From positions 1 through 62,136 of the forward strand of contig JAQWWZ010000044.1 of NCBI GenBank assembly GCA_029254745.1: a DNA stretch of 62,136 nucleotides. The letters are read 5' to 3'. The notes beneath the pieces were generated by a model. It saw only the letters and a program-made list of their open reading frames with translations, was not told where the DNA came from and searched no databases. Below are positions 1 to 62,136 of this stretch, in pieces; position 1 is the first letter of the stretch, and each line of letters opens with the position of its first letter. Made by a program: the position numbers and the translations under genes. Origin of the DNA: Opitutales bacterium (GTDB lineage: Bacteria > Verrucomicrobiota > Verrucomicrobiia > Opitutales > Seribacteraceae).

Positions 1-168
1 CGATCCAATGGTGTGGATAACGACAAGTTCATGAAGATGCTGGACAAAGATGTTTCCCCACACCAAATCGCTAAAGCCCAGGTACTTGCCGGCAATATCA
101 TTGCCCGAAAAAAAGCCGACCTTGAACCTTTAGATTCATGGGTCGAAAATAGACTGGGCAGAGAATAA
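1..168 (+). CDS. C-terminal fragment of a probable Sel1-repeat protein
   Basis: The reading frame is open from base 1 and ends at a TAA at 166-168, giving the last 55 residues of a protein whose start lies outside the window. The segment VSPHQIAKAQVLAGNII resembles the helix that commonly closes Sel1/TPR-like repeat proteins (pattern x-P-x-Q-x-A-x-A-x-x-L-A). The tail is charged. Sel1 proteins are usually scaffolds, often exported; no function can be given here. The family call rests on one short motif and is moderate. Confidence 0.5.
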   Translation, partial: RSNGVDNDKFMKMLDKDVSPHQIAKAQVLAGNIIARKKADLEPLDSWVENRLGRE

Positions 169-573
169 AATGATTTGCCTCACATCCTGTGCCTTTTAAT
201 GGATCGAATGGAATTACTTGAGGACACAGTTGTATTTAGGTAAATCGACAAACATATACGGCTACCCACGCTGACATGATTCTTTAGTAACGAACCCCAA
301 CTTTTCATTTCTAAAGCCACCATGCAGTACAACCTAATCTAGCGTAATTAATCAGTTCTTAGCCATACCCATTTATTCCGGGCTCTTGTTGAACAGATGC
401 AATACAAATGGATGAAGAGTCAGAACTATCTCTACAAACACTAGATTCACGCATTGAACCCATAAAAAGTGAAAAGTTCGCTACCGTGACAAATCAATAC
501 GGTGACTGAATCGATGGAGAGTATATCTCACTAATTGTGCTTATGTCTATTTTCTACGATAATAAAATCAGGT
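169..573. other. intergenic, no gene seen
   Basis: About 400 bases separate the Sel1-like gene from the convergent sugar-nucleotide operon. Only short open frames occur, none with recognisable protein sequence. I saw no tRNA and no hairpin followed by a T-run. Confidence 0.5.
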
Positions 574-1407
574 TTAAACTTCAGGCACAAATCTCATTAT
601 CTCATCTTTACGGTAAGGCATACTTCCAAAATGCAGCTTTCCTTTTGCATGCCACCGACTCCACCAATATTCAGCAAACTGTCGAAGGGATTGTGGTCTT
701 CCAGATCCAATGTTCGCAATTTTTGGTTTACCTCTGTTTATACACCTAAAATTCAATGCATCCACAACTTCACTTGCAATGGACTCAACGGGGGTAAAGT
801 TCCTAATCTGCTCTCCCAAAGTCAAATGATAATCTTCACCGTTAAGAGCAGCTTTTCGTAATGACGGCCATAGTCTGTTACCGGGCTCACCCTCTCCATA
901 AACTTGACCAATCCTCAGATATTGTAACTTAATGTTGTGTTCTTGAGCTATCTGGCATGCAAGCATGCATGATGCTGCTTTAGTAGCCGCATACCTATTT
1001 ATTGGCTGTAAATATGCGTCTACAGGAATAAATTCAAATGACTCAGCTGTACTTCCATATTCCCAATATGTGCCCAAAATTAAAAATTTTTGAATTCCAC
1101 TTTTTACAGCAGAAAGAATCAATTTTGTAGAATCTGTAATATTAGCTTTAATTAAATCTTCATAATTAGATTTAAGAGGATCAACACCAGCAGCAGCAAT
1201 ATGAACAAAATATTCACAAGATTTTAATACATTACTCCAATTTTCTTCTAAATATCCATCATACCAGCAAGGTTCTTTGTACAACTCGACTCGAGTTTTA
1301 CTGCCAGGCCTTCTTAAGCAGTGCAGGTTATACCCAACTTGATGAGCATGATTCACAAAATGTGAACCAACAAACCCAGAACCACCGGTAAGAAATATAT
1401 TTGGCAT
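574..1407 (-). CDS. NAD-dependent sugar epimerase/reductase, last gene of the CDP-dideoxyhexose cassette
   Basis: This is an extended-SDR protein of 277 aa. It opens with the nucleotide-binding loop TGGSGFVGSH and carries the catalytic Y-x-x-x-K as YAATK, with LRIGQVYGEGEPG in the substrate region. Directly after rfbF, rfbG and rfbH it most likely performs the final C4 reduction or C5 epimerisation of CDP-4-keto-3,6-dideoxyglucose, as abequose, paratose or ascarylose-type enzymes do; the sequence alone does not tell which sugar results. I chose the ATG at 1407, which begins MPNIFLTGG. A TTG at 1416 overlapping the rfbH stop would add three residues. It ends the operon; no minus-strand gene follows. 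Confidence 0.85.
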   Translation of the reverse strand: MPNIFLTGGSGFVGSHFVNHAHQVGYNLHCLRRPGSKTRVELYKEPCWYDGYLEENWSNVLKSCEYFVHIAAAGVDPLKSNYEDLIKANITDSTKLILSAVKSGIQKFLILGTYWEYGSTAESFEFIPVDAYLQPINRYAATKAASCMLACQIAQEHNIKLQYLRIGQVYGEGEPGNRLWPSLRKAALNGEDYHLTLGEQIRNFTPVESIASEVVDALNFRCINRGKPKIANIGSGRPQSLRQFAEYWWSRWHAKGKLHFGSMPYRKDEIMRFVPEV

Positions 1408-1412
1408 ACAGT

Positions 1413-2918
1413 TCAACCGTTCGACTTGATAAACCTTTGTATAATATCAAGTTCGTAATCTATCATTGATTGAGTAAGTCCAGGATAAGTACCAAGAAAC
1501 AATGCTTGATGCATAAGCTTATCTGCTCCCGCCAAATCACCAATCACCCTGAATGAACTGGGATTGTCTTTTTTAAGCTGCACCATCACAGGTTGACGAA
1601 CTATGTTTCCTCCAAAAAGCATACGATTACCGATTTTTTTGCTATCAAGATAAGATGCTAAATTGCACACTGAGAATGGTGCACTGCTTCGAACTTTCAG
1701 CATAAACCCAAACCAGCTACATTCAGTGCGGCATCCGGAGTTGTCCCAATTAAAACCGTTAGAGGTCCAAGAAGTTGCATGAGTGGGTAAAGAAAATTCA
1801 AAATAGTCTGAAAATTGTTCTAGATTTTCTCGAAGATAACTCCAATTTTCTTTTCTCGCCTCAATAAAAGATGGAAGCTTTTCCATTTGCACTCTTCCGA
1901 TTGCTGCTTGGATGTCAAGCGGCTTTAGATTATAGCCTAAATGTGAGTATGTATATTTATGATCATACCCTTTGGGCAGATCCCCCAGTTGCCAACCAAA
2001 TCTTTTCCCGCATGTGTCATCCACTCCGCTGGGACACCAGCAATCTCTTCCCCAATCTCTAATGCTTTCTGCAGGTCTCTTTAGTTTCAAAGAACCTGCT
2101 ATATTAACAGCCCCTCCCTCTCCCATCGTCAAGTGGTGAGGAGGGTAAAAGGACTGAGTTGACAGATCACCCCAAGTACCTGTCCATTTTACTAGCGATT
2201 TATTACCTGGACATAAACCAGGGCTGCTTTGATTAAAGCCAAGATTTTCGGCAAGGTCAATTGGCATGGAATAGGAGCAACCAAGGGCATCGCAATTATC
2301 TTCAATAAGCCAAAGTTTTTTTCTTTGGCAAAATTCAAGGATTCTTCCGAGGTCAAATGGATTACCAAGGGTATGTGCCAGTATCACAGCCTTAGTCTTT
2401 CCTTCAACAAAAGCATCTTCTAAAAGATCACAATTGATATTTCCTGTTACAGAGTCGTTATCTAAGAAAACTGGAATGCAACCTCTTTGAATAATTGGTG
2501 CAATGGTTGTTGGAAAGCCTGCCGCACATGTGATTACTTCATCTCCAGGTTGTATCCTTCTTTGTTTATCAATCAAATGAGAAGTTAGCGTAGAAAAAGC
2601 AATTAAGTTCGCAGAAGATCCAGAATTCACTAAAAGTGTACTTTTGATGCCCAAAAAAGAAGCTAACTCCTCCTCCAAAGCTTTCCCTTCAGGTCCTAAA
2701 GTTAGCCAAAAATCTAAACTTGATGAGACGGCGGCAACAACTTCGTCCGAGGTAAAAACCCGACCGGCATATGGAACACTTAAGTCTTCAAAAGAATCAT
2801 ACTGGGGGTGCCGAGCATTGTTCCCTGGAAGGTTATTACCGTGAACTCTTTTGGAATATTCTTCGCTTAATTGAAGGATCTTTTTTTTTAAATCTTTCAG
2901 ACTCAAAGAATCAGTCAT
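1413..2918 (-). CDS. rfbH: CDP-4-dehydro-6-deoxyglucose 3-dehydrase (E1), RfbH family
   Basis: The 501-aa protein is a PMP-dependent, [2Fe-2S] sugar dehydrase that removes the C3 hydroxyl of CDP-4-keto-6-deoxyglucose, the committing step to 3,6-dideoxyhexoses. The fold type I motif GSSANLIAF is present. The usual PLP lysine is replaced by histidine (SFYPPHHLTMGEGG), as in this family. The cluster ligands C-x1-C-x7-C appear in GRDCWCPSGVDDTCGK, with the first ligand in IEDNCDALG. It is longer than the roughly 437-aa relatives; about 25 residues are inserted after CSYS and contain an extra Cys (GLCPG). The ATG at 2918 overlaps the rfbG end by 8 bases, so translation is probably coupled. A partner reductase (E3) gene is not in the window. 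Confidence 0.93.
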   Translation of the reverse strand: MTDSLSLKDLKKKILQLSEEYSKRVHGNNLPGNNARHPQYDSFEDLSVPYAGRVFTSDEVVAAVSSSLDFWLTLGPEGKALEEELASFLGIKSTLLVNSGSSANLIAFSTLTSHLIDKQRRIQPGDEVITCAAGFPTTIAPIIQRGCIPVFLDNDSVTGNINCDLLEDAFVEGKTKAVILAHTLGNPFDLGRILEFCQRKKLWLIEDNCDALGCSYSMPIDLAENLGFNQSSPGLCPGNKSLVKWTGTWGDLSTQSFYPPHHLTMGEGGAVNIAGSLKLKRPAESIRDWGRDCWCPSGVDDTCGKRFGWQLGDLPKGYDHKYTYSHLGYNLKPLDIQAAIGRVQMEKLPSFIEARKENWSYLRENLEQFSDYFEFSLPTHATSWTSNGFNWDNSGCRTECSWFGFMLKVRSSAPFSVCNLASYLDSKKIGNRMLFGGNIVRQPVMVQLKKDNPSSFRVIGDLAGADKLMHQALFLGTYPGLTQSMIDYELDIIQRFIKSNG

Positions 2919-4020
2919 TATTTATATATTTTCGAATTTGATTTTGTGTAAGATTGATAACATCACATTCATCTTCCTTGGCCGATTTGTACCAACACAC
3001 TGTCTCGGAGATAGTCATTTCAAAATTCCACCGTGGACGCCAACCCAGCATGTGGAAGGCTCTATCAATGGACACATTAAGCATTGAAGCTTCGTGGTAA
3101 CCCTTAGGATCGGCTTCATCAAACAGTGTTCCTGGATAATATTTCAGGAGTTCAAAGACCAGATCTCCGACAGAACGATTTGAGTATAACTCTGGTCCAA
3201 AATTCATAGCTTTAGAAAGTTCAAGAACCGTAGTATTAAGCTTTGATTCTTTTGAATTATGAAGGCTATGCCATAACTCCGTTGCGAGTTGTAAATACCC
3301 AGCCAAGGGTTCTAAAACATGCTGCCAAGGCCGAGTTGCGTGTATGTTACGGACTGGAATTGGTTTATTATCCTGCAGATGCCTAATGCAATCTGGAATT
3401 ATCCGGTCAGGAGCCCAATCACCCCCTCCTATTACATTTCCTGCCCTTACAGACACCACTGCCTTCCCACACTCAAGTGGATTGTTAAAATATGAACTCT
3501 TAAATGAGTTAATTACGAGCTCACAACATCCCTTGCTTGAACTGTATGGATCACGCCCCCCCAAAGGATCGTTTTCTCTGTAGCTGTAAATCCATTCTTT
3601 ATTTTCATAGCATTTATCAGTTGTAATGAAAATTCCTACACAGTTACCAGGAAGAAGCTTTATTATGTTCAACAAATGAACAGTACCCATAACATTGGTA
3701 GAATATGTTTTGATTGGATTTTCGTATGAATACCTGACTAGAGGTTGGGCAGCCAAGTGAAAGATAATCTGAGGCTTAACTGATGTAACATAGCTTTGAA
3801 ATTCATCGTTATTTCGAATATCCAAATCCTGGTGATTTATTCGTTTTTGGAGACCCAATTGATTAAATAGTGAAGGATTTGTATTTGCTTCTAGCCCAAG
3901 TCCGAAAACTTCAGCACCTTCCAATAGCAACCATTCACAAAGCCAAGATCCCTTAAACCCCGTATCACCAGTAACAAGCACTCGTAGATTTTTCATTGAG
4001 ATCCGACAGGGGTCTTTCAT
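2911..4020 (-). CDS. rfbG: CDP-glucose 4,6-dehydratase
   Basis: This 369-aa extended SDR enzyme converts CDP-glucose to CDP-4-keto-6-deoxyglucose. The N-terminus has the RfbG-type NAD loop VTGDTGFKGSW, followed by HLAAQPLVRYSYENP and the catalytic YSSSK. The C-terminal region LGWRPRWNFE is also typical. The ATG at 4020 forms an ATGA overlap with the rfbF stop, which I use to choose the start; a TTG at 4035 and an ATG at 3996 (MKNLRVLVTG) are alternatives. It is the second step of the cassette and feeds RfbH. Confidence 0.95.
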   Translation of the reverse strand: MKDPCRISMKNLRVLVTGDTGFKGSWLCEWLLLEGAEVFGLGLEANTNPSLFNQLGLQKRINHQDLDIRNNDEFQSYVTSVKPQIIFHLAAQPLVRYSYENPIKTYSTNVMGTVHLLNIIKLLPGNCVGIFITTDKCYENKEWIYSYRENDPLGGRDPYSSSKGCCELVINSFKSSYFNNPLECGKAVVSVRAGNVIGGGDWAPDRIIPDCIRHLQDNKPIPVRNIHATRPWQHVLEPLAGYLQLATELWHSLHNSKESKLNTTVLELSKAMNFGPELYSNRSVGDLVFELLKYYPGTLFDEADPKGYHEASMLNVSIDRAFHMLGWRPRWNFEMTISETVCWYKSAKEDECDVINLTQNQIRKYINND

Positions 4021-4787
4021 TTCCAAAGTTTCCAAGGAGCCTGATCATCATCCCAAAGATCATTAAGTAGCAATTTATCTCGCATTGTATCCATCGGAGC
4101 CCAAAAACCTCGATGTTTGAAGACAGTTAGTTGTTTTTCGTTTACCAATGTTTCCAATGGTGACCTTTCCCATACCGTTAAGTCAGACTCAATGTAATCA
4201 AAAACACTTGGTTCCAGAACAAAAAAACCACCATTTATCCAAGCTCCATCCCCTTCAGGCTTTTCTTGAAATGAGGTAATCCTATCTTCATCGATATGCA
4301 ATGCACCAAAACGACTCGGAGGTTGGACTGCAGTTAATGTCCCAATTCTACCCGCTTTCCTATGGGCATCCAAGGAGGCATTGATATCAATATTTCCAAC
4401 GCCATCACCGTAGGTAAAAAAGAAGGTTTCATCATCTAGGTATTCCCTTACCCTTTTGAGGCGACCACCAGTCATTGAGTGAATGCCTGTATCTATAACA
4501 GTAACTTTCCAATTTTCTGCGCCCTTTTTATGGACCACTATTTCATGGGTTTTAAGGTTAAAAGTAACATCTGAAGTATGAACAAAATAGTTAGCAAAAT
4601 ATTCTTTTATAAGATATCCCTTGTAACCTGCACAAATTATAAATTCGGTAATGCCAAAATATGAATATAATTTCATTATATGCCATAAGATAGGTCGACC
4701 GCCAATCTCCACCATAGGTTTGGGTTTTAGAGTTGTTTCTTCTGACAAACGGGTTCCTAATCCACCGGCAAGTATAACTGCTTTCAT
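4017..4787 (-). CDS. rfbF: glucose-1-phosphate cytidylyltransferase
   Basis: The 256-aa nucleotidyltransferase makes CDP-glucose from CTP and glucose-1-phosphate, the first step towards CDP-3,6-dideoxyhexoses. The signature AGGLGTRLSEETTLKPKPM is at the N-terminus, then GGRPILWHIMKLYS, and FFFTYGDGVGNID as the metal-binding region. Length and motifs match RfbF closely and distinguish it from RmlA and GalU. It is the first gene of the minus-strand operon; transcription should start in the AT-rich gap above 4787. Confidence 0.95.
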   Translation of the reverse strand: MKAVILAGGLGTRLSEETTLKPKPMVEIGGRPILWHIMKLYSYFGITEFIICAGYKGYLIKEYFANYFVHTSDVTFNLKTHEIVVHKKGAENWKVTVIDTGIHSMTGGRLKRVREYLDDETFFFTYGDGVGNIDINASLDAHRKAGRIGTLTAVQPPSRFGALHIDEDRITSFQEKPEGDGAWINGGFFVLEPSVFDYIESDLTVWERSPLETLVNEKQLTVFKHRGFWAPMDTMRDKLLLNDLWDDDQAPWKLWK

Positions 4788-5581
4788 TTAATACTTAAGA
4801 TTTAAGCTGCGATTAACCAAGGCTAGATATTTTAAAAATTTAAAATTTATTTTAATTTGAATTTTCACTTATACACCACTCAAATTCATATTATACAAAA
4901 GCTACAGGTTTATACGGTCTTATCGTCATCCATATTAGGTTTTTGAAATGAACTACTCTTGCTCTAAAATCAAACTCTTAAAAACATAATTTTAATGTAT
5001 TATTTCAAAAGAATGAGTTCTAGACAGTATTTAATTTAAAAATAATAATTCATCTTGAAAACAAATTATCGCTTAAGACAACTCTTTATTTGCCAAAAGT
5101 CTTTCTTTTTCAAACAATTAATCTGAGATTACAAAGTGTTGTATAATAAGAATTCGCACAAAAAGAGATAAAGTAAAAAATAACTGCATTATCCTTTTCT
5201 TCTCCTGTATTTCTGTTTTTTTACTTACTTCGGCCAATATCTTAAAAGTGTTTTAATTAGTATGCTTCTACTAGTTAGATAAACTAATCTTCTAATTTTA
5301 AATTATACTATTTATGACTGGGTCGTTTCATTATATGCGGAGGTCAGTCTTCAAAATCTCAAGTAGATTTAAGGTTTCAGTAACCCTAAACCTTGAACAA
5401 ACATTCACCACAGTATGTAGTCACAAAACCTAAGGATAGCTGTCATAGAAGTCTACTGTTGGGGGATTCTTTGGCTCAACGACTTGCACTCGACAATTGC
5501 CAATTGTGATAATACTATTTGAAAAAATCTTGCCAAACATGCAGTTGCTGCAATTTTCAAAGTCAATTAACCCCTAAAAAA
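4788..5581. other. very AT-rich divergent intergenic region
   Basis: Nearly 800 bases lie between the divergent rfbF and glycosyltransferase genes. Composition is markedly AT-rich, with long A/T tracts from about 4800 to 5300, and there is no credible coding frame. Promoters for both flanking transcripts must lie here, but I could not single out a convincing pair of hexamers, nor a JUMPstart-like element. Composition and position fit an acquired surface-polysaccharide locus. Confidence 0.5.
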
Positions 5582-6625
5582 ATGAGTTCTTGTAAAACTC
5601 CAAGTTTCACCTTGTGTGTTCCAACATTTAATAGAGGCAATCGAGTTGTTGAACTTGTTAGCTCATGCCTCCCTCTTATGGATGATGATTGGGATCTTCT
5701 AGTCTTAGATAATTGCTCAGACAAGTTCACCTCTTGTTACGAGGAAATTCAAACATTATCCAAGCTCAGTAATCAGTTGAACTATATTAAGCACGATTCT
5801 AATAGAATGTTTGCTGGTAACTTTCTGGCATGCTTTGACTACTCACGATCACCTCTAATTATGATTATCAGTGATGAAGATATACCAAATTTTGAGTTTA
5901 TTAGATATTCGATATTGATGATTTCTGAAAACCCGAACTTAGGTCTTATTGCTGGTTCAGTAACTCCTCAGGAAGGCGTTACCCCAGGTAATTCTTTCAA
6001 TCTACCAGATGCTATTTTTAATAAAGGAAAAGATGCTTTATTAAAATATGGTTTCATGCGAAACTACATCTCCGGTGGTGTTTACAACAGGGCAAAAGTC
6101 CTTGAACTTGATCTACAGGAACGCTTGCGCTCCAATATTACCAAACATTGGTCATACCCCCATCTATATTTAGAAATCCTTCTAGCCGCTAGATGTGACA
6201 TTCGATTAAGTAGCATTGTCAGTTGCTACGAAGGCCAAGCAGAAGCAACTGACATAGTAGGTCCAGACTTGTGTAGTGGTTATCATACAGAAAAATACAA
6301 ACCACCTTATTCCTTTGGTGCTAGAATCGATCAGTTTATTGCCCTTAGAGATGCTGCATACGAAGCCACATCATTACTGCCAGAAGGTTTTGACCTTAAT
6401 ACTTTCTTCAGTATGTACATATCTCTTTTTAGTAAATATTTAAGACTGGTTGGTCTCTCGAATGCTAAACTATACATCGAAAATACTATGTTCCCAGCTC
6501 TTATTCAAGAGTCTCTTTACCATCTTGCCCGCTCTTCCATTGTGATGTATGAAGAACTAAGGCCTTTTACAGCCACAATTCTTGAACTGCTAGAAGAAAC
6601 TTATGAAAAAAATAAGCTAAAATAG
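5582..6625 (+). CDS. family 2-like glycosyltransferase
   Basis: This is a 347-aa GT-A fold protein. It begins PSFTLCVPTFNRGNRV, the nucleotide-sugar entry strand of GT2 enzymes, continues with LLVLDNCSD and has an acidic metal-binding motif IISDED near residue 100. There is no membrane segment, so it should act at the cytoplasmic face, probably adding a sugar to a lipid-linked O-antigen or exopolysaccharide intermediate. Donor and acceptor cannot be told. I chose the ATG at 5582; an upstream TTG at 5519 would add a Cys-rich stretch not expected in the family. It faces the rfb operon, which suggests a shared surface-glycan role. Confidence 0.8.
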   Translation: MSSCKTPSFTLCVPTFNRGNRVVELVSSCLPLMDDDWDLLVLDNCSDKFTSCYEEIQTLSKLSNQLNYIKHDSNRMFAGNFLACFDYSRSPLIMIISDEDIPNFEFIRYSILMISENPNLGLIAGSVTPQEGVTPGNSFNLPDAIFNKGKDALLKYGFMRNYISGGVYNRAKVLELDLQERLRSNITKHWSYPHLYLEILLAARCDIRLSSIVSCYEGQAEATDIVGPDLCSGYHTEKYKPPYSFGARIDQFIALRDAAYEATSLLPEGFDLNTFFSMYISLFSKYLRLVGLSNAKLYIENTMFPALIQESLYHLARSSIVMYEELRPFTATILELLEETYEKNKLK

Positions 6626-6969
6626 TTCCTTCATTCGCCCCTAAACCACTAACTATTCCCTTTATCAAATTCTCAGAAAACTTACACTTTCTTTCATTTC
6701 CATCGTTACACCCAATCAAAAACAAGAATACATCTCCTCGAAAGAAATACTAAATCAATTTTGAGGAACTGGTAAAATGGAATTAAGAATATCCCGTTCC
6801 TGTTTACCCTCTGCTGTTGAGGAATAGTAAAGGGGTGAGCTTTGCACTTCATTGTGTGTGGAAATGAGGATCCCAACTGACCAGTTCTCTACTTAACTGA
6901 ATATGGGATGCCACGAACCATCTTTGTACGGTAACGAGATAAGCGAACTGAATGATATAAACGAGTGGA
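6626..6969. other. intergenic, nothing recognised
   Basis: About 340 bases between the glycosyltransferase and tRNA-Cys carry no convincing frame, hairpin with T-run, or tRNA-derived duplicate that I could see. Confidence 0.4.
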
Positions 6970-7044
6970 TGGAGGCGCGGGCCGGAATCGAACCGGCGAA
7001 TAGAGGATTTGCAGTCCCCGGCCTTACCACTTGGCTACCGCGCC
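6970..7044 (-). tRNA. tRNA-Cys (GCA anticodon)
   Basis: The reverse complement folds as a 75-nt tRNA. The acceptor strand GGCGCGG pairs with CCGCGCC, the anticodon loop CTGCAAA gives GCA, the T-arm has GGTTCGATTCC, and a genomically encoded CCA closes the 3' end. It reads cysteine codons. It borders the AT-rich polysaccharide region on one side and a decayed sulfatase on the other. Confidence 0.97.
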
Positions 7045-7139
7045 ATTCTCCAAACCCATAGTTAAGTATTGACTTTGCCCCACCCGAGCAAGCAAATTTC
7101 TTCTTCCTTTTTCTTGGGTGAGATTTTTATTTCTTTTAG

Positions 7140-8122
7140 ACCTAAGGTTAAAACCGACTCCATATTGTTTTAATCATGGCAGAGGATACAGGGTGGGGCT
7201 GACATCAGGTGTTATGGAAGCAAGATCTAGACGCCAAATCTTGACCGACTTGCCAAAACGGATTGCACTTTACTCAGTTCTAGAACACAGGCAGATGCTG
7301 CCCGACAATAGGCAGTCTTCTTACCGATACTTATTCCCATCAAGCTGGCATTGGTCATATGATGGATGATACTCGGTTGCGGGAATGCAAAGCAGATCCG
7401 GGTAGTGATCTGCGTACAATTGCAGATGTTTTAAAACCGGCAAAGTATTCGAACTTACCTGCCTGGGAAATGGCATGTAACCCCAACACTCTGCCAGGCT
7501 CACCCCAGCATAACTGGCCTCGGCAGCGTGATATTGATCGGCTTTTCGGTACCATTCACAGGGTGGAGTTGTAGTAAAACAAGGAACTAAAGTCGCGACT
7601 GGAGGTGCTGATACCTACCACGGCTATGGCAAGGAGTGGGCCAATACCAGCAACACCCCTGTTAAGGAATACAAACACTGGGTGCATAAGGGAGGAATAA
7701 GTACGCCTTTCGTTGCTCACTGGTCCAATGGGATTCGGGCAAGATACAAAGGCAAGCTGAACCATCAACCTGCCCACTTGATTGATCTGATGGCCACCTC
7801 TGTAGACCTTGCTATTGCTGAATATCCGAAAGAAGCCGAGGGTAAAAGATGTATCCTTGAAAGCAGTTCCTTTAAAGCCAGCTTTATCAGGAGTTAAAAT
7901 TAACCATGAAAACCCGATCTTTTGGGAACACGATGGAAACAGGATAATCTGGAAGGGAAAGTGCAAGCTTCTGCCCAAGGGGGCTCACGGTGCTTGACAA
8001 CTTTTGACCTCGACGCAAATCGTTCCGAACTGAACGAGCTGAGTAAAAAAAACCCTCAGAAAGTGAATAAATTGGCAGGCTAATGGGAAACTTGGGCAAT
8101 CGAAACTAAAGTAAAGCCATAA
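7140..8122 (+). pseudogene. degenerate arylsulfatase with frameshifts, stops and an internal deletion
   Basis: Sulfatase sequence can be followed in order but only by changing frame. It includes a broken start ending MAEDTGWG, DIRCYGSKI then a stop, TPNLDRLAK, the active-site block NTGRCCPT, YSHQAGIGHMMDD, TIADVLKPAKY and NWPRQRDIDRLFGTIH. Near 7560 it jumps to GYGKEWANTSNTPVKEYKHW, so some 200 codons of the usual middle are absent. The C-terminus then runs through GGISTPFVAHW, LIDLMATSVDLA and NPIFWEHDGNRI to ELNELSKKNPQKVNKLAG, a stop, and WETWAIETK. At least three frameshifts and several stops rule out a working product. The boundaries are approximate. Confidence 0.88.
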
Positions 8123-8249
8123 GAGTCAAAATTTATCCCAAAATCATACCAACGATGCTTTTTGTTTTCCTGATAGAAATACTCAAAAGTACATTTGCCT
8201 TTGACGGACTGGACAGGAAGATCAAAATCAGAAGTCACTAAACAATTCC

Positions 8250-9653
8250 ATGACTTTCATTCACGACAATTTCCTCCTTTCCAGCAAACAAGCGGTTAGG
8301 CTTTACCATGACTATGCCAAAGATCAACCTATCCTGGATTTCCACAACCATTTACCTCCCGATGAAATCGCCAGCAACCGACGCTTTGACAACCTGGCTG
8401 AGGCTTGGCTCGAAGCCGACCACTACAAATGGCGGGCGATGCGGGCCAATGGAACCCCCGAGGAACTGGTAACAGGAAATGGTGATCCCAAAGAAAAATA
8501 TTTGGCTTGGGCTGCGACCATCCCCCATGCCCTAGGCAACCCATTATATCACTGGACCCATCTCGAATTAAAAAGATGCTTTGGTATCGACACGCTGTTG
8601 AGTCCGGATTCAGCGGAAGATATCTGGGAGGAAGTAAATGAGAAATTGGCAGACCCTGAGTATTCAGCTAGGGGGATAATTAAGCGCTTTGATGTCAAAG
8701 CCCTATGTACAACAGATGACCCCACCCTCTCCACTCAGCATCATGAGACGATTGCCCAAGACCTATCCATACAAACGGTAGTGCTGCCGACTTTCCGCCC
8801 TGATCAATCCTGGGGAGTGAATCATGCAGAAAACTTTTTGGAATGGGTTTTAAAGCTGCAGAATATTGCAGATAAGGACATCCACGGATTGAATGATTAC
8901 CTGGAAGCCCTCGCTAAGCGTGTAAATCTTTTCCATGCCCTTGGCTCCCGTTTATCTGACCACGCATTTCTGCAATGCTTTGCCCATTTTCCAACAGAAG
9001 AAGAAGCAAGAAAAATTTTCGGGAAGGCGATGGAGGGAAAAAGTGCAAATGCGGCTGACACGGAAAAGTTTGGTTCTTTTATCATGCTCTACCTCTGCAA
9101 GTTGTACAAAGCAAAAGACTGGACTATGCAGATTCACCTCGGGGCTATTCGAAATAATTCAACCCGTTTATTTTCATCCATTGGTCCCGACGCCGGAGGC
9201 GACTCGATTGGGGATCTGCCCCAGGCAGAAAAGATGGGAATATTCCTTAATAAACTGCAGGAAGAAGATGCTTTACCCAGGACAATTTTCTACAATATTA
9301 ACCCAGCCGACAATCTCACTATTTCCACAATGCTTGCTAATTTCCAGGGAGAGGTAACTGGAAAAATGCAATGGGGATCAGGTTGGTGGCATCTCGATCA
9401 GCGAGATGGTATGGTCGAGCAGTTAAAAACGGTCGCCAATGTGGGCTTACTTTCAAGGTTTGTCGGAATGCTTACCGACTCCCGTTCCTTTCTGTCCTTT
9501 CCCAGGCATGAATACTTTCGGCGAATTTTGTCGAATCTTTTGGGAGAATGGATGCAAGATGGATTTATACCTGATGATTTTGAGCTCGTGGGTGATGTGG
9601 TTAAGAGAATCTCCTACCAGAACGCAAAAAATTACCTCAACTTGCCGGAGTAA
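8250..9653 (+). CDS. uxaC: glucuronate isomerase (uronate isomerase)
   Basis: UxaC interconverts D-glucuronate and D-fructuronate (also galacturonate and tagaturonate), the first cytoplasmic step of uronic-acid catabolism. The 467-aa length is typical. LDFHNHLPP near residue 30 supplies the metal-binding H-x-H of the amidohydrolase fold, MQIHLGAIRNNS is the second conserved His region, and YFRRILSNLLGEW lies near the C-terminus. No other hexuronate genes (uxaB, uxuA, kdgK) are in the window, so it is a lone catabolic gene. The nearby sulfatases suggest use of sulfated, uronate-containing polysaccharides; that link is inference. Confidence 0.96.
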   Translation: MTFIHDNFLLSSKQAVRLYHDYAKDQPILDFHNHLPPDEIASNRRFDNLAEAWLEADHYKWRAMRANGTPEELVTGNGDPKEKYLAWAATIPHALGNPLYHWTHLELKRCFGIDTLLSPDSAEDIWEEVNEKLADPEYSARGIIKRFDVKALCTTDDPTLSTQHHETIAQDLSIQTVVLPTFRPDQSWGVNHAENFLEWVLKLQNIADKDIHGLNDYLEALAKRVNLFHALGSRLSDHAFLQCFAHFPTEEEARKIFGKAMEGKSANAADTEKFGSFIMLYLCKLYKAKDWTMQIHLGAIRNNSTRLFSSIGPDAGGDSIGDLPQAEKMGIFLNKLQEEDALPRTIFYNINPADNLTISTMLANFQGEVTGKMQWGSGWWHLDQRDGMVEQLKTVANVGLLSRFVGMLTDSRSFLSFPRHEYFRRILSNLLGEWMQDGFIPDDFELVGDVVKRISYQNAKNYLNLPE

Positions 9654-9681
9654 TATCTTGAAACTTTTTTCCGTTCGGTGA

Positions 9682-9717
9682 GGTTTATATTTAATATCAC
9701 CACATAAATATTAAACC
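9682..9717 (+). promoter_or_regulatory. AT-rich hairpin just before the EF-hand gene
   Basis: GGTTTATATTTA and TAAATATTAAACC form a 12-bp stem with one bulged T and an 11-nt loop. It ends 10 nt before the ATG at 9728, where a ribosome site would be expected and none is evident. No T-run follows, so it is not a standard terminator for uxaC. It could control translation or stabilise the mRNA. The structure is read from sequence; the role is inference. Confidence 0.4.
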
Positions 9718-9727
9718 AACATATACT

Positions 9728-10201
9728 ATGAAAACTACCATATTTGTACTTTCCATCCTGTTATCTTGCTTCTCATTTGCAGCCAAACCAGAGAAAGGAA
9801 AGAAAAAAGAAAGCGCTAGCGTTGACCGCCCATCCCGTGAGAAAATGCTCAAAAAATTTGATACAGATGGGGATGGAAAATTAAATACAGATGAAAGAGC
9901 AGAAGCTCGTAAGTCCTTTATGGCGAGCCGAAAAATGCCTCCCCTTATTGTCAAAAAATTTGATAAAGACGGGGATGGAAAATTGAACGCCGAAGAAAAA
10001 GCAGAGGTGCTCAAAAAGATGAATGCCCGCAAAAAAGAAATGATTTCGGCATTTGATAAGGATGGAGACGGCAAACTTAATGAAGAGGAAAGAAAGACAG
10101 CCATGGCCTCTCGATCCAAAAACGGTAAGAGTAAAAAAGGTAGTAAAGGGAAAAAAGAACGGAAAAAGAAAGGGGAAGGCAAAAAGAAAAAAGATTCCTG
10201 A
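9728..10201 (+). CDS. secreted three-EF-hand protein with lysine-rich tail
   Basis: The product has 157 aa. Residues 1-18 are a Sec-type signal peptide (MKTTIFVLSILLSCFSFA). Three canonical 12-residue EF-hand loops follow at about 45-56, 79-90 and 110-121 (DTDGDGKLNTDE, DKDGDGKLNAEE, DKDGDGKLNEEE); the odd number is unusual. From about residue 130 the chain is almost only Lys, Gly and Ser. It should bind Ca2+ outside the cytoplasm, and the cationic tail could dock on anionic polymers such as LPS or sulfated glycan; that part is inference. A strong terminator ends it, so it is probably its own unit. Confidence 0.85.
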   Translation: MKTTIFVLSILLSCFSFAAKPEKGKKKESASVDRPSREKMLKKFDTDGDGKLNTDERAEARKSFMASRKMPPLIVKKFDKDGDGKLNAEEKAEVLKKMNARKKEMISAFDKDGDGKLNEEERKTAMASRSKNGKSKKGSKGKKERKKKGEGKKKKDS

Positions 10202-10228
10202 TTTATTTTCTCACTTCGGTATTTTTAC

Positions 10229-10260
10229 AAAGGCCTTCACTTTTCGGAGGCCTTTTTTTT
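10229..10260 (+). terminator. Rho-independent terminator after the EF-hand gene
   Basis: AAAGGCCT and AGGCCTTT form an 8-bp stem around an 11-nt loop, followed by a T-run reaching 10260. It lies 28 bases after the stop codon at 10201. Confidence 0.88.
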
Positions 10261-10326
10261 GAAAATTATGAAAACCGAGTGCGGAATACTCTTCACCCCT
10301 CTGGTGTCTTATCCTAAGATGCTCCC

Positions 10327-11592
10327 ATGCCTGAAAATTTATTACAACAGATTGAGTCCATAGCCAAGCGTGCACGCTCTGCCTCACTTGCCCTCACAAG
10401 CGCGAGTGAAGAAGACAAGAACCAGGCGCTAGAAGCCATTGCCAAAGGTTTAGAATCAGCCAGGGAAACTTTGCTCCAAGAAAACAAGAGAGATTTAAAG
10501 GCGGCCGAAGATAACGGGCTCAGCCCTGCCATGGTCGACCGCCTCAAGCTTGACCATGCGAGGATTGATGCCATGGCGCACGGGATTCGGCAACTCATTG
10601 ATCTACCTGACCCGGTTGGAAAAGTAATCGAATCTAAAACACGGCCAAATGGGCTGGAGATCCGAAAAACAAGAGTTCCAATTGGCGTGATCGGTATCAT
10701 CTATGAATCCCGGCCAAATGTAACCATTGACTGTGCTGGCCTGTGTTTAAAATCAGGTAATGCCTCTATTCTCCGTGGAGGCAAAGAAGCCGAGTTTTCC
10801 AACCGTGCCTTAGCCTCTATTATTGCAGGAGCGTTACAGGAATCTTCCCTACCTGATGATGCGGTCCAATTAATCCCGACGACGAAACGGGAAGCACTCA
10901 ATCATTTGCTCACGATGGATGACTATGTGCACTGTATAATTCCACGCGGGGGGGAAGGCCTCATTCGCTTCGTTGCAGAAAATAGCCGCATTCCCGTGAT
11001 CAAGCACTTCAAGGGAGTTTGCAATTTATTTATCGACGCCACTGCTCAATTGGATATGGCCAAAGACATAGCTGTATCCGCAAAATGTGGCCGCCCTGGA
11101 GTATGCAATGCCATTGAAAACCTAGTGATTGAAAAATCTATCGCGTCTCATTTCCTACCCAAATGCGCCCGGGAATTGACTGCAAGAGGGTGTAAAATTT
11201 TTGCGGATACGGAAGCTCAATCTATTCTTTCTGGCATGGAGGTTTCTCCGGCCGGAGAAGATGAGTTCGCTGAAGAATTCCTAGATCTTCGGATTGCTGT
11301 AAAAGTAGTGGACTCTCTCAATGAAGGTATTGCTTTCATCAACCGATACGGCAGTGGCCATAGCGAATCCATCATTACAGAAGATGCCGGGAATGCTGAA
11401 AAGTTTTTGAACGAAGTCGATGCCTCCTCGGTTTATTGGAATGCCAGCACTCGCTATACAGACGGCTTTGAATTTGGACTGGGGGCTGAGATTGGTATTT
11501 CCACCGACCGTCTGCACGCACGCGGACCAATGGGATTGGAAGAACTTTGCACCTACAAATACCAAATTATTGGCTCGGGCCAATGGAAGTAA
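10327..11592 (+). CDS. proA: gamma-glutamyl phosphate reductase
   Basis: ProA reduces gamma-glutamyl phosphate with NADPH to glutamate-5-semialdehyde, the second step of proline synthesis. The 421-aa length is standard. VPIGVIGIIYESRPNVT is the family signature, LRGGKEA is in the cofactor region, the catalytic Cys is in KCGRPGVCNA, and SASVYWNASTRYTDG-type sequence is present near the end as DASSVYWNASTRYTDG. The partner proB is not adjacent. pyrC follows 15 bases downstream on the same strand, so the two may share a transcript. Confidence 0.97.
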   Translation: MPENLLQQIESIAKRARSASLALTSASEEDKNQALEAIAKGLESARETLLQENKRDLKAAEDNGLSPAMVDRLKLDHARIDAMAHGIRQLIDLPDPVGKVIESKTRPNGLEIRKTRVPIGVIGIIYESRPNVTIDCAGLCLKSGNASILRGGKEAEFSNRALASIIAGALQESSLPDDAVQLIPTTKREALNHLLTMDDYVHCIIPRGGEGLIRFVAENSRIPVIKHFKGVCNLFIDATAQLDMAKDIAVSAKCGRPGVCNAIENLVIEKSIASHFLPKCARELTARGCKIFADTEAQSILSGMEVSPAGEDEFAEEFLDLRIAVKVVDSLNEGIAFINRYGSGHSESIITEDAGNAEKFLNEVDASSVYWNASTRYTDGFEFGLGAEIGISTDRLHARGPMGLEELCTYKYQIIGSGQWK

Positions 11593-11607
11593 CGACGCTT
11601 GCCCATC

Positions 11608-12945
11608 ATGAATGATTTCATCATAGCAGGTGGTACCCTCATTAATGAAGGTACCCAGAAAAATCAGGATGTTTATATCCGCAACGGACATATTGAAAAC
11701 ATTGGTCCATCGCTTCCATCCCTGTACCCGAACTGCCAAGTAATCGATGCGGAGGGAAAGCTCGTGCTTCCCGGGCTGATTGATGACCAAGTTCACTTCA
11801 GGGAGCCTGGCCTTACCCACAAAGCTTGTATCTCTTCTGAATCGAAAGCGGCGGTTGCTGGTGGGATCACCACCTTCTTCGAAATGCCAAATGTTTCGCC
11901 CCCTACCCTAGATGTAAAAAGGCTGGAGGAAAAATATGCCATTGCCCAAAACGGATCGGCGGCTAATTTTGCATTCTTTCTTGGGGCAAGTAATGAAAAT
12001 ATAGAAGATGTTAAAGGGATTGACCCCAGCTCCATTGCCGGGATCAAAGTTTTCATGGGATCATCTACCGGAAATATGCTGGTCGATCAGGAATCCGCCC
12101 TCGAGCAAATTTTTCGCCATGCCCCCACTATCATTGCCACCCATTGTGAAGATACTCCTCAAATTGTGGCCAATGAAGATCGGGTCCGTGACCAATTTGG
12201 AGAAAATGTACCTTTTGCTGAGCACCCCAATATCAGGTCCAGGGAAGCCTGCCTCAAATCCTCTTCTATGGCAGTGGAAATGGCGAAAAGAGAAAAGGCA
12301 AAACTCCATGTGCTCCACATTACAACCGAGGAGGAACTCCAACTTTTTGAAGCTGGGCATGACCGCATAACCGCAGAGGCTTGTGTCCACCACTTGTGGT
12401 TTGAGGAGCTGAGCTATTCAACCTTGGGATCTTTGATTAAATGCAACCCTGCGATTAAAAAAGCAAGCGATCGCGATGCCATTCGTAAAGCGGTCAAGGA
12501 TGGCACCATTTCGGTTCTGGCAACCGACCATGCCCCCCACACTTGGGAGGAAAAACAAGGAACCTATTTCAATGCACCCTCCGGACTTCCTCTAATCCAG
12601 CACTCTTTATTGCTGTTACTGGAAATGTGCGAGCAACAGTGCTTTCCTCTTGAAACTGTTGTTGAACGGGCCTGCCACGCACCTGCCCGTTTATTCCAAG
12701 TAAAAAAGCGGGGCTTCCTGCGCGAGGGTTATTGGGCAGATATCGTAATCGTAGACCCTGCACAACATACAGATGTAAGTAAAAGCAAACTCTGGAGCAA
12801 ATGCCAATGGTCACCTTTTCCTCATATCACTTTCACCAACTCCATCCATACCACGATTGTATCCGGACAAATTGCCTACCAAGAAGGAAAAGTTCATCCT
12901 TCAAGTCAAGGTCATCGTGTGGGTTTTGAGAAGCAAAGACGGTAA
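11608..12945 (+). CDS. pyrC: dihydroorotase, class I
   Basis: The 445-aa enzyme of the amidohydrolase fold cyclises N-carbamoyl-aspartate in pyrimidine synthesis. Metal and active-site motifs are DDQVHFREPG, ATHCED, LHVLHITT and LATDHAPHT; the lysine in GIKVFMGSSTGN is the probable carboxylated bridge. The first motif has Q-x-H where most dihydroorotases have H-x-H. I recall the same DDQVHFREPG form from a clade common in Bacteroidetes, so I read it as a lineage variant rather than damage. I chose the ATG at 11608 over a TTG at 11599; MNDFIIAGGTLINEG then fits the family start. Confidence 0.93.
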   Translation: MNDFIIAGGTLINEGTQKNQDVYIRNGHIENIGPSLPSLYPNCQVIDAEGKLVLPGLIDDQVHFREPGLTHKACISSESKAAVAGGITTFFEMPNVSPPTLDVKRLEEKYAIAQNGSAANFAFFLGASNENIEDVKGIDPSSIAGIKVFMGSSTGNMLVDQESALEQIFRHAPTIIATHCEDTPQIVANEDRVRDQFGENVPFAEHPNIRSREACLKSSSMAVEMAKREKAKLHVLHITTEEELQLFEAGHDRITAEACVHHLWFEELSYSTLGSLIKCNPAIKKASDRDAIRKAVKDGTISVLATDHAPHTWEEKQGTYFNAPSGLPLIQHSLLLLLEMCEQQCFPLETVVERACHAPARLFQVKKRGFLREGYWADIVIVDPAQHTDVSKSKLWSKCQWSPFPHITFTNSIHTTIVSGQIAYQEGKVHPSSQGHRVGFEKQRR

Positions 12946-12983
12946 TTCGATCTTTTCTCTCCGTTAATACAGCCCCTACAACT

Positions 12984-13511
12984 TTGATCCATTCCACTTC
13001 TGACTTCCTGATTCTGTTTTTTATGCTGGGTTGTATACCTCTGGCCTCTGGAAAACTTGCTCAATGTCGGCCCAATGTTGTACTGGTCATGACCGACGAT
13101 CAGGGAATGGGCGATTTATCATGTATGGGCAACCAAATCCTTCGCACCCCTCATCTCGACCGTTTTCATTCTCAATCCACTCGATTTACTGACTTTCAGG
13201 TTAGCCCAACATGTGCGCCAACCCGTGCGGCAATTATGAGCGGAAGATTCCCTTTCGAAGTCGGAATTTCCCATACAATTTTACAGCGGGAAAGAATGGA
13301 ATTACCGATTATCACTCTGTCCCAGGCTCTTCAGCACCCAAAAGTTATGGCAGACCTGCGACGGAAATATGACCTGTGGTGGGAATCACTCGGCCCTCTA
13401 CTGATCAATGATGGATTGGGTGAAATTCCACCAGAAGACCATCACCTTATCCGTTTAGAAAAGAAACAGTTGGCAGAAGGAACAATTCCATTCCTGCAAA
13501 TGAAAAACTAA
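12984..13511 (+). pseudogene. sulfatase remnant with an in-frame internal deletion
   Basis: This open frame of 175 codons keeps only the two ends of a sulfatase. The N-terminal part has a hydrophobic leader, PNVVLVMTDDQGMGDL with the metal aspartates, and the formylglycine site CAPTRAAIMSGR. Soon after ITLSQALQHP it passes into KVMADLRRKYDLWWESL, which resembles the C-terminal end of much longer (500-600 aa) family members. The central catalytic and second metal regions are missing, so activity is not expected even though the frame is open. Start is a TTG at 12984 or an ATG at 13023; the latter shortens the leader. An intact sulfatase follows 32 bases later. Confidence 0.75.
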
Positions 13512-13543
13512 ACGAACATTACAGTGCTAAACATTCTTTGATT

Positions 13544-15046
13544 ATGAATCATTCAAAAACTATTCTGTTTTTTTTCTTTTTGGGTCTGCTGGTCTGTCCG
13601 GGATATGCGAAGCAGCCTAACATAATTTTAATTTTAATCGACGACCTGGGCTGGTCTGATATCGGGGCATATGGGAGTACTTTTTATGAAACCCCTCATA
13701 TTGATCAACTGGCAAAAGACGGAGCTATCTTTTCCGATGCGTATGCCCCAAGCCCGGTCTGTTCCCCATCGCGTGCAAGTATTCTCACAGGAAAATACCC
13801 AAGCCGTATTAATGTAAGCTATATCAGTGGAACTACCGGACCAAAGGGAAAAGGCTATAAGCTCACAGCTCCCCGACCAGATGGCTTCATTGCCCACGAT
13901 GAAATATCGATAGCTGAAGCCCTTCGCCGTTATACTTATAAAACTGTGCATATTGGAAAGTGGCACCTACAAAACCATACCGACCTCGGCACCGCTCATT
14001 TCCCGGAAAAGCACGGGTTTGATATCAATATTGCGGGCTTCAGAATGGGACAGCCAGGCTCTTATTATTTTCCGTTTAAAAGTGCAAAGCACCCTAGCAC
14101 CAATGTGCCAGGCTTAGAGGATGGAAAAGAAGGTGACTATTTAACAGATACACTCACAGACCGGGCCATCTCATTCATTAAACAAAATAAAGACCAGCCC
14201 TTTTTCATTAACCTTTGGTACTATACCGTGCACACCCCGATTCAGGCTAAAAAAAGTAAACTCGCCAAATACCAAAAAAAAGCCAATGACTTCGGATACT
14301 CTCGGAAACACAAAGATGGAATACCGGTTTGGGATAGCGTGACTAGAAAGCGGCAGGATTCTGCTAGCTACGCCTGTATGGTCGAAAGCATGGATGAAAA
14401 CATCGGAAGAGTTCTTCAAACCCTAAAGACCCAGGATTTGGAAAAAGACACACTGGTCATTTTCTTTTCTGATAATGGCGGCCTTTCCACAGGGTCGGGC
14501 CCAAACTTACCTACATCCTGCCTTCCCTTACGAGCCGGTAAAGCCTGGCTTTACGAAGGAGGTATCCGGGTACCCCTGATCATGAAATTTCCCGGTAAAA
14601 TTAAAGCAGGAACCAAAATACTAGAACCAGTTGTCGGCACTGATCTTTACCCCTCTATACTAGACTTACTTGACCTTCCCCTTATTCCTGACCAACACAT
14701 GGATGGTGAAAGTGTGAAACCATTACTAACCGGGAAAAAATCCCTGAACCGGGAGGCAATTTATTTTCACTTTCCTCACTACCACCACATCAACTCCATG
14801 GGTCCAAGCGGAGCGATCCGTAAAGGGGATTACAAACTGATTGAAGTGTTTGAGACTGGAAATTATGAACTTTATAATGTCCGTAAAGATATTAGTGAGG
14901 ACCATGACCTTGCGAGTAAAATGCCAAAGTTAGTCGATGAAATGGCCAATAAGTTGAAGCAGTGGAGGAAGAAAACTAACGCCCGTGCAGCGGTTCTCAA
15001 CCACGAGTATGACCCCACTTCTGATTTCAGAAAGAAAAAGAAATAA
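13544..15046 (+). CDS. exported sulfatase, formylglycine type
   Basis: The 500-aa protein has a signal peptide ending near GYA (residue 22), so it acts in the periplasm or outside. DDLGWSD (residues 33-39) gives the metal aspartates and C73-S-P-S-R is the site converted to formylglycine. VHIGKWHL, FFSDNGGLS and the late DLYPSILDLLDLP blocks follow the standard order, so it looks complete. It releases sulfate from an organic ester, presumably a carbohydrate; the substrate cannot be told. No sulfatase-maturing enzyme is in the window. I chose the ATG at 13544; a TTG at 13538 adds two residues. It ends 6 bases before the convergent menB. Confidence 0.93.
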   Translation: MNHSKTILFFFFLGLLVCPGYAKQPNIILILIDDLGWSDIGAYGSTFYETPHIDQLAKDGAIFSDAYAPSPVCSPSRASILTGKYPSRINVSYISGTTGPKGKGYKLTAPRPDGFIAHDEISIAEALRRYTYKTVHIGKWHLQNHTDLGTAHFPEKHGFDINIAGFRMGQPGSYYFPFKSAKHPSTNVPGLEDGKEGDYLTDTLTDRAISFIKQNKDQPFFINLWYYTVHTPIQAKKSKLAKYQKKANDFGYSRKHKDGIPVWDSVTRKRQDSASYACMVESMDENIGRVLQTLKTQDLEKDTLVIFFSDNGGLSTGSGPNLPTSCLPLRAGKAWLYEGGIRVPLIMKFPGKIKAGTKILEPVVGTDLYPSILDLLDLPLIPDQHMDGESVKPLLTGKKSLNREAIYFHFPHYHHINSMGPSGAIRKGDYKLIEVFETGNYELYNVRKDISEDHDLASKMPKLVDEMANKLKQWRKKTNARAAVLNHEYDPTSDFRKKKK

Positions 15047-15052
15047 TGCTGA

Positions 15053-15880
15053 TCAAGGAAGCCATGGGTATTTTTTGAATTCGGGCTTCCTCTTTTCAAG
15101 AAAAGCTTTCTTACCTTCCGATCCTTCTTCAGATAAGTAATATAAAAGGGTGGCATTTCCCGCAAGCTCCTGGATACCGGACTGCCCATCAAGCTCTGCA
15201 TTAAATGCAGACTTTAAGCAACGGATCGCAAGGGGACTCTTCTCCATGATTTCGCCAGCCCACTTCAGTCCTTCATCTTCCAGTTTATCAATGGGCACAA
15301 CGGTGTTGACCAAGCCCATATCCAAGGCTTCTTTTGCATCATATTGTCGGCACAAATACCAAATTTCTCGGGCTTTTTTCTGTCCAACAATCCGGGCAAG
15401 ATAACTGGCCCCCAGTCCCCCATCAAAGCTTCCAACCTTGGGCCCGGTCTGGCCAAATATCGCATTATCTGCGGCAATGGTAAGATCACAGACAACATGA
15501 AGTACGTGACCACCTCCGATCGCATACCCTGAAACCAGAGCAATCACAACTTTCGGCATACTGCGAATCAGCTTTTGCAGATCCAGTACATTCAGGCGCG
15601 GGACCCCATCCTCTCCGACATAACCTGCATCACCCCGGACACTTTGGTCACCACCGGAACAGAAAGCATATTTCCCATCGGTGTGAGGACCGGCACCGGT
15701 GAGTAACACGACCCCAATATTTGGATCCTCACGGGCGTCTAAAAAGGCCTGATACATTTCGGTCACGGTTTTCGGGCGAAATGCATTTCGCTTGTGTGGG
15801 CGGTTGATGGTTACTTTCGCAACACCATCTGCTTTGTGATACAAAATATCTTCAAATTCTCCTACGGCTTCCCAATTCAT
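15053..15880 (-). CDS. menB: 1,4-dihydroxy-2-naphthoyl-CoA synthase
   Basis: MenB closes the second ring of menaquinone from o-succinylbenzoyl-CoA. The 275-aa crotonase-fold protein has [44 protein letters not shown] and [19 protein letters not shown], all highly specific to MenB among crotonases. Its ATG forms an ATGA overlap with the preceding 65-aa gene, so it is the last member of a coupled operon. Other men genes are not in the window. Confidence 0.97.
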
Positions 15881-16074
15881 GATTCTTCCTTATCCCTAGG
15901 GCAATTGATTTCTCTACTTTCTTCGTCACTGTTGTAATCTACCTCTTTACCTTGCATACCCCACTTATCACGCAAATATTTTCTTTCTTCTTTCCAGTCC
16001 GCAAATGGTTTACCCCGCAAAGAAAGAAGCTTGTCTAAATTTTTCGATTCGTGCGTGGAAGTCTCGTCACTCAT
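15877..16074 (-). CDS. 65-aa protein of unknown function, coupled to pdxH and menB
   Basis: I do not recognise this protein. It is highly charged and has no signal peptide or membrane segment; a central stretch, [19 protein letters not shown], looks like a conserved helical core, while both ends are acidic and probably disordered. The case that it is real is positional: its ATG overlaps the pdxH stop as ATGA and its TGA overlaps the menB start as ATGA, so it is translationally linked on both sides. The ATG at 16074 is preferred to a TTG at 16098. A role in PLP or quinone metabolism would be a guess. Confidence 0.7.
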
Positions 16075-16718
16075 GGATTTAATCTCCGAATGCACCAATC
16101 CCCCTGTAGATTTTCGTATAAAAACCGATCATGTAAACGATTTGGACCGCCCTGCCAAAACTCAATGCTGTTGGGCAGAAGATAATACCCTCCCCAGTGA
16201 GGGGGCTTGGGGGGATGTTCCCCGTACTTTTCTTTGGCTTCCAAAAAAGATTTCTCCAAAGTTTCCCGGGAATCAAGCTCTTCACTTTGGCTGGATGCCC
16301 AGGCTCCTAGCTGACTAAGCAAAGGACGGGAACGGAAATACTCCTCAGCTTGAGAATCCTCCACTTTAGAAACTTCTCCTGTAACCAAAACCTGACGCTG
16401 TAAAGAAAACCAGGGAAAATGTATACAAGCTTTGGGGTTGGAGGTTAAGTGTTTTGCTTTTCGACTGTTCTGATTGGTGTAAAAGATAAAACGGCCATTT
16501 TCGATTCCCTTAAGAAGAACCGCACGGGCAACCGGCCCATTTTGGTCATCAACTGTAGATAAACTACAGGCATTGGGATCGTACACCTTTAAAGAAACCG
16601 CATCATTTAGCCAGGTCGCAAATTGAGAAAAAGGACACATGTGCAGGGAAGACCGTCTAAGGGGCTCTTGGTCATATTGCTCACGCATAGATTGCAGTTG
16701 GGTAGAGATATCGGTCAT
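16071..16718 (-). CDS. pdxH: pyridoxamine/pyridoxine 5'-phosphate oxidase
   Basis: PdxH uses FMN and O2 to make pyridoxal 5'-phosphate. The 215-aa protein has the expected blocks: VARAVLLKGIENGRFIFYTN for FMN binding, SRKAKHL, then RPLLSQLGAWASSQSE, and the C-terminal IEFWQGGPNRLHDR, which holds the Arg and His that bind the substrate phosphate and ring. I chose the ATG at 16718 (MTDISTQLQSM); a TTG at 16736 would add six residues. It lies in a minus-strand operon and overlaps the following small gene. Confidence 0.95.
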   Translation of the reverse strand: MTDISTQLQSMREQYDQEPLRRSSLHMCPFSQFATWLNDAVSLKVYDPNACSLSTVDDQNGPVARAVLLKGIENGRFIFYTNQNSRKAKHLTSNPKACIHFPWFSLQRQVLVTGEVSKVEDSQAEEYFRSRPLLSQLGAWASSQSEELDSRETLEKSFLEAKEKYGEHPPKPPHWGGYYLLPNSIEFWQGGPNRLHDRFLYENLQGDWCIRRLNP

Positions 16719-16761
16719 TATCGTAAATCTTAGCAAAGAGTTGAATCATCGCAAAACAATT

Positions 16762-17931
16762 TCACGATTGGTCACTATCCTGCAATACACTCTTCCTTAT
16801 CTTGTTCACCTTGGTTTCTTTCGCTTTTTCACGAATCTTTTTCCGCACTTTTATGTTTCCCAAAATAAGTCGGCGGGCTAGGTATCCACGCCATGTTTTA
16901 CGAAACCAATGCAATTCGTGAACCGGTTCCACGACAGAAGCCAACTTATCCTTGTAGTCAAAATGCCCTGGCAGGAAGTCAACGGCTTTCCCTTCCCGCC
17001 AGATCTGTTGCAACCGGTATTGTAATAACTGTTTGCCCGGTGAATATTTTTTCCAACCATCATCAAAGGCAAGGTGATGGAGTCCAATGCTCTGTTTACC
17101 AACGAGCTCAATTTGCCATGCTATGGGCTGCTCATCGACCTGCAGGACAGATAAATGAACCCTTCCCTGACCGGCAAGTTTTGGTAACAAGTCGAAGAAA
17201 AAACCACGCTTCCCCCGAGCGGTGTACAAGCCCGCACGCTCCTTGGACTTCCATGATTCAACTTCAACGACACAAGTAGCAGGCATCGTGGTTCGGACCT
17301 CATCAAAGGTGGTAAAAACATCAACTCGGATATTTCCTTTTCCGGCTAAAGATTTTTGATCATACCGGTAAGACTTTCGAGTTTTCCCACCGACTCGCAA
17401 AGACCAGTAGTCCTCAAAACTAGTATTCTTCGAAGGAACGAGGAACGAGGTATTTCGAGGTTTGCGATGAATAGTAAGGAACTTACTTACTGCTATTTTT
17501 GACTCAAAATAAGCTGACCAAAAAGAATCCTGCATTAAGGGAATCCAGCAAAATAAAAATTCACCCAAAAGGCTTTCCAGTCCATTGATTAGCGGAAGGG
17601 CTGCATCGAACATACATACAGGATGGAAGTAATTGGCTTCGTCGTATACAAAAGGCCACAAACCTTTGGTTCCAAGTAAACCAGGTCGTTCCACAAATGG
17701 CCAAAAACCTACCAGTTTCCCCGTGTGTGACCGTGCCACAATAATAATAATTTGAGTAGCAGGGGCTTGCCGCTTTAGCCATTCTTGTAGCCAAGGTGTT
17801 GAGAAATAAAAATTCTCCAGATCAGAGGAGGCAAGTAGGTCATCAATTTCAACCTGATGTGCATCTATCCAATCTCGGCTGCGAATAATTTGAGTACTAA
17901 CTTTCATGCCCCTTGAATTAAGGGGTATCAT
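16762..17931 (-). CDS. GNAT-like acyltransferase, BioF2/CelD (COG5653-like) type
   Basis: The 389-aa protein resembles the two-domain GNAT-like acyltransferases found in polysaccharide and cell-envelope loci. Seen are an N-terminal block with FYFSTPWLQEWLKRQ, a central YWSLRVGGKTRKSYRYDQKSL that matches the family's linker helix, and a C-terminal half with QPIAWQIELVGKQSIGLHHLAFDDGW, then a positively charged tail. There is no signal peptide or clear membrane segment. Substrate unknown. It lies 13 bases after folE2 and 43 before pdxH. Start ATG at 17931 or 17907. Confidence 0.7.
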   Translation of the reverse strand: MIPLNSRGMKVSTQIIRSRDWIDAHQVEIDDLLASSDLENFYFSTPWLQEWLKRQAPATQIIIIVARSHTGKLVGFWPFVERPGLLGTKGLWPFVYDEANYFHPVCMFDAALPLINGLESLLGEFLFCWIPLMQDSFWSAYFESKIAVSKFLTIHRKPRNTSFLVPSKNTSFEDYWSLRVGGKTRKSYRYDQKSLAGKGNIRVDVFTTFDEVRTTMPATCVVEVESWKSKERAGLYTARGKRGFFFDLLPKLAGQGRVHLSVLQVDEQPIAWQIELVGKQSIGLHHLAFDDGWKKYSPGKQLLQYRLQQIWREGKAVDFLPGHFDYKDKLASVVEPVHELHWFRKTWRGYLARRLILGNIKVRKKIREKAKETKVNKIRKSVLQDSDQS

Positions 17932-17944
17932 ACTAAGAAATTTT

Positions 17945-18898
17945 TTACACCACTAAGTTGGTAAAGTCTTCGTACTCTGCACGAAAGCCACCATCAATAC
18001 CTCGACAGAGAACAGCTACAGCATCATGGGAGTGAAGAGATTCAAAGTGCGAGCATACGACCCTGAAATCAATAATTCTGTTATCATCAGATAATTGATC
18101 ATAGAGTAAGCGGGCGGCATCTTCTACAAACTTTACTTTAGCTCCATTCATCTCTGCAAATGCCTGCTCATCTTCACGGCGCACCATGACCTGTGTTTCA
18201 GTGTTTAACCCGTTAATACACATATCTCGTAATTCTAAAAGAGAAACTTCCCGGTCAGGGTGTACCTCTACACTCACCCTGGCTTTACTGCGCTGGGAAT
18301 GTGGAATGGCCAGAAGATCCCGGGTCTCACGGGCGTGCTCTGATAACTCTGAAGCACATGGGCAGGCGGAGGAATATACAAAGTCGAAGTGTATAATTTT
18401 CCGTACTCGGTCTGCACGATCAATTAATCCCTCAAAGCTGCACCCGTAATATTGATAACCTTCAAGCCCACTACGAAGGCTTCGTTGAATCATCGGATAA
18501 GAAAAATTCGCCTTAATACGGGCTTCTTTAGAATCAAGTTTGGATTTGTAATGCCTCAGTATACCAGCAAGAATCTCGGGGGAAAAAACCTCATTTTTAT
18601 ACTCGTAAAAAATGCGAATAATTCGAGACATGTTGATGCCTTTTTTGTCGGCATCCAAACTAACGGTTCCGGTTACACTAGTCTCAACTGCCAAATCTTC
18701 TCCATCAGGCCCAACAAATCGTAGTGGTAATTTAAAACCTGAAATCCCAACCTGTAAGATTGGCACATTTGCCCCTTCCATTTCAGAGTTTCCGGAATTT
18801 TGTACATCAGGCAAAGATGCACGATACTCGGGAGTGACAACAAAAGAGTCATCATACTCTCGTTTCAGTGGTTTTTGTTGATCGCTTGGGGTTTCCAT
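17945..18898 (-). CDS. folE2: GTP cyclohydrolase FolE2 (type IB)
   Basis: FolE2 opens GTP to 7,8-dihydroneopterin triphosphate for folate (and possibly queuosine) synthesis and can use metals other than zinc. The 317-aa protein has SLPDVQN near the N-terminus, KGINMSRI, the conserved metal/catalytic Cys in [11 protein letters not shown], and [14 protein letters not shown] at the C-terminus. It is preceded by gpmA (63-base gap) and followed at 13 bases by the acyltransferase gene, so it probably leads a five-gene operon. No FolE of the classical type was seen. Confidence 0.95.
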
Positions 18899-18961
18899 AA
18901 CAAATATTATTTACAAGATTGGCTAAAGTGCAAGTCGAGGGTCGAAGATCGTCGTAAAAAA

Positions 18962-19708
18962 CTATTTAGATTTTCCTTGGTTAGCTACCGCATCCATTGC
19001 TTTGGCTACTTTTTCTGGGTCGCCCAAATACTGGCGATTGGTGGGCTTAAGGTTCTCGTCTAAGTCGTATACTAAAGGCATGCCGGTCGGAACATTCATG
19101 CCAATAATATCATCTTCGGTTACCCCATCTAGGTATTTGATAAGAGCCCGTAAAGAATTACCATGGGCGGCAATTAAAACCTGCTTACCCGATTTAATTT
19201 GGGGAACAATGGTATCTTTCCACAAGGGCAAGAAGCGGGCCACTGTATCCTGTAAGCACTCAGTGAGCGGGATGTTACTATCATCTAAATGAGCGTAACG
19301 GCGATCCTTTCCTGCATACCCAGCGTCTTCTTTGCTCATAGCAGGAGGTGGAATATCGTAACTTCTTCGCCACACAAGAACTTGTTCATCACCATGTTTC
19401 TCTGCAGTCTCTGCTTTGTTTAAACCCTGCAAAGCACCGTAATGCCTCTCATTTAACCGCCACTCCCTGTGAACAGGAATCCAAACCTGTTCCATTTCAG
19501 TGAGAGCCAACCAGAGAGTACGAATAGCCCTTGTCAGGACGGAGGTATAAGCGACATCGAATTCAAAGCCCTCAGCTTTTAAAAGTCTGCCTGCTTCTCG
19601 CCCTTCCCTTTCACCCTGTTCTGTCAAGTTGACATCATGCCAACCAGTGAAGCGATTTTCCAGATTCCATTGGCTTTCGCCATGACGAAGTAAAACTAAT
19701 TTGTACAT
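18962..19708 (-). CDS. gpmA: 2,3-bisphosphoglycerate-dependent phosphoglycerate mutase
   Basis: The glycolytic dPGM interconverts 3- and 2-phosphoglycerate through a phospho-histidine. The 248-aa sequence begins with [20 protein letters not shown], carrying the phosphorylated His, and has [20 protein letters not shown] and [16 protein letters not shown] with the second active His. Length and motifs are full and standard. It is divergent from fxsA across 183 bases, which should hold both promoters. Confidence 0.97.
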
Positions 19709-19891
19709 ATTGTAAAAGGTGTAAGCGGTGGGTGATAATTAAGATTGGTAAATATATAAAACATGAAACGAAAAGCGAATAAATTTCATCCGTCTACTCG
19801 AGTCTGAATATTCTTAATACATTCTTTTCTGAAAATGGAGGGAATCGTCTTTGCATAAACATCAAAGTACAATAGTTTAGGGTATATTTTT

Positions 19892-20341
19892 ATGATCTTC
19901 AGCCGTTTACTTTTTCTCTTCATCTTCATTCCAATCGCAGAACTTTTTTTACTCCTACAAATTGGAGCAAGGGTTGGGCTGATGCCCACCTTGGGATTGA
20001 TTGTATTTACCGGGATCTTAGGAGCTTCCCTTGCTCGCCAACAAGGGTTGACAATTTTACAAAAAATTAAATCTGAAATGCAGCAAGGACGCCCTCCCGC
20101 CGTTGAGATGGTAGAAGGGGCAATGATTGTAATCGGTGGCGTTGTACTACTCACCCCAGGGGTGCTAACTGATTTCCTTGGTTTTGCTTTGATGGTCCCA
20201 AAATTCAGAAGATCCATTGCTTCCAAAATACAGAAAGGATTTAGTAAAAACTTTCAAGGAGGCCAATCTTTTCATACAAATTCAAGCAACTTCAAATCCT
20301 CTAATTTCAAGAATAAAGATGAAGATGTCATTGACGTCTAA
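19892..20341 (+). CDS. fxsA: FxsA family membrane protein
   Basis: The 149-aa protein has the FxsA pattern: an N-terminal membrane helix (LFLFIFIPIAELFLLLQIG), a second segment GLIVFTGILGASLARQQG, a loop with MQQGRPPAVEMVEGAMIVIGG, and a third hydrophobic stretch VVLLTPGVLTDFLGFALM. FxsA is an inner-membrane protein known for suppressing F-exclusion of phage T7; its cell role is unclear. The hydrophilic C-terminal tail is rich in Ser, Asn and Phe. The next gene starts inside its last codons in another frame. Confidence 0.9.
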   Translation: MIFSRLLFLFIFIPIAELFLLLQIGARVGLMPTLGLIVFTGILGASLARQQGLTILQKIKSEMQQGRPPAVEMVEGAMIVIGGVVLLTPGVLTDFLGFALMVPKFRRSIASKIQKGFSKNFQGGQSFHTNSSNFKSSNFKNKDEDVIDV

Positions 20342-20729
20342 AATTTTAATTCCCTTTCTTCTCACCGGTCTCTGTGGATGTGGTGGAACGGGACTTGACG
20401 GGGAATACATTGGGCAGATTGGAACCAAGCAAAATGTATCCATCCGTTTTTTTAGTGGAAATAAAGCTGAAATCAAAGGGTATTGGAATCAAGACCTTAC
20501 AGGAGAATTTAAAACATCATCCATCAAAGGAGAAAATGTAGATTCTATTGTTTTCTTAGGACCGAGTGAAAAACCTTTTAAATTACGCGTGTGCTACAGT
20601 GTGGAAGATGACAACCTTGAAATCCTCGCCATCCATTCAAGGGTTTTCGGGCCCGGTGCGAGGTACATACAAACTGAAAAAGATTCTACTTTTGAGAATC
20701 AAAACCCAAAATTTTACCGGGTTAAATAA
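20319..20729 (+). CDS. small probable lipoprotein of unknown function
   Basis: The 136-aa product begins MKMSLTSKILIPFLLTGL followed by CGCGG, which reads as a signal peptide with a possible lipobox (L-C-G-C). The mature part is short and beta-rich with no family I recognise; GLDGEYIGQIGTKQNVSIRF suggests a small barrel-like domain. It starts within the last codons of fxsA (overlap about 23 bases), so the two are probably co-transcribed. An ATG at 20325 is an equal candidate start. The same frame is open upstream to 20217, but that part lies inside fxsA and is not coding. Confidence 0.65.
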   Translation: MKMSLTSKILIPFLLTGLCGCGGTGLDGEYIGQIGTKQNVSIRFFSGNKAEIKGYWNQDLTGEFKTSSIKGENVDSIVFLGPSEKPFKLRVCYSVEDDNLEILAIHSRVFGPGARYIQTEKDSTFENQNPKFYRVK

Positions 20730-20738
20730 ACCTTTACT

Positions 20739-20984
20739 TCACGGATCCCCGGTTACTTTTTTTTCGATTTCATGCCTAAGAGAGTTGGTAAACTCCTCCC
20801 CTTTTCCCTCACGGCGGGCGACTTCTACATAGAAAGGGATATAATCATTTATCTCCAATGCCTTAAGAGCAATGTTGTGAAATGCCTCAGCTTGATCGAT
20901 AAAGTAAGTGTTATCACCAAAAGAAATGGTGATTCCAGATTCACTTTTAAATACTGTCAGACGGGGTGTTCCTTTTTCGTTCAT
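20739..20984 (-). CDS. 81-aa protein of unknown function
   Basis: This small minus-strand frame starts at an ATG and has protein-like composition: MNEKGTPRLTVFKSESGITI reads as beta strands and the second half (AFHNIALKALEIN, LRHEIEKKV) as helices. It has no signal peptide or membrane segment. It is convergent with the lipoprotein gene (9 bases apart) and divergent from the rhomboid gene. No family is recognised; it could be a small regulatory protein, but that is not shown. Confidence 0.5.
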   Translation of the reverse strand: MNEKGTPRLTVFKSESGITISFGDNTYFIDQAEAFHNIALKALEINDYIPFYVEVARREGKGEEFTNSLRHEIEKKVTGDP

Positions 20985-21072
20985 TAGGCTTCTACCCTGA
21001 TTCTAAAACTATCCAATCACAAGTTTTCTTTATCCCTCGACCTTATCACCTTTGACAACAATCGGGCTGTAA

Positions 21073-21807
21073 ATGTTTTTCCTTCCTTACAAAGATGACA
21101 ACCCAACCCGAAGGTTTGCCTGGGTTACCTGGTGTTTGATTCTACTAAATTTATGGGTGTTTTTTTCATACCAGTTTCCCCTAGATGCAAATGCTCAAAT
21201 TTCTTATTTCTCAAAATTTGGGTTTATTCCTTTCACTTTTTTTAAGCAATTTTCACCTTTAAATTTGGAGGGCATGGTGTCGGAATGGACCACCGTTTTT
21301 ACATCCATGTTTAGCCATGGTGGCCTCCTCCACCTCCTTGGAAATATGCTCTTCCTCTACCTGTATGGGGATAATGTGGAGGATGCGATGGGCAAAGGCA
21401 GGTATATTTTATTCTTCTTACTCTGTGGGATCTCTGCAGCCTTTGCCCAGGCATTCGTGGATCCCTTATCAAAAGTCCCGCTAGTTGGAGCTTCCGGGGC
21501 GATTTCCGGAGTGATTGCGAGTTACCTTTTGCTCTACCCGAGGGCAAATATACGGGTCTTTTACTGGTTCATTATTTTTGTGGGAACAGTATATTTACCA
21601 GCTTATTTACTTCTTGGCTTCTGGATCTTTGAACAAATCATAGCCTTACCTGAATCCATGAAAGAAGCTGGTGGCATTGCCATTGCCGCACACATTGGAG
21701 GTTTTAGCGTAGGCTTGCTCTTAACTCCATTCTTTAAACGAAGCGAAATTAAGTTATTTCAAAATGCAAATACTCGTGCTTTTTCTCGCAAATCGAAAAG
21801 GGTTTGA
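21073..21807 (+). CDS. rhomboid family intramembrane serine protease
   Basis: The 244-aa protein has about six membrane segments. The rhomboid hallmarks are all visible: MFSHGGLLHLLGNMLFLYLYG between the first helices, the nucleophile serine in VGASGAISG, and the partner histidine in AAHIGGFSVG. It cleaves membrane proteins within or near their membrane helix; substrates are unknown. LFLYLYGDNVEDAMGKGRY is typical of the larger bacterial rhomboid group. The C-terminus is short and basic. valS follows 127 bases downstream. Confidence 0.93.
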   Translation: MFFLPYKDDNPTRRFAWVTWCLILLNLWVFFSYQFPLDANAQISYFSKFGFIPFTFFKQFSPLNLEGMVSEWTTVFTSMFSHGGLLHLLGNMLFLYLYGDNVEDAMGKGRYILFFLLCGISAAFAQAFVDPLSKVPLVGASGAISGVIASYLLLYPRANIRVFYWFIIFVGTVYLPAYLLLGFWIFEQIIALPESMKEAGGIAIAAHIGGFSVGLLLTPFFKRSEIKLFQNANTRAFSRKSKRV

Positions 21808-21934
21808 TAGGGTCTGTTCTCTTTAGCCTTACCAAGATTTACAGATTAAAGAATTCTAAGAATTTCATATAAGTACAACTTGCTCCCTCCACCCTTTCAA
21901 ATTCAAAACTAACTTCAAAACTCACCCTGATTTT

Positions 21935-24661
21935 ATGGAAAAAGCATATTCACCTAAAGAAGTAGAAGACCGCTTGTACGCAAAATGGTTACAAGACCAT
22001 TCATTCCAAGGTAAGGTAGACCCGGATAAAGATTCTTATTCCATCGTTATCCCCCCCCCCAATGTAACTGGTGTGCTTACCATGGGTCATGTGTTGAATA
22101 ACACTATCCAGGACATTCTTGCAAGACGGGCAAGGCAGTTGGGGAAATCCGTGCTATGGTTGCCTGGGACAGACCACGCCGGGATCGCCACACAAACTAA
22201 AGTGGAGCAGGCGCTCAAAAAAGAAGGAAGTTCCAGGCAAGCTCTCGGCCGGGAAGAATTTAATACCCAGGCCTGCCTATGGAGGGACAAGCATGGAGGG
22301 ATCATTCTCAATCAATTAAAAAAACTCGGGTGCTCATGTGATTGGGACAGAAATGTTCACACCCTGGATGACGATTATTCAAAGTCGGTCCTAACCGCTT
22401 TTGTTAAACTTTTTAAAAAGGGATATGTATACCGAGGGCAAAGAATGGTTAATTGGTGCCCTTCGAGTTTAACCGCTATATCTGATGAGGAGGTAATTAT
22501 GAAGCCTCAGTCCAGTATCCTGTACAAGATCAAATACGATATCATGGAGAACCCAGGCTCCTACCTGGAGGTCTGCACCACACGCCCCGAAACAATTCTT
22601 GGAGATGTGGCTCTTGCGATACACCCGGAGGATCCGAGATGGGAAAAACTGAAAGGTTTACATGTTACCCGACCGCTCAACCCGGTTGCGATTCCGATTA
22701 TTGCTGATGAAGCCGTTGATCAGGAATTTGGCACTGGCATATTAAAAATTACCCCGGCTCACGATAAATTAGATTTTGAGATCGGGAAGAGGCATGATCT
22801 TCCGGTCATAGAAATCCTTAATCCTGATGGTACCCTCAATGAAATTGCGGGTCCTGAATATGTCGGAATAGATCGATTTTCCGCACGAAAACTGATCAGT
22901 TTGAAGCTTAAAGAAAGCGGGAATCTTATCGAAGAAAAACCGTACCAAAATAATGTAGGCTTTTCCGAAAGAGCAGATGTACCGATTGAACCAAGACTTT
23001 CTGAGCAATGGTTCTTGCAATACCCCCGCGTCAAGGAAGCTAAAAAAGTAATCGAAGGTGGGCATATCAAATTCTTTCCCGGGCGTTGGGAAAAGAACTA
23101 TCTTCACTGGATGAACAATATCCAAGACTGGTGTATCAGTCGACAATTGTGGTGGGGGCATCGCATACCAGTCTGGTACAAAAAAGGAGCATCAAAAACA
23201 GATCCAGAGAATTGGCACGTTTCAGTTTCTGGGCCCTCGGATCCTGAAAACTGGGAGCAGGATGAAGATGTCCTTGATACCTGGGCATCTTCCTGGTTGT
23301 GGCCTTTGGCCACATTAGGTTGGCCAGATGACAAGGCGATGGTACGCAAAGGACTCGATTACTTTTATCCCACCTCGGTCTTGGTTACAGGGCCCGATAT
23401 TATTTTCTTTTGGGTGGCCCGAATGATTATGGCAGGACTGGAGTTTAATGGCAGATCATACAAGCCAGAAGATGATATTCCTGATAGTGACCTATCCAAC
23501 CGTGTTCCTTTTGACAATGTATACTTTACTGGAATTATACGAGATGCTGAAGGTAGAAAAATGTCAAAGTCACTGGGTAACTCCCCGGACCCGTTAGACT
23601 TAATTGAAAAATATGGGGCAGATGGACTCAGGCACGGGATTATGAGTATCGCTCCTAAGGGCTCAGATATTCGGTTTGCCGAGGAGCGTATCGAGCAGGG
23701 ACGAAACTTCTGTAACAAGCTTTGGAATGTGTCACGATTTCGAACCCTTTGCGGGAGCACGAGTCAAAATCACTCTCAAGTTCAAATTCTATCCAGGATA
23801 AAACCAGAGCAAGTCAAAGATGAGGATCATGCCATTCTTATCAGCCTGCAAAGAACGATCGACGAGGTAGAAAAAGCGTATAAAACTTTTGAGTTCAACA
23901 CCATTCTGCACTCCATTTACAAATTCTTCTGGAGTGATTTCTGTGATTGGTATGTCGAGAATTCTAAGAATAGAATCAAGGAGGAAACGACCAAGGATAC
24001 TTGCCTAGCTGTACAAGATATTTGCTTACGGGAAATGCTTTTACTCCTTCACCCCTTCACCCCTTTTATTACCGAAGAATTATGGTCACTTCTTGGATTC
24101 AGTAACGGCGTTTCGATACAAGGCATTCGCCCCACAACCAATGAGGAATTACAGGATCTGCTTGCAGGAGCCAATATTGTGCTCAGCCCGAGTGCTGAAA
24201 AAGAAATCGCTGCTATTCGGGAACTTGTTACCCAATTGCGGGCTCTCAAAGCGGAAAGAAACCTGTCAAGTAATCGAAATGTTGAGTTCTTTTATGTAGC
24301 GGACGCAGAAAATGGGCACCTTATAGCAAAGGCAGGGCAGGCCATTTTAGATGCGGTTGGGGCAAAGGCACTTAACGCCGCAGACCGCCCACCATCGGGG
24401 CTACCCGCGGTTGCATCCACACTCGGTTCTTTTTATTTGGACTTATCATCTGGTGTAAATGTGGCAGAAGAAATGACTAGAATCACAAAAGAGATAGAAA
24501 GTCTGGGGAAGATTATAAAGTCGATAGAATCCAAGTTGGAAAATGAAAAGTTTGTGTCAAAAGCACCGGAGGCTGTGGTAGCAGGAGCAAAGGCTCAATT
24601 AGCTGACAATCAAGCAAAGCTCAAAGAATCTGAAGACATTCTTCAATCTCTAACGAACTAG
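21935..24661 (+). CDS. valS: valine--tRNA ligase
   Basis: The 908-aa class I synthetase charges tRNA-Val. The HIGH-type motif is in PPPNVTGVLTMGHVLNN (about residues 40-56), the editing domain includes CTTRPETILGDVA, and KMSKS is in EGRKMSKSLGNSPDP around residue 543. The C-terminal coiled-coil arm (EEMTRITKEIESLGKIIKSI) is the valS tRNA-binding arm. Ten consecutive C bases (22051-22060) encode the IPPP run. The stop overlaps that of the convergent helicase gene by 2 bases. Confidence 0.97.
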   Translation: MEKAYSPKEVEDRLYAKWLQDHSFQGKVDPDKDSYSIVIPPPNVTGVLTMGHVLNNTIQDILARRARQLGKSVLWLPGTDHAGIATQTKVEQALKKEGSSRQALGREEFNTQACLWRDKHGGIILNQLKKLGCSCDWDRNVHTLDDDYSKSVLTAFVKLFKKGYVYRGQRMVNWCPSSLTAISDEEVIMKPQSSILYKIKYDIMENPGSYLEVCTTRPETILGDVALAIHPEDPRWEKLKGLHVTRPLNPVAIPIIADEAVDQEFGTGILKITPAHDKLDFEIGKRHDLPVIEILNPDGTLNEIAGPEYVGIDRFSARKLISLKLKESGNLIEEKPYQNNVGFSERADVPIEPRLSEQWFLQYPRVKEAKKVIEGGHIKFFPGRWEKNYLHWMNNIQDWCISRQLWWGHRIPVWYKKGASKTDPENWHVSVSGPSDPENWEQDEDVLDTWASSWLWPLATLGWPDDKAMVRKGLDYFYPTSVLVTGPDIIFFWVARMIMAGLEFNGRSYKPEDDIPDSDLSNRVPFDNVYFTGIIRDAEGRKMSKSLGNSPDPLDLIEKYGADGLRHGIMSIAPKGSDIRFAEERIEQGRNFCNKLWNVSRFRTLCGSTSQNHSQVQILSRIKPEQVKDEDHAILISLQRTIDEVEKAYKTFEFNTILHSIYKFFWSDFCDWYVENSKNRIKEETTKDTCLAVQDICLREMLLLLHPFTPFITEELWSLLGFSNGVSIQGIRPTTNEELQDLLAGANIVLSPSAEKEIAAIRELVTQLRALKAERNLSSNRNVEFFYVADAENGHLIAKAGQAILDAVGAKALNAADRPPSGLPAVASTLGSFYLDLSSGVNVAEEMTRITKEIESLGKIIKSIESKLENEKFVSKAPEAVVAGAKAQLADNQAKLKESEDILQSLTN

Positions 24662-27183
24662 CCGGATGCTTGAAACCTCTGCTTTTGCCGACTGGGTATT
24701 TCAGGCAATGGTGGGAGGTCCTCGGTCGTTTCTTTTTCGCCCAAGATTTGAAGTGCCTCTTTTTGCAAAGATTCCCAGCGGGGATAATTGAAGCTAGGAC
24801 TGTGAGTGATAAGGGAAAGTAAGCTTTTCCACTCTACTTTTACCCGCTCCCAATCCCCCATTGAAAGATCTGAACTTTTAAGCTCAATGCTTTTAATCAT
24901 ACTTTCATCCCGAATCATCTCGGCTGCACCCTCCCCATACTCCATGGGTAATCCTGCTTTCAGATAACCCGGGCAATCTTTGAAGTCAAAAGCCTCCCGG
25001 CAAACCAATGACAAGCGAGATTCTATTTGGCTTAGAGCACGAAAACGATGGCCTGCCCTCAGGTTAGCCAAATCTAAAACTAATTCCTCGATTGGGTAGT
25101 TATGATCCTCAAGGGCTACAGCAATGGCCAACCCTTCCCCTCGTGAAAAACAGCTGAAGACTTTTCCGCGTTGAGTGGGCTTTGCATTGGCATCAATTAA
25201 ACCCAACTCAAACCATGCCTCGGCAGCCGATAAATTACTTAAATTACCGCGGGTCATGGACCCAATATTCTCTTTAAATGGGGAGTCGTAGATCCGGGTA
25301 GTTTTTCGCAAAGTAGGATTTAGTAGCATTTTCCCCCGGGCATCCCTCCAAGCAAGCACAGTCGCTTCCTCATATCTTAATCGGGCTCCCAATACTTTAC
25401 CCCGATCCACAAATTGCTCGAAAACTCCACCGCATGAAACCAATGGCAGGAATTCTTTTACTACATTTTCCAAATCCTGGCGCTTCCATTTCTTTCGATT
25501 TAATACCTTACGCTCCTTGGGCGGTCGGGTTTGAACAGCTTGATTTAATTTATGCCGAAAAGATTTAATCAAAGTGACCTGCGTACGGTTGGAATTATCT
25601 TCATACACCGCAATCGGTAACTCTCTGCCGTAAGCTGGGTCACTCCTTTTACCAAAGCGGCACGGATTTCCTGCATTCACCTTATTCAAAGTATTGGGCA
25701 GGCTAAGTGCCTTTACCCATTCCCCTTTATGTAAAACTAGGGCATCCCCTAGCCTAGCCTGTAATTTCCCGCCCTGCCGTTCCCACAATCCAACTGAATT
25801 CCTCATTTCGATAACGTGATCCCGTTGATCATCCTCTTCTTTTGTCCTTTCCTCAGGGATTGAATGAGCTTCCCTGGATGTAATAAAAGCAGATAAGGAA
25901 TCCCGGAATCCCAAACGTAAATCTTGTTCAGAAAAAAAACGATTCACCAACCATCTTGCAGCTTCGATATGGTTCTTTTTTTGATCAACAGCGTCGCTCA
26001 TTACACGGATCAAAGCTGGCCAGTCCAAGGTGGTTGACCGTTTTAATTTCAGGGGCCTGGCGTCTGCCATCCTTGCCTGTTTGGGGACCACAATAATAAA
26101 GCCCCGATCATCCAAACCACGCCTACCCGCTCGACCAAACATTTGAAGAAGTTCATCAGGCCGAAGCATATAAATCCCATCATCCATTCGATACTCTCGA
26201 TCGGTGACCAGAACCGAGCGCATTGAAAAATTGATTCCTGCGGCTAGCCCAGTTGTTGCGACTACCACTTGTAATTGCCCCGCTTTGGCCAAGGGCTCAA
26301 CCAATCCTGAACGTTTTTTATAGTCAAGCCCACTGTGATGATAAGCGACCCTCCTCTTCAGAAGCGGGATTAATTCTTTTCCTGCCACTTTTTTCTGCTC
26401 AGCCGTAAGTTCCAAAGTATCAACTATGGGAAGTTCCTCAGCCAATTGCTTCGCTAATTCCTCTGCAGCTTTCCTGCGCGGAGCAAAGACCAATAACGGG
26501 CCGAGGTTTGAACTTAAAGCAGCATGAACAAGCTTGGGCAGATGACCCCGAATCTTTCTGCCCTGAAATGGTCGACGCAGTAAAGCTTCAGCAAATACCT
26601 CTTCCAGGGGGACTGGGCGTTTTCCTTCAGTTACCAATGAAACCTTTCGGCCATGACCCCGAAGCCAGTCAGCCACCTCTAGAGGGTTAACCACACTGCC
26701 ACTCATTAAAAGTAAACGCACTTGATTGGAGGCAATGGCAAGGGTGACTTCATACCCTGGCCCTCGCCTCAGATCTCCCAGCATCTGGTATTCATCCACC
26801 ACAAACAAATCTGGCCCCTGCCCCTTGCTAATCCTCGCTCGCTGCGTCTCTAAAGTAGCAACAATTATGCGGGCGTTTGGTTTGTAACGAAGATCGCCGG
26901 TAACGAGTCCAACCTCCCACCCCCTCTGCTGCCACTCACGAAATTTGTCATTCGCAAGGGCTCTTGTTGGCACGGTGTATACAGCACGTCCCTTCCACCC
27001 GCTTTCTATTAATTGTTCAAAAACATATGTTTTGCCTGCACCCGTGGGGGCATGCAAAACAACATCATCTCCATCTCGAAGACAATTAAGTGCTTTCCTT
27101 TGCCATCCATCCGGTAAAGAAAGTCTTTCTCCAAATTGAGTGCTGTGTGTTTGCATTTTTTCTGCTTTGTTATTGCTTATCAT
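24658..27183 (-). CDS. superfamily 2 DExH-type helicase, Ski2/Suv3-like
   Basis: The protein has 841 aa. Helicase motifs in order are APTGAGKTY (Walker A), VPTRALA (Ia), VVDEYQML (motif II with DEYQ in place of DExH), LMSGSV (III), ATTGLAAGINFSM (V) and QMFGRAGRRGLDDRG (VI). Together these place it among Ski2-like SF2 helicases; the DE-x-Q motif II with a following GD and RG recalls mitochondrial SUV3. The last 400 residues look like winged-helix and helical-bundle regions. It probably unwinds RNA or DNA; the substrate is not known. I chose the ATG at 27183; MQTHSTQFGERL at 27156 and a TTG at 27219 are alternatives. Confidence 0.88.
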   Translation of the reverse strand: MISNNKAEKMQTHSTQFGERLSLPDGWQRKALNCLRDGDDVVLHAPTGAGKTYVFEQLIESGWKGRAVYTVPTRALANDKFREWQQRGWEVGLVTGDLRYKPNARIIVATLETQRARISKGQGPDLFVVDEYQMLGDLRRGPGYEVTLAIASNQVRLLLMSGSVVNPLEVADWLRGHGRKVSLVTEGKRPVPLEEVFAEALLRRPFQGRKIRGHLPKLVHAALSSNLGPLLVFAPRRKAAEELAKQLAEELPIVDTLELTAEQKKVAGKELIPLLKRRVAYHHSGLDYKKRSGLVEPLAKAGQLQVVVATTGLAAGINFSMRSVLVTDREYRMDDGIYMLRPDELLQMFGRAGRRGLDDRGFIIVVPKQARMADARPLKLKRSTTLDWPALIRVMSDAVDQKKNHIEAARWLVNRFFSEQDLRLGFRDSLSAFITSREAHSIPEERTKEEDDQRDHVIEMRNSVGLWERQGGKLQARLGDALVLHKGEWVKALSLPNTLNKVNAGNPCRFGKRSDPAYGRELPIAVYEDNSNRTQVTLIKSFRHKLNQAVQTRPPKERKVLNRKKWKRQDLENVVKEFLPLVSCGGVFEQFVDRGKVLGARLRYEEATVLAWRDARGKMLLNPTLRKTTRIYDSPFKENIGSMTRGNLSNLSAAEAWFELGLIDANAKPTQRGKVFSCFSRGEGLAIAVALEDHNYPIEELVLDLANLRAGHRFRALSQIESRLSLVCREAFDFKDCPGYLKAGLPMEYGEGAAEMIRDESMIKSIELKSSDLSMGDWERVKVEWKSLLSLITHSPSFNYPRWESLQKEALQILGEKETTEDLPPLPEIPSRQKQRFQASG

Positions 27184-27245
27184 AAAGTATGAAATCCAGA
27201 CCACAACTTTCGATCGCAAGATATCCTAAAACATTCTAGACTATT

Positions 27246-27722
27246 ATGATTAATATCATTGCCGCCTGTGACCGAAACCGTTTGATCGGAAAAAACGGGA
27301 CTTTGCCATGGAAAATACAGAAGGATTGGGACTATTTTCTTAAAACTACTAAAAATGGAGTTTTAATCATGGGACGGAAGTGTTACGAGGACTTCCAAGA
27401 CCATGTCTCTTCCTATGAGATTATTGTCTTAAGCAAAAAAGGGCAAAAGTGCTTCTCCCAGGCAAAGTGTTCAGGTTCGCTTCAAGAAGCAATACAGTTA
27501 GGGTTAGAAGCCAAAAAAACTCTTTGGATTTGTGGTGGCCGAAAAGTGTATGAGGAAGCTATGCCCATAGCAGATCGACTTTACCTTACTCAAATTGATC
27601 AAGTATATGAAGGGGATGTCTATTTCCCTCCCTGGGAAAAGATATTCAATCACCCATTATCTTCAAGTACAGACAACGAAAAAGGCGTGGGGTTAGAATT
27701 CTTAGTACTTGGAAAAAAATAA
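27246..27722 (+). CDS. folA: dihydrofolate reductase
   Basis: DHFR reduces dihydrofolate to tetrahydrofolate with NADPH. The 158-aa protein has IIAACDRNRLIGKNGTLPW (Met20-loop region and substrate pocket), KDWDYFLKTTKNGVLIMGRK for cofactor binding, and ICGGRKVYEEAM, where the GG is the conserved turn. The usual acidic substrate-binding residue appears as Asp in KDWDYF. It is divergent from the helicase gene by 62 bases. thyA is not adjacent. Confidence 0.92.
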   Translation: MINIIAACDRNRLIGKNGTLPWKIQKDWDYFLKTTKNGVLIMGRKCYEDFQDHVSSYEIIVLSKKGQKCFSQAKCSGSLQEAIQLGLEAKKTLWICGGRKVYEEAMPIADRLYLTQIDQVYEGDVYFPPWEKIFNHPLSSSTDNEKGVGLEFLVLGKK

Positions 27723-27783
27723 TTTGTGATCCCATTGGCTTGCTTCTTCTGATTCATTAGCTACCATAAATCCGCACTTTACC

Positions 27784-29046
27784 ATGGATAAGCTTACATT
27801 TTTAACAACAAATGATCTTGAAAAGATCAAAATTGAGTTTGGCACTCCAACTTTTGTGTACGACGAACAAATCCTTCGTTCCAACGCGAAGGAAGTGATG
27901 TCATTCCCACATGAGTTTGGCCTGTTTCCCCGCTATGCGATGAAGTCCGCACCCACCGCCGCCATTCTTCGTATTTTTAATCAAGAAGGGCTTGGAATTG
28001 ATGCAAGCTCGGTCCATGAAGTTGAGCGGGCCATTCGGTCTGGATTTGGAACAGAACTAATTTCACTTAGCACCCAAGAGCTCGCTGAAGACATTAAATA
28101 TTTCGCTCAGGATGGGGTGAAAGTTAACTTGTGTTCCCTCAATCAAATTCACCGCTTTGCATCCTTAACAAAAGGGCAAAAAATTGGCTTGAGGTTCAAC
28201 CCGGGCATGGGCTCAGGAGGGACAAATCGTACCAATGTTGGAGGACCGTCCAGCAGCTTTGGTATATGGAAGGAAGATATCGGTGAAGCTAAAAGACTTT
28301 GCAAAGAGTACGGCCTGAAAGTTGAAAGAATCCACACTCATATAGGCTCTGGCTCTGACCCCGAGATTTGGAAGAAAGTGGCCTCTATGAGCCTAGATAT
28401 CGTAAGTCAGTTTCCAAGCGTCCACACCTTGAATCTGGGAGGGGGCTATAAGGTCGCCAGAATGCCGGATGAACGGGCAACGAATTTGCAGGAAATCGGG
28501 GAGCCCGTCCGAAAATTATTTATCGAATTTGAAAAAGAAACTGCAAGAAAGTTAAAACTTGAAATTGAGCCAGGCACATTCCTCCTTGCTCACGCCTGCA
28601 GTTTAGTTAGCACCATTCAAGATGTTACCACTACAGGAAAAGATGGATATCGCTTTTTGAAATTAAATACGGGTATGACAGAGATCCTTCGCCCCAGCCT
28701 CTATGGAGCACAACACCCAATTTTTGTTGTCCCCGAACCTGGACAGGAAAGTTTTCGCGAAGAATGCCCTCAGGTTATTGTGGGTCACTGTTGTGAGTCA
28801 GGAGATCTGCTTACTCCTGCACCTGGGGACCCGGAAGCACTGGCTCCAAGATTATTACCGAGAGGTGAGATTGACGATATCTGTGTGATCGAAGGTGCAG
28901 GTGCATACTGCTCCTCAATGAGTGCTAAAAACTACAACTCCTTTCCTGAAGCTGCAGAGGTCCTTAAAAAAACAGATGGCACTCTCGCTTTTATAAGAAA
29001 AAGGCAGACTTTTGATCAATTGATTGAAAATGAAGTTGTGCCGTGA
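27784..29046 (+). CDS. lysA: diaminopimelate decarboxylase
   Basis: LysA decarboxylates meso-diaminopimelate to lysine. The 420-aa fold-III PLP enzyme has the cofactor lysine in RYAMKSAP (K54), the glycine loop TLNLGGGYKV, the substrate-binding IEPGTFLLAHA, the catalytic Cys in VGHCCESGDLL and the late GAGAYCSSMSAKNYN. It starts at an ATG. The end forms a GTGA overlap with the next gene, so the two are co-translated. It could act on a related diamino acid, but the fit to LysA is good. Confidence 0.9.
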   Translation: MDKLTFLTTNDLEKIKIEFGTPTFVYDEQILRSNAKEVMSFPHEFGLFPRYAMKSAPTAAILRIFNQEGLGIDASSVHEVERAIRSGFGTELISLSTQELAEDIKYFAQDGVKVNLCSLNQIHRFASLTKGQKIGLRFNPGMGSGGTNRTNVGGPSSSFGIWKEDIGEAKRLCKEYGLKVERIHTHIGSGSDPEIWKKVASMSLDIVSQFPSVHTLNLGGGYKVARMPDERATNLQEIGEPVRKLFIEFEKETARKLKLEIEPGTFLLAHACSLVSTIQDVTTTGKDGYRFLKLNTGMTEILRPSLYGAQHPIFVVPEPGQESFREECPQVIVGHCCESGDLLTPAPGDPEALAPRLLPRGEIDDICVIEGAGAYCSSMSAKNYNSFPEAAEVLKKTDGTLAFIRKRQTFDQLIENEVVP

Positions 29047-30572
29047 AGGTAAGCGGTTTATCTCACTTTGAGCTAGGTCAAGCTGTACCGGCTAAAGACC
29101 ATGCGGTCTGTGTAAGTTTACCGACAGTAAAAGATTTAATTGGTTATGAGGAAAAGCATCCTCAAACCTTGATGACTATGAAATCGGGCTACCCGCGATT
29201 TGTGAGAAATCACATCATCAACGCCCTAGTCCATAACTTTGAGCAAGGTGATGATGACGAAAAGCACGAAAGCTTTCTTTTCACCAAAGCAGCAGATTGT
29301 GAATTTTTTCTTTCTCTCTTTCAGGTAGAAGCTATGGATCTAGACGAAAGAGATGGCTTGCTTCGCTTGCGACTTCCACTGGGCAGCGAAGATGCAGAAA
29401 ATTGCAGGCTTTTTCAACAACATACGGGTTCCAGTATCTCATCTCGTTTTGCAGAAGACCTTCTTTATCAAAAAGGTATAATTTCCAAAAGGGAATTAAT
29501 TACATCATCAAAACTACCTGCAACTGAACAAATCTGCCAGGTCATTGCCAAGGCTCACGGACCAGAGATTGAACCCAAAGATGTATTGCTCGCGAGTTCA
29601 GGTGCCAATGCATTTTATAGTCTTTTTAAAGCCGCGACAGAAGAAGCCCGCCGGGCGAAAAAGAAAATTTGGATACGCTTAGGTTGGCTATACTTAGACA
29701 CCATAAAAGTAATGCAACTCCTTGCTGGCAAGCAAAGTGACGAACAAGTTATAGAACTAAACAACTTGGATGACTTTACTAAGCTTGAAGAAATATTTCA
29801 GTCCCAAGGGGATACTGTTGCAGGAATTGTTACAGAATTCCCCACCAATCCACTCTTACAATCATTTGATCTCGAAAGGATCAAGGAATTATGTGATCAA
29901 CATAACAGCCTTCTCATTGTCGACCCCACGATGGCATCTCCCAAAAATGCAAAAGTTTCATCGTTGGCAGATGTGGTAGTCAACAGTCTGACAAAATACG
30001 CTAATTGGGAGGGAGATGTCATGATGGGCAGTCTCGTATTTCCACGACAATCGGCTCGAGGAAGAAAATTAATGGAACTTACGAAAGGCTATATTTCCTC
30101 TCCTTGTAAAAGAGATGCGAGCAGACTAGCTGAACAGATTCCTTTTTATGAAAGTTTCATACAACAGACAAATACCAGTACTTTAAAAGTTGCGACTTAC
30201 TTAGAAAACCACCCCAAGGTAAAAGCTGTTCACTGGGCATATCAAAAGGAGTGTGCTCACAACTATAAAAAGGTGGCCGGAGAAAATAGCCCCGGTTGTG
30301 TGGTTAGCTTTGAGCTCAACACCCCATTCGAGGGCTTTTACAACTCACTAAGAATGCTGAAAAGCCCAAGTTTTGGCACAGAATTCACTCTTTGCTGCCC
30401 GTATGTTTACTTAGCTCACTATTCAATGATGCAGACTAAACAGGGGCAAAACCAACTTAGAAAAGCAGGCATATCTCCCCACTTGCTGAGGCTATCTGTT
30501 GGGCTCGAACCAGTGGATGATATTATTGCTGCACTCGCTGAGTCGCTCGACCAAGATTATTCAAAATCGTGA
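29043..30572 (+). CDS. cystathionine gamma-synthase-like PLP enzyme, fungal (Str2) type
   Basis: The 509-aa protein belongs to the Cys/Met metabolism PLP family (fold type I). The PLP lysine is in SLTKYANWEGD (K318), preceded by TEFPTNPLLQ and LLIVDPTMASP. It is about 110 residues longer than bacterial MetB: the N-terminal HAVCVSLPTVKDLIGYEE and KSGYPRFV resemble the extra N-terminal region of fungal cystathionine gamma-synthases. It probably joins cysteine to an activated homoserine on the way to methionine. Start is a GTG overlapping the lysA stop, so lysine and methionine branches of the aspartate family are made from one message. It ends in a 16-base convergent overlap with the PFK gene. 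Confidence 0.82.
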   Translation: MKVSGLSHFELGQAVPAKDHAVCVSLPTVKDLIGYEEKHPQTLMTMKSGYPRFVRNHIINALVHNFEQGDDDEKHESFLFTKAADCEFFLSLFQVEAMDLDERDGLLRLRLPLGSEDAENCRLFQQHTGSSISSRFAEDLLYQKGIISKRELITSSKLPATEQICQVIAKAHGPEIEPKDVLLASSGANAFYSLFKAATEEARRAKKKIWIRLGWLYLDTIKVMQLLAGKQSDEQVIELNNLDDFTKLEEIFQSQGDTVAGIVTEFPTNPLLQSFDLERIKELCDQHNSLLIVDPTMASPKNAKVSSLADVVVNSLTKYANWEGDVMMGSLVFPRQSARGRKLMELTKGYISSPCKRDASRLAEQIPFYESFIQQTNTSTLKVATYLENHPKVKAVHWAYQKECAHNYKKVAGENSPGCVVSFELNTPFEGFYNSLRMLKSPSFGTEFTLCCPYVYLAHYSMMQTKQGQNQLRKAGISPHLLRLSVGLEPVDDIIAALAESLDQDYSKS

Positions 30573-31819
30573 GAGTCTAAGACCTTACGAACCCGTCTCT
30601 TGGACAGCCTGACATAGGCAGGTACCCCATTATCGTAAGGAACCTCAACTTCACCTTGGATCAAAGGTTGGCAGTACTTTATGAACTTGGCAGTCATACT
30701 AATTCCATCTTCTGAAATCCAGTCTGCCGGAATTTCTTTTACTCCATTAGCAATTTCAGAAAGAGGAGCTAAGCTCGTTTCACATTCATAATCCTCGCCC
30801 TCAGAACGAACTAAGATGACCATCTTGTCTGTTTCGCCAGCAACTGCTGCTTTGACCGCAGCGCCACCTGCCATAAAAGCCTCATCATTATCTGTTTGCG
30901 AAGAGCATTGAGCCGCTGCACGTTGCCCGATACCTAATTTGGAAGAGCGTGCTTTAACTGCAAGGTTTTGTTCCACAAGATTGGCAAGGAAGTCTCCGAC
31001 CCCACCAAGTTGCTGATGTCCAAAAGCATCTTGGCTGGAAGTTGAATTGGCTACATAATTACCATCTTTATCAAGTAAACCTTCTCCTACAACCACGAGG
31101 CAGTATTTATTTCTCTTAAGGACATCGCGGACATCCTCAATAAATTTAACTTTAGAAAAAGGTACTTCAGGTAGTAAAATTATGTGCGGTGCATCTTTGG
31201 AATTATCTTTTCCCTTGGCAAGGGTGGCACCCGCAGCAATCCAACCCGCATTGCGACCCATCACTTCCATGATTGAAACCAGGTCATGCTGCCCCATCGC
31301 TTCATGGTCTAATGCACACTCGCGAATGACCGAACAAATGTATTTGACCACACTGCCATAGCCCGGGCAGTGGTCTGTAGTTACAAGATCATTGTCGATG
31401 GTCTTGGGAACTCCGATAACTCGTAATTCATAACCTTTTTTCTGGGCTAGTTTAGATATTTTATCGGCTGTATCCTGGGAATCGTTGCCACCGCAGTAAA
31501 AGAAGTACCGGATATTGTGAGCCTCAAAAACTTCAAGCACACGTTCGTAATCTTGATCTCTCTTAAGCTTGAACCGGCAGGTTCCTAATGCGGAAGCAGG
31601 AGTAAATCGTAAGCCTCGGATATTTTGCTGAGATTCTTCTGCAAGGTCGATCAGTTCCTCTTTAAGGATTCCAAGAACACCGTTGATGCCTCCATACACC
31701 TCTTCGATACACGGATTATTGAGGGCCTCAGACACCACTCCAGCAACACTTGCGTTAATAACGGTAGTAGGTCCCCCGGACTGGGCGACCAAACAATTTC
31801 CTACTAATTCCTCTGACAT
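30557..31819 (-). CDS. pfp: pyrophosphate-type 6-phosphofructokinase
   Basis: The 420-aa protein is a PFK. The N-terminal QSGGPTTVINASVAG binds phosphate, and MEVMGRNAGWIAA is the fructose-6-phosphate region. Two positions point to PPi rather than ATP as donor: CGGNDSQD in place of GGDGS, and PKTIDNDL with Lys instead of the Gly of PGTIDN. PPi-PFK works reversibly in glycolysis and gluconeogenesis. No ATP-PFK is in the window. The donor call follows known family rules. Confidence 0.9.
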   Translation of the reverse strand: MSEELVGNCLVAQSGGPTTVINASVAGVVSEALNNPCIEEVYGGINGVLGILKEELIDLAEESQQNIRGLRFTPASALGTCRFKLKRDQDYERVLEVFEAHNIRYFFYCGGNDSQDTADKISKLAQKKGYELRVIGVPKTIDNDLVTTDHCPGYGSVVKYICSVIRECALDHEAMGQHDLVSIMEVMGRNAGWIAAGATLAKGKDNSKDAPHIILLPEVPFSKVKFIEDVRDVLKRNKYCLVVVGEGLLDKDGNYVANSTSSQDAFGHQQLGGVGDFLANLVEQNLAVKARSSKLGIGQRAAAQCSSQTDNDEAFMAGGAAVKAAVAGETDKMVILVRSEGEDYECETSLAPLSEIANGVKEIPADWISEDGISMTAKFIKYCQPLIQGEVEVPYDNGVPAYVRLSKRRVRKVLDSHDFE

Positions 31820-31925
31820 GACAAAATATATTTATAATTAGCGATCATTCATTCACCAAACAGGTATCAATTGGCAATCGCAAAAATTCTAGAATGCGTA
31901 AAAAAGATGAAAAAATCTTTAAAAA

Positions 31926-33350
31926 CTACAAAATTGAGGGTGGAGAGTAATTTTTCGATGTTGGGTATTTCAGGACCCAAGAGTCTACTTTTTTACAAAA
32001 TGTATCAACCTGGTCATGGGCAGCACCGACCCTTTTCTTTCCTTCTTCCATCAATTGATTTAACTGCTCATGGTCTAAACCAAGGCGAGAATCCAAGCCA
32101 AGGCGGGAAACCAAATTATTTTCTTTTATATCCCCGGTTCGAAGATCTTTAACTGTGGCCACAGCATGTTCCTTAATCGCAGAATGAGCATCTTCCCTGC
32201 CTGCTCCTGCTTTTACTGCTTCCATCATGACCGTTGTTGATAATAAGAAAGGTAAGTATTTTTCAGTCTCGGCCTCGATAACCGCAGGAAAGACTTCCAT
32301 CTGGTTCAATACAGTGAGAAAGGTATCAAGCAAACCATCCATGGCAAAAAAAGCATCCGGTAAAGCCACCCGTCGAACCACCGAGCATGATACATCCCCT
32401 TCATTCCACTGATCACCTGAGAGTTGGGAAAGCATGGCAAGGTGGCCGTTCAGAATGGCATGAAAACCATTGATACGCTCACAACTCCGACTGTTCATTT
32501 TATGTGGCATCGCTGAAGAACCAGTCTGGCCTTTAGCAAATCCTTCGCCAAGTAATTCATGCCCTGCCATGATGCGCAAAGTTTTGGAGAAACTCGAAGG
32601 AGCAGCGGCAATACGGTTGAGGAGGGAAACGACTTCAAAATCTAAGCTCCTTGGATACACTTGGCCTACATTTTCCCAATTTGCGGGAGCACCTAAGTGA
32701 GTCATTACTCTGCGGTCTAAATCAGCTGCCTTCTCTGGGCTCCCTAATAATGTTATCTGATCCAAGCATGTACCCACCGCCCCCTTCAGCCCCCGGTAGG
32801 GGTAATTTGCACAGAGCCTACTAAGAGACTCCACGCAACGTTCAAGTTCTTCCCCCCAATTTGCAAATCGCTTACCCAGTGTTGTTAACTGTGCTGGCAC
32901 ATTGTGGGAGCGTGCAGTAACCGGGAGCTCTTTGTATTGCTTTGCCTTATCAGAGAGAGCAATGAGAGCTGCAATACATTTTTCTAGGATCACGACTAAG
33001 GAGCGATGAACCTGTAACTGCTCAACATTTTCAGTAAGATCCCGACTGGTCATTCCTTTGTGAGCATGCTGATGTCCAGACTTCGCTGCAAATTCCTCCA
33101 ACCTCGCTTTCACATCGTGCTTCGTAACCTGCTCGCGCTGCCTGATAGATTCAAGGTCGACAACAGCTTTTACCTTTTCAGAGTTGGTAATCGCCCCCGG
33201 TTCAATCTCTACTCCCAATTCTTGCTGGGCTTTCATCACCGCGATCCAGAATTCCCGCTCAAGCATGACTTTACCGGACGCGGTCCAGATTGATTTCATT
33301 TCAGCCGAGGCATATCTCTCGGCAAGTGCATTAGGTACTTCTACAGTCAT
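31926..33350 (-). CDS. purB: adenylosuccinate lyase
   Basis: PurB cleaves SAICAR and adenylosuccinate in purine synthesis. The 474-aa lyase of the fumarase fold carries the signature GSSAMPHKMNS, GHQHAHKGMTSRDLTENV with the catalytic His, and TARSHNVPAQLTTLGKR. Its ATG overlaps the ispH stop as ATGA, so ispH and purB are coupled. A six-residue tandem duplication (SRLGLD twice) sits in the C-terminal helical region. Confidence 0.96.
   Translation of the reverse strand: MTVEVPNALAERYASAEMKSIWTASGKVMLEREFWIAVMKAQQELGVEIEPGAITNSEKVKAVVDLESIRQREQVTKHDVKARLEEFAAKSGHQHAHKGMTSRDLTENVEQLQVHRSLVVILEKCIAALIALSDKAKQYKELPVTARSHNVPAQLTTLGKRFANWGEELERCVESLSRLCANYPYRGLKGAVGTCLDQITLLGSPEKAADLDRRVMTHLGAPANWENVGQVYPRSLDFEVVSLLNRIAAAPSSFSKTLRIMAGHELLGEGFAKGQTGSSAMPHKMNSRSCERINGFHAILNGHLAMLSQLSGDQWNEGDVSCSVVRRVALPDAFFAMDGLLDTFLTVLNQMEVFPAVIEAETEKYLPFLLSTTVMMEAVKAGAGREDAHSAIKEHAVATVKDLRTGDIKENNLVSRLGLDSRLGLDHEQLNQLMEEGKKRVGAAHDQVDTFCKKVDSWVLKYPTSKNYSPPSIL
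32073..32108 (-). repeat. 18-bp in-frame tandem duplication inside purB
   Basis: Two adjacent 18-bp units encode SRLGLD twice. They agree at 14 of 18 bases and all four differences are synonymous, so the duplication is old and has been kept. Confidence 0.8.
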
Positions 33351-34231
33351 TTATTTTTGGTTTCAATTTGTTCCAGCACTTCACAAACTTCCCGAATAAT
33401 AAACTCAGGAGTTGAAGCACCGGCTGTGACGCCAGCAATTTGGTAATTCGATAAAATCTTTTGATCTAAATCCTGAGATGTTTCAATATGAAATGTAGGC
33501 CTCCCTTGTGCTGTTGCAAGCTTGGCCAACTTCCGGGTGTTAGCAGAGTGCTTTCCTCCAATCACGACAATAACCTCAGCTCCTTGCTCAACTAACAAAA
33601 TGAGATCAGACTGTCTTTCTTTTGTGGCACCACATATGGTGTCAAAGACAACAACATCCTCAAATCTCTCCCTTAGTTTCTGAGAAACCGCCTTAAATTC
33701 ATGGGTAAACATGGTAGATTGGGAAACAAGGGCAACCCTGCCTTTGAACGCAGGTAAGCTCTCGATTTCATCAGCATGACTGACGACATGCCCCTTCTCA
33801 TTGGCATACCCCATAAGTCCAATAACTTCAGGGTGCTCAGGATCTCCAAAAATGACCACTTGAAAACCTTTTTCAGCGTGCAGCTTTACCTTACCCGCAA
33901 TGATCCCCACATCCGGGCAGGTACCATCCCGGAAAGGAAGGCCCAACCCTTTTAAGTATTTTCTACGTTCGGGAGAAATCCCATGAGCACGAACCACGAC
34001 CACAGAATCCTTGTCATTGGACGACGAAATATCTATTTTGGATTGGCTTTTATAGTCCCCAACCTCTCGAATGTCCTCGGAACTCAGAGCATTCATCATC
34101 TGACTATTATGAATTAAAGGGCCATCAGTGTAGACTCGCGTCTTCCCGCCCTGAGCCTCCTCTCGGGCAACTTGTACTGCCCTTTCGACTCCCCAACAAA
34201 ACCCTGCACTTTTTGCTCTTATCACTTTCAT
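33347..34231 (-). CDS. ispH: 4-hydroxy-3-methylbut-2-enyl diphosphate reductase
   Basis: IspH makes IPP and DMAPP in the last step of the MEP isoprenoid pathway. The 294-aa protein has the three cysteines that hold the Fe-S cluster: C12 in SAGFCWGVERAV, one in RDGTCPDVG, and one in DTICGATKERQ. VRAHGISPERR and GKHSANTRKLA bind the diphosphate. It is the first gene of the ispH-purB pair and starts at an ATG. Confidence 0.96.
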   Translation of the reverse strand: MKVIRAKSAGFCWGVERAVQVAREEAQGGKTRVYTDGPLIHNSQMMNALSSEDIREVGDYKSQSKIDISSSNDKDSVVVVRAHGISPERRKYLKGLGLPFRDGTCPDVGIIAGKVKLHAEKGFQVVIFGDPEHPEVIGLMGYANEKGHVVSHADEIESLPAFKGRVALVSQSTMFTHEFKAVSQKLRERFEDVVVFDTICGATKERQSDLILLVEQGAEVIVVIGGKHSANTRKLAKLATAQGRPTFHIETSQDLDQKILSNYQIAGVTAGASTPEFIIREVCEVLEQIETKNK

Positions 34232-34316
34232 TATTTCTGCGTTTCTTTATATATTTAACTCATAGGAGGAGCAATATTGATTTGCAAAAGGTGAATTATT
34301 GGAAAAAAAAGAAAAC

Positions 34317-35054
34317 ATGCTTTTTTTCATTCCTAATACTTCCCACGTCTTGTTCTGTCTACAGATCGTAATCTGCAGTCATTATCTAATTGCCCAAAAA
34401 ACTGATCAGGAACCGGAAAGTATTTATAAACTTAAGCAAGCATCTAGGGATGGTATCGGAAAATTTTACAAAGGCAGAGAGATCTCACAAGTCATGGGAC
34501 ACCTTGGAGCCTCTTGGTTAGAAAGACCCAAAAGAGAACAAGAAGAAAGAACAGACTTACTCATTAGTGGAATGAGCCTAAAGCCTGGAGATCATGTGGC
34601 GGATATAGGTGCAGGCTCAGGATACTTTTCTTTTCGCATGGCAGACTTATTACCAAGTGGAAAAGTATTTGCGGTAGATATTTCCCCTCAAATGCTTGGT
34701 ATTATAAGAGCTAGAATCAAGGAAAAGGCAGTGGGCAATGTCATTCCTATACAAAGCACAATCACAAGAACGATGCTCGATCCGGGGACAATCGATAAGG
34801 CCCTCATTGTAGATGCATACCACGAGCTTTCCCACCCCATGGAGATGGCCCAGTCCATAAATCAAGCCCTAAAAAAAGATGGACTGCTGATTCTCATCGA
34901 ATACCGTGAGGAAGATCCACGCGTCCCAATCAAACCACTCCACAAAATGTCGGAGAAACAAGCCATTAAAGAAGTTGAAGCTGTTGGTTTCCAATGGGTA
35001 AAAACATTGAATATTTTACCCCAACAACACTTTATGATTTTCAAAAAGAAATAA
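34317..35054 (+). CDS. exported SAM-dependent methyltransferase-like protein
   Basis: The 245-aa product combines a hydrophobic signal-peptide-like N-terminus (MLFFIPNTSHVLFCLQIVIC, up to about YLIAQ) with a class I methyltransferase core: VADIGAGSGYFSFRMAD is the SAM-binding loop, VFAVDISPQML carries the acidic ribose ligand, and IVDAYHELSHPMEM is the next conserved block. I know similar leader-bearing methyltransferases from Planctomycetes and Verrucomicrobia. Since SAM is cytoplasmic, an exported one is puzzling; it may be membrane-anchored facing in. I chose the ATG at 34317; a TTG at 34299 would add six charged residues. Confidence 0.75.
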   Translation: MLFFIPNTSHVLFCLQIVICSHYLIAQKTDQEPESIYKLKQASRDGIGKFYKGREISQVMGHLGASWLERPKREQEERTDLLISGMSLKPGDHVADIGAGSGYFSFRMADLLPSGKVFAVDISPQMLGIIRARIKEKAVGNVIPIQSTITRTMLDPGTIDKALIVDAYHELSHPMEMAQSINQALKKDGLLILIEYREEDPRVPIKPLHKMSEKQAIKEVEAVGFQWVKTLNILPQQHFMIFKKK

Positions 35055-35089
35055 GTAAATCATCGAACCCAGTAACCCCGTTTAATCTA

Positions 35090-35602
35090 GTGAATAAAAT
35101 AAACCTTATCCCCATCCTCTTTAGTTTCTGTCTCAGCCCTCTTTTGTTGCATGCCGTCGAGGTAGCCGGGTTCACGTTCACCCCACCCACCGAATGGAAG
35201 TCCTCGCCTCCAACATCAAACATGCGAAAAGCCCAGTTTGAAGCACCATGCTCAACCAATGAAAAGGCAGAGGTCACCTTTTTCCATTTCGGCTCAACTG
35301 GAGCAGGAGGAATACAGGCCAATGTTGACCGGTGGATGAAGCAATTTGAAGACCCTCAAGGCAAAGTAGTGGAAACAGAAAAAATTGCGGATGTTAGCGT
35401 GACCTTCGCCCAAGCACATGGGACATTTCTCAGTGGCCGGCCCTTTGGAGCTAAAACGCCTAAGCCTGGCTACGCCATGATAGCCGCTATCATTGATGGT
35501 TCTGCTGGATCTATTTTTGTTAAGATGACAGGCCCAAAAACTGCGGTGGATGAAAATACAGAAGCCCTTAAGAAAATGGTCCTGGGTTCTGTAAAAAAAT
35601 AA
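35090..35602 (+). CDS. small secreted protein of unknown function
   Basis: From the GTG at 35090 the product has 170 aa with a good signal peptide (VNKINLIPILFSFCLSPLLL, cleavage near LHA). The mature part begins AGFTFTPPTEWKSSPPTSN and is beta-rich, with a repeated theme of PGYAMIAAIIDG and IFVKMTGPKTAVDEN. I know similar exported proteins from Planctomycetes and Verrucomicrobia without a function. The frame is open upstream to 34994 within the methyltransferase gene, but that part gives no signal peptide. It starts 35 bases after the methyltransferase stop and is probably co-transcribed. Confidence 0.72.
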   Translation: MNKINLIPILFSFCLSPLLLHAVEVAGFTFTPPTEWKSSPPTSNMRKAQFEAPCSTNEKAEVTFFHFGSTGAGGIQANVDRWMKQFEDPQGKVVETEKIADVSVTFAQAHGTFLSGRPFGAKTPKPGYAMIAAIIDGSAGSIFVKMTGPKTAVDENTEALKKMVLGSVKK

Positions 35603-35603
35603 A

Positions 35604-36803
35604 TTATTTCAATTTCTCTCTAACCTCTACTAAAGCCTTGCACACAGTTTGAGCGTATTCCTCAATCAGAGGAAGGCGCTCATGACCCAAAAACTGCTTT
35701 AGGCCTTCATAATGTCCAATTTGCAATCGAGCGTATTCGGTCTTTGAGTTCGCAATATATGGCTCCAAAAAAACAACCGGGCTAAGGTAAATTCGGTTGG
35801 CGAGTAAATTCCTCCCCCATACCCCTGGAACCGCTCCTACTTTAATCGCATTAGGCCCTCGATAACGAAAAGCGGGCAGACCAGTCTTTTGATGAAAAAC
35901 TTTGCCCACTTCTTCAGCCACATCTTTTTCAGTCTTCGACCAGGCACTGAGCAAGCGATAAAGCATTTCGAAACGTTGATCATCATAAGCTAATTCTCCA
36001 CCCATATAACAGCCATTGACGAGCACATGATAATCATTGCGCTCCACAAGCTCTTTTTCATCGGGGTCACCCCATGGAGCGGCATTAAGGTGGAGGCAAA
36101 CCACTAAGTCTGGCTTGATTTGTCGATTTATCTTTCTGGCTCGTGCCCGAATTTCACTCACCCGGTAGAAAAGGACTTCCCGCCTTTTTATTCTTAATTC
36201 TTCCTGCTCTTTCTGAGAAAGCGTACTTCGATCCATTTCCTGTAACCAGCCTTCAGCCATCTCTTCAAAATCTTCAGGCCTTTGAACAGTCACAGGTTCG
36301 GATTTTTCCCGGATTAGAAAGGTCTGAAATCCCTCTTCGTCGAGCAAAACCTTTAACCTTTTCGCAACTTGTAAGCTTATATCTCCCTCTTTGATAACAG
36401 AATCATTACCAAGCTGAAAATGCCTGCCCTCCATTGCCGAATACTTTCCCCCAATGTGGCCTGGGTCTAAGGCAACTTTCAGAATCTCGCCCCTGTTATT
36501 TCTGGGCTCAACTGGAGAGCTAGATGTATCCCCTTTTATTAATCGCAACCTGTACCAATCATCAACTCCCACTCTCTTGCGGAAGGAAACATGCTCCTTT
36601 TCAAACTTGATCCATGGCTCCCACCAACTTTTGCGTGGGCAATAAATATTTTCAAGGTCTGCCCGAAAAAGTGATTCTGTCCATTTCCCCTGAAACTTAT
36701 CCAATTTCGACCAATCAGGAGCTTCTCCCAATGAAGTTACCCCCCCCGTCAAACATCTCACAAAGATGAAGAAACTAGCCATAGCCACCGTTATTATCCG
36801 CAC
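35604..36803 (-). CDS. N-acetylmuramoyl-L-alanine amidase, Amidase_3 type
   Basis: The protein has about 399 aa. VALDPGHIGG (first zinc His), KEGDISLQVAKRL (zinc Glu), VVCLHLNAAPWG (second zinc His) and VVFLEPYIANS (catalytic Glu) match AmiC-type amidases that cut the peptide from muramic acid in peptidoglycan. A leader (RIITVAMASFFIFVRCL) suggests export. The insert between the zinc Glu and the second His is long and highly charged, possibly the helix that autoinhibits cell-division amidases. Start is uncertain: GTG 36803 or ATG 36782; the frame stays open to 36917, overlapping the divergent regulator gene. Confidence 0.85.
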   Translation of the reverse strand: MRIITVAMASFFIFVRCLTGGVTSLGEAPDWSKLDKFQGKWTESLFRADLENIYCPRKSWWEPWIKFEKEHVSFRKRVGVDDWYRLRLIKGDTSSSPVEPRNNRGEILKVALDPGHIGGKYSAMEGRHFQLGNDSVIKEGDISLQVAKRLKVLLDEEGFQTFLIREKSEPVTVQRPEDFEEMAEGWLQEMDRSTLSQKEQEELRIKRREVLFYRVSEIRARARKINRQIKPDLVVCLHLNAAPWGDPDEKELVERNDYHVLVNGCYMGGELAYDDQRFEMLYRLLSAWSKTEKDVAEEVGKVFHQKTGLPAFRYRGPNAIKVGAVPGVWGRNLLANRIYLSPVVFLEPYIANSKTEYARLQIGHYEGLKQFLGHERLPLIEEYAQTVCKALVEVREKLK

Positions 36804-36881
36804 GCTGATATTTATGAATTGAGAAAAAGAATTTGCAAAGTCTTTTCTTTTGGTCGAGGACTCAATTAGAGACTGAGCCAA

Positions 36882-38297
36882 ATGGAGCAAATCATAAACA
36901 CTAAAGCATTCTTCCAAAACAAGGAAATTCTAATCCTAGAAGACGATCATTTCCTCGCAAAACGATTGGTAGCTAAATTCGAAAATTATGAAGCAGAAGT
37001 TACCTCATGCTCCACCTTGGAGGATGCTCGAAATGCACTTGAAAATCTTACTTTTGATTTTGCTTTATTTGACCTCAACCTTCCGGATGGAGAAAGCCTT
37101 GATCTTCTTCGTAAAAAAAGAGTACCCAGCAACACATTACTGATCTTAATGACCGCGGAGGGAGGTATTACTTCAGCGGTGGAAGCAATGCGGCTTGGGG
37201 CAGTCGATTACTTAAGTAAACCTTTTGACATCGATGAAATTCCGCTTCTTTTTCTCAAATGTGACCGGCAGCGCAAAAATCAACGCCTTATCCAACACAC
37301 ATTTGAGAAGCGAAAACAAAAAACAGCTAATTTATTTTTTAAAGGTTCTTTCAAAGAAGACCTACAGCAACTTACAAAAATCACAGAGGTCGATCAAAGA
37401 TTACAAACCAACCTCCCCCCTCTTTTGATTGGTGGCCCAACTGGATCCGGAAAATCAACCTACGCCAGATGGGTTCACGACCATGGTCCCCGCCATAATT
37501 CAGCTTTTGTCGCGATCAACTGCTCTGCCATCCCGCATAGCTTGATAGAGTCTGAACTTTTTGGGCATGAGAAAGGTGCTTTTACGGATGCCAAAAATTC
37601 CCGCATAGGGCTTTTTGAAGCAGCCGACAATGGTACGCTCTTCTTGGATGAGGTCGCTAGCCTTTCCCTTCCCGCACAAGCTAAAGTTTTGCTCGCAATA
37701 GAGAACGGGATTATTCGGCGATTAGGTGGAACCAAGGAAATTAATGTTGATGTCAGAATTATCGCCGCGGCGAATCAAGACCTCAGGCAAATGATAGATG
37801 AAAAACAATTCAGAGAAGATCTATTCCATAGGCTTGATCTGCTCAGAATCAATATCCCCCCACTAAATACAAGGGGAAAAGATATAATAGCTCTCGCCTC
37901 ATATTTCCTCCAAGCTCTTTGTAAAAAATACAAAATTTGTTCCTCTCAATTGTCCAAACAAAGTGAAGTCCAACTTCTAACTCATCAATGGACTGGCAAT
38001 GCCCGGGAATTAATTCACGAACTCGAGCGAAGTTTGATTATGAGCGGGAAAGGGGAGCCTCTGGAAATTTCAGCTTCTCGAAAACATTCTAATGGGCCTG
38101 TAACAAAGCCAGAGAGCAATGATTGGCTCAATCCATCTTTTTCATTCCCGACTGATGGATTCCAGTTGGAGAAAGAAATGATTCGAATGCTTGAGCTGGG
38201 AATTAAGCAGGCAAACGGCAATATTTCGGAAGCCGCCCGACTTTTAGGTGTCCCACGAGACTACATTCGTTACAGGCTACAAAAACAAGGTAAATAA
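36882..38297 (+). CDS. NtrC-family sigma-54-dependent response regulator
   Basis: The 471-aa protein has a receiver domain with the phospho-acceptor D64 in FDLNLPDG and K113 in LSKPFD. An AAA+ domain follows with Walker A GGPTGSGKS (184-192), Walker B GTLFLDE and arginine-finger region FREDLFHRLDLLRINIP. The C-terminal Fis-type helix-turn-helix (ISEAARLLGVPRDYIRYRL) binds enhancers. The sigma-54 contact loop reads GAFTDA in place of GAFTGA. It should activate sigma-54 promoters when phosphorylated, probably by the histidine kinase at 40634-41980. It is divergent from the amidase gene. Confidence 0.93.
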   Translation: MEQIINTKAFFQNKEILILEDDHFLAKRLVAKFENYEAEVTSCSTLEDARNALENLTFDFALFDLNLPDGESLDLLRKKRVPSNTLLILMTAEGGITSAVEAMRLGAVDYLSKPFDIDEIPLLFLKCDRQRKNQRLIQHTFEKRKQKTANLFFKGSFKEDLQQLTKITEVDQRLQTNLPPLLIGGPTGSGKSTYARWVHDHGPRHNSAFVAINCSAIPHSLIESELFGHEKGAFTDAKNSRIGLFEAADNGTLFLDEVASLSLPAQAKVLLAIENGIIRRLGGTKEINVDVRIIAAANQDLRQMIDEKQFREDLFHRLDLLRINIPPLNTRGKDIIALASYFLQALCKKYKICSSQLSKQSEVQLLTHQWTGNARELIHELERSLIMSGKGEPLEISASRKHSNGPVTKPESNDWLNPSFSFPTDGFQLEKEMIRMLELGIKQANGNISEAARLLGVPRDYIRYRLQKQGK

Positions 38298-38302
38298 ATT
38301 CC

Positions 38303-38348
38303 GGGGATTATTCCCCAAACTAACAAGTTTAATTGTGAATTATTCCCC
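38303..38348 (+). promoter_or_regulatory. paired 12-mers, candidate enhancer sites for the regulator
   Basis: GGATTATTCCCC (38305-38316) and GAATTATTCCCC (38337-38348) match at 11 of 12 bases and are 32 bp apart, close to three helical turns. The first is part of a palindrome, GGGGATTATTCCCC. They lie about 75-120 bp upstream of a sigma-54-like promoter, the usual geometry for NtrC-type activator sites. Spacing and identity are read from the sequence; binding is inference. Confidence 0.45.
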
Positions 38349-38421
38349 TAAATGTCTCCAAGAGATTTACCGGCAAATAATTAAGTTACTGCAAAACAAC
38401 AACTTAAGATAAATTAAGCCT

Positions 38422-38438
38422 TTGGCATAGTTTATGAT
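38422..38438 (+). promoter_or_regulatory. weak sigma-54-like promoter before the coiled-coil gene
   Basis: TTGGCATAGTTTATGAT fits the spacing of TGGCAC-N5-TTGCW with GG at 38424-38425 and the -12 pair 12 bases later, but that pair is GA instead of GC. A start about 12 bases on would give a short leader to the ATG at 38476. TATGAT here could instead be a sigma-70 -10 box, although no good -35 is seen. Confidence 0.3.
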
Positions 38439-38475
38439 ATAAGTACTGTAACATTTATAAACACGATTACATTAT

Positions 38476-39369
38476 ATGAAAAAATTAATTATACTCTTAC
38501 TCACCGCCAACTTATGCTTTTCTTGGACACCCGCACAGGACAATTCCTCTGTAGAGAAAGCAAAGGTTTTCCCTGCACATTGGGGGAAAACACCAAATAT
38601 TCAAACTCAAGACTTTGTGGATCTTCCAAAAGGGTTTGGGAAAGGAAGCTCTACACTGAAACACTGGATCAATGGTAACCTAAGGAAAGATTTCGCCGAT
38701 CAACCTAAAATGCTTTCCGAGAGAGAAAAATTGTATCCAAAAATAGTAGAAGCAGAAGTCATGTCGGCCGTAAAAGACGGTACAATTTCGAAAGAAGATG
38801 CCCGAAAGAAACTTAATTCATTACGTGAAGAAATGGCCAAGAAAGGTAACTTCAAAAGACCTCAGCGCGCTCCAAAACCTGAGCTATCAAGTGAAGTGAA
38901 AGAAAAAATTGAGGCGGTGAAAGAGTTGGAGAAATCCATCCATACTGAAATGAAGGCTCGTGTGGAAGAACTCGGAAAAGATGCATCCAGGGAAGAAATC
39001 AAATCCACAGTGGAATCTTTTAAGGAAACCAACAAAGATCGATTTAAAGAGATCAAAGAAGCACACTCATCCATTCGTCAAGACCTAGAAGCCAACCGGC
39101 CCGCAAAGCCAGAAAGACCGGAGCTTAACGAAGATCTGAAGGTAAAAGTTGAAGCTCTACAGGCTAAAAGAAAAGAAATGCACGAAGCTCACAAAGAACT
39201 TCACCAAAACCTTAAAGATGCTTCAAAAGAAGATCGAAAGGTTATGATTGCGGACTTCAAAGAAACCAACAAAGAAAAGCACCAGGAGATAAAAGCCCAA
39301 GCCAAGCAAGTAAAAGAAGGAATCAGAGAACTTGTTGAAACAGAAGCTACCCGTACATCTGACCTCTAA
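38476..39369 (+). CDS. secreted coiled-coil protein with a duplicated 70-residue module
   Basis: The 297-aa product has a signal peptide (MKKLIILLLTANLCFSW, to about residue 20), a short N-terminal block with FVDLPKGFGKGSSTLKHWIN, and then nearly all helix, rich in Glu, Lys and Ala. Residues 136-204 and 216-285 are copies of one module: each contains KDAS, then E-E/D, FKETNK and E-I-K at matching positions, separated by a Pro-rich hinge (ANRPAKPERP). No family is recognised. It may be a periplasmic or surface fibre or chaperone-like protein. It lies between the regulator and the kinase and ends at a strong terminator. Confidence 0.8.
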   Translation: MKKLIILLLTANLCFSWTPAQDNSSVEKAKVFPAHWGKTPNIQTQDFVDLPKGFGKGSSTLKHWINGNLRKDFADQPKMLSEREKLYPKIVEAEVMSAVKDGTISKEDARKKLNSLREEMAKKGNFKRPQRAPKPELSSEVKEKIEAVKELEKSIHTEMKARVEELGKDASREEIKSTVESFKETNKDRFKEIKEAHSSIRQDLEANRPAKPERPELNEDLKVKVEALQAKRKEMHEAHKELHQNLKDASKEDRKVMIADFKETNKEKHQEIKAQAKQVKEGIRELVETEATRTSDL

Positions 39370-39408
39370 AGATTACCGCTTATACAAATCGGAGAAACAC
39401 TTAACTCT

Positions 39409-39438
39409 GCGGGATGACCAAGGTCATCCCGCTTTTTT
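39409..39438 (+). terminator. strong Rho-independent terminator after the coiled-coil gene
   Basis: GCGGGATGACC and GGTCATCCCGC form a perfect 11-bp stem with an AA loop, followed by six T bases. It lies 40 bases after the stop codon and 21 bases before the next gene, so that gene depends on readthrough or its own promoter. Confidence 0.93.
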
Positions 39439-39459
39439 GTTTGTTAAAGGACACGCTCA

Positions 39460-40629
39460 TTGCCTTATTCTTATAACATAAAACCTGTACTCTTACTCTC
39501 TCTACACCTTACCCTAACGTTTTTTTTAGAGGCAAAAACCTCAAGCGACAGTGTAACCGACGAAGAACTCAGAGAGATGTTGTTTGGAGAAGCGACCTCT
39601 GGTATCTTGAAACCTAAAGCGAGATGGGTCCCATCTTCCACAATCGAATTAGGTGTAGGATATTCAGATAATCCGTTGTACGCTCCATTTGTAAGAGAAG
39701 ACACAGCCTATGTTGAAGTTTCGAGCGAAGTCTTTTTGATGAGAGAGGGGAACACAGAGTACTTCACCTATTTTTACTTATTTGGGGAGGGCAAAAGGTT
39801 TGAAACTTTCTCAGATAATAAGGAAGCTGCCCTATTACTCGGGCAATTTGAACATGCCTACACCCCAAAGAATTCAAGCCACAGCTATGGTTTTCGCTTT
39901 CGACACACCTACTACGATCAGGGCTTTGATTTTTCTGAACTTGGCCTCCCCTACCGGATGTCGGTATCCTCCAACAAAACAGAGTGGATTCCATACCTAA
40001 GCCACAGGTTTTCCCCACAAACCACTGGAATCATAAGCCTGAGTAAAGGGTTTGAAAACTACAGAAAAATCACGGACGATAACCGGGATAGAAAGCTCTC
40101 GATAACCTTGCAGGGTAATGGCTTGTTGGGAGCATGGAAATTATTCGGTGAAATCGATAAGAAAAAATACAAAGAACGCCAGCGACGCAATGGAGATGGA
40201 AGTCTTATTTCGGCCATTCCCGTAGAAACATTGAAGAAAAGTGTTTCCTTTAAAATCGTTAAAGCTTTTAAGCCTGTTTCCCTAGGTGATTCTACTGCAA
40301 AACTTCAATGGTCCTGGCTTAAGGATGGAGCGGGTGGTTACTATGATTATAAAAAAATTGGGCTTAGCCTCGAGCAGGAGTTTAAATTATCTCCATATAC
40401 CGTCACCGCATCATTGAGCGGGACCGACACAAAATACGATACCCGCAAAATTGATACGAATAAGATTTTCGAACGACAAAGCTTGAAATATAGCACATCA
40501 ATCACTCGGATTTTAGGTGAAAAAACAAAAGTCTATCTAAAATGGTCCAGAGAAGAAGATTTCTCGAACGCCAGAGACTATGAATATTACTCAAACTTTT
40601 GGTCCCTCGGACTAACCTGGGAAATCTAA
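39460..40629 (+). CDS. outer-membrane beta-barrel candidate
   Basis: The 389-aa protein has a leader (LLLSLHLTLTFFLEA) followed by many alternating-residue beta strands with aromatic girdles, such as SSTIELGVGYSDNPLYAP, TAKLQWSWLKDGAGGYY and SNFWSLGLTWEI at the very end. This pattern, with no helices, suggests a barrel of about 14-18 strands, though no named family is recognised. The start is a TTG with a fair ribosome site (AAAGG) 9 bases before it; no early ATG exists. It ends 4 bases before the histidine kinase gene, so the two are surely co-transcribed. Confidence 0.7.
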   Translation: MPYSYNIKPVLLLSLHLTLTFFLEAKTSSDSVTDEELREMLFGEATSGILKPKARWVPSSTIELGVGYSDNPLYAPFVREDTAYVEVSSEVFLMREGNTEYFTYFYLFGEGKRFETFSDNKEAALLLGQFEHAYTPKNSSHSYGFRFRHTYYDQGFDFSELGLPYRMSVSSNKTEWIPYLSHRFSPQTTGIISLSKGFENYRKITDDNRDRKLSITLQGNGLLGAWKLFGEIDKKKYKERQRRNGDGSLISAIPVETLKKSVSFKIVKAFKPVSLGDSTAKLQWSWLKDGAGGYYDYKKIGLSLEQEFKLSPYTVTASLSGTDTKYDTRKIDTNKIFERQSLKYSTSITRILGEKTKVYLKWSREEDFSNARDYEYYSNFWSLGLTWEI

Positions 40630-40633
40630 CCTT

Positions 40634-41980
40634 ATGAATATTCGAAAAGAATGGTTAGGTTTTGCCCTTAGTTTGTTACTTCTCTTTTTTCTGTCAGCGG
40701 TCCTCCTTTTATTTTCCCGTAAAAACTTTCATGTTCAGGTTCTCGACTCTCAAGGTAATCTGATTAGTGCTGAAATAACCACTCTGGTCGAAGAAAATGA
40801 ATATAAGCTCCTAGAAAGAGATATTACTTTTGTGGATTTGGGGGTTCCTGAAATGGCATACGATCAAGAGGAACTACTTTCATATACCGCTCTCGACATA
40901 TTGACTCTGCCAAAAGTAATCCAAGTCCTTGCCTACGACACCGATGGCAACCCGATTCCTTTAGTAACAGGAACGATGTCAAATCCAGTTGCCAAAAGAT
41001 TTTCATTATCCGAGAGAAACACATCTACTTTTTTCAACCATAACCAAGGAGACTCCTTTGCTCTTTTTTTTAGAATAAATACACTCGATGGAACCTACAT
41101 TTTTGAAGTTCAGTTAGAGGAAGACTTTATTCTAAATGAGTGGGAGACGATTGACAGGCAACTTCTTGAACAAGGATTGCTTATTATCTTAACCGGCATT
41201 CTCGTTCTTTATGTCATATTTCATTTCATGACTAAACACATTCAAGAAAGAGAGAGAAAACTAGAACAACAAAATACCCTTCTGCAAAAGACGAATCAAA
41301 AACTGGCACAAGCTTATAAAACCGTGAGCCTGGGAGCCTTAACGGGACACCTGATGCACTCTTTAAAAACACCGCTCACTTCCCTTCAAATCCTTGCAAG
41401 GGAAGCGGATAAAGATAGCAATGTAGATCCGAAGGAGTTAGTTGATGTGCATAGCCAAATTAAAGACTTAGTATCCCAATCCTTACTCTCCCTTCAAGAG
41501 ATCGAGAGTAAGAACCAAGCTTATGAGATGACAATTACAGAGATTTTTGCGCTCGTTATTGCCAGAACCTCAAACATTTCCAGAAGAGGAAATATATGTA
41601 TTAAAGATAGCAAAGATAAAGAGGTAACCTTGGACAACCTCTGCAGTTCTTTGCTATCCCCGATTCTAATCTCTTTACTCGAAAACGCGTTTCAATCCCG
41701 AAAAGATACCGAAGTAACTTTAAGCGTAGAAAAAGATAACCATTCATTGTTGATACATGTGGTAGATACCAGTGTTGGAATCCCTGAATCTGAGCAAGAA
41801 TTTTTATTTGACCCGACTAAAAGCCGCAAACCAAACGGAACCGGGCTCGGGCTAGCTCTCGCACAGCAATTGGCTCTGAGTATGGGTGCGAAAATTAAAC
41901 TCATTCATAGCGATAATGATGGTTCACACTTTACCATTTTTTTAAACCTTGAGCCTGATCAAGTTGAAAGTGTGAATTAG
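40634..41980 (+). CDS. membrane sensor histidine kinase
   Basis: The 448-aa protein has two membrane helices (about residues 9-28 and 180-199) enclosing a roughly 150-residue periplasmic sensor region of no recognised family. A coiled linker leads to the H-box MHSLKTPLTSLQ (H242). The ATP-binding domain has the N-box SLLENAFQS (N351), VVDTSVGIPE, an F-box LFDPTKSRKPNG and GTGLGLALAQ. It should phosphorylate the sigma-54 regulator at 36882. Being 4 bases after the barrel gene hints that the sensed signal comes from the outer membrane or the surface; that is inference. Confidence 0.92.
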   Translation: MNIRKEWLGFALSLLLLFFLSAVLLLFSRKNFHVQVLDSQGNLISAEITTLVEENEYKLLERDITFVDLGVPEMAYDQEELLSYTALDILTLPKVIQVLAYDTDGNPIPLVTGTMSNPVAKRFSLSERNTSTFFNHNQGDSFALFFRINTLDGTYIFEVQLEEDFILNEWETIDRQLLEQGLLIILTGILVLYVIFHFMTKHIQERERKLEQQNTLLQKTNQKLAQAYKTVSLGALTGHLMHSLKTPLTSLQILAREADKDSNVDPKELVDVHSQIKDLVSQSLLSLQEIESKNQAYEMTITEIFALVIARTSNISRRGNICIKDSKDKEVTLDNLCSSLLSPILISLLENAFQSRKDTEVTLSVEKDNHSLLIHVVDTSVGIPESEQEFLFDPTKSRKPNGTGLGLALAQQLALSMGAKIKLIHSDNDGSHFTIFLNLEPDQVESVN

Positions 41981-42015
41981 ATGTATTTTATCCTCTTCTT
42001 TCGCTAATAAACATA

Positions 42016-45000
42016 GTGAGATACTTTTTATTCCTGTTTCTTTTCCCTACGCTGTTAACTGGATCTCTTCACGCAAACTCAGGTAACCCACCGAATGGAT
42101 ACCATGGTGAAACTTCAAGTTGCAAATCTTGCCACAGCACTTATGCCCTAAATTCTGGTGTCGGAAGCTTAGTAATATCCGGGATGCCAACGGGCTATGT
42201 ACCAGGTCAAACTTATAACCTCTCCCTTACCCTGTCGGATCCCTCCTCTACTGCCTACGGCTTTCAACTTACAGCCAAAGCAAATGCAAGCACAATCGGC
42301 ACATTAACCACTGTATCAAGTGGCATGGGGCTTGAATCTGGTGCCATAGAGCATCGGGGTGCTTCCGCTTCCGGAACCTGGGATTTTCAATGGACAGCAC
42401 CAGTAACGGACGATGGCGATGTTTCATTTTATGCTTCAGGAGTGGCGACCAACGGAAACGGCATGAGAACGGGAGATTATGTTTACACGACCGTACAAAA
42501 CCTTGCCGCCAATTCATTTTCTCACGCCTCAATGGAATGGAATGCAAGCACCAGTGGGGTGGTTTATTCTTCCCCTGCTATTAGTGCGGACGGTAGCGTG
42601 TATGTTGGTTCCAATGATAATAAATTACATGCGTTTAATTCAGATGGGAGCATAAAGTGGACATTCCAGGCTGGCAACTGGGTCGATTCATCACCGGCAA
42701 TCGCTGCGGATGGCACCATCTATGTTGGGTCCTGGGATAATAAGCTTTATGCACTCAACCCCGAAGACGGATCAAAAATATGGGAATATGAAACCAACAG
42801 CTATGTAATCGCAAGCCCAGCCGTTGGGGCAGATGGAAAAATTTATGTGGGTTCAAAAGACTCAATTTTCTACGCCCTAGAAAGTAATGGTTCTGTTGCA
42901 TGGGAATATTTTGCGGGGCAACCAATTTCATCCTCTGCAGCCCTTGGCCAGGATGGAACCATTTATTTTGGGGATGACAATGGAACCCTTCATGCAGTTG
43001 CACCAGATGGTTCAAGTAAGTGGGTTTACCAGGTCGATAGCGTTACTGATTCAAACAGCTCGATTCTCTCTTCTCCTGCTATTGATTTGTCAGGTAATAT
43101 TTATTTTGGCTCTGGAAATGGATATTGCTACTCGATTGCCGACCAAGAATCCAATGCTTCCTTAAATTGGAGCTATCTCACTGGTGATCGGGTTGATGCC
43201 TCTCCTGTGCTGGGTATGAATGATGAAATATTTTTTGCCTCCAGGGATGGCTATTTTCGCTCTTTATCTACAATTTCCGGGATTCTTAACTGGGAGGAAT
43301 TTGTGGGAGATGTTTTTTACAGCAGCCCAGTTGTCGATCTCAATGGCAGAGTTTATACCATTGGATACACAGGTGGAGGCGAAAATCATTTATTCGTATT
43401 TGAAGCCAACGGCACAAAAGCGTGGGATACAAATGCCACCGACAGCCCATTTGGAATTAACGGTATTGTGGATTCCTCCCTCGTTCTTAGCGATACGGGA
43501 AAGTTATACTATGGATGCTATGATGGGAATCTTTATTGCTTGGATGTAGGAGTTGGACCCGCGACATCTGACTGGCCAATGTTTCAAAGAAATGAACGAA
43601 GGGACGGAGCTTGGCCAAGTCATACCCTAGAAATTCTGGTATCGGCAGCGGAAGGTGAAGTATCGGGAGCAGGTATCTACAACCCAGGTTCCTCGATTAC
43701 AATATCCGCCACTCCACAAGCCGGATATTCCTTTGCCTATTGGACTGGCAGCGGTCCGACCGACCCAAACGCATCAACCACGACCATTTCCATGACCGAA
43801 GACCGAAATCTAACCGCAGTTTTCCAGCAAAACTCTTACCAGCTCTCAGCGTCCATAGTGCCAGCAAACTCTGCAGAGATCACTGGTACAGGAGCCTACA
43901 CTTATGGAGAATTGGCCACCCTTTCTTTTTCATCTATTACCTCAGGATATGCGTTTGAGTCTTGGGCTGGAGATGCAACAGGAAGTGATACCCCGCTTTC
44001 CCTCATAGTTACAGAAAGCACAACGGTAACGGCAAACTTCGGTTTAATTGACCTTGAGCTTAATGTAACTGCTGATCCCGGTGGCTCGGTTACCGGAGGA
44101 GGGCTAATTCAATACGGCACGACTTCTCCAATTTCGGCGACTCCAGAGGAAGGCTATAGTTTTATGGGATGGTCAGGCGCAGGCATTAACGATTCCATCT
44201 CTGCATCGACAACAGTCGACATGACAGAAGCAAGAGAAGTACATGCCAATTTCTCCTTAAATTCTTACACCTTGTCAGTTTCTACAATAGGCGAAGGAAC
44301 CGCGACTGGCACCGGTACATATAGTCATGGGGATCTGGTAGATATTACTGCATCTCCTGCGACTGAATATTCATTTGGTGGATGGGATGGAAATGGAGTA
44401 ACAGATGCAAATGCACTGTCAACTTCGGTACGCATGACAGCGAACACATCGGTGTCGGCTTTATTTGAACTGAATGCCTATAACCTTTCGCTTTCAGCTG
44501 GTACCGGTGGAACGGTTAGCGAATCGGGAACTCATCCTTTTGGCAGCATTGTGGCGATTGAGGCGGCTCCCAACCAAGGCTATTCTTTCGACTCATGGTT
44601 TGGTGGAACGGTGGAAAATGAAAACTCGCCCCAAACAAATGTAACGATCAACCAAAATATTGAGCTGAGTGCTCTTTTTGAGATCAATGAATACACACTC
44701 TCTGCAAGTACACCAACCGGGGGAATCATATCTGGCACAGGCCAATACTCATATGGGAAGACTGTAACCGTAAATGCAATACCCCAAAGCAATTATATTT
44801 TCTCTCATTGGATCGGTGAAAACTTGGAAGATATCAATGCCTCATCGACCAAGATCGTCGTGGATCAAAATTATGAAATTGCTGCAATCTTCGAAGAAAA
44901 ACCTCCTGAGCAAAAGTCACTGATTGTTCTTTCCAGTCCAAGTAATGCGGGCACGACAACCGGTTCAGGTGCCTTCATTGTTGGTGCTCTTGCTGCCATA

Positions 45001-45912
45001 ACCGCTACCCCTTTGGAAGGCTATCAATTTTCTTACTGGGAAGGTCAAAGTATTTCGGACTCAAATGCATCAACTACTTCAGTTCTTTTAGAAAGTGACC
45101 AAAATATTACTGCCCACTTCAGTGCCCTTTCCTACACAATAGGCATTGCCTCTAATCTAGGAGGAGCGGTAACAGGAGAAGGCCTTTACAGTCATGGAGC
45201 CACAGTTTCCATCTCTGCTTTGGCAGAAGATGGGTATCAGTTTAGCCAATGGGTTGGATCTGATATCCCCAACCCACTCATTGCCTCCTTTTCTATAGAA
45301 GCCACCCAAGACTTAAACCTGACCGCAACCTTCTCCCTTACTGAATTTACCGTTGTGCTCACACAGAATATTGAGGGAGGGCAAGTCCAGGGAGGAGGAA
45401 CCTTTACCCATGGATCCACGGCTGTACTGGAAGCAACTCCCTCAAATGGCTACCAGTTCTTGAACTGGTCAAAAGACGGCAGTATTTTAGGCACAGATAA
45501 AGCCTTGGATGTGCTTATATTTGCGGACTCTAATATAACTGCAAATTTTGAGCAGCTTGTGGCTACAAAAATAGAAGGCGTAAATTCTTTGGGTGATGAG
45601 TGGTATGGGGCAGATTGGCTTGGATTTTTTTACTCCACAGGCACAGACTGGTCCTATCACCTAGATCTTGGTTGGCTCTATATGGTCCCTAACGAGGACG
45701 GAAGTATGTGGGCATGGTCCCCACAACTAGACTGGTTGTGGTTATCACCCACGATATTCCCCCAAAGCTTGGCTTGGTCTAGAGATGAGTCAGACTGGCT
45801 TTTCTTTTCTTTCCAAAGCGCAGGTGGTGCACAAATTTACCATTATAAGAATGAAAGTTGGAGTTCTTTTGATCCGAATGCTCAAGTGAGCTTGGAGGAT
45901 TCTATTTTTTAA
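42016..45912 (+). CDS. 1298-aa exported protein: CxxCH domain, PQQ-like propeller, nine InlB-like repeats
   Basis: A signal peptide (MRYFLFLFLFPTLLTG, to about residue 20) precedes a domain with C36-K-S-C39-H40, the c-type heme signature, in a region resembling the choice-of-anchor V domain (GYHGETSSCKSCHS). Residues about 175-525 are PQQ-like propeller blades (for example SSPAISADGSVYVGS, SSPAIAADGTIYVGS). Residues 538-1178 are nine copies of a roughly 70-aa divergent InlB B-repeat. The last 110 residues are Trp- and Tyr-rich (WYGADWLGFFY, DLGWLYMVP, LDWLWLSP), a terminus I associate with Verrucomicrobia surface proteins. Start GTG, 35 bases after the kinase gene. It is probably a surface adhesin or binding protein. 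Confidence 0.85.
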   Translation: MRYFLFLFLFPTLLTGSLHANSGNPPNGYHGETSSCKSCHSTYALNSGVGSLVISGMPTGYVPGQTYNLSLTLSDPSSTAYGFQLTAKANASTIGTLTTVSSGMGLESGAIEHRGASASGTWDFQWTAPVTDDGDVSFYASGVATNGNGMRTGDYVYTTVQNLAANSFSHASMEWNASTSGVVYSSPAISADGSVYVGSNDNKLHAFNSDGSIKWTFQAGNWVDSSPAIAADGTIYVGSWDNKLYALNPEDGSKIWEYETNSYVIASPAVGADGKIYVGSKDSIFYALESNGSVAWEYFAGQPISSSAALGQDGTIYFGDDNGTLHAVAPDGSSKWVYQVDSVTDSNSSILSSPAIDLSGNIYFGSGNGYCYSIADQESNASLNWSYLTGDRVDASPVLGMNDEIFFASRDGYFRSLSTISGILNWEEFVGDVFYSSPVVDLNGRVYTIGYTGGGENHLFVFEANGTKAWDTNATDSPFGINGIVDSSLVLSDTGKLYYGCYDGNLYCLDVGVGPATSDWPMFQRNERRDGAWPSHTLEILVSAAEGEVSGAGIYNPGSSITISATPQAGYSFAYWTGSGPTDPNASTTTISMTEDRNLTAVFQQNSYQLSASIVPANSAEITGTGAYTYGELATLSFSSITSGYAFESWAGDATGSDTPLSLIVTESTTVTANFGLIDLELNVTADPGGSVTGGGLIQYGTTSPISATPEEGYSFMGWSGAGINDSISASTTVDMTEAREVHANFSLNSYTLSVSTIGEGTATGTGTYSHGDLVDITASPATEYSFGGWDGNGVTDANALSTSVRMTANTSVSALFELNAYNLSLSAGTGGTVSESGTHPFGSIVAIEAAPNQGYSFDSWFGGTVENENSPQTNVTINQNIELSALFEINEYTLSASTPTGGIISGTGQYSYGKTVTVNAIPQSNYIFSHWIGENLEDINASSTKIVVDQNYEIAAIFEEKPPEQKSLIVLSSPSNAGTTTGSGAFIVGALAAITATPLEGYQFSYWEGQSISDSNASTTSVLLESDQNITAHFSALSYTIGIASNLGGAVTGEGLYSHGATVSISALAEDGYQFSQWVGSDIPNPLIASFSIEATQDLNLTATFSLTEFTVVLTQNIEGGQVQGGGTFTHGSTAVLEATPSNGYQFLNWSKDGSILGTDKALDVLIFADSNITANFEQLVATKIEGVNSLGDEWYGADWLGFFYSTGTDWSYHLDLGWLYMVPNEDGSMWAWSPQLDWLWLSPTIFPQSLAWSRDESDWLFFSFQSAGGAQIYHYKNESWSSFDPNAQVSLEDSIF
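43627..45552 (+). repeat. nine InlB-like repeats within the 1298-aa gene
   Basis: Each unit follows the pattern L-x-x-G-G-x-V-x-G-x-G-x-Y-x-x-G-x-x-x-x-I-x-A-x-P, then Y-x-F-x-x-W-x-G, N-A-S-T-T and a closing V-x-A-x-F. The nine copies are diverged at the DNA level, so this is an old protein repeat and not a recent tandem array. Limits are approximate. Confidence 0.85.
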
Positions 45913-46514
45913 TGACCGAGAGAAACTGGCTTTCGGCCTTCCAACGCATTTTTAAGTGTAGTCTCGTCAGCATAGGTTACCCCAGCTCCACTGGGTAAGC
46001 CAAAACCAATGCGACTAACCTCGATATTCTGATCTCCGATTATTTCCTCTTTCAAGTAATGACAGGTTGCCTCGCCTTCCATATCGTTCCCTAAAGCCAG
46101 GATCACTTCCCTCACCTCTTCCCCTTCAAAGCGCTCGGCTAAAGAAAAAAGGTTTAATTGCTCCGGTCCAATCCCCCGAATAGGCGAAAGTTTACCCTGT
46201 AAAACATGATACTTCCCCCGGAAGACACCTGATCTTTCCATAGCATACAAATCGGTTACAGATTCTACGATACAGATTGTGGCTGTCTCTCTTTCTTCAG
46301 ACAAGCAAATGGAACATTCTTTAGCTTCGGTTAAATTCCCACAAATTTTGCAGGGGCCTAGCTTATCCGAAGCATTTTGAATGGCCTTTATTAAAGATGT
46401 GGCTCTCTCCGGCTTTTCGACCAACAAATGCAGGGCAATTTTCTCAGCCGAACGAAAGCCTAAGCCAGGCAAGGACTTCAGCCCTTGAACAAGGTCATCA
46501 TAAGAAGATATCAA
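45909..46514 (-). CDS. recR: recombination protein RecR
   Basis: RecR works with RecF and RecO to load RecA at gaps. The 201-aa protein has the helix-hairpin-helix LKSLPGLGFRSAEKIALHLL, a four-Cys zinc finger (CKICGNLTEAKECSIC), and a Toprim domain with ICIVESVTDLYAMERSG and ILALGNDMEGEATCHYL. The start is a TTG at 46514; no ATG gives the complete N-terminus. It follows ybaB by 11 bases, the conserved bacterial pairing. Its stop overlaps the convergent 1298-aa gene by 4 bases. Confidence 0.95.
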   Translation of the reverse strand: MISSYDDLVQGLKSLPGLGFRSAEKIALHLLVEKPERATSLIKAIQNASDKLGPCKICGNLTEAKECSICLSEERETATICIVESVTDLYAMERSGVFRGKYHVLQGKLSPIRGIGPEQLNLFSLAERFEGEEVREVILALGNDMEGEATCHYLKEEIIGDQNIEVSRIGFGLPSGAGVTYADETTLKNALEGRKPVSLGH

Positions 46515-46525
46515 TTCTCAGGGAA

Positions 46526-46834
46526 TTAGAATAAGCCGGGCATTTGCATACCACCTGTTAATCCGCTCATCGCCTCATCGTTCTTTTTCTTAGCCTGCGC
46601 AGAAGCATCGACAATCGCTTGCAAGATTGCTTCCGATACAAACTCCGCATCCTCTTTCAGAAATTCTGGGTCCAGTTGAAGGTCTTTAAACTCTCCTTGC
46701 CCTGAAACCTTTACGGTAACGGCACCACCGCCCCCACTGACTTCAATTATTTCATCCGATAGAAGAGCTTGGGCTTCCTCCATCTTTTGTTGCATTTTCT
46801 GAGCTTGTTTAAGTAATTTTCCTACACCTACCAT
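46526..46834 (-). CDS. ybaB: YbaB/EbfC nucleoid-associated protein
   Basis: The 102-aa protein matches YbaB/EbfC, a small dimeric DNA-binding protein. It has the helical start GVGKLLKQAQKMQQKMEEAQ, a beta region ending GAVTVKVSGQGEFKDLQLDPE and a C-terminal helix ASAQAKKKNDEAMSGLTGG. It precedes recR, as in most bacteria; the usual upstream dnaX is missing and an epimerase gene is there instead. Confidence 0.96.
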   Translation of the reverse strand: MVGVGKLLKQAQKMQQKMEEAQALLSDEIIEVSGGGGAVTVKVSGQGEFKDLQLDPEFLKEDAEFVSEAILQAIVDASAQAKKKNDEAMSGLTGGMQMPGLF

Positions 46835-46858
46835 GACTATATTGAATGAGTTGTACGC

Positions 46859-47725
46859 TTAGCTTGCAAGCATTTCTTGGTACGCTACCTTAAACGAGCT
46901 GTAAAATGGAGCCCACCCAATCTCTTGCCTGATCAATTGACTCGAAACCTTTCGATTCGGAGTCCCGTTGCGCTCAAGGTTGTCGAACGCGGGAATCTCC
47001 AAAGAAAGTTGCCCAGCAATCCATTCCACAATCTCTCTTCTCTTCGCCCATTCATTATCCGAAACATTGTAAATATTCCCTTGAGGCAAACGGTGCCCAT
47101 TTCTTAGCACTTCAAGAATTGCATTAACTGCATCATCTCGATGAGTAAGGTTTAAAATGCGATCCCCCCTCCCCTTTAAAGATTCTCCATTCTTGACTTT
47201 ATCAATCAAGAGATGCCTCCCGGGCCCATACAATCCGGCCAGTCTCAAAACAAAGCATTTTCGATTTTCATTGTTTTGGCTCATACAGACTTTTTCCGCC
47301 TCTAGCAAAACCTGACCTCGTTCAGATACGCTTTCATGACTTGATGCTTCATCAACGACTTCACCCTGACTTTGCGGATAGACAGATGTACTGCTAGTAA
47401 AAACAAAGGTGAAATCACGCTGCAGGCTAAGCCAATCCCGGATCGACTCCATTCCCTGCAAATAAGACTGCTTGTAACCCTCTAAAGACGGAGCAGATGC
47501 GCCAACGCAATTGACGATATAGTCTTGCTCACGGTCCATTTTTTCATGCCACCCGCTCTCTTCTAATTTCCCAGTGACCACATGCTGAACACCCAGTTGA
47601 GACAGTCCGGAAGCTGTATCCTCATTTCGAGTAAAAGCGGATACCTCCCATCCCAGAGACAGGCATGAAGATGCAAGTTTTTTTCCAAGGTATCCACAAC
47701 CCAGAATAGTTATTTTTTTACTCAT
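46859..47725 (-). CDS. NAD(P)-dependent epimerase/dehydratase family protein (YeeZ-like)
   Basis: The 288-aa protein has the dinucleotide loop ILGCGYLGKKLA at its N-terminus and SSTSVYPQSQGEVVDE, where family members carry the active Ser/Thr-Tyr, and LRLAGLYGPGRH. This matches the atypical short SDRs related to E. coli YeeZ. The usual Y-x-x-x-K is not clear here, so catalysis is doubtful. It lies 24 bases upstream of ybaB and may share its transcript. Substrate unknown. Confidence 0.75.
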   Translation of the reverse strand: MSKKITILGCGYLGKKLASSCLSLGWEVSAFTRNEDTASGLSQLGVQHVVTGKLEESGWHEKMDREQDYIVNCVGASAPSLEGYKQSYLQGMESIRDWLSLQRDFTFVFTSSTSVYPQSQGEVVDEASSHESVSERGQVLLEAEKVCMSQNNENRKCFVLRLAGLYGPGRHLLIDKVKNGESLKGRGDRILNLTHRDDAVNAILEVLRNGHRLPQGNIYNVSDNEWAKRREIVEWIAGQLSLEIPAFDNLERNGTPNRKVSSQLIRQEIGWAPFYSSFKVAYQEMLAS

Positions 47726-47813
47726 AAATTACTTATATTAATTCCACAACCTGTGAATTTTTCTTTTTACTCCTTGAATACATCGTCATTACTTGGCATG
47801 GGTTGCAGGTATT

Positions 47814-48278
47814 ATGCATATCGTTTTCGTTTGTTGGGGCAACATTTGTCGATCCCCTGCCGCTGAGGCAACCTTTAAGAAATTAGTCAAGGATCGTAAC
47901 CTGCAGGATGCAATAACCTGTGATTCTGCCGGCACCATCTCGCAACACCAAGGTAACCCTCCTGATGCCAGAATGCAGCGTGCCGCGAGGAATAGAGATA
48001 TACAAACGGGTGGAACCGCTCGCATGGTGTCCAGCGAAGATTTCACTTCGGCTGACATGCTTATCACCATGGACAATTTTAATTTCTCTGAACTTTCTCA
48101 ATTGGCACCCAGCCTCCAAGCGAAAGAAAAAATCAAACCATTTTGTGATTTTGTATCCACTGCAGACACCGAAGTACCAGACCCTTATTATGGTGGAGCC
48201 CAGGGATTTGAAAAAGTGCTCGACCTCCTGGAAGATGGCTGCGCCCACCTTCTTGATGACATTGAAAATAAACGCTAA
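47814..48278 (+). CDS. low-molecular-weight phosphatase, probable ribulosamine-5-phosphate phosphatase
   Basis: The 154-aa protein is of the LMW protein-tyrosine phosphatase family. The P-loop C-x5-R-S is in VFVCWGNICRSP and the general acid is in VPDPYYGG. In many bacteria such a gene sits next to a fructosamine-kinase homologue and its product removes phosphate from ribulosamine or erythrulosamine 5-phosphates in proteins; the same arrangement occurs here with a 15-base gap. That function is therefore more likely than tyrosine-protein signalling, but is inferred. I chose the ATG at 47814 (MHIVFVCWGN); the frame is open to 47793. Confidence 0.87.
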   Translation: MHIVFVCWGNICRSPAAEATFKKLVKDRNLQDAITCDSAGTISQHQGNPPDARMQRAARNRDIQTGGTARMVSSEDFTSADMLITMDNFNFSELSQLAPSLQAKEKIKPFCDFVSTADTEVPDPYYGGAQGFEKVLDLLEDGCAHLLDDIENKR

Positions 48279-48293
48279 GAAATCCTTCGGACA

Positions 48294-49181
48294 TTGAGCC
48301 TAAGCCACAAGTACACCAGTATTGCGGAAGCAATTTCGAAAAAAACTCATGCATCATTTACTCCTTACAAGCAGTACCCACTAAGCGGAGGCTGTATCAA
48401 CCATAGTTCCCGTTTACAATCCTCAGATGGCCGCATTTATTTTGTAAAAGAGAACAACCCAAATTTTCTCCCCTTTTTTGAAGCAGAAGCTCAAGCCTTA
48501 GATGAAATAAAAAGCACCCAAACCATTCGGGTGCCAGAAGTCATCACCTTTGGCCTTACTTCCAGTGCGTCATTTCTTGTTCTTGAATTTATGGAAGAAG
48601 CAAGCTCTACTCCGGCTAGCTCTGCTCAGCTTGGCAAAAGCCTTGCCCAACTCCATATAGTCAGCCAACCTTTCTTTGGGTGGGAAATAAATAACTCCAT
48701 CGGTGCAACCCCTCAACCCAACCCGAGGACTGAAAATTGGGTCGATTTTTACCGATCTCACCGCCTGTCTCACCAGTTTTCCTTGGCTAAAGAGAAAAAC
48801 AAAAGATTTGAAAAGGTGGAGGAACTCTTGGATGGCATGCCTTTTTTCTTCCAGAATTACTCCCCACATCCATCTCTTTTGCACGGGGATCTTTGGGGAG
48901 GAAATGCATCCGTTAACTCTGATGGAACTCCCTTTATATTTGACCCAGCCAGTTATTACGGTGACCGCGAGGCTGATATTGCCTTTACCTACATGTTCGG
49001 TGGCTTTCCTCCATCCTTTTACCAAGGGTATAATGAAGTATATCCTCTCGACCAGGGATTTAGGATGCGCAAATCCTTGTACAATTTGTACCACGAGCTT
49101 AATCATTTTAATTTATTCGGGGGTGGTTATGCGGCATCAGCACAATCCAGTATCTTCGAGCTTGTATCCCATTTTTCTTGA
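48294..49181 (+). CDS. fructosamine/ribulosamine kinase family protein
   Basis: The 295-aa protein has the choline-kinase-like fold of the FN3K family. The catalytic loop is LLHGDLWGGN and the metal-binding block FDPASYYGDREADIAFT; NHSSRLQSSDGRIYFVKEN holds the ATP-binding Lys and FLVLEFMEE the hinge. Bacterial members phosphorylate ribulosamines or erythrulosamines on glycated proteins, which destabilises the adduct and repairs the protein. Start is a TTG at 48294, with no alternative ATG that keeps the N-lobe. Its stop overlaps the TTG of hpt as TTGA. Confidence 0.88.
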   Translation: MSLSHKYTSIAEAISKKTHASFTPYKQYPLSGGCINHSSRLQSSDGRIYFVKENNPNFLPFFEAEAQALDEIKSTQTIRVPEVITFGLTSSASFLVLEFMEEASSTPASSAQLGKSLAQLHIVSQPFFGWEINNSIGATPQPNPRTENWVDFYRSHRLSHQFSLAKEKNKRFEKVEELLDGMPFFFQNYSPHPSLLHGDLWGGNASVNSDGTPFIFDPASYYGDREADIAFTYMFGGFPPSFYQGYNEVYPLDQGFRMRKSLYNLYHELNHFNLFGGGYAASAQSSIFELVSHFS

Positions 49182-49717
49182 AAAACGATCTCCAAAAAAT
49201 CCTTCTTTCAGAACTCGAAATCCATCAACGAGTATCCATGCTCGGTGCCGAAATTGACTCCTTTTATGAAGGCAAAGAAATCCTGCTTGTCACCCTATTG
49301 GATGGAGCGATTGTCTTTACCGCAGACCTTATCCGGAACCTCTCCATCCGTCTGAGGTTGGACTGCATACGAGTTTCCAGCTATGGCAATTCGATGGACC
49401 CTGAAACTGCACCTCGCATCCTGAGCTCACTCAAATCAGAAGTGCAGGGTAAACATGTATTATTGGTCGATGATATTCTCGACACCGGAAACACCATGGA
49501 ACGGGTAAGTCAGGAAGTTTTCTCGCAAAGCCCAGCATCGGTTCACACCTGTGTTTTCTTGGATAAACCCGATCGGAGGCAAAATAATTTCCGTGCTGAT
49601 TGGTTTGGTTTCGCCATCCCCGATGAATTTGTTGTAGGTTATGGGTTGGATTATGCAGGCCAGTACCGACACCTGCCCTATATTGCTACTTTAAAACCAT
49701 CAGTTTACCGACAGTAA
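49178..49717 (+). CDS. hpt: hypoxanthine phosphoribosyltransferase
   Basis: HPRT salvages hypoxanthine (and guanine) with PRPP. The 179-aa protein has the PRPP loop VLLVDDILDTGNTM, the early LVTLLDGAIVFTADLIR and the purine-binding PDEFVVGYGLDYAGQYRHLPYI. Start is a TTG in a TTGA overlap with the preceding kinase gene; the first ATG (49238) would cut off the N-terminal helix. The DNA shows consecutive TTG starts in this operon. Confidence 0.94.
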   Translation: MKNDLQKILLSELEIHQRVSMLGAEIDSFYEGKEILLVTLLDGAIVFTADLIRNLSIRLRLDCIRVSSYGNSMDPETAPRILSSLKSEVQGKHVLLVDDILDTGNTMERVSQEVFSQSPASVHTCVFLDKPDRRQNNFRADWFGFAIPDEFVVGYGLDYAGQYRHLPYIATLKPSVYRQ

Positions 49718-49730
49718 ACGACTGCCTACT

Positions 49731-50348
49731 ATGGACAAAACTACAAAAAATCCTCTCCGCAAGATTTATTACTGGACTCTATCACTTGCTGAAAGAAAAT
49801 CAGCAACTGGTTGGCTGGCTGGTATATCTTTTGCAGAAGCAAGCTTCTTCCCCATCCCTCCGGATGTATTACTTATTCCATTATGCCTTGGAGCACTCAA
49901 AAAAGCACTTCGGTTTGCTCTTATTTGCTCTATTGCATCGGTCTTGGGTGGTGTGGTTGGGTACGGGATCGGAGCCGTTGGTTGGGAAAGTTTGCAGATC
50001 TACTTTTATCAGTATGTCCCAGGCTTTACCGAAGCAAAGTTTGAACGAATCACCGAGTGGTACGCGGAATGGGGTTGGCCCCTTGTTTTCCTCGCTGGGT
50101 TCTCTCCGATCCCATATAAAGTATTCACCATTGCCAGTGGCGTATTAAACATGAGTTTATTACCTTTTCTTTTAGCTTCGGCCGTGAGCCGTTCGGCCCG
50201 ATTCTTTTTGGTGGCAATCCTCATTGCCAAGTTCGGTGAGCCGATGAAGGAAAAGATCGACAAGCACTTCAACCTTTTGGCTTTGGTCTTCGCCATTCTT
50301 TTGATTGGAGGGTTCGCTCTCTTGAAAAGCCTGACCAATCACGGTTAA
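49731..50348 (+). CDS. DedA/YqaA-type membrane protein
   Basis: The 205-aa integral membrane protein has about five hydrophobic stretches. FAEASFFPIPPDVLLIPLCLG and FLAGFSPIPYKVFTIASG are the two re-entrant-like halves with the F/P-I-P motif of the SNARE-associated/VTT family; the second half has SRSARFFLVAILIAKFG. YqaA members are short DedA relatives; the family includes lipid scramblases and carriers. It lies 13 bases after hpt, so it belongs to the same transcript. Confidence 0.83.
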   Translation: MDKTTKNPLRKIYYWTLSLAERKSATGWLAGISFAEASFFPIPPDVLLIPLCLGALKKALRFALICSIASVLGGVVGYGIGAVGWESLQIYFYQYVPGFTEAKFERITEWYAEWGWPLVFLAGFSPIPYKVFTIASGVLNMSLLPFLLASAVSRSARFFLVAILIAKFGEPMKEKIDKHFNLLALVFAILLIGGFALLKSLTNHG

Positions 50349-50961
50349 AAAGCCTGGCTCACAGCTCTTATTCCCGAAAGAAACACTCCCACTGTAAAGT
50401 GAGGGGGCTGGCTCATATCCTCCGGCTTCAATTTACTCCCCTGCTCTCTTCACACAGCAAATGAGGATGAATCCGCACCTACATCGTCTCGCTTTTCCCA
50501 CAATGACAAATTGCACTGTCTCCTAAATTTCATCAGGTGAATGCATCCACAGAAAGCCCCAGGTGGAAATCGGCTTTTTTTAGTCAGAAACCGAGCACGC
50601 CCCCCCTTTTTCACGACTTTTATAAAGTTGTAGCACTTGAACCAATCTAAAAACTGACCTTCATTAACTGAGACAAAAATTCGTTTTATTGCCTTTAAAT
50701 TGATCTTTTACATTAGGTAGCAAAACACTCCCTGTAGAAGAGTCTCAGCATCCTAATCGATCCCTGTGCTTGACCGGATTACGCCCTATCCATGACCATG
50801 ATCCAAGTAAAAGGTAAGCACTGAAGTATTCATCCCAATCTTACCGTAATTATGATGAGCTTAGGGCTGGGCCATCAACATCTCTGCGTTGATTAAAGAA
50901 TAATGAAAGTTACAATTACGCCATTCTTTGAACGGAGCTATTTTTTCAGCTCCTACTAATA
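50349..50961. other. 613-base intergenic region with one weak terminator
   Basis: No coding frame looks real. A small T-tailed hairpin occurs at 50553-50581. Near 50934-50953, GGAGCT and AGCTCC flank ATTTTTTC, an inverted repeat after the end of the ABC-F gene but without a T-run on that strand. CTGGCTCA occurs twice around 50356 and 50411. A small RNA is possible and not shown. Confidence 0.4.
50553..50581 (+). terminator. weak terminator-like hairpin
   Basis: AAAGCC and GGCTTT form a 6-bp stem with a 13-nt loop followed by four more T bases. It is about 200 bases after the YqaA-type gene and could end that transcript or an unseen small RNA. Confidence 0.4.
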
Positions 50962-52578
50962 TCATCCATTCTGCTCCGCGTTTAAACGCTCCATATATTC
51001 AGATACATTGCAGGTTAGCATCCGGGTTTTACTCGGAGAAACTTCAAGTACTTTGGTGACAACCTTGTCCAAAAAGGAACGATCATGACTTACAATAATC
51101 GCGGTACCGTCAAATAAGTTTAACGCTTCCTGCAAAACTTCTTTACTCCTGATATCCAGGTGATTGGTCGGCTCATCCATAATGAGGAAATTGCATGGTT
51201 TCATCAGCAATTTCGCCAGAGCCACTCGGTTGCGTTCCCCACCTGACAAAACTGACGTTTTCTTAAATACATCATTTCCGCTGAACAACAGGGCGCCCAG
51301 AGCAGCTCGGGGATTGGCATCAGGGTTATTGTGCAGAGATTCCTCCACCTCAGCCAGCACCTCGTTTGCCGGGTTTAATTCCTCTGCCTGGTGCTGGGCA
51401 AAATATCCAATTACCGTATTGACTCCCATATCCCTTGCCCCCGCCTGGAATGGTTCAACACCAGCCAGAACCCGAACTAAGGTTGACTTTCCCGCACCAT
51501 TAACACCGACAACGGCAATCCGGTCACCTTTTTCTATGCGCAAATCCAACCCATCAAAAACCCTCAGGTCACCATAAGACTTTTCCAAGCCCTCAAGCTC
51601 AACAACTTTATGGCTTGCGGGCGGGGAAGGAGGGAACCGAAAGTAAATCTTCTTCTCTTCCGCCTCTGGTTTAATAATTTCCATTTTTTCTAAAGCCTTA
51701 ATTCGGCTTTGCACCATCGCCGCTTTTTTGATGTTTGAACGGAACCGGTTAATAAACTCTTTCTCTTTTTGAATTTCCTTTTTTTGGTTCACCGATGCTT
51801 TTCTTTGGCGCTCCAACCTCGCGGCACTCTCTTTGAGGTAGAAAGTGTAATTTCCCTTGTAACTATTGAGGGTGCCCATTTTCAACTCCATGGTTCTCTC
51901 TGTAACCGACTCAAGAAAAGCCCGGTCGTGTGAGATCAATAAAATAGACCCCTGATAGTTACGAAGGTAATGCTCCAGCCAGTGTTGAGAAATAATATCC
52001 AAGTGATTAGTCGGTTCATCCAGGATCAACAAGGATGGGCTCTGCAAAAGTAGTTTCCCCAAAGCAATCCGCATCTGCCAACCGCCGGAAAATTCATCCA
52101 CCTGCCTATCCATATCGGAAACTGAAAAACCCATCCCCATCATAATTTTTTCTATCCGGGAATTCATTTTTTCTGGTTCAAATGATGCCAGTTTTTCTTC
52201 CCACGCCCCCATCTGATCAATTAAATCATAAAACTCTTCTGTATCTGGATCCATTTCACCAAGACGCGTTTCTGCATCCTCCAGTGTTTTCTTTAAATCC
52301 ACTGCTCCTGAAAAAGCAGTTAAAGCCTCCTCCCGAAGGCTGTGTCCTTCCACAGAAATCCCGTCTTGTGGCAGATAACCAACTGTGGCGTATTCAGGCT
52401 TTTGAATTTCTCCTTCATCAGGTTCCACTTCCCCCATTAACATCCGAAGCAATGTGGTCTTCCCGGAACCATTTGAACCAACCAATGCAATACGATCACG
52501 GGTCCCAATCGATTCGGAAATGTCATTAAAAATTTTCTTATGCCCAAAGGCTAAACTTACTTCTTTGATAAAAATCAT
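50962..52578 (-). CDS. ABC-F family ATPase
   Basis: The 538-aa protein has two ATPase domains and no membrane segments. Walker A motifs are GSNGSGKTT and GVNGAGKST, signatures are FSGGWQMR and LSGGERNR, and Walker B motifs are LLILDEPTNHLD and FLIMDEPTNHLD. The linker is long and charged (RQRKASVNQKKEIQKEKEF), the P-site-tRNA-interaction motif of ABC-F proteins that act on ribosomes. It is the YheS/Uup-like housekeeping kind in length; a role in antibiotic protection is not indicated. It is divergent from the first MORN gene by 36 bases. Confidence 0.93.
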   Translation of the reverse strand: MIFIKEVSLAFGHKKIFNDISESIGTRDRIALVGSNGSGKTTLLRMLMGEVEPDEGEIQKPEYATVGYLPQDGISVEGHSLREEALTAFSGAVDLKKTLEDAETRLGEMDPDTEEFYDLIDQMGAWEEKLASFEPEKMNSRIEKIMMGMGFSVSDMDRQVDEFSGGWQMRIALGKLLLQSPSLLILDEPTNHLDIISQHWLEHYLRNYQGSILLISHDRAFLESVTERTMELKMGTLNSYKGNYTFYLKESAARLERQRKASVNQKKEIQKEKEFINRFRSNIKKAAMVQSRIKALEKMEIIKPEAEEKKIYFRFPPSPPASHKVVELEGLEKSYGDLRVFDGLDLRIEKGDRIAVVGVNGAGKSTLVRVLAGVEPFQAGARDMGVNTVIGYFAQHQAEELNPANEVLAEVEESLHNNPDANPRAALGALLFSGNDVFKKTSVLSGGERNRVALAKLLMKPCNFLIMDEPTNHLDIRSKEVLQEALNLFDGTAIIVSHDRSFLDKVVTKVLEVSPSKTRMLTCNVSEYMERLNAEQNG

Positions 52579-52614
52579 GAAGATCTTATCTACAGATTTT
52601 TCTACTCTTGGGCA

Positions 52615-53298
52615 ATGAGATTACCTATGTTAAAGTTTTCGAAGATGTATAAATTCGCATGCACACATCCATCGAAACTGGGTTGGCTTATTATTGCTTT
52701 CCTGAGTGCCTTTTTTACCTGCTGCAGTGTGCCTGACATCAATGACCCAGAAGTTTTATCTGAGGCAAAGACAAAGGCGATCCCTCTTCATTCCCTCAAC
52801 CGTAAGTTGATGTATGGAATGATTAAGTTATTTGTCGATGATGGTGATGATCCTTTTAACGGGTGGGCAAAGCAGGAGAGCCCTGCAGGAAAAATCAAGA
52901 AGCTTGGTTATCTGAAAGATGGGCAAAAAGAAGGAACTTGGCTCTCTTGGCACAGCAACGGGCAACTGGAGTCGAAAATAAGCTGGCACAAAGACCAGTA
53001 TGTTGGTCACTTCCAAGTCTGGCACCCCAACGGGCAAGTGAAAGCTTTAGGTCAGACGAAGGACGGAGAAGTAGACGGGAAATGGCTAAACTTCTATCAA
53101 TCCGGTACTGTTGCCTCTGAATCAATCAGTAAGCTGGGTTTGGCGGTTTCATCCAAAACTTGGACCCCTGATGGTCAACCTTGTAAAAAAACAGACCTGG
53201 TAGATGGTAATGGAACACTTTACCAGTACGAAGAAAATGGCAGTGTCCATAAAATAATCTTTTTTCAAAAAGGAATTGGTACAACTTTAGCGCCTTAA
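52615..53298 (+). CDS. MORN-repeat (YwqK-like) envelope protein
   Basis: The 227-aa product has a membrane leader (WLIIAFLSAFFTCCS), a possible lipoprotein signal with Cys around residue 36-37 but a poor lipobox. Its core is a series of MORN_2-type repeats: DGQKEGTWLSWHSNGQLES, then QYVGHFQVWHPNGQVKALG and GEVDGKWLNFYQSGTVASES. The repeat recurs in exported bacterial proteins of unclear function; it is often mislabelled as an antitoxin. Its end overlaps by 12 bases the end of a convergent MORN gene of the same type. Confidence 0.8.
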   Translation: MRLPMLKFSKMYKFACTHPSKLGWLIIAFLSAFFTCCSVPDINDPEVLSEAKTKAIPLHSLNRKLMYGMIKLFVDDGDDPFNGWAKQESPAGKIKKLGYLKDGQKEGTWLSWHSNGQLESKISWHKDQYVGHFQVWHPNGQVKALGQTKDGEVDGKWLNFYQSGTVASESISKLGLAVSSKTWTPDGQPCKKTDLVDGNGTLYQYEENGSVHKIIFFQKGIGTTLAP

Positions 53299-54081
53299 TA
53301 TTTTTAAATCCCGGGTTACCTCCTGTCCATTGTCAAAATAAAGGGTGGGTAAACTTTCACCATCTTTGTTGAAAAAACGCCAAGGTCCATTCTGCATGCC
53401 CTCAATGTAATTGCCTCTCACTCTCAATGTTCCCTCTGACCACCACTCTTGGTAAGTACCATGCCATTTGTCATTTTTCATCCAGCCTTTTTTTTGCATC
53501 CTACCTGTTTCATACCAACTCGTGTAAGAACCATATTTTTTCCCTTCAATGTAATGGCTTTCCACTTTCAAGGTCCCATCCGCAAAAGTTTCCTTTTTAG
53601 TCCCGCTAAAAGCTTTGCGGCTTGTGATTAAAGGGGGCGGCAGAAAGGTTTTCCCTATGCCAAAAGAAGCACGAGTGTCAGTTTGCTTTGGCTCAATTGT
53701 GGGAAGCTTTGGTCCATCTTTATTTCGACGTTTTTCACTTCCGTGTTTATCCGGTGAGGTCCGAGGGGATATCAGGTTTGTTCCCCCGAGTTTCAGTGCT
53801 TGCCTATACAAAGGGGTCTTCTCGGCTTTTCCTATCTTGGGAGAGGAGTCTCGGGATAAGTGATCAGAAAACACTTTTTTACGATTGGTTATACGACCCT
53901 GTTTTTTTTTCTTTTCATCAGGTTCAGGCACTGTTGTCGGCATGATCGAAGTAGCCTCTTCTTCTTTAGTTTTAGCTTCTTCAAGTAAAGAGGAGTTGTT
54001 ACCTTGGCTCGGCTTTTTGTCCTCGGTGCATGAAACCAACAAAAGGAGTGAAAGTACTAAAAGATGATAGAAGAAAGTCAT
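53287..54081 (-). CDS. MORN-repeat lipoprotein
   Basis: The 264-aa protein starts at the ATG at 54081 with MTFFYHLLVLSLLLLVSC, a clear lipoprotein signal (LVSC) followed by a long, charged, low-complexity linker (residues about 25-160; SLLEEAKTKEEEATSIMP). The C-terminal 100 residues hold MORN-type repeats: KYGSYTSWYETGRMQKKGW, KWHGTYQEWWSEGTLRVRG and MQNGPWRFFNKDG. It is paralogous in architecture to the convergent gene at 52615, but the linker is unique. It probably sits on the outer membrane. Confidence 0.82.
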   Translation of the reverse strand: MTFFYHLLVLSLLLLVSCTEDKKPSQGNNSSLLEEAKTKEEEATSIMPTTVPEPDEKKKKQGRITNRKKVFSDHLSRDSSPKIGKAEKTPLYRQALKLGGTNLISPRTSPDKHGSEKRRNKDGPKLPTIEPKQTDTRASFGIGKTFLPPPLITSRKAFSGTKKETFADGTLKVESHYIEGKKYGSYTSWYETGRMQKKGWMKNDKWHGTYQEWWSEGTLRVRGNYIEGMQNGPWRFFNKDGESLPTLYFDNGQEVTRDLKILRR

Positions 54082-54136
54082 ATACCTCTCGTATATTTGA
54101 ATATAAAGCAAACAAACGCCGTGATCTTTGAAAGAG

Positions 54137-54219
54137 TGCCCGGGGAGGGACTTGAACCCTCACGCCATTACTGGCAGCGGATTTTAAGTCCGCAGCGTCT
54201 ACCATTCCGCCACCCGGGC
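54137..54219 (-). tRNA. tRNA-Leu (UAA anticodon)
   Basis: The reverse complement has an acceptor stem GCCCGGG/CCCGGGC, anticodon loop CTTAAAA (UAA), a long class II variable arm and T-arm GGTTCAAGTCC. It is 83 nt to the discriminator A; CCA is not encoded, unlike the tRNA-Cys in this window. Confidence 0.95.
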
Positions 54220-54399
54220 ATGCTAATAACTCCTTGATATCAAAAAATTTACTGGAATCGAGCAAATTGTAAGCTTTCTGCGATCTTGTTCCGTCAAACC
54301 GAACAATAAAAGCATAAAATCACTAGTATTTAGTATATATATACATAAATGATTCCTTGCTTTGACCGGGTGATTCTGCACAGAATTCACAATTGCCCT

Positions 54400-54816
54400 A
54401 TGAATGAGAAAATACTTGTTGTTGATGATGAGGAATCAATCCTCAAAGGAATTAATTTAAATTTAGGCCGCGTTTTTAATCTGACCATAGCCAACAGCCC
54501 AAAAGAAGCATTTGAAAAGATCAACGAACATGGTCCATTTGCAGTTGTTGTTTCAGATATGAGAATGCCCGGGATGGATGGGGCCACAATGATGAGGCAA
54601 ATCAAGCAGAATCAGCCAGATACAGTATGTATTCTGCTCACTGGCCATGCTGATTTTGAATTTGGGGGATCTGAAGCTCTTCAATCTGGTCAGTTATTTA
54701 AAATTCTGAGCAAACCATGCCCACCAGATTCCTTAAAAGCAACCATCCAAAGTGCTTTAGCTTTCAGGAATCAGGTAAGTACAGAAGAAGAAAAGCCACC
54801 TGACTTTGTACTTTAG
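54400..54816 (+). CDS. stand-alone response-regulator receiver protein
   Basis: The 138-aa protein is a receiver domain only. KILVVDDEESILKGI has the acidic pair, VVSDMRMPGMDG the phospho-acceptor Asp, CILLTGHADFE the Thr, and ILSKPCPPDSL the Lys. No output domain follows. It resembles the receiver of RpfG-type regulators. The ATG at 54400 (MNEKILVVDD) is chosen; the frame is open to 54349. No kinase is beside it. Confidence 0.87.
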   Translation: MNEKILVVDDEESILKGINLNLGRVFNLTIANSPKEAFEKINEHGPFAVVVSDMRMPGMDGATMMRQIKQNQPDTVCILLTGHADFEFGGSEALQSGQLFKILSKPCPPDSLKATIQSALAFRNQVSTEEEKPPDFVL

Positions 54817-54861
54817 TATATCTTTTTAAAACCAGCAGATAAAATGAGCTTGTTCATAGTC

Positions 54862-56532
54862 TCAGGCTCTTAACTTTTTCAGCGAAAAATAGCTTAAGAA
54901 TAAACCAAGTGCAAACATGGCACCTGCTGTCCCGCCGACCAGAGACTGGATCCCGTAGCTTTCGACCATAAAAGCCAAAGCAATCATGGGCATAAAAATC
55001 ATCACAAGTGCGGGCAACAATGCAAACTTATAGCCTACCTTGCTTGCTTTCAAAAATACAACAAAGGTGAGCAGGGCCAAGGCGGCAAGTAACTGATTGG
55101 TTGCCCCAAACAGTGGCCATATTGCTTTCCACGCAGGCTGCATACTACCATCCGGACCCGGAAATTCTTGAAAAACTAAAATGCCGGGCAATATCAAAGC
55201 CATCAAGGTACCACCGAACCGACTTGCCTGGTTTCTCCAAGAAAGTAATTCTTCGATTAAAAAACGGGTTAACCGGGTACAGGTATCAAGCGTGGTTAGC
55301 AAAAATGTACTGATGGCAAGCATCGCAAACTCGGCACCCAAAGAAAGTGGGATGCCCACCGCTCCAAAAAATTTTGCGGCGCCCGCGGCAAAAATCCCCA
55401 CAGGCGTCCCCCCTGCTTCTCTCTCACTCAATGTTAACACAGCCACGCAACCCATCGCAAAAACCGCAAGCACCCCCTCTACAAGCATCCCTCCGTAACT
55501 TATACGGCGCACATCACTCTCCTGTATAATCTGCTTCGAAGTGGTGCCACTAGAAACAATGCTGTGAAATCCACTACACGCCCCGCAGGCGACAGTGATA
55601 AAGAGAAAAGGGACCAGCATACCGAGCTTTTCAGATTCCCAACCGGTAAAAGCTGGCATGTGTATAGTTTCTTCCGCCATCAACATGCCCACCACCCCGA
55701 GTAATAAAATCGCGTATAAAAAGCCTGCACTCAAAAAATCTCGGGGTTGTAAGAGCAAACCGACGGGGAGCACTGCGGCGACAAAACAATAGGCCAAAGT
55801 TGTCCATATCCAAAACTCTTTCCCCACTTCTATCATTGGAAAATAATGGCCCACGGCCAGCCCGGCAAAAGTAAGCGGGAAAAAGATCAGGGCTAACTGG
55901 CCCAAAGAAAATTTTTGACTCCTCAGTAAAAAGCCAAAGACCACGGCCACCACAATAAACCAACCAGAGGCCGTCGCCACTGCCGGCTGCTTGGTAAAAG
56001 TATTGGCTGTCAAATCCAGAAAAACCACAATTACATAAATCAGGGCAAGGATAACAAAGAGCATAAAGATTCGACCCACTCCCTCGCCTACCAAGTTTCT
56101 CATTGTATCAGCAATGGAACGGCCTCCGTTTCGGACAGACATGAGAGTGCTGCCAAAATCATGCACCCCGCCCACAAGAATAGCTCCCACAAGAATCCAT
56201 ACCCAAGTGGGGCCCCAGCCAAAATACATGGCGGCCAAAATCGGGCCGACAATGGGACCCGCTCCAGCAATAGAAGAAAAGTGGTGACCGAATAAGACCG
56301 ATGCCCGGGTTGGGGAGTAGTCCACCCCATCTTCTTTCTCTACAGCAGGCGTTGCCGCCCTATCATCAAGCCGGCAACGCCGTGATAAAAAATCTCCATA
56401 ATACCGATATGCCAAAAAACAGACCAAGCAACTTGAAAGCAGGATAAAAGCAAGCATGCCAATATGTAATGGGCGACCCCGTAAGAATTTGCAAGGTTTG
56501 ATGGCACTCCTCAAGCTCAGTTTCAATTTCAC
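54862..56532 (-). CDS. cstA: CstA-type peptide/pyruvate transporter
   Basis: The 556-aa membrane protein has the CstA signature [23 protein letters not shown] split here as [15 protein letters not shown] and [14 protein letters not shown], many membrane helices, [18 protein letters not shown], and [18 protein letters not shown]. CstA members take up peptides or pyruvate under carbon limitation. It is shorter than the 700-aa E. coli protein and close to shorter relatives. Start is a GTG at 56532; an ATG inside (MLAFILLSS) would remove 25 residues but leave the first helix. It is divergent from the NHL gene. Confidence 0.92.
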
Positions 56533-56647
56533 CTGATCAACTAATAAACGATCACAATCTTTGTATATAACATTCGACTTCCCAAGGGATTAAACCTATG
56601 ATTAGACATGTCCTTTACGAAAGATTGAGGCTTACATTGCATTTATT

Positions 56648-59600
56648 ATGAAATCTAAACTATCCATACTTATTTCACTGCTATTCCCTTTTTTCCTTTC
56701 TCTTGAGGCGGATCCTGCTCCGCAAGACTCTTGGTATCTCGATCGGGAAATCAAACTGCCAGAGATGCCTGGCTTTAGAAAGCCTCTGGGCATAACCATC
56801 GACTCCACTGGAAAATCCTATGTGGTGGACCAGGATAACCATACGATTACCATTTGGGATCAAAATGGTACTTTTCTTCGCAGATTTGGCTCCCATGGTG
56901 CAGGTAACGGCCAAATTTCACAGCCGGCCGATATTGAAGTAACTCATAATGAAATTTATGTGGTGGAGCGGGGCAATCATCGCATCCAGGTATTTGACAA
57001 AAACGGTACTCACCTTAGGAAGTGGGGAACTCCCGGAACAGGACAGGGAGAACTTAGAAGCCCCATGTCTATTACCTTAGATTTCAACGGTTCTACGGTT
57101 AATGAAGTCTTTGTAGCAGATTGGGACAATCACGGTGTTCAGGTTTATGATGCCAATGGGACTTTTAGAAGGTTTATCGGAGGCAATGGAAATGCGGATG
57201 AGCAATTCCAATATGTATCCGGTGTTGCGATCGGCCCTGAAGGCCACCTTTACGCATCCTCTAGGAATCATAACAAAATCAAAATATTTGAAACCAATGG
57301 TACATACGTGCGCTCATTTACAACCATTGCTCACCCTTCTGACATTGATTTCTTCGGAGATAAGCTTGCGATCGGAAATAATGAATACAACACAGTCAAA
57401 ATTTTTGATAAAAATGGAACCGAGATCGGGTCTATAGGAACCCATCAAGTTGATTCAAGTGCCCCGGGGGAGTTCAAGGAGTCATACGGTCTTTCTTATG
57501 CGCCCAACGGGGAATTACATGTTGCCGATCATAACAACCATCGGATCCAAGTTTTCGACACTAATAACAGTTATGTCAGAAGCTACGGCATGTATGGCGA
57601 AGCAGGCGTTGGTCCATACAGCTTTCAAATCACTCCGCAAAATACATTTTTGATTTCAGATGTGGAGCGTCATCGGGTTTTTGAAATCGATGAAAACGGG
57701 TCTTTTCTTCGCATGATTGCCACGCACCAAAATCTTTCCGGCTATGGTATAAATAATCCTCGCTCCGCCTTTCTGGCCCCTGACAACCGAGTTTACATTG
57801 CCGACACCAGCCATAATCGCATTCAAGTATATGAACGCAACGGCACCTTTGTGCACATGTTTGGAACAAGTGGGAGCAGCGATGGTAATTTCAACCAGCC
57901 CTACGCAGTTATTGTTTCCCCCGAACTTGAAGTTTTTGTGGCCGATCATAACAACCATCGTGTTCAGGTATTTGATACCAACGGTACTTTTCTCCGGAAA
58001 TTTGGAAGCTACGGTTCCCTGGAAGGTCAAATGAAGCATGTTTACAACATCGCCTTTTCAGACCAGGGAAATGTCATGGTCGGGGACTGGAACAACAGAA
58101 GGCTGATCCACTTCACGAAAGCCGGAGAATTCATTCGGCAATTCAGCACACAGGAGCACCCGAGGTTCGTAGAAGACCTCCCTCATGGCTTAACTGCTGT
58201 ATCAAGGGACAGCAGGCTTGAACTTTATGATGCCAACGGGGATTGGTTGAAAAACTGGACCAAAGCCGGAGGAAGCAGTTCTGCTTTTGACACTTACCCG
58301 GATGGCACCATTGCCTGGCTCGATTACGATCATGACAAGATCCTTTTTTACAAACCAACATACCGTACAGTTCGTCCTTCCCAGTCCAAAGAAATCCCCC
58401 TTCCTCAGGTCTTAAGTGTTGTCCAACCCAATAACACTAACCACCTGCAAGTAACCTATCGAATCAATGATCCGGACAGTGCCCAGGTGGAAGCTAAAAT
58501 GATCGCCTTTATTGACGGGGGCAATGACATGTCAAAAGTCATCATTCCCACCACCTTTATCGGCTCCACAGTCGGCAAGCTCGATAATAATGTCAGCACC
58601 AACCAGGACCACAACATCACTTGGAATGTGGGAGCGGATTGGAGCGTGGGCTTTGGGGAGCTGGAAGTGGCCATCATGGCAAAAGATGATCGCAATCTTC
58701 TCAACCTGCACTTCCTCACCCTGCCTGGAACAGACAGTAATACTACCGAACTAAAAATCAACCGGGCTCCGATCACGGATACCGACTTGCTAGACTTGTG
58801 GTATTGGTTGCTCGCATCTGGACAACAAGGGATTGAATTTAATCCTCAAATTTCATCGATTAGTAAGCCGGCACCCGATATAAGCACATCCTCTTTTGAT
58901 CCCTCCAGCCATAGCAATATTGTCCTCTGGCTAGATGCCAGTGACTCGCAGTCACTCACCCTCTCCGGAGACACGGTTACCCAATGGAATGACAAGAGTG
59001 GAAACGACAGGCATGCCCTTGCCGAGGTTGGCACCCCCAAACTTTCCACGACCGGGGGCATCAATGGCTCACCTTACATTCAATTCAGGCAGGATAGTGG
59101 TGAAGACTATCTTCAGGTTTCAGGCTCAGAATTCTTTGCCAAGCATATGTTTTTCATATGTCGTAGTCCCACCGAGAACTGGGGGAATTACGGAGGTATC
59201 TTGGGTCACCAAAATGGTAGGAATTCAAACTACTTGTTTCAATCTGGAAACAAAGGGTTTCACTCCAACCAAAACCCTTTATTTGTCTCCAAAAATGGTC
59301 AAAGCTTGGACTCAAAAAATGATTTTGATTTAGTCACCATTAATCAATTTATGATTCTTGAAATCATGGTAAATGAAAATGACACATCCGCGAAGTCAAA
59401 TTACAAGGTTGGCAGGAATGACAACACTACTACAGATTTTGATGTTATCGAAATCCTTGCCTTCGAATATGAACTTGGGGTAGAGCGTGAAGATTTGCTC
59501 CAATACCTTGGTTACAGGTCAGGCATTTCCATTCCGGGGCAGGCCCTAGTTCAGGGTGCCGAAACCACGGCTATCGGTCGTGCCTACTTGTTCGACAAGA

Positions 59601-59779
59601 TGAACCTGAGAGAAGCATCTCCGGGGGAAGTAACCCGTGCAAAAAATGGGGCCGTCTCAGGAACTACCAACCAGTTCACCCCTACCCTTCAAGTTGGACC
59701 AGGTAAACGGCCGGATAAGGTGAATGAGTATGGGTTTGATACTGGTTCAGTCAGTGGTTCATGGGTAACTCCAAAGTGA
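56648..59779 (+). CDS. 1043-aa exported NHL-propeller and LamG-like protein
   Basis: A signal peptide (MKSKLSILISLLFPFFLSL) is followed by ten clear NHL blades and two degenerate ones over residues about 30-590, each with V-x-D-x-x-N-H-R-I-Q-V-F-D-x-N-G-T-F-x-R. Twelve would suit two six-bladed propellers. Next comes a linker with YRINDPDSAQVEAKMIAF, a short LLDLWYWLLASGQQGIEFN and, from about residue 750, a LamG/concanavalin-like domain (IVLWLDASDSQSL, TQWNDKSGNDRHA). It is exported; the role is probably glycan or protein binding. The next gene begins 46 bases later and is another secreted giant. Confidence 0.85.
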   Translation: MKSKLSILISLLFPFFLSLEADPAPQDSWYLDREIKLPEMPGFRKPLGITIDSTGKSYVVDQDNHTITIWDQNGTFLRRFGSHGAGNGQISQPADIEVTHNEIYVVERGNHRIQVFDKNGTHLRKWGTPGTGQGELRSPMSITLDFNGSTVNEVFVADWDNHGVQVYDANGTFRRFIGGNGNADEQFQYVSGVAIGPEGHLYASSRNHNKIKIFETNGTYVRSFTTIAHPSDIDFFGDKLAIGNNEYNTVKIFDKNGTEIGSIGTHQVDSSAPGEFKESYGLSYAPNGELHVADHNNHRIQVFDTNNSYVRSYGMYGEAGVGPYSFQITPQNTFLISDVERHRVFEIDENGSFLRMIATHQNLSGYGINNPRSAFLAPDNRVYIADTSHNRIQVYERNGTFVHMFGTSGSSDGNFNQPYAVIVSPELEVFVADHNNHRVQVFDTNGTFLRKFGSYGSLEGQMKHVYNIAFSDQGNVMVGDWNNRRLIHFTKAGEFIRQFSTQEHPRFVEDLPHGLTAVSRDSRLELYDANGDWLKNWTKAGGSSSAFDTYPDGTIAWLDYDHDKILFYKPTYRTVRPSQSKEIPLPQVLSVVQPNNTNHLQVTYRINDPDSAQVEAKMIAFIDGGNDMSKVIIPTTFIGSTVGKLDNNVSTNQDHNITWNVGADWSVGFGELEVAIMAKDDRNLLNLHFLTLPGTDSNTTELKINRAPITDTDLLDLWYWLLASGQQGIEFNPQISSISKPAPDISTSSFDPSSHSNIVLWLDASDSQSLTLSGDTVTQWNDKSGNDRHALAEVGTPKLSTTGGINGSPYIQFRQDSGEDYLQVSGSEFFAKHMFFICRSPTENWGNYGGILGHQNGRNSNYLFQSGNKGFHSNQNPLFVSKNGQSLDSKNDFDLVTINQFMILEIMVNENDTSAKSNYKVGRNDNTTTDFDVIEILAFEYELGVEREDLLQYLGYRSGISIPGQALVQGAETTAIGRAYLFDKMNLREASPGEVTRAKNGAVSGTTNQFTPTLQVGPGKRPDKVNEYGFDTGSVSGSWVTPK

Positions 59780-59825
59780 TAGGGCTATATTTAAAAATCC
59801 ACAACACTAGGCAAACCAGGCAACA

Positions 59826-62136
59826 ATGAGATCATTTCCTCCACGGATTTCTCTCCCCATACCTCCCCGTATGTTAAGCTATCTGCTTGCAGCCTTTCTT
59901 GCTTCCACAGGAGCATTATTTGGGCAATATTCTTTCGAGCAAAAATCTGAGCCAGGCGGACTATTCTCCACATCCTCTCAAAACTACAACACTGAAACAG
60001 CTGTAGAAACCCGTTCTATATCCACTCAGTATAACGATTTCATATTTACCCACTGGACTTTAAATGATGTTCGGCAAAACGATGCCAATGGGCAGGCTTT
60101 GCACAGCGTCAACTTTAGCATCACCCAAAACTCAGTGGCCATCGCCCATTACCTCGATAAAGAGCTGGACTCTGATGCTGATGGCATACCGGACTGGATT
60201 GAGATTAAAAATTCAGGCGATTTATCAGCCACTCCTCAAACTGATACCGATGGAGATGGAATCCCGCTACAGGATGAAGTACGCCTTGGGCTCAACCCAT
60301 CCATCGATGATAATCTCAGCGAAGGCGGTCTTTCCATTCGCAGGTCTGGTCGGATATTGGTGAATTTTGGAGGAGCCAAAAAACTAACGCTACAAAGTGA
60401 TCCCATTGGCTTGGTCACTTCCACAGTTGACCTGCTGGAAAACAATGCAACCTTTGAAACCCAGTCCCTCAATGGGCTGTCCAATGGATATTATTTTTCA
60501 CATTGGGAGGTAAACGGCGTACGGTATTCAGACAATAAAGGCGTAGGGTTACCCCAATTGTCACAGGTCATGAACGAAAACAAAGTGATCGAGGCCAAAT
60601 ACATCCATGAAGATCAGGACTCGGATAATGACCAGATACCTGACTGGTATGAGTCTCACTATCTTGGTACCCTTGACAAAAATCAGTCATCCGACTCCGA
60701 TGGAGATGGCTTTTCCTTAGGTGAAGAACTCAAGCTTGGGCTCAGCTCAGTGATTGATGACAACATTTCTGAAGGCGGTATCTCCGTCCGGCGGTCCGCC
60801 AAGGTATTTGTAAACCTTGGTGGTGCCAGCAAGGTAACCATCCAAAGCACCCCTCCTGGTCTGGTCAGTTCCAGCCTATCCTACCCCGAAATCAATTCCA
60901 CCTACAGCACACCCACCCTCAGCGGATTACAAAACGGTTATTATTTCTCTCACTGGGAGGTAAATGGCGTCCGTCAGGCCGACCCTATCGGCATTGGCCT
61001 CAGCCAAGTCACAAAAAAGCTCACCAACGACAAAGAATTTGTTGCCAAGTATTACCCCGAAGATGAAGACCTTGACCAGGATGGTATCCCTGACTGGCTT
61101 GAGTGGCACGAGCAGGGAAACCTCGACCTCAACGGCACCTCGGATCCTGACGGGGATGGCTTTACCCTTACTCAGGAAAACAAACTCGGACTTAGCTCGA
61201 TTATTTTTGATCAAATCACTGAAGGCAGTATTTCTGCCCGCAGATCGAAATCTTTTTCTTATTCACGCGACCCCAATGACCCCACTGACTTCGACGGGGA
61301 TGGTCTCACTGACTCGGAGGAAATCCAACTGGGCACCAACACAAAAAAAGTCGACACCGATGGGGATGGGTTTTCCGACCCCGATGAAATATCCGATGGC
61401 ACCGACCCTCTCCTAGCCTCCTCTTTCCGCAATGTTGCCCCTATCGGCCTTACGAGTTTATCCCCTCTCCAGGTTGCGGAGAATCAACCAGTGGATACCC
61501 ATGTGGGCAACATTCAAGGCTTGGACCCCAACGATCCCCAGGGCACTGGACCCTATCTTTTCACATTTGTGGATGGCAATGGCTCCCGTGATAATCAACT
61601 TTTCAACCTGGCATCTGATGGTACGCTGTCCACGGCCACGGTTTTTGATTACGAAGCCCTTATCCGGGAGTTTGGGGATGCCAACCTCACCATCCGGCTC
61701 CGGGTCAGCGATAGCGAGAACTTGTTTTTTGAAGGTTCCCTTTCTGTCACTGTTATTAATGTAGTGGAAGATTTTGATCAGGACGGGATCGAGGACAGCA
61801 TCGACCCCGATGATGATAACGACGGCTTCAGCGACATCTTCGAAACCCAGCTAGGTACGGACCCGCTCAACCCTGCCTCCATCCCCAACCAATCTCCTGC
61901 ATCAATTGCTCTCTCCTCCCTGAAATTTCCTGAAAACCTCCCCCCCCTGAGTGTGATCGGTGAGTTCAATGCCTCAGATCCCGACAAGGGAGCAACTTTC
62001 AAATACCAACTTACCTCCGGTCAAGGATCTAACAATAATTCCCTGTTCCGTATCGATACCCACGGATCTCTTTTGACTGCCACGCATTTCGACTTTGAGG
62101 CCAATGCCAGCAGCTATGCAATTCGTGTGCAGGTCA
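59826..62136 (+). CDS. giant exported repeat protein, 3' end outside the window
   Basis: The frame is open from the ATG at 59826 to the window end (770 codons). A second ATG at 59871 begins MLSYLLAAFLASTGALFG, the signal peptide, and may be the real start. Right after it come three units of exactly 150 codons, each with a module ending in Y-Y-F-S-H-W-E-V-N-G-V-R and a Ca-binding loop pair of thrombospondin-3 type (DSDADGIPDW, DSDGDGF). More such loops follow (DFDGDGLTDSEE, DTDGDGFSDPDE), then two cadherin-like segments (GLTSLSPLQVAENQPV; AFDFE-like FDFEANASSYAIRVQV). It is probably a Ca-stabilised surface protein. The C-terminus and any sorting signal are not seen. Confidence 0.85.
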   Translation, partial: MRSFPPRISLPIPPRMLSYLLAAFLASTGALFGQYSFEQKSEPGGLFSTSSQNYNTETAVETRSISTQYNDFIFTHWTLNDVRQNDANGQALHSVNFSITQNSVAIAHYLDKELDSDADGIPDWIEIKNSGDLSATPQTDTDGDGIPLQDEVRLGLNPSIDDNLSEGGLSIRRSGRILVNFGGAKKLTLQSDPIGLVTSTVDLLENNATFETQSLNGLSNGYYFSHWEVNGVRYSDNKGVGLPQLSQVMNENKVIEAKYIHEDQDSDNDQIPDWYESHYLGTLDKNQSSDSDGDGFSLGEELKLGLSSVIDDNISEGGISVRRSAKVFVNLGGASKVTIQSTPPGLVSSSLSYPEINSTYSTPTLSGLQNGYYFSHWEVNGVRQADPIGIGLSQVTKKLTNDKEFVAKYYPEDEDLDQDGIPDWLEWHEQGNLDLNGTSDPDGDGFTLTQENKLGLSSIIFDQITEGSISARRSKSFSYSRDPNDPTDFDGDGLTDSEEIQLGTNTKKVDTDGDGFSDPDEISDGTDPLLASSFRNVAPIGLTSLSPLQVAENQPVDTHVGNIQGLDPNDPQGTGPYLFTFVDGNGSRDNQLFNLASDGTLSTATVFDYEALIREFGDANLTIRLRVSDSENLFFEGSLSVTVINVVEDFDQDGIEDSIDPDDDNDGFSDIFETQLGTDPLNPASIPNQSPASIALSSLKFPENLPPLSVIGEFNASDPDKGATFKYQLTSGQGSNNNSLFRIDTHGSLLTATHFDFEANASSYAIRVQV
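59946..61295 (+). repeat. three tandem units of exactly 450 bp
   Basis: Units begin at 59946, 60396 and 60846. The H-W codons fall at 60051, 60501 and 60951, and the first Ca-loop Asp codons at 60168, 60618 and 61068, always 450 apart. No insertion or deletion has occurred although the sequences have diverged, most of all in the first unit. Confidence 0.92.

Follow-up and report, generated by a model that had tools for sequence, protein, structure and literature searches.

The 62,136-nucleotide stretch of DNA analyzed here, hereafter the window, carries a pair of palindromic sites and a sigma-54-like promoter through which the adjoining two-component regulator very probably switches on a cluster of cell-surface genes. 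How this element is built, that it is conserved and that it goes with the target genes is shown by the genomes compared. We consider it highly probable that the locus is made of an NtrC-type enhancer and a sigma-54 promoter, with regulator, kinase, DNA looping and operon working as proposed below. The apparently new part of the finding is a clade-wide shift in the base at -12 of the promoter. The window is contig C34 of genome G000 (2.45 Mb, 96.5% complete), whose near relatives are uncultured marine-type Opitutales/Verrucomicrobia.

Anatomy of the locus

The genes and signals of the locus are the following:

36882-38297, + strand: NtrC-type response regulator (receiver PF00072, AAA+ PF00158, PF25601, Fis-type HTH PF02954)
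38303-38316, no strand: distal half of the proposed enhancer, palindrome GGGGATTATTCCCC; perfect match to GGGRAWWWWTYCCC; kept across the family
38335-38348, no strand: proximal half of the proposed enhancer, imperfect palindrome GTGAATTATTCCCC; one mismatch to GGGRAWWWWTYCCC; kept across the family
38422-38428, + strand: -24 element TTGGCAT, GG at 38424-38425; TTGGCAC-like in orthologs
38434-38438, + strand: -12 element ATGAT, with A at -12 (38437), where the usual base is C; TG as in all orthologs
38449, + strand: predicted transcription start, 12 bases beyond the -12 base, from the GG-N10-GN geometry
38476-39369, + strand: target gene, secreted Lys/Glu-rich protein, probably coiled-coil, ending in VETEATRTSDL; no firm Pfam family
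39409-39432, + strand: hairpin resembling an intrinsic terminator, after the target and before the gene that follows it; similar hairpin in 19/22 ortholog loci scanned
39460-40629, + strand: predicted outer-membrane beta-barrel protein; no Pfam match, low-confidence all-beta model (pLDDT 57); syntenic
40634-41980, + strand: sensor histidine kinase, taken to be the regulator's partner (HATPase_c; weak, sub-cut-off AtoS/ZraS-like NCBIfam scores); syntenic
42016-45912, + strand: large protein, secreted, in which Pfam finds a PQQ-type beta-propeller and nine InlB-like repeats; syntenic

The regulator combines an AAA+ domain (PF00158, 1.3e-58) with a Fis-type HTH (PF02954, 7.6e-7), and the target gene begins with an ATG at 38476. 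The pairing of the kinase with the regulator, the membrane location and the coiled coil are assigned from position and by eye.

A first-pass annotation had noticed two 12-mers 32 bp apart, directly after the regulator gene. We located them as GGATTATTCCCC (38305-38316) and GAATTATTCCCC (38337-38348), offset by 32 bp, the distal palindrome starting 5 bases past the stop codon of the regulator (stop at 38297). One of the 12-mers had been placed within a palindrome, which is right for that one, but both in fact lie within palindromes. The dyad centres are 32 bp from each other and 114 and 82 bp upstream of the -24 GG (75 to 120 bp or so from the promoter in the first-pass annotation); two helically phased dyads lie upstream at looping distance, as in an NtrC-type enhancer.

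The TTGGCAT/ATGAT element, already described as sigma-54-like, corresponds to TTGGCATAGTTTATGAT at 38422-38438 and is the window's sole exact match to its promoter pattern. GG at -24, TG at -14/-13 and N10 from the GG to the -13 G are all in place, and the base at -12 is A rather than C. Because C at -12 is absent in the window and in most loci of the genus to which the window belongs and of one sister genus (together g1+g2), we regard this as a variant sigma-54 promoter. The first-pass annotation saw the GA at -12 as the weak point; the GA is real, but it is no argument against the sigma-54 reading, because GC, GA, GT and GG all occur at this place in orthologous promoters.

Rarity of the paired sites

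Taken singly, the elements (the 12-mer, the promoter pattern, lone palindromes) are no rarer than in shuffled sequences, and an exact repeated 10-mer turned up in 667/20000 shuffles of the intergenic region. The paired arrangement is another matter: two dyads 31 to 34 bp apart with at most one arm mismatch appeared in 0/20000 shuffles, and in 2/20000 when up to three mismatches were allowed. A genome scan for paired sites, which had been suggested from the start, found the window pair to be the only one at spacing 32 or 33 with at most three mismatches in the 2.45 Mb of G000, and the reversed-pattern control for the pair matched nowhere (0 times) in the 42 genomes of the family. Single GGGRAWWWWTYCCC-like palindromes with at most two mismatches number 616 in G000, against 239 for the reversed pattern; as a target finder this count was discarded as too loose, the excess probably being affected by composition or else reflecting more single sites.

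Conservation in the family and beyond

Regulator orthologs (E<=1e-90) were found in 32/42 family genomes, and 31 loci were examined, namely a first set of 30 plus that of G024, reached through its pair-scan locus; the locus of G010, which ends near a contig edge, was left out. The genomes compared are mostly drafts. A -24/-12 element stands ahead of the same secreted-protein gene in 31/31 of these loci, and the site pair is present in 30/31, with a dyad spacing of 31 to 33 bp; G025 has a single site, in the proximal position. Mean pairwise ungapped identity over 30 loci (G025 left out) is 0.78 and 0.73 for the two 16-mer sites and 0.61 for the promoter; for non-element DNA it is 0.29 (spacer) and 0.31 (gap) in the same loci.

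This conservation bears on the possibility that the palindromes bind the regulator while a sigma-70 promoter drives transcription, the TTGGCA motif being incidental. The window alone lends itself to such a reading, as its TATGAT in the -12 region resembles a -10 box and its -12 is not GC. However, the TTGGCAC -24 motif, the N5 and the TG are kept in orthologs, several of which have the canonical ATGCA, a sigma-70 promoter scan yields no more than shuffles do, and the regulator retains its sigma-54 activation domain, so that we judge a sigma-70 promoter very unlikely.

The distance from the second dyad to the GG is 91 to 95 bp in 27/30 loci, and 82 to 83 bp in the window, G038 and G029, which is one helical turn less. 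Indels of 10 to 11 bp are reported to be tolerated in synthetic and Vibrio sigma-54 enhancers (PMC4740811). The sites could also be operators at which some other transcription factor acts on the operon, as a repressor or modulator, the adjoining regulator being matched to them by position only. Against this, the pair co-occurs with the regulator and the -24/-12 element and keeps an enhancer-like distance, including the one-turn change, and we give an unrelated factor scarcely any credence.

Beyond the family, regulator orthologs (E<=1e-105) occur in 57/223 genomes searched. Among the 39 non-family genomes with an ortholog, 18 loci were viewed (17 plus L196), of which five have site(s) and promoter, two of these five with only one clear site; spacing is 43 to 44 bp, or four turns, in 3/5. 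Two further outgroup loci were cut off near the regulator end, and reading the sequences of the remaining ones revealed no such pair.

Copies of the element away from the regulator

Sites and promoter motif directly follow the regulator in 27/30 of the first loci. In G037, G040 and G041 the element is elsewhere, each time directly ahead of the target gene; in G037 a second target-like gene now lies between regulator and element. Extra pairs, each accompanied by a promoter-like element at an equal distance, stand ahead of a TRTSDL-ending target paralog in G019 and G028 (the -24 being degenerate in the G028 paralog, TTGTCAT), an EF-hand protein gene in G004, and in G017, with no regulator gene beside it, a masked stretch whose gene is unreadable. 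Weak pairs also precede paralogs in G002, G004 and G006. The element tracks the target rather than the regulator, and pairs elsewhere are mostly found ahead of target paralogs. G000 itself has one target gene and one site pair. A further pair, on contig C179 of G025, is intragenic and promoterless and was taken as chance.

That the palindromes might be hairpins that end the regulator transcript or serve its processing, as their start just past the stop codon and their capacity to pair could suggest, is practically negligible, since the + strand has no T-run after them, their spacing is fixed, and in G037, G040, G041 and G017 the pair has no regulator gene next to it, and it recurs before paralogs. 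The initial recognition of an NtrC-type enhancer layout is supported by the domains of the regulator, the presence of one rpoN, the recurrence of the layout in all but one of the family loci and the target-linked copies.

The base at -12 across the clade

Over 26 operon promoters of g1+g2, the -12 base is A in 11, C in 6, T in 6 and G in 3, that is, not C in 20/26. C is found in 3/3 loci of the sister genus g3, 2/2 of the sister genus g4 and 5/5 outgroups (four by pattern count, G070 read from sequence), or 10/10 with promoter read. T at -14, which the promoter pattern did not demand, is present in 30/30 loci; the GG and the -13 G were demanded by the pattern, which in part accounts for their being invariant. 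For comparison, C stands at -12 in 38/42 intergenic sense sites of E. coli, exceptions including hydN (TGA) and the psp promoters (TGT) (PMC4591121, Table 1); the C frequencies of g1+g2 and E. coli differ with a Fisher p of 1.8e-8, relatedness being ignored. On a quick regulator tree of 35 rows, with some weak branches, there are 3 C/non-C changes and 10 base changes; on the simplest reading, a single gain of non-C at the root of g1+g2 was followed by two reversions to C. In g1+g2 the requirement of sigma-54 promoters for C at -12 appears to have been lost.

A second, sigma-54-like promoter, TTGGCACAAGGTATGCA, is found on contig C27 of G000 (L134, around 8087), divergent from a GSFTGA regulator; its orthologs have TGA or TGT. 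It was recognized in 7/14 loci scanned, its -12 base being C in G000 and T, A, T, A, A and T in G033, G031, G039, G020, G018 and G016, respectively. Because this unrelated promoter varies too, the freedom at -12 extends beyond one promoter and one activator. We tentatively propose, with a little less than even confidence, that in one marine Opitutales clade the sigma-54 polymerase no longer reads the C at -12; the -24 GG and -14/-13 TG are kept, while any of A, T, G and C can come to follow them, and this at promoters of different activators (GAFTDA and GSFTGA), which would place the change in the holoenzyme or in a shared melting mechanism and not in one activator.

Other accounts of the shift were discarded. 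A misplaced -12 would put the GC at another distance, and GC was found at N7-N13 in none of the 24 non-C promoters (24/24). The GAFTDA loop of the regulator is ruled out as the cause because outgroups with GAFTDA retain GC. As for a cause in RpoN, the equivalents of E378 and R383 fall in the HETT[V/I]SRA helix (PMC5505868), which is the same in 32/32 proteins; past residue 330, ten fixed differences split the two clades, none of them at these equivalents, and no RpoN residue was found that accounts for the shift. The pattern TTGGCACNNNNNATGNTA, run on 42 genomes, gave 17 matches against 9 for the control, five being, on our reading, known promoters, and was uninformative.

Regulator and proposed mechanism

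The sigma-54 contact loop of the regulator is GAFTDA, not the consensus GAFTGA, in 30/30 family orthologs read, and mostly GAFTDA in outgroups, with GSFTDA in two. GAFTDA is listed among loop variants held to retain activity (PMC4641369); NorR G266D, which is the same change, is reported to be active, to escape its regulatory domain and to be constitutive (PMC2941729). In G000, rpoN is single copy, and its product retains the DNA-contacting HTH. A second, divergent RpoN (33% identity) is encoded in one genome of the genus, at G022:C11:5879-7372.

For phosphorelay, regulator binding, start site and read-through, we infer the following course. Upon a signal, the histidine kinase (40634-41980) would phosphorylate the regulator (36882-38297), dimers of which would bind both palindromes on the same DNA face, three turns apart. 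The regulator oligomer would then loop over some 80 to 115 bp to RNA polymerase-sigma-54 at 38422-38438 and open the complex using ATP, transcription of the secreted-protein gene beginning near 38449. Read-through past the hairpin would reach the genes for the beta-barrel, the kinase and the large surface protein, and would therefore place the kinase within its own control loop. The terminator-like hairpin behind the target gene, seen in the window and in most ortholog loci, suggests that more of the target than of the kinase is produced.

Relation to known systems

In E. coli glnAp2, the NtrC site centres are near -140 and -108, 32 bp apart. The window likewise has two dyads three turns apart, about 110 to 140 bp upstream of a sigma-54 promoter (at approximately -139 and -107), but its site is GGGRAWWWWTYCCC and it would control a surface operon instead of nitrogen assimilation; the regulator fails the NtrC equivalog of NCBIfam (299.6 bits, cut-off 558.6). 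An NtrC-type regulator and a membrane kinase beside the target recall ZraSR/zraP, in which ZraR drives a small periplasmic protein, and AtoSC. However, the regulator scores 218 against a cut-off of 760 for ZraR and 284.5 against 714 for AtoC, and the target has no ZraP-type Pfam match. PrsK/PrsR of PEP-CTERM systems also link a sigma-54 regulator and a kinase to surface proteins, but the PrsR score is 285.8 bits (cut-off 502.6) and the PrsK score 60.4 (cut-off 300). DVU2106 of Desulfovibrio vulgaris is a natural GAFTDA enhancer-binding protein with predicted sigma-54 targets, but is single-component and regulates another operon (PMC4641369).

A search of the open PMC literature found nothing on this regulon or on a relaxed -12 in Verrucomicrobia. 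For what seems to be a new surface-protein regulon of marine bacteria, the present analysis provides the site motif, the target genes and a probable kinase, and orthologous promoters with all four bases, next to sister genera with C, offer a natural test of the role of the -12 base. Scans that demand GAFTGA would miss this regulon; PMC12316311 kept only GAFTGA-bearing sequences.

Proteins encoded by the operon

The family keeps its genes in the order regulator, target, beta-barrel, kinase and large PQQ/InlB-repeat protein, an arrangement found in part in other families of Opitutales. That sigma-54 governs surface functions has been described before (PMC3162934). Pfam and structure work on the target and the barrel gained little. 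The VETEATRTSDL C-terminus of the target is nearly invariant in it and its paralogs and looks like a sorting or processing tag, and an N-terminal HWGxPP...GSSTLAxW module is found again in other, larger family proteins. The large secreted protein has a Trp/Tyr-rich module at its C-terminus.
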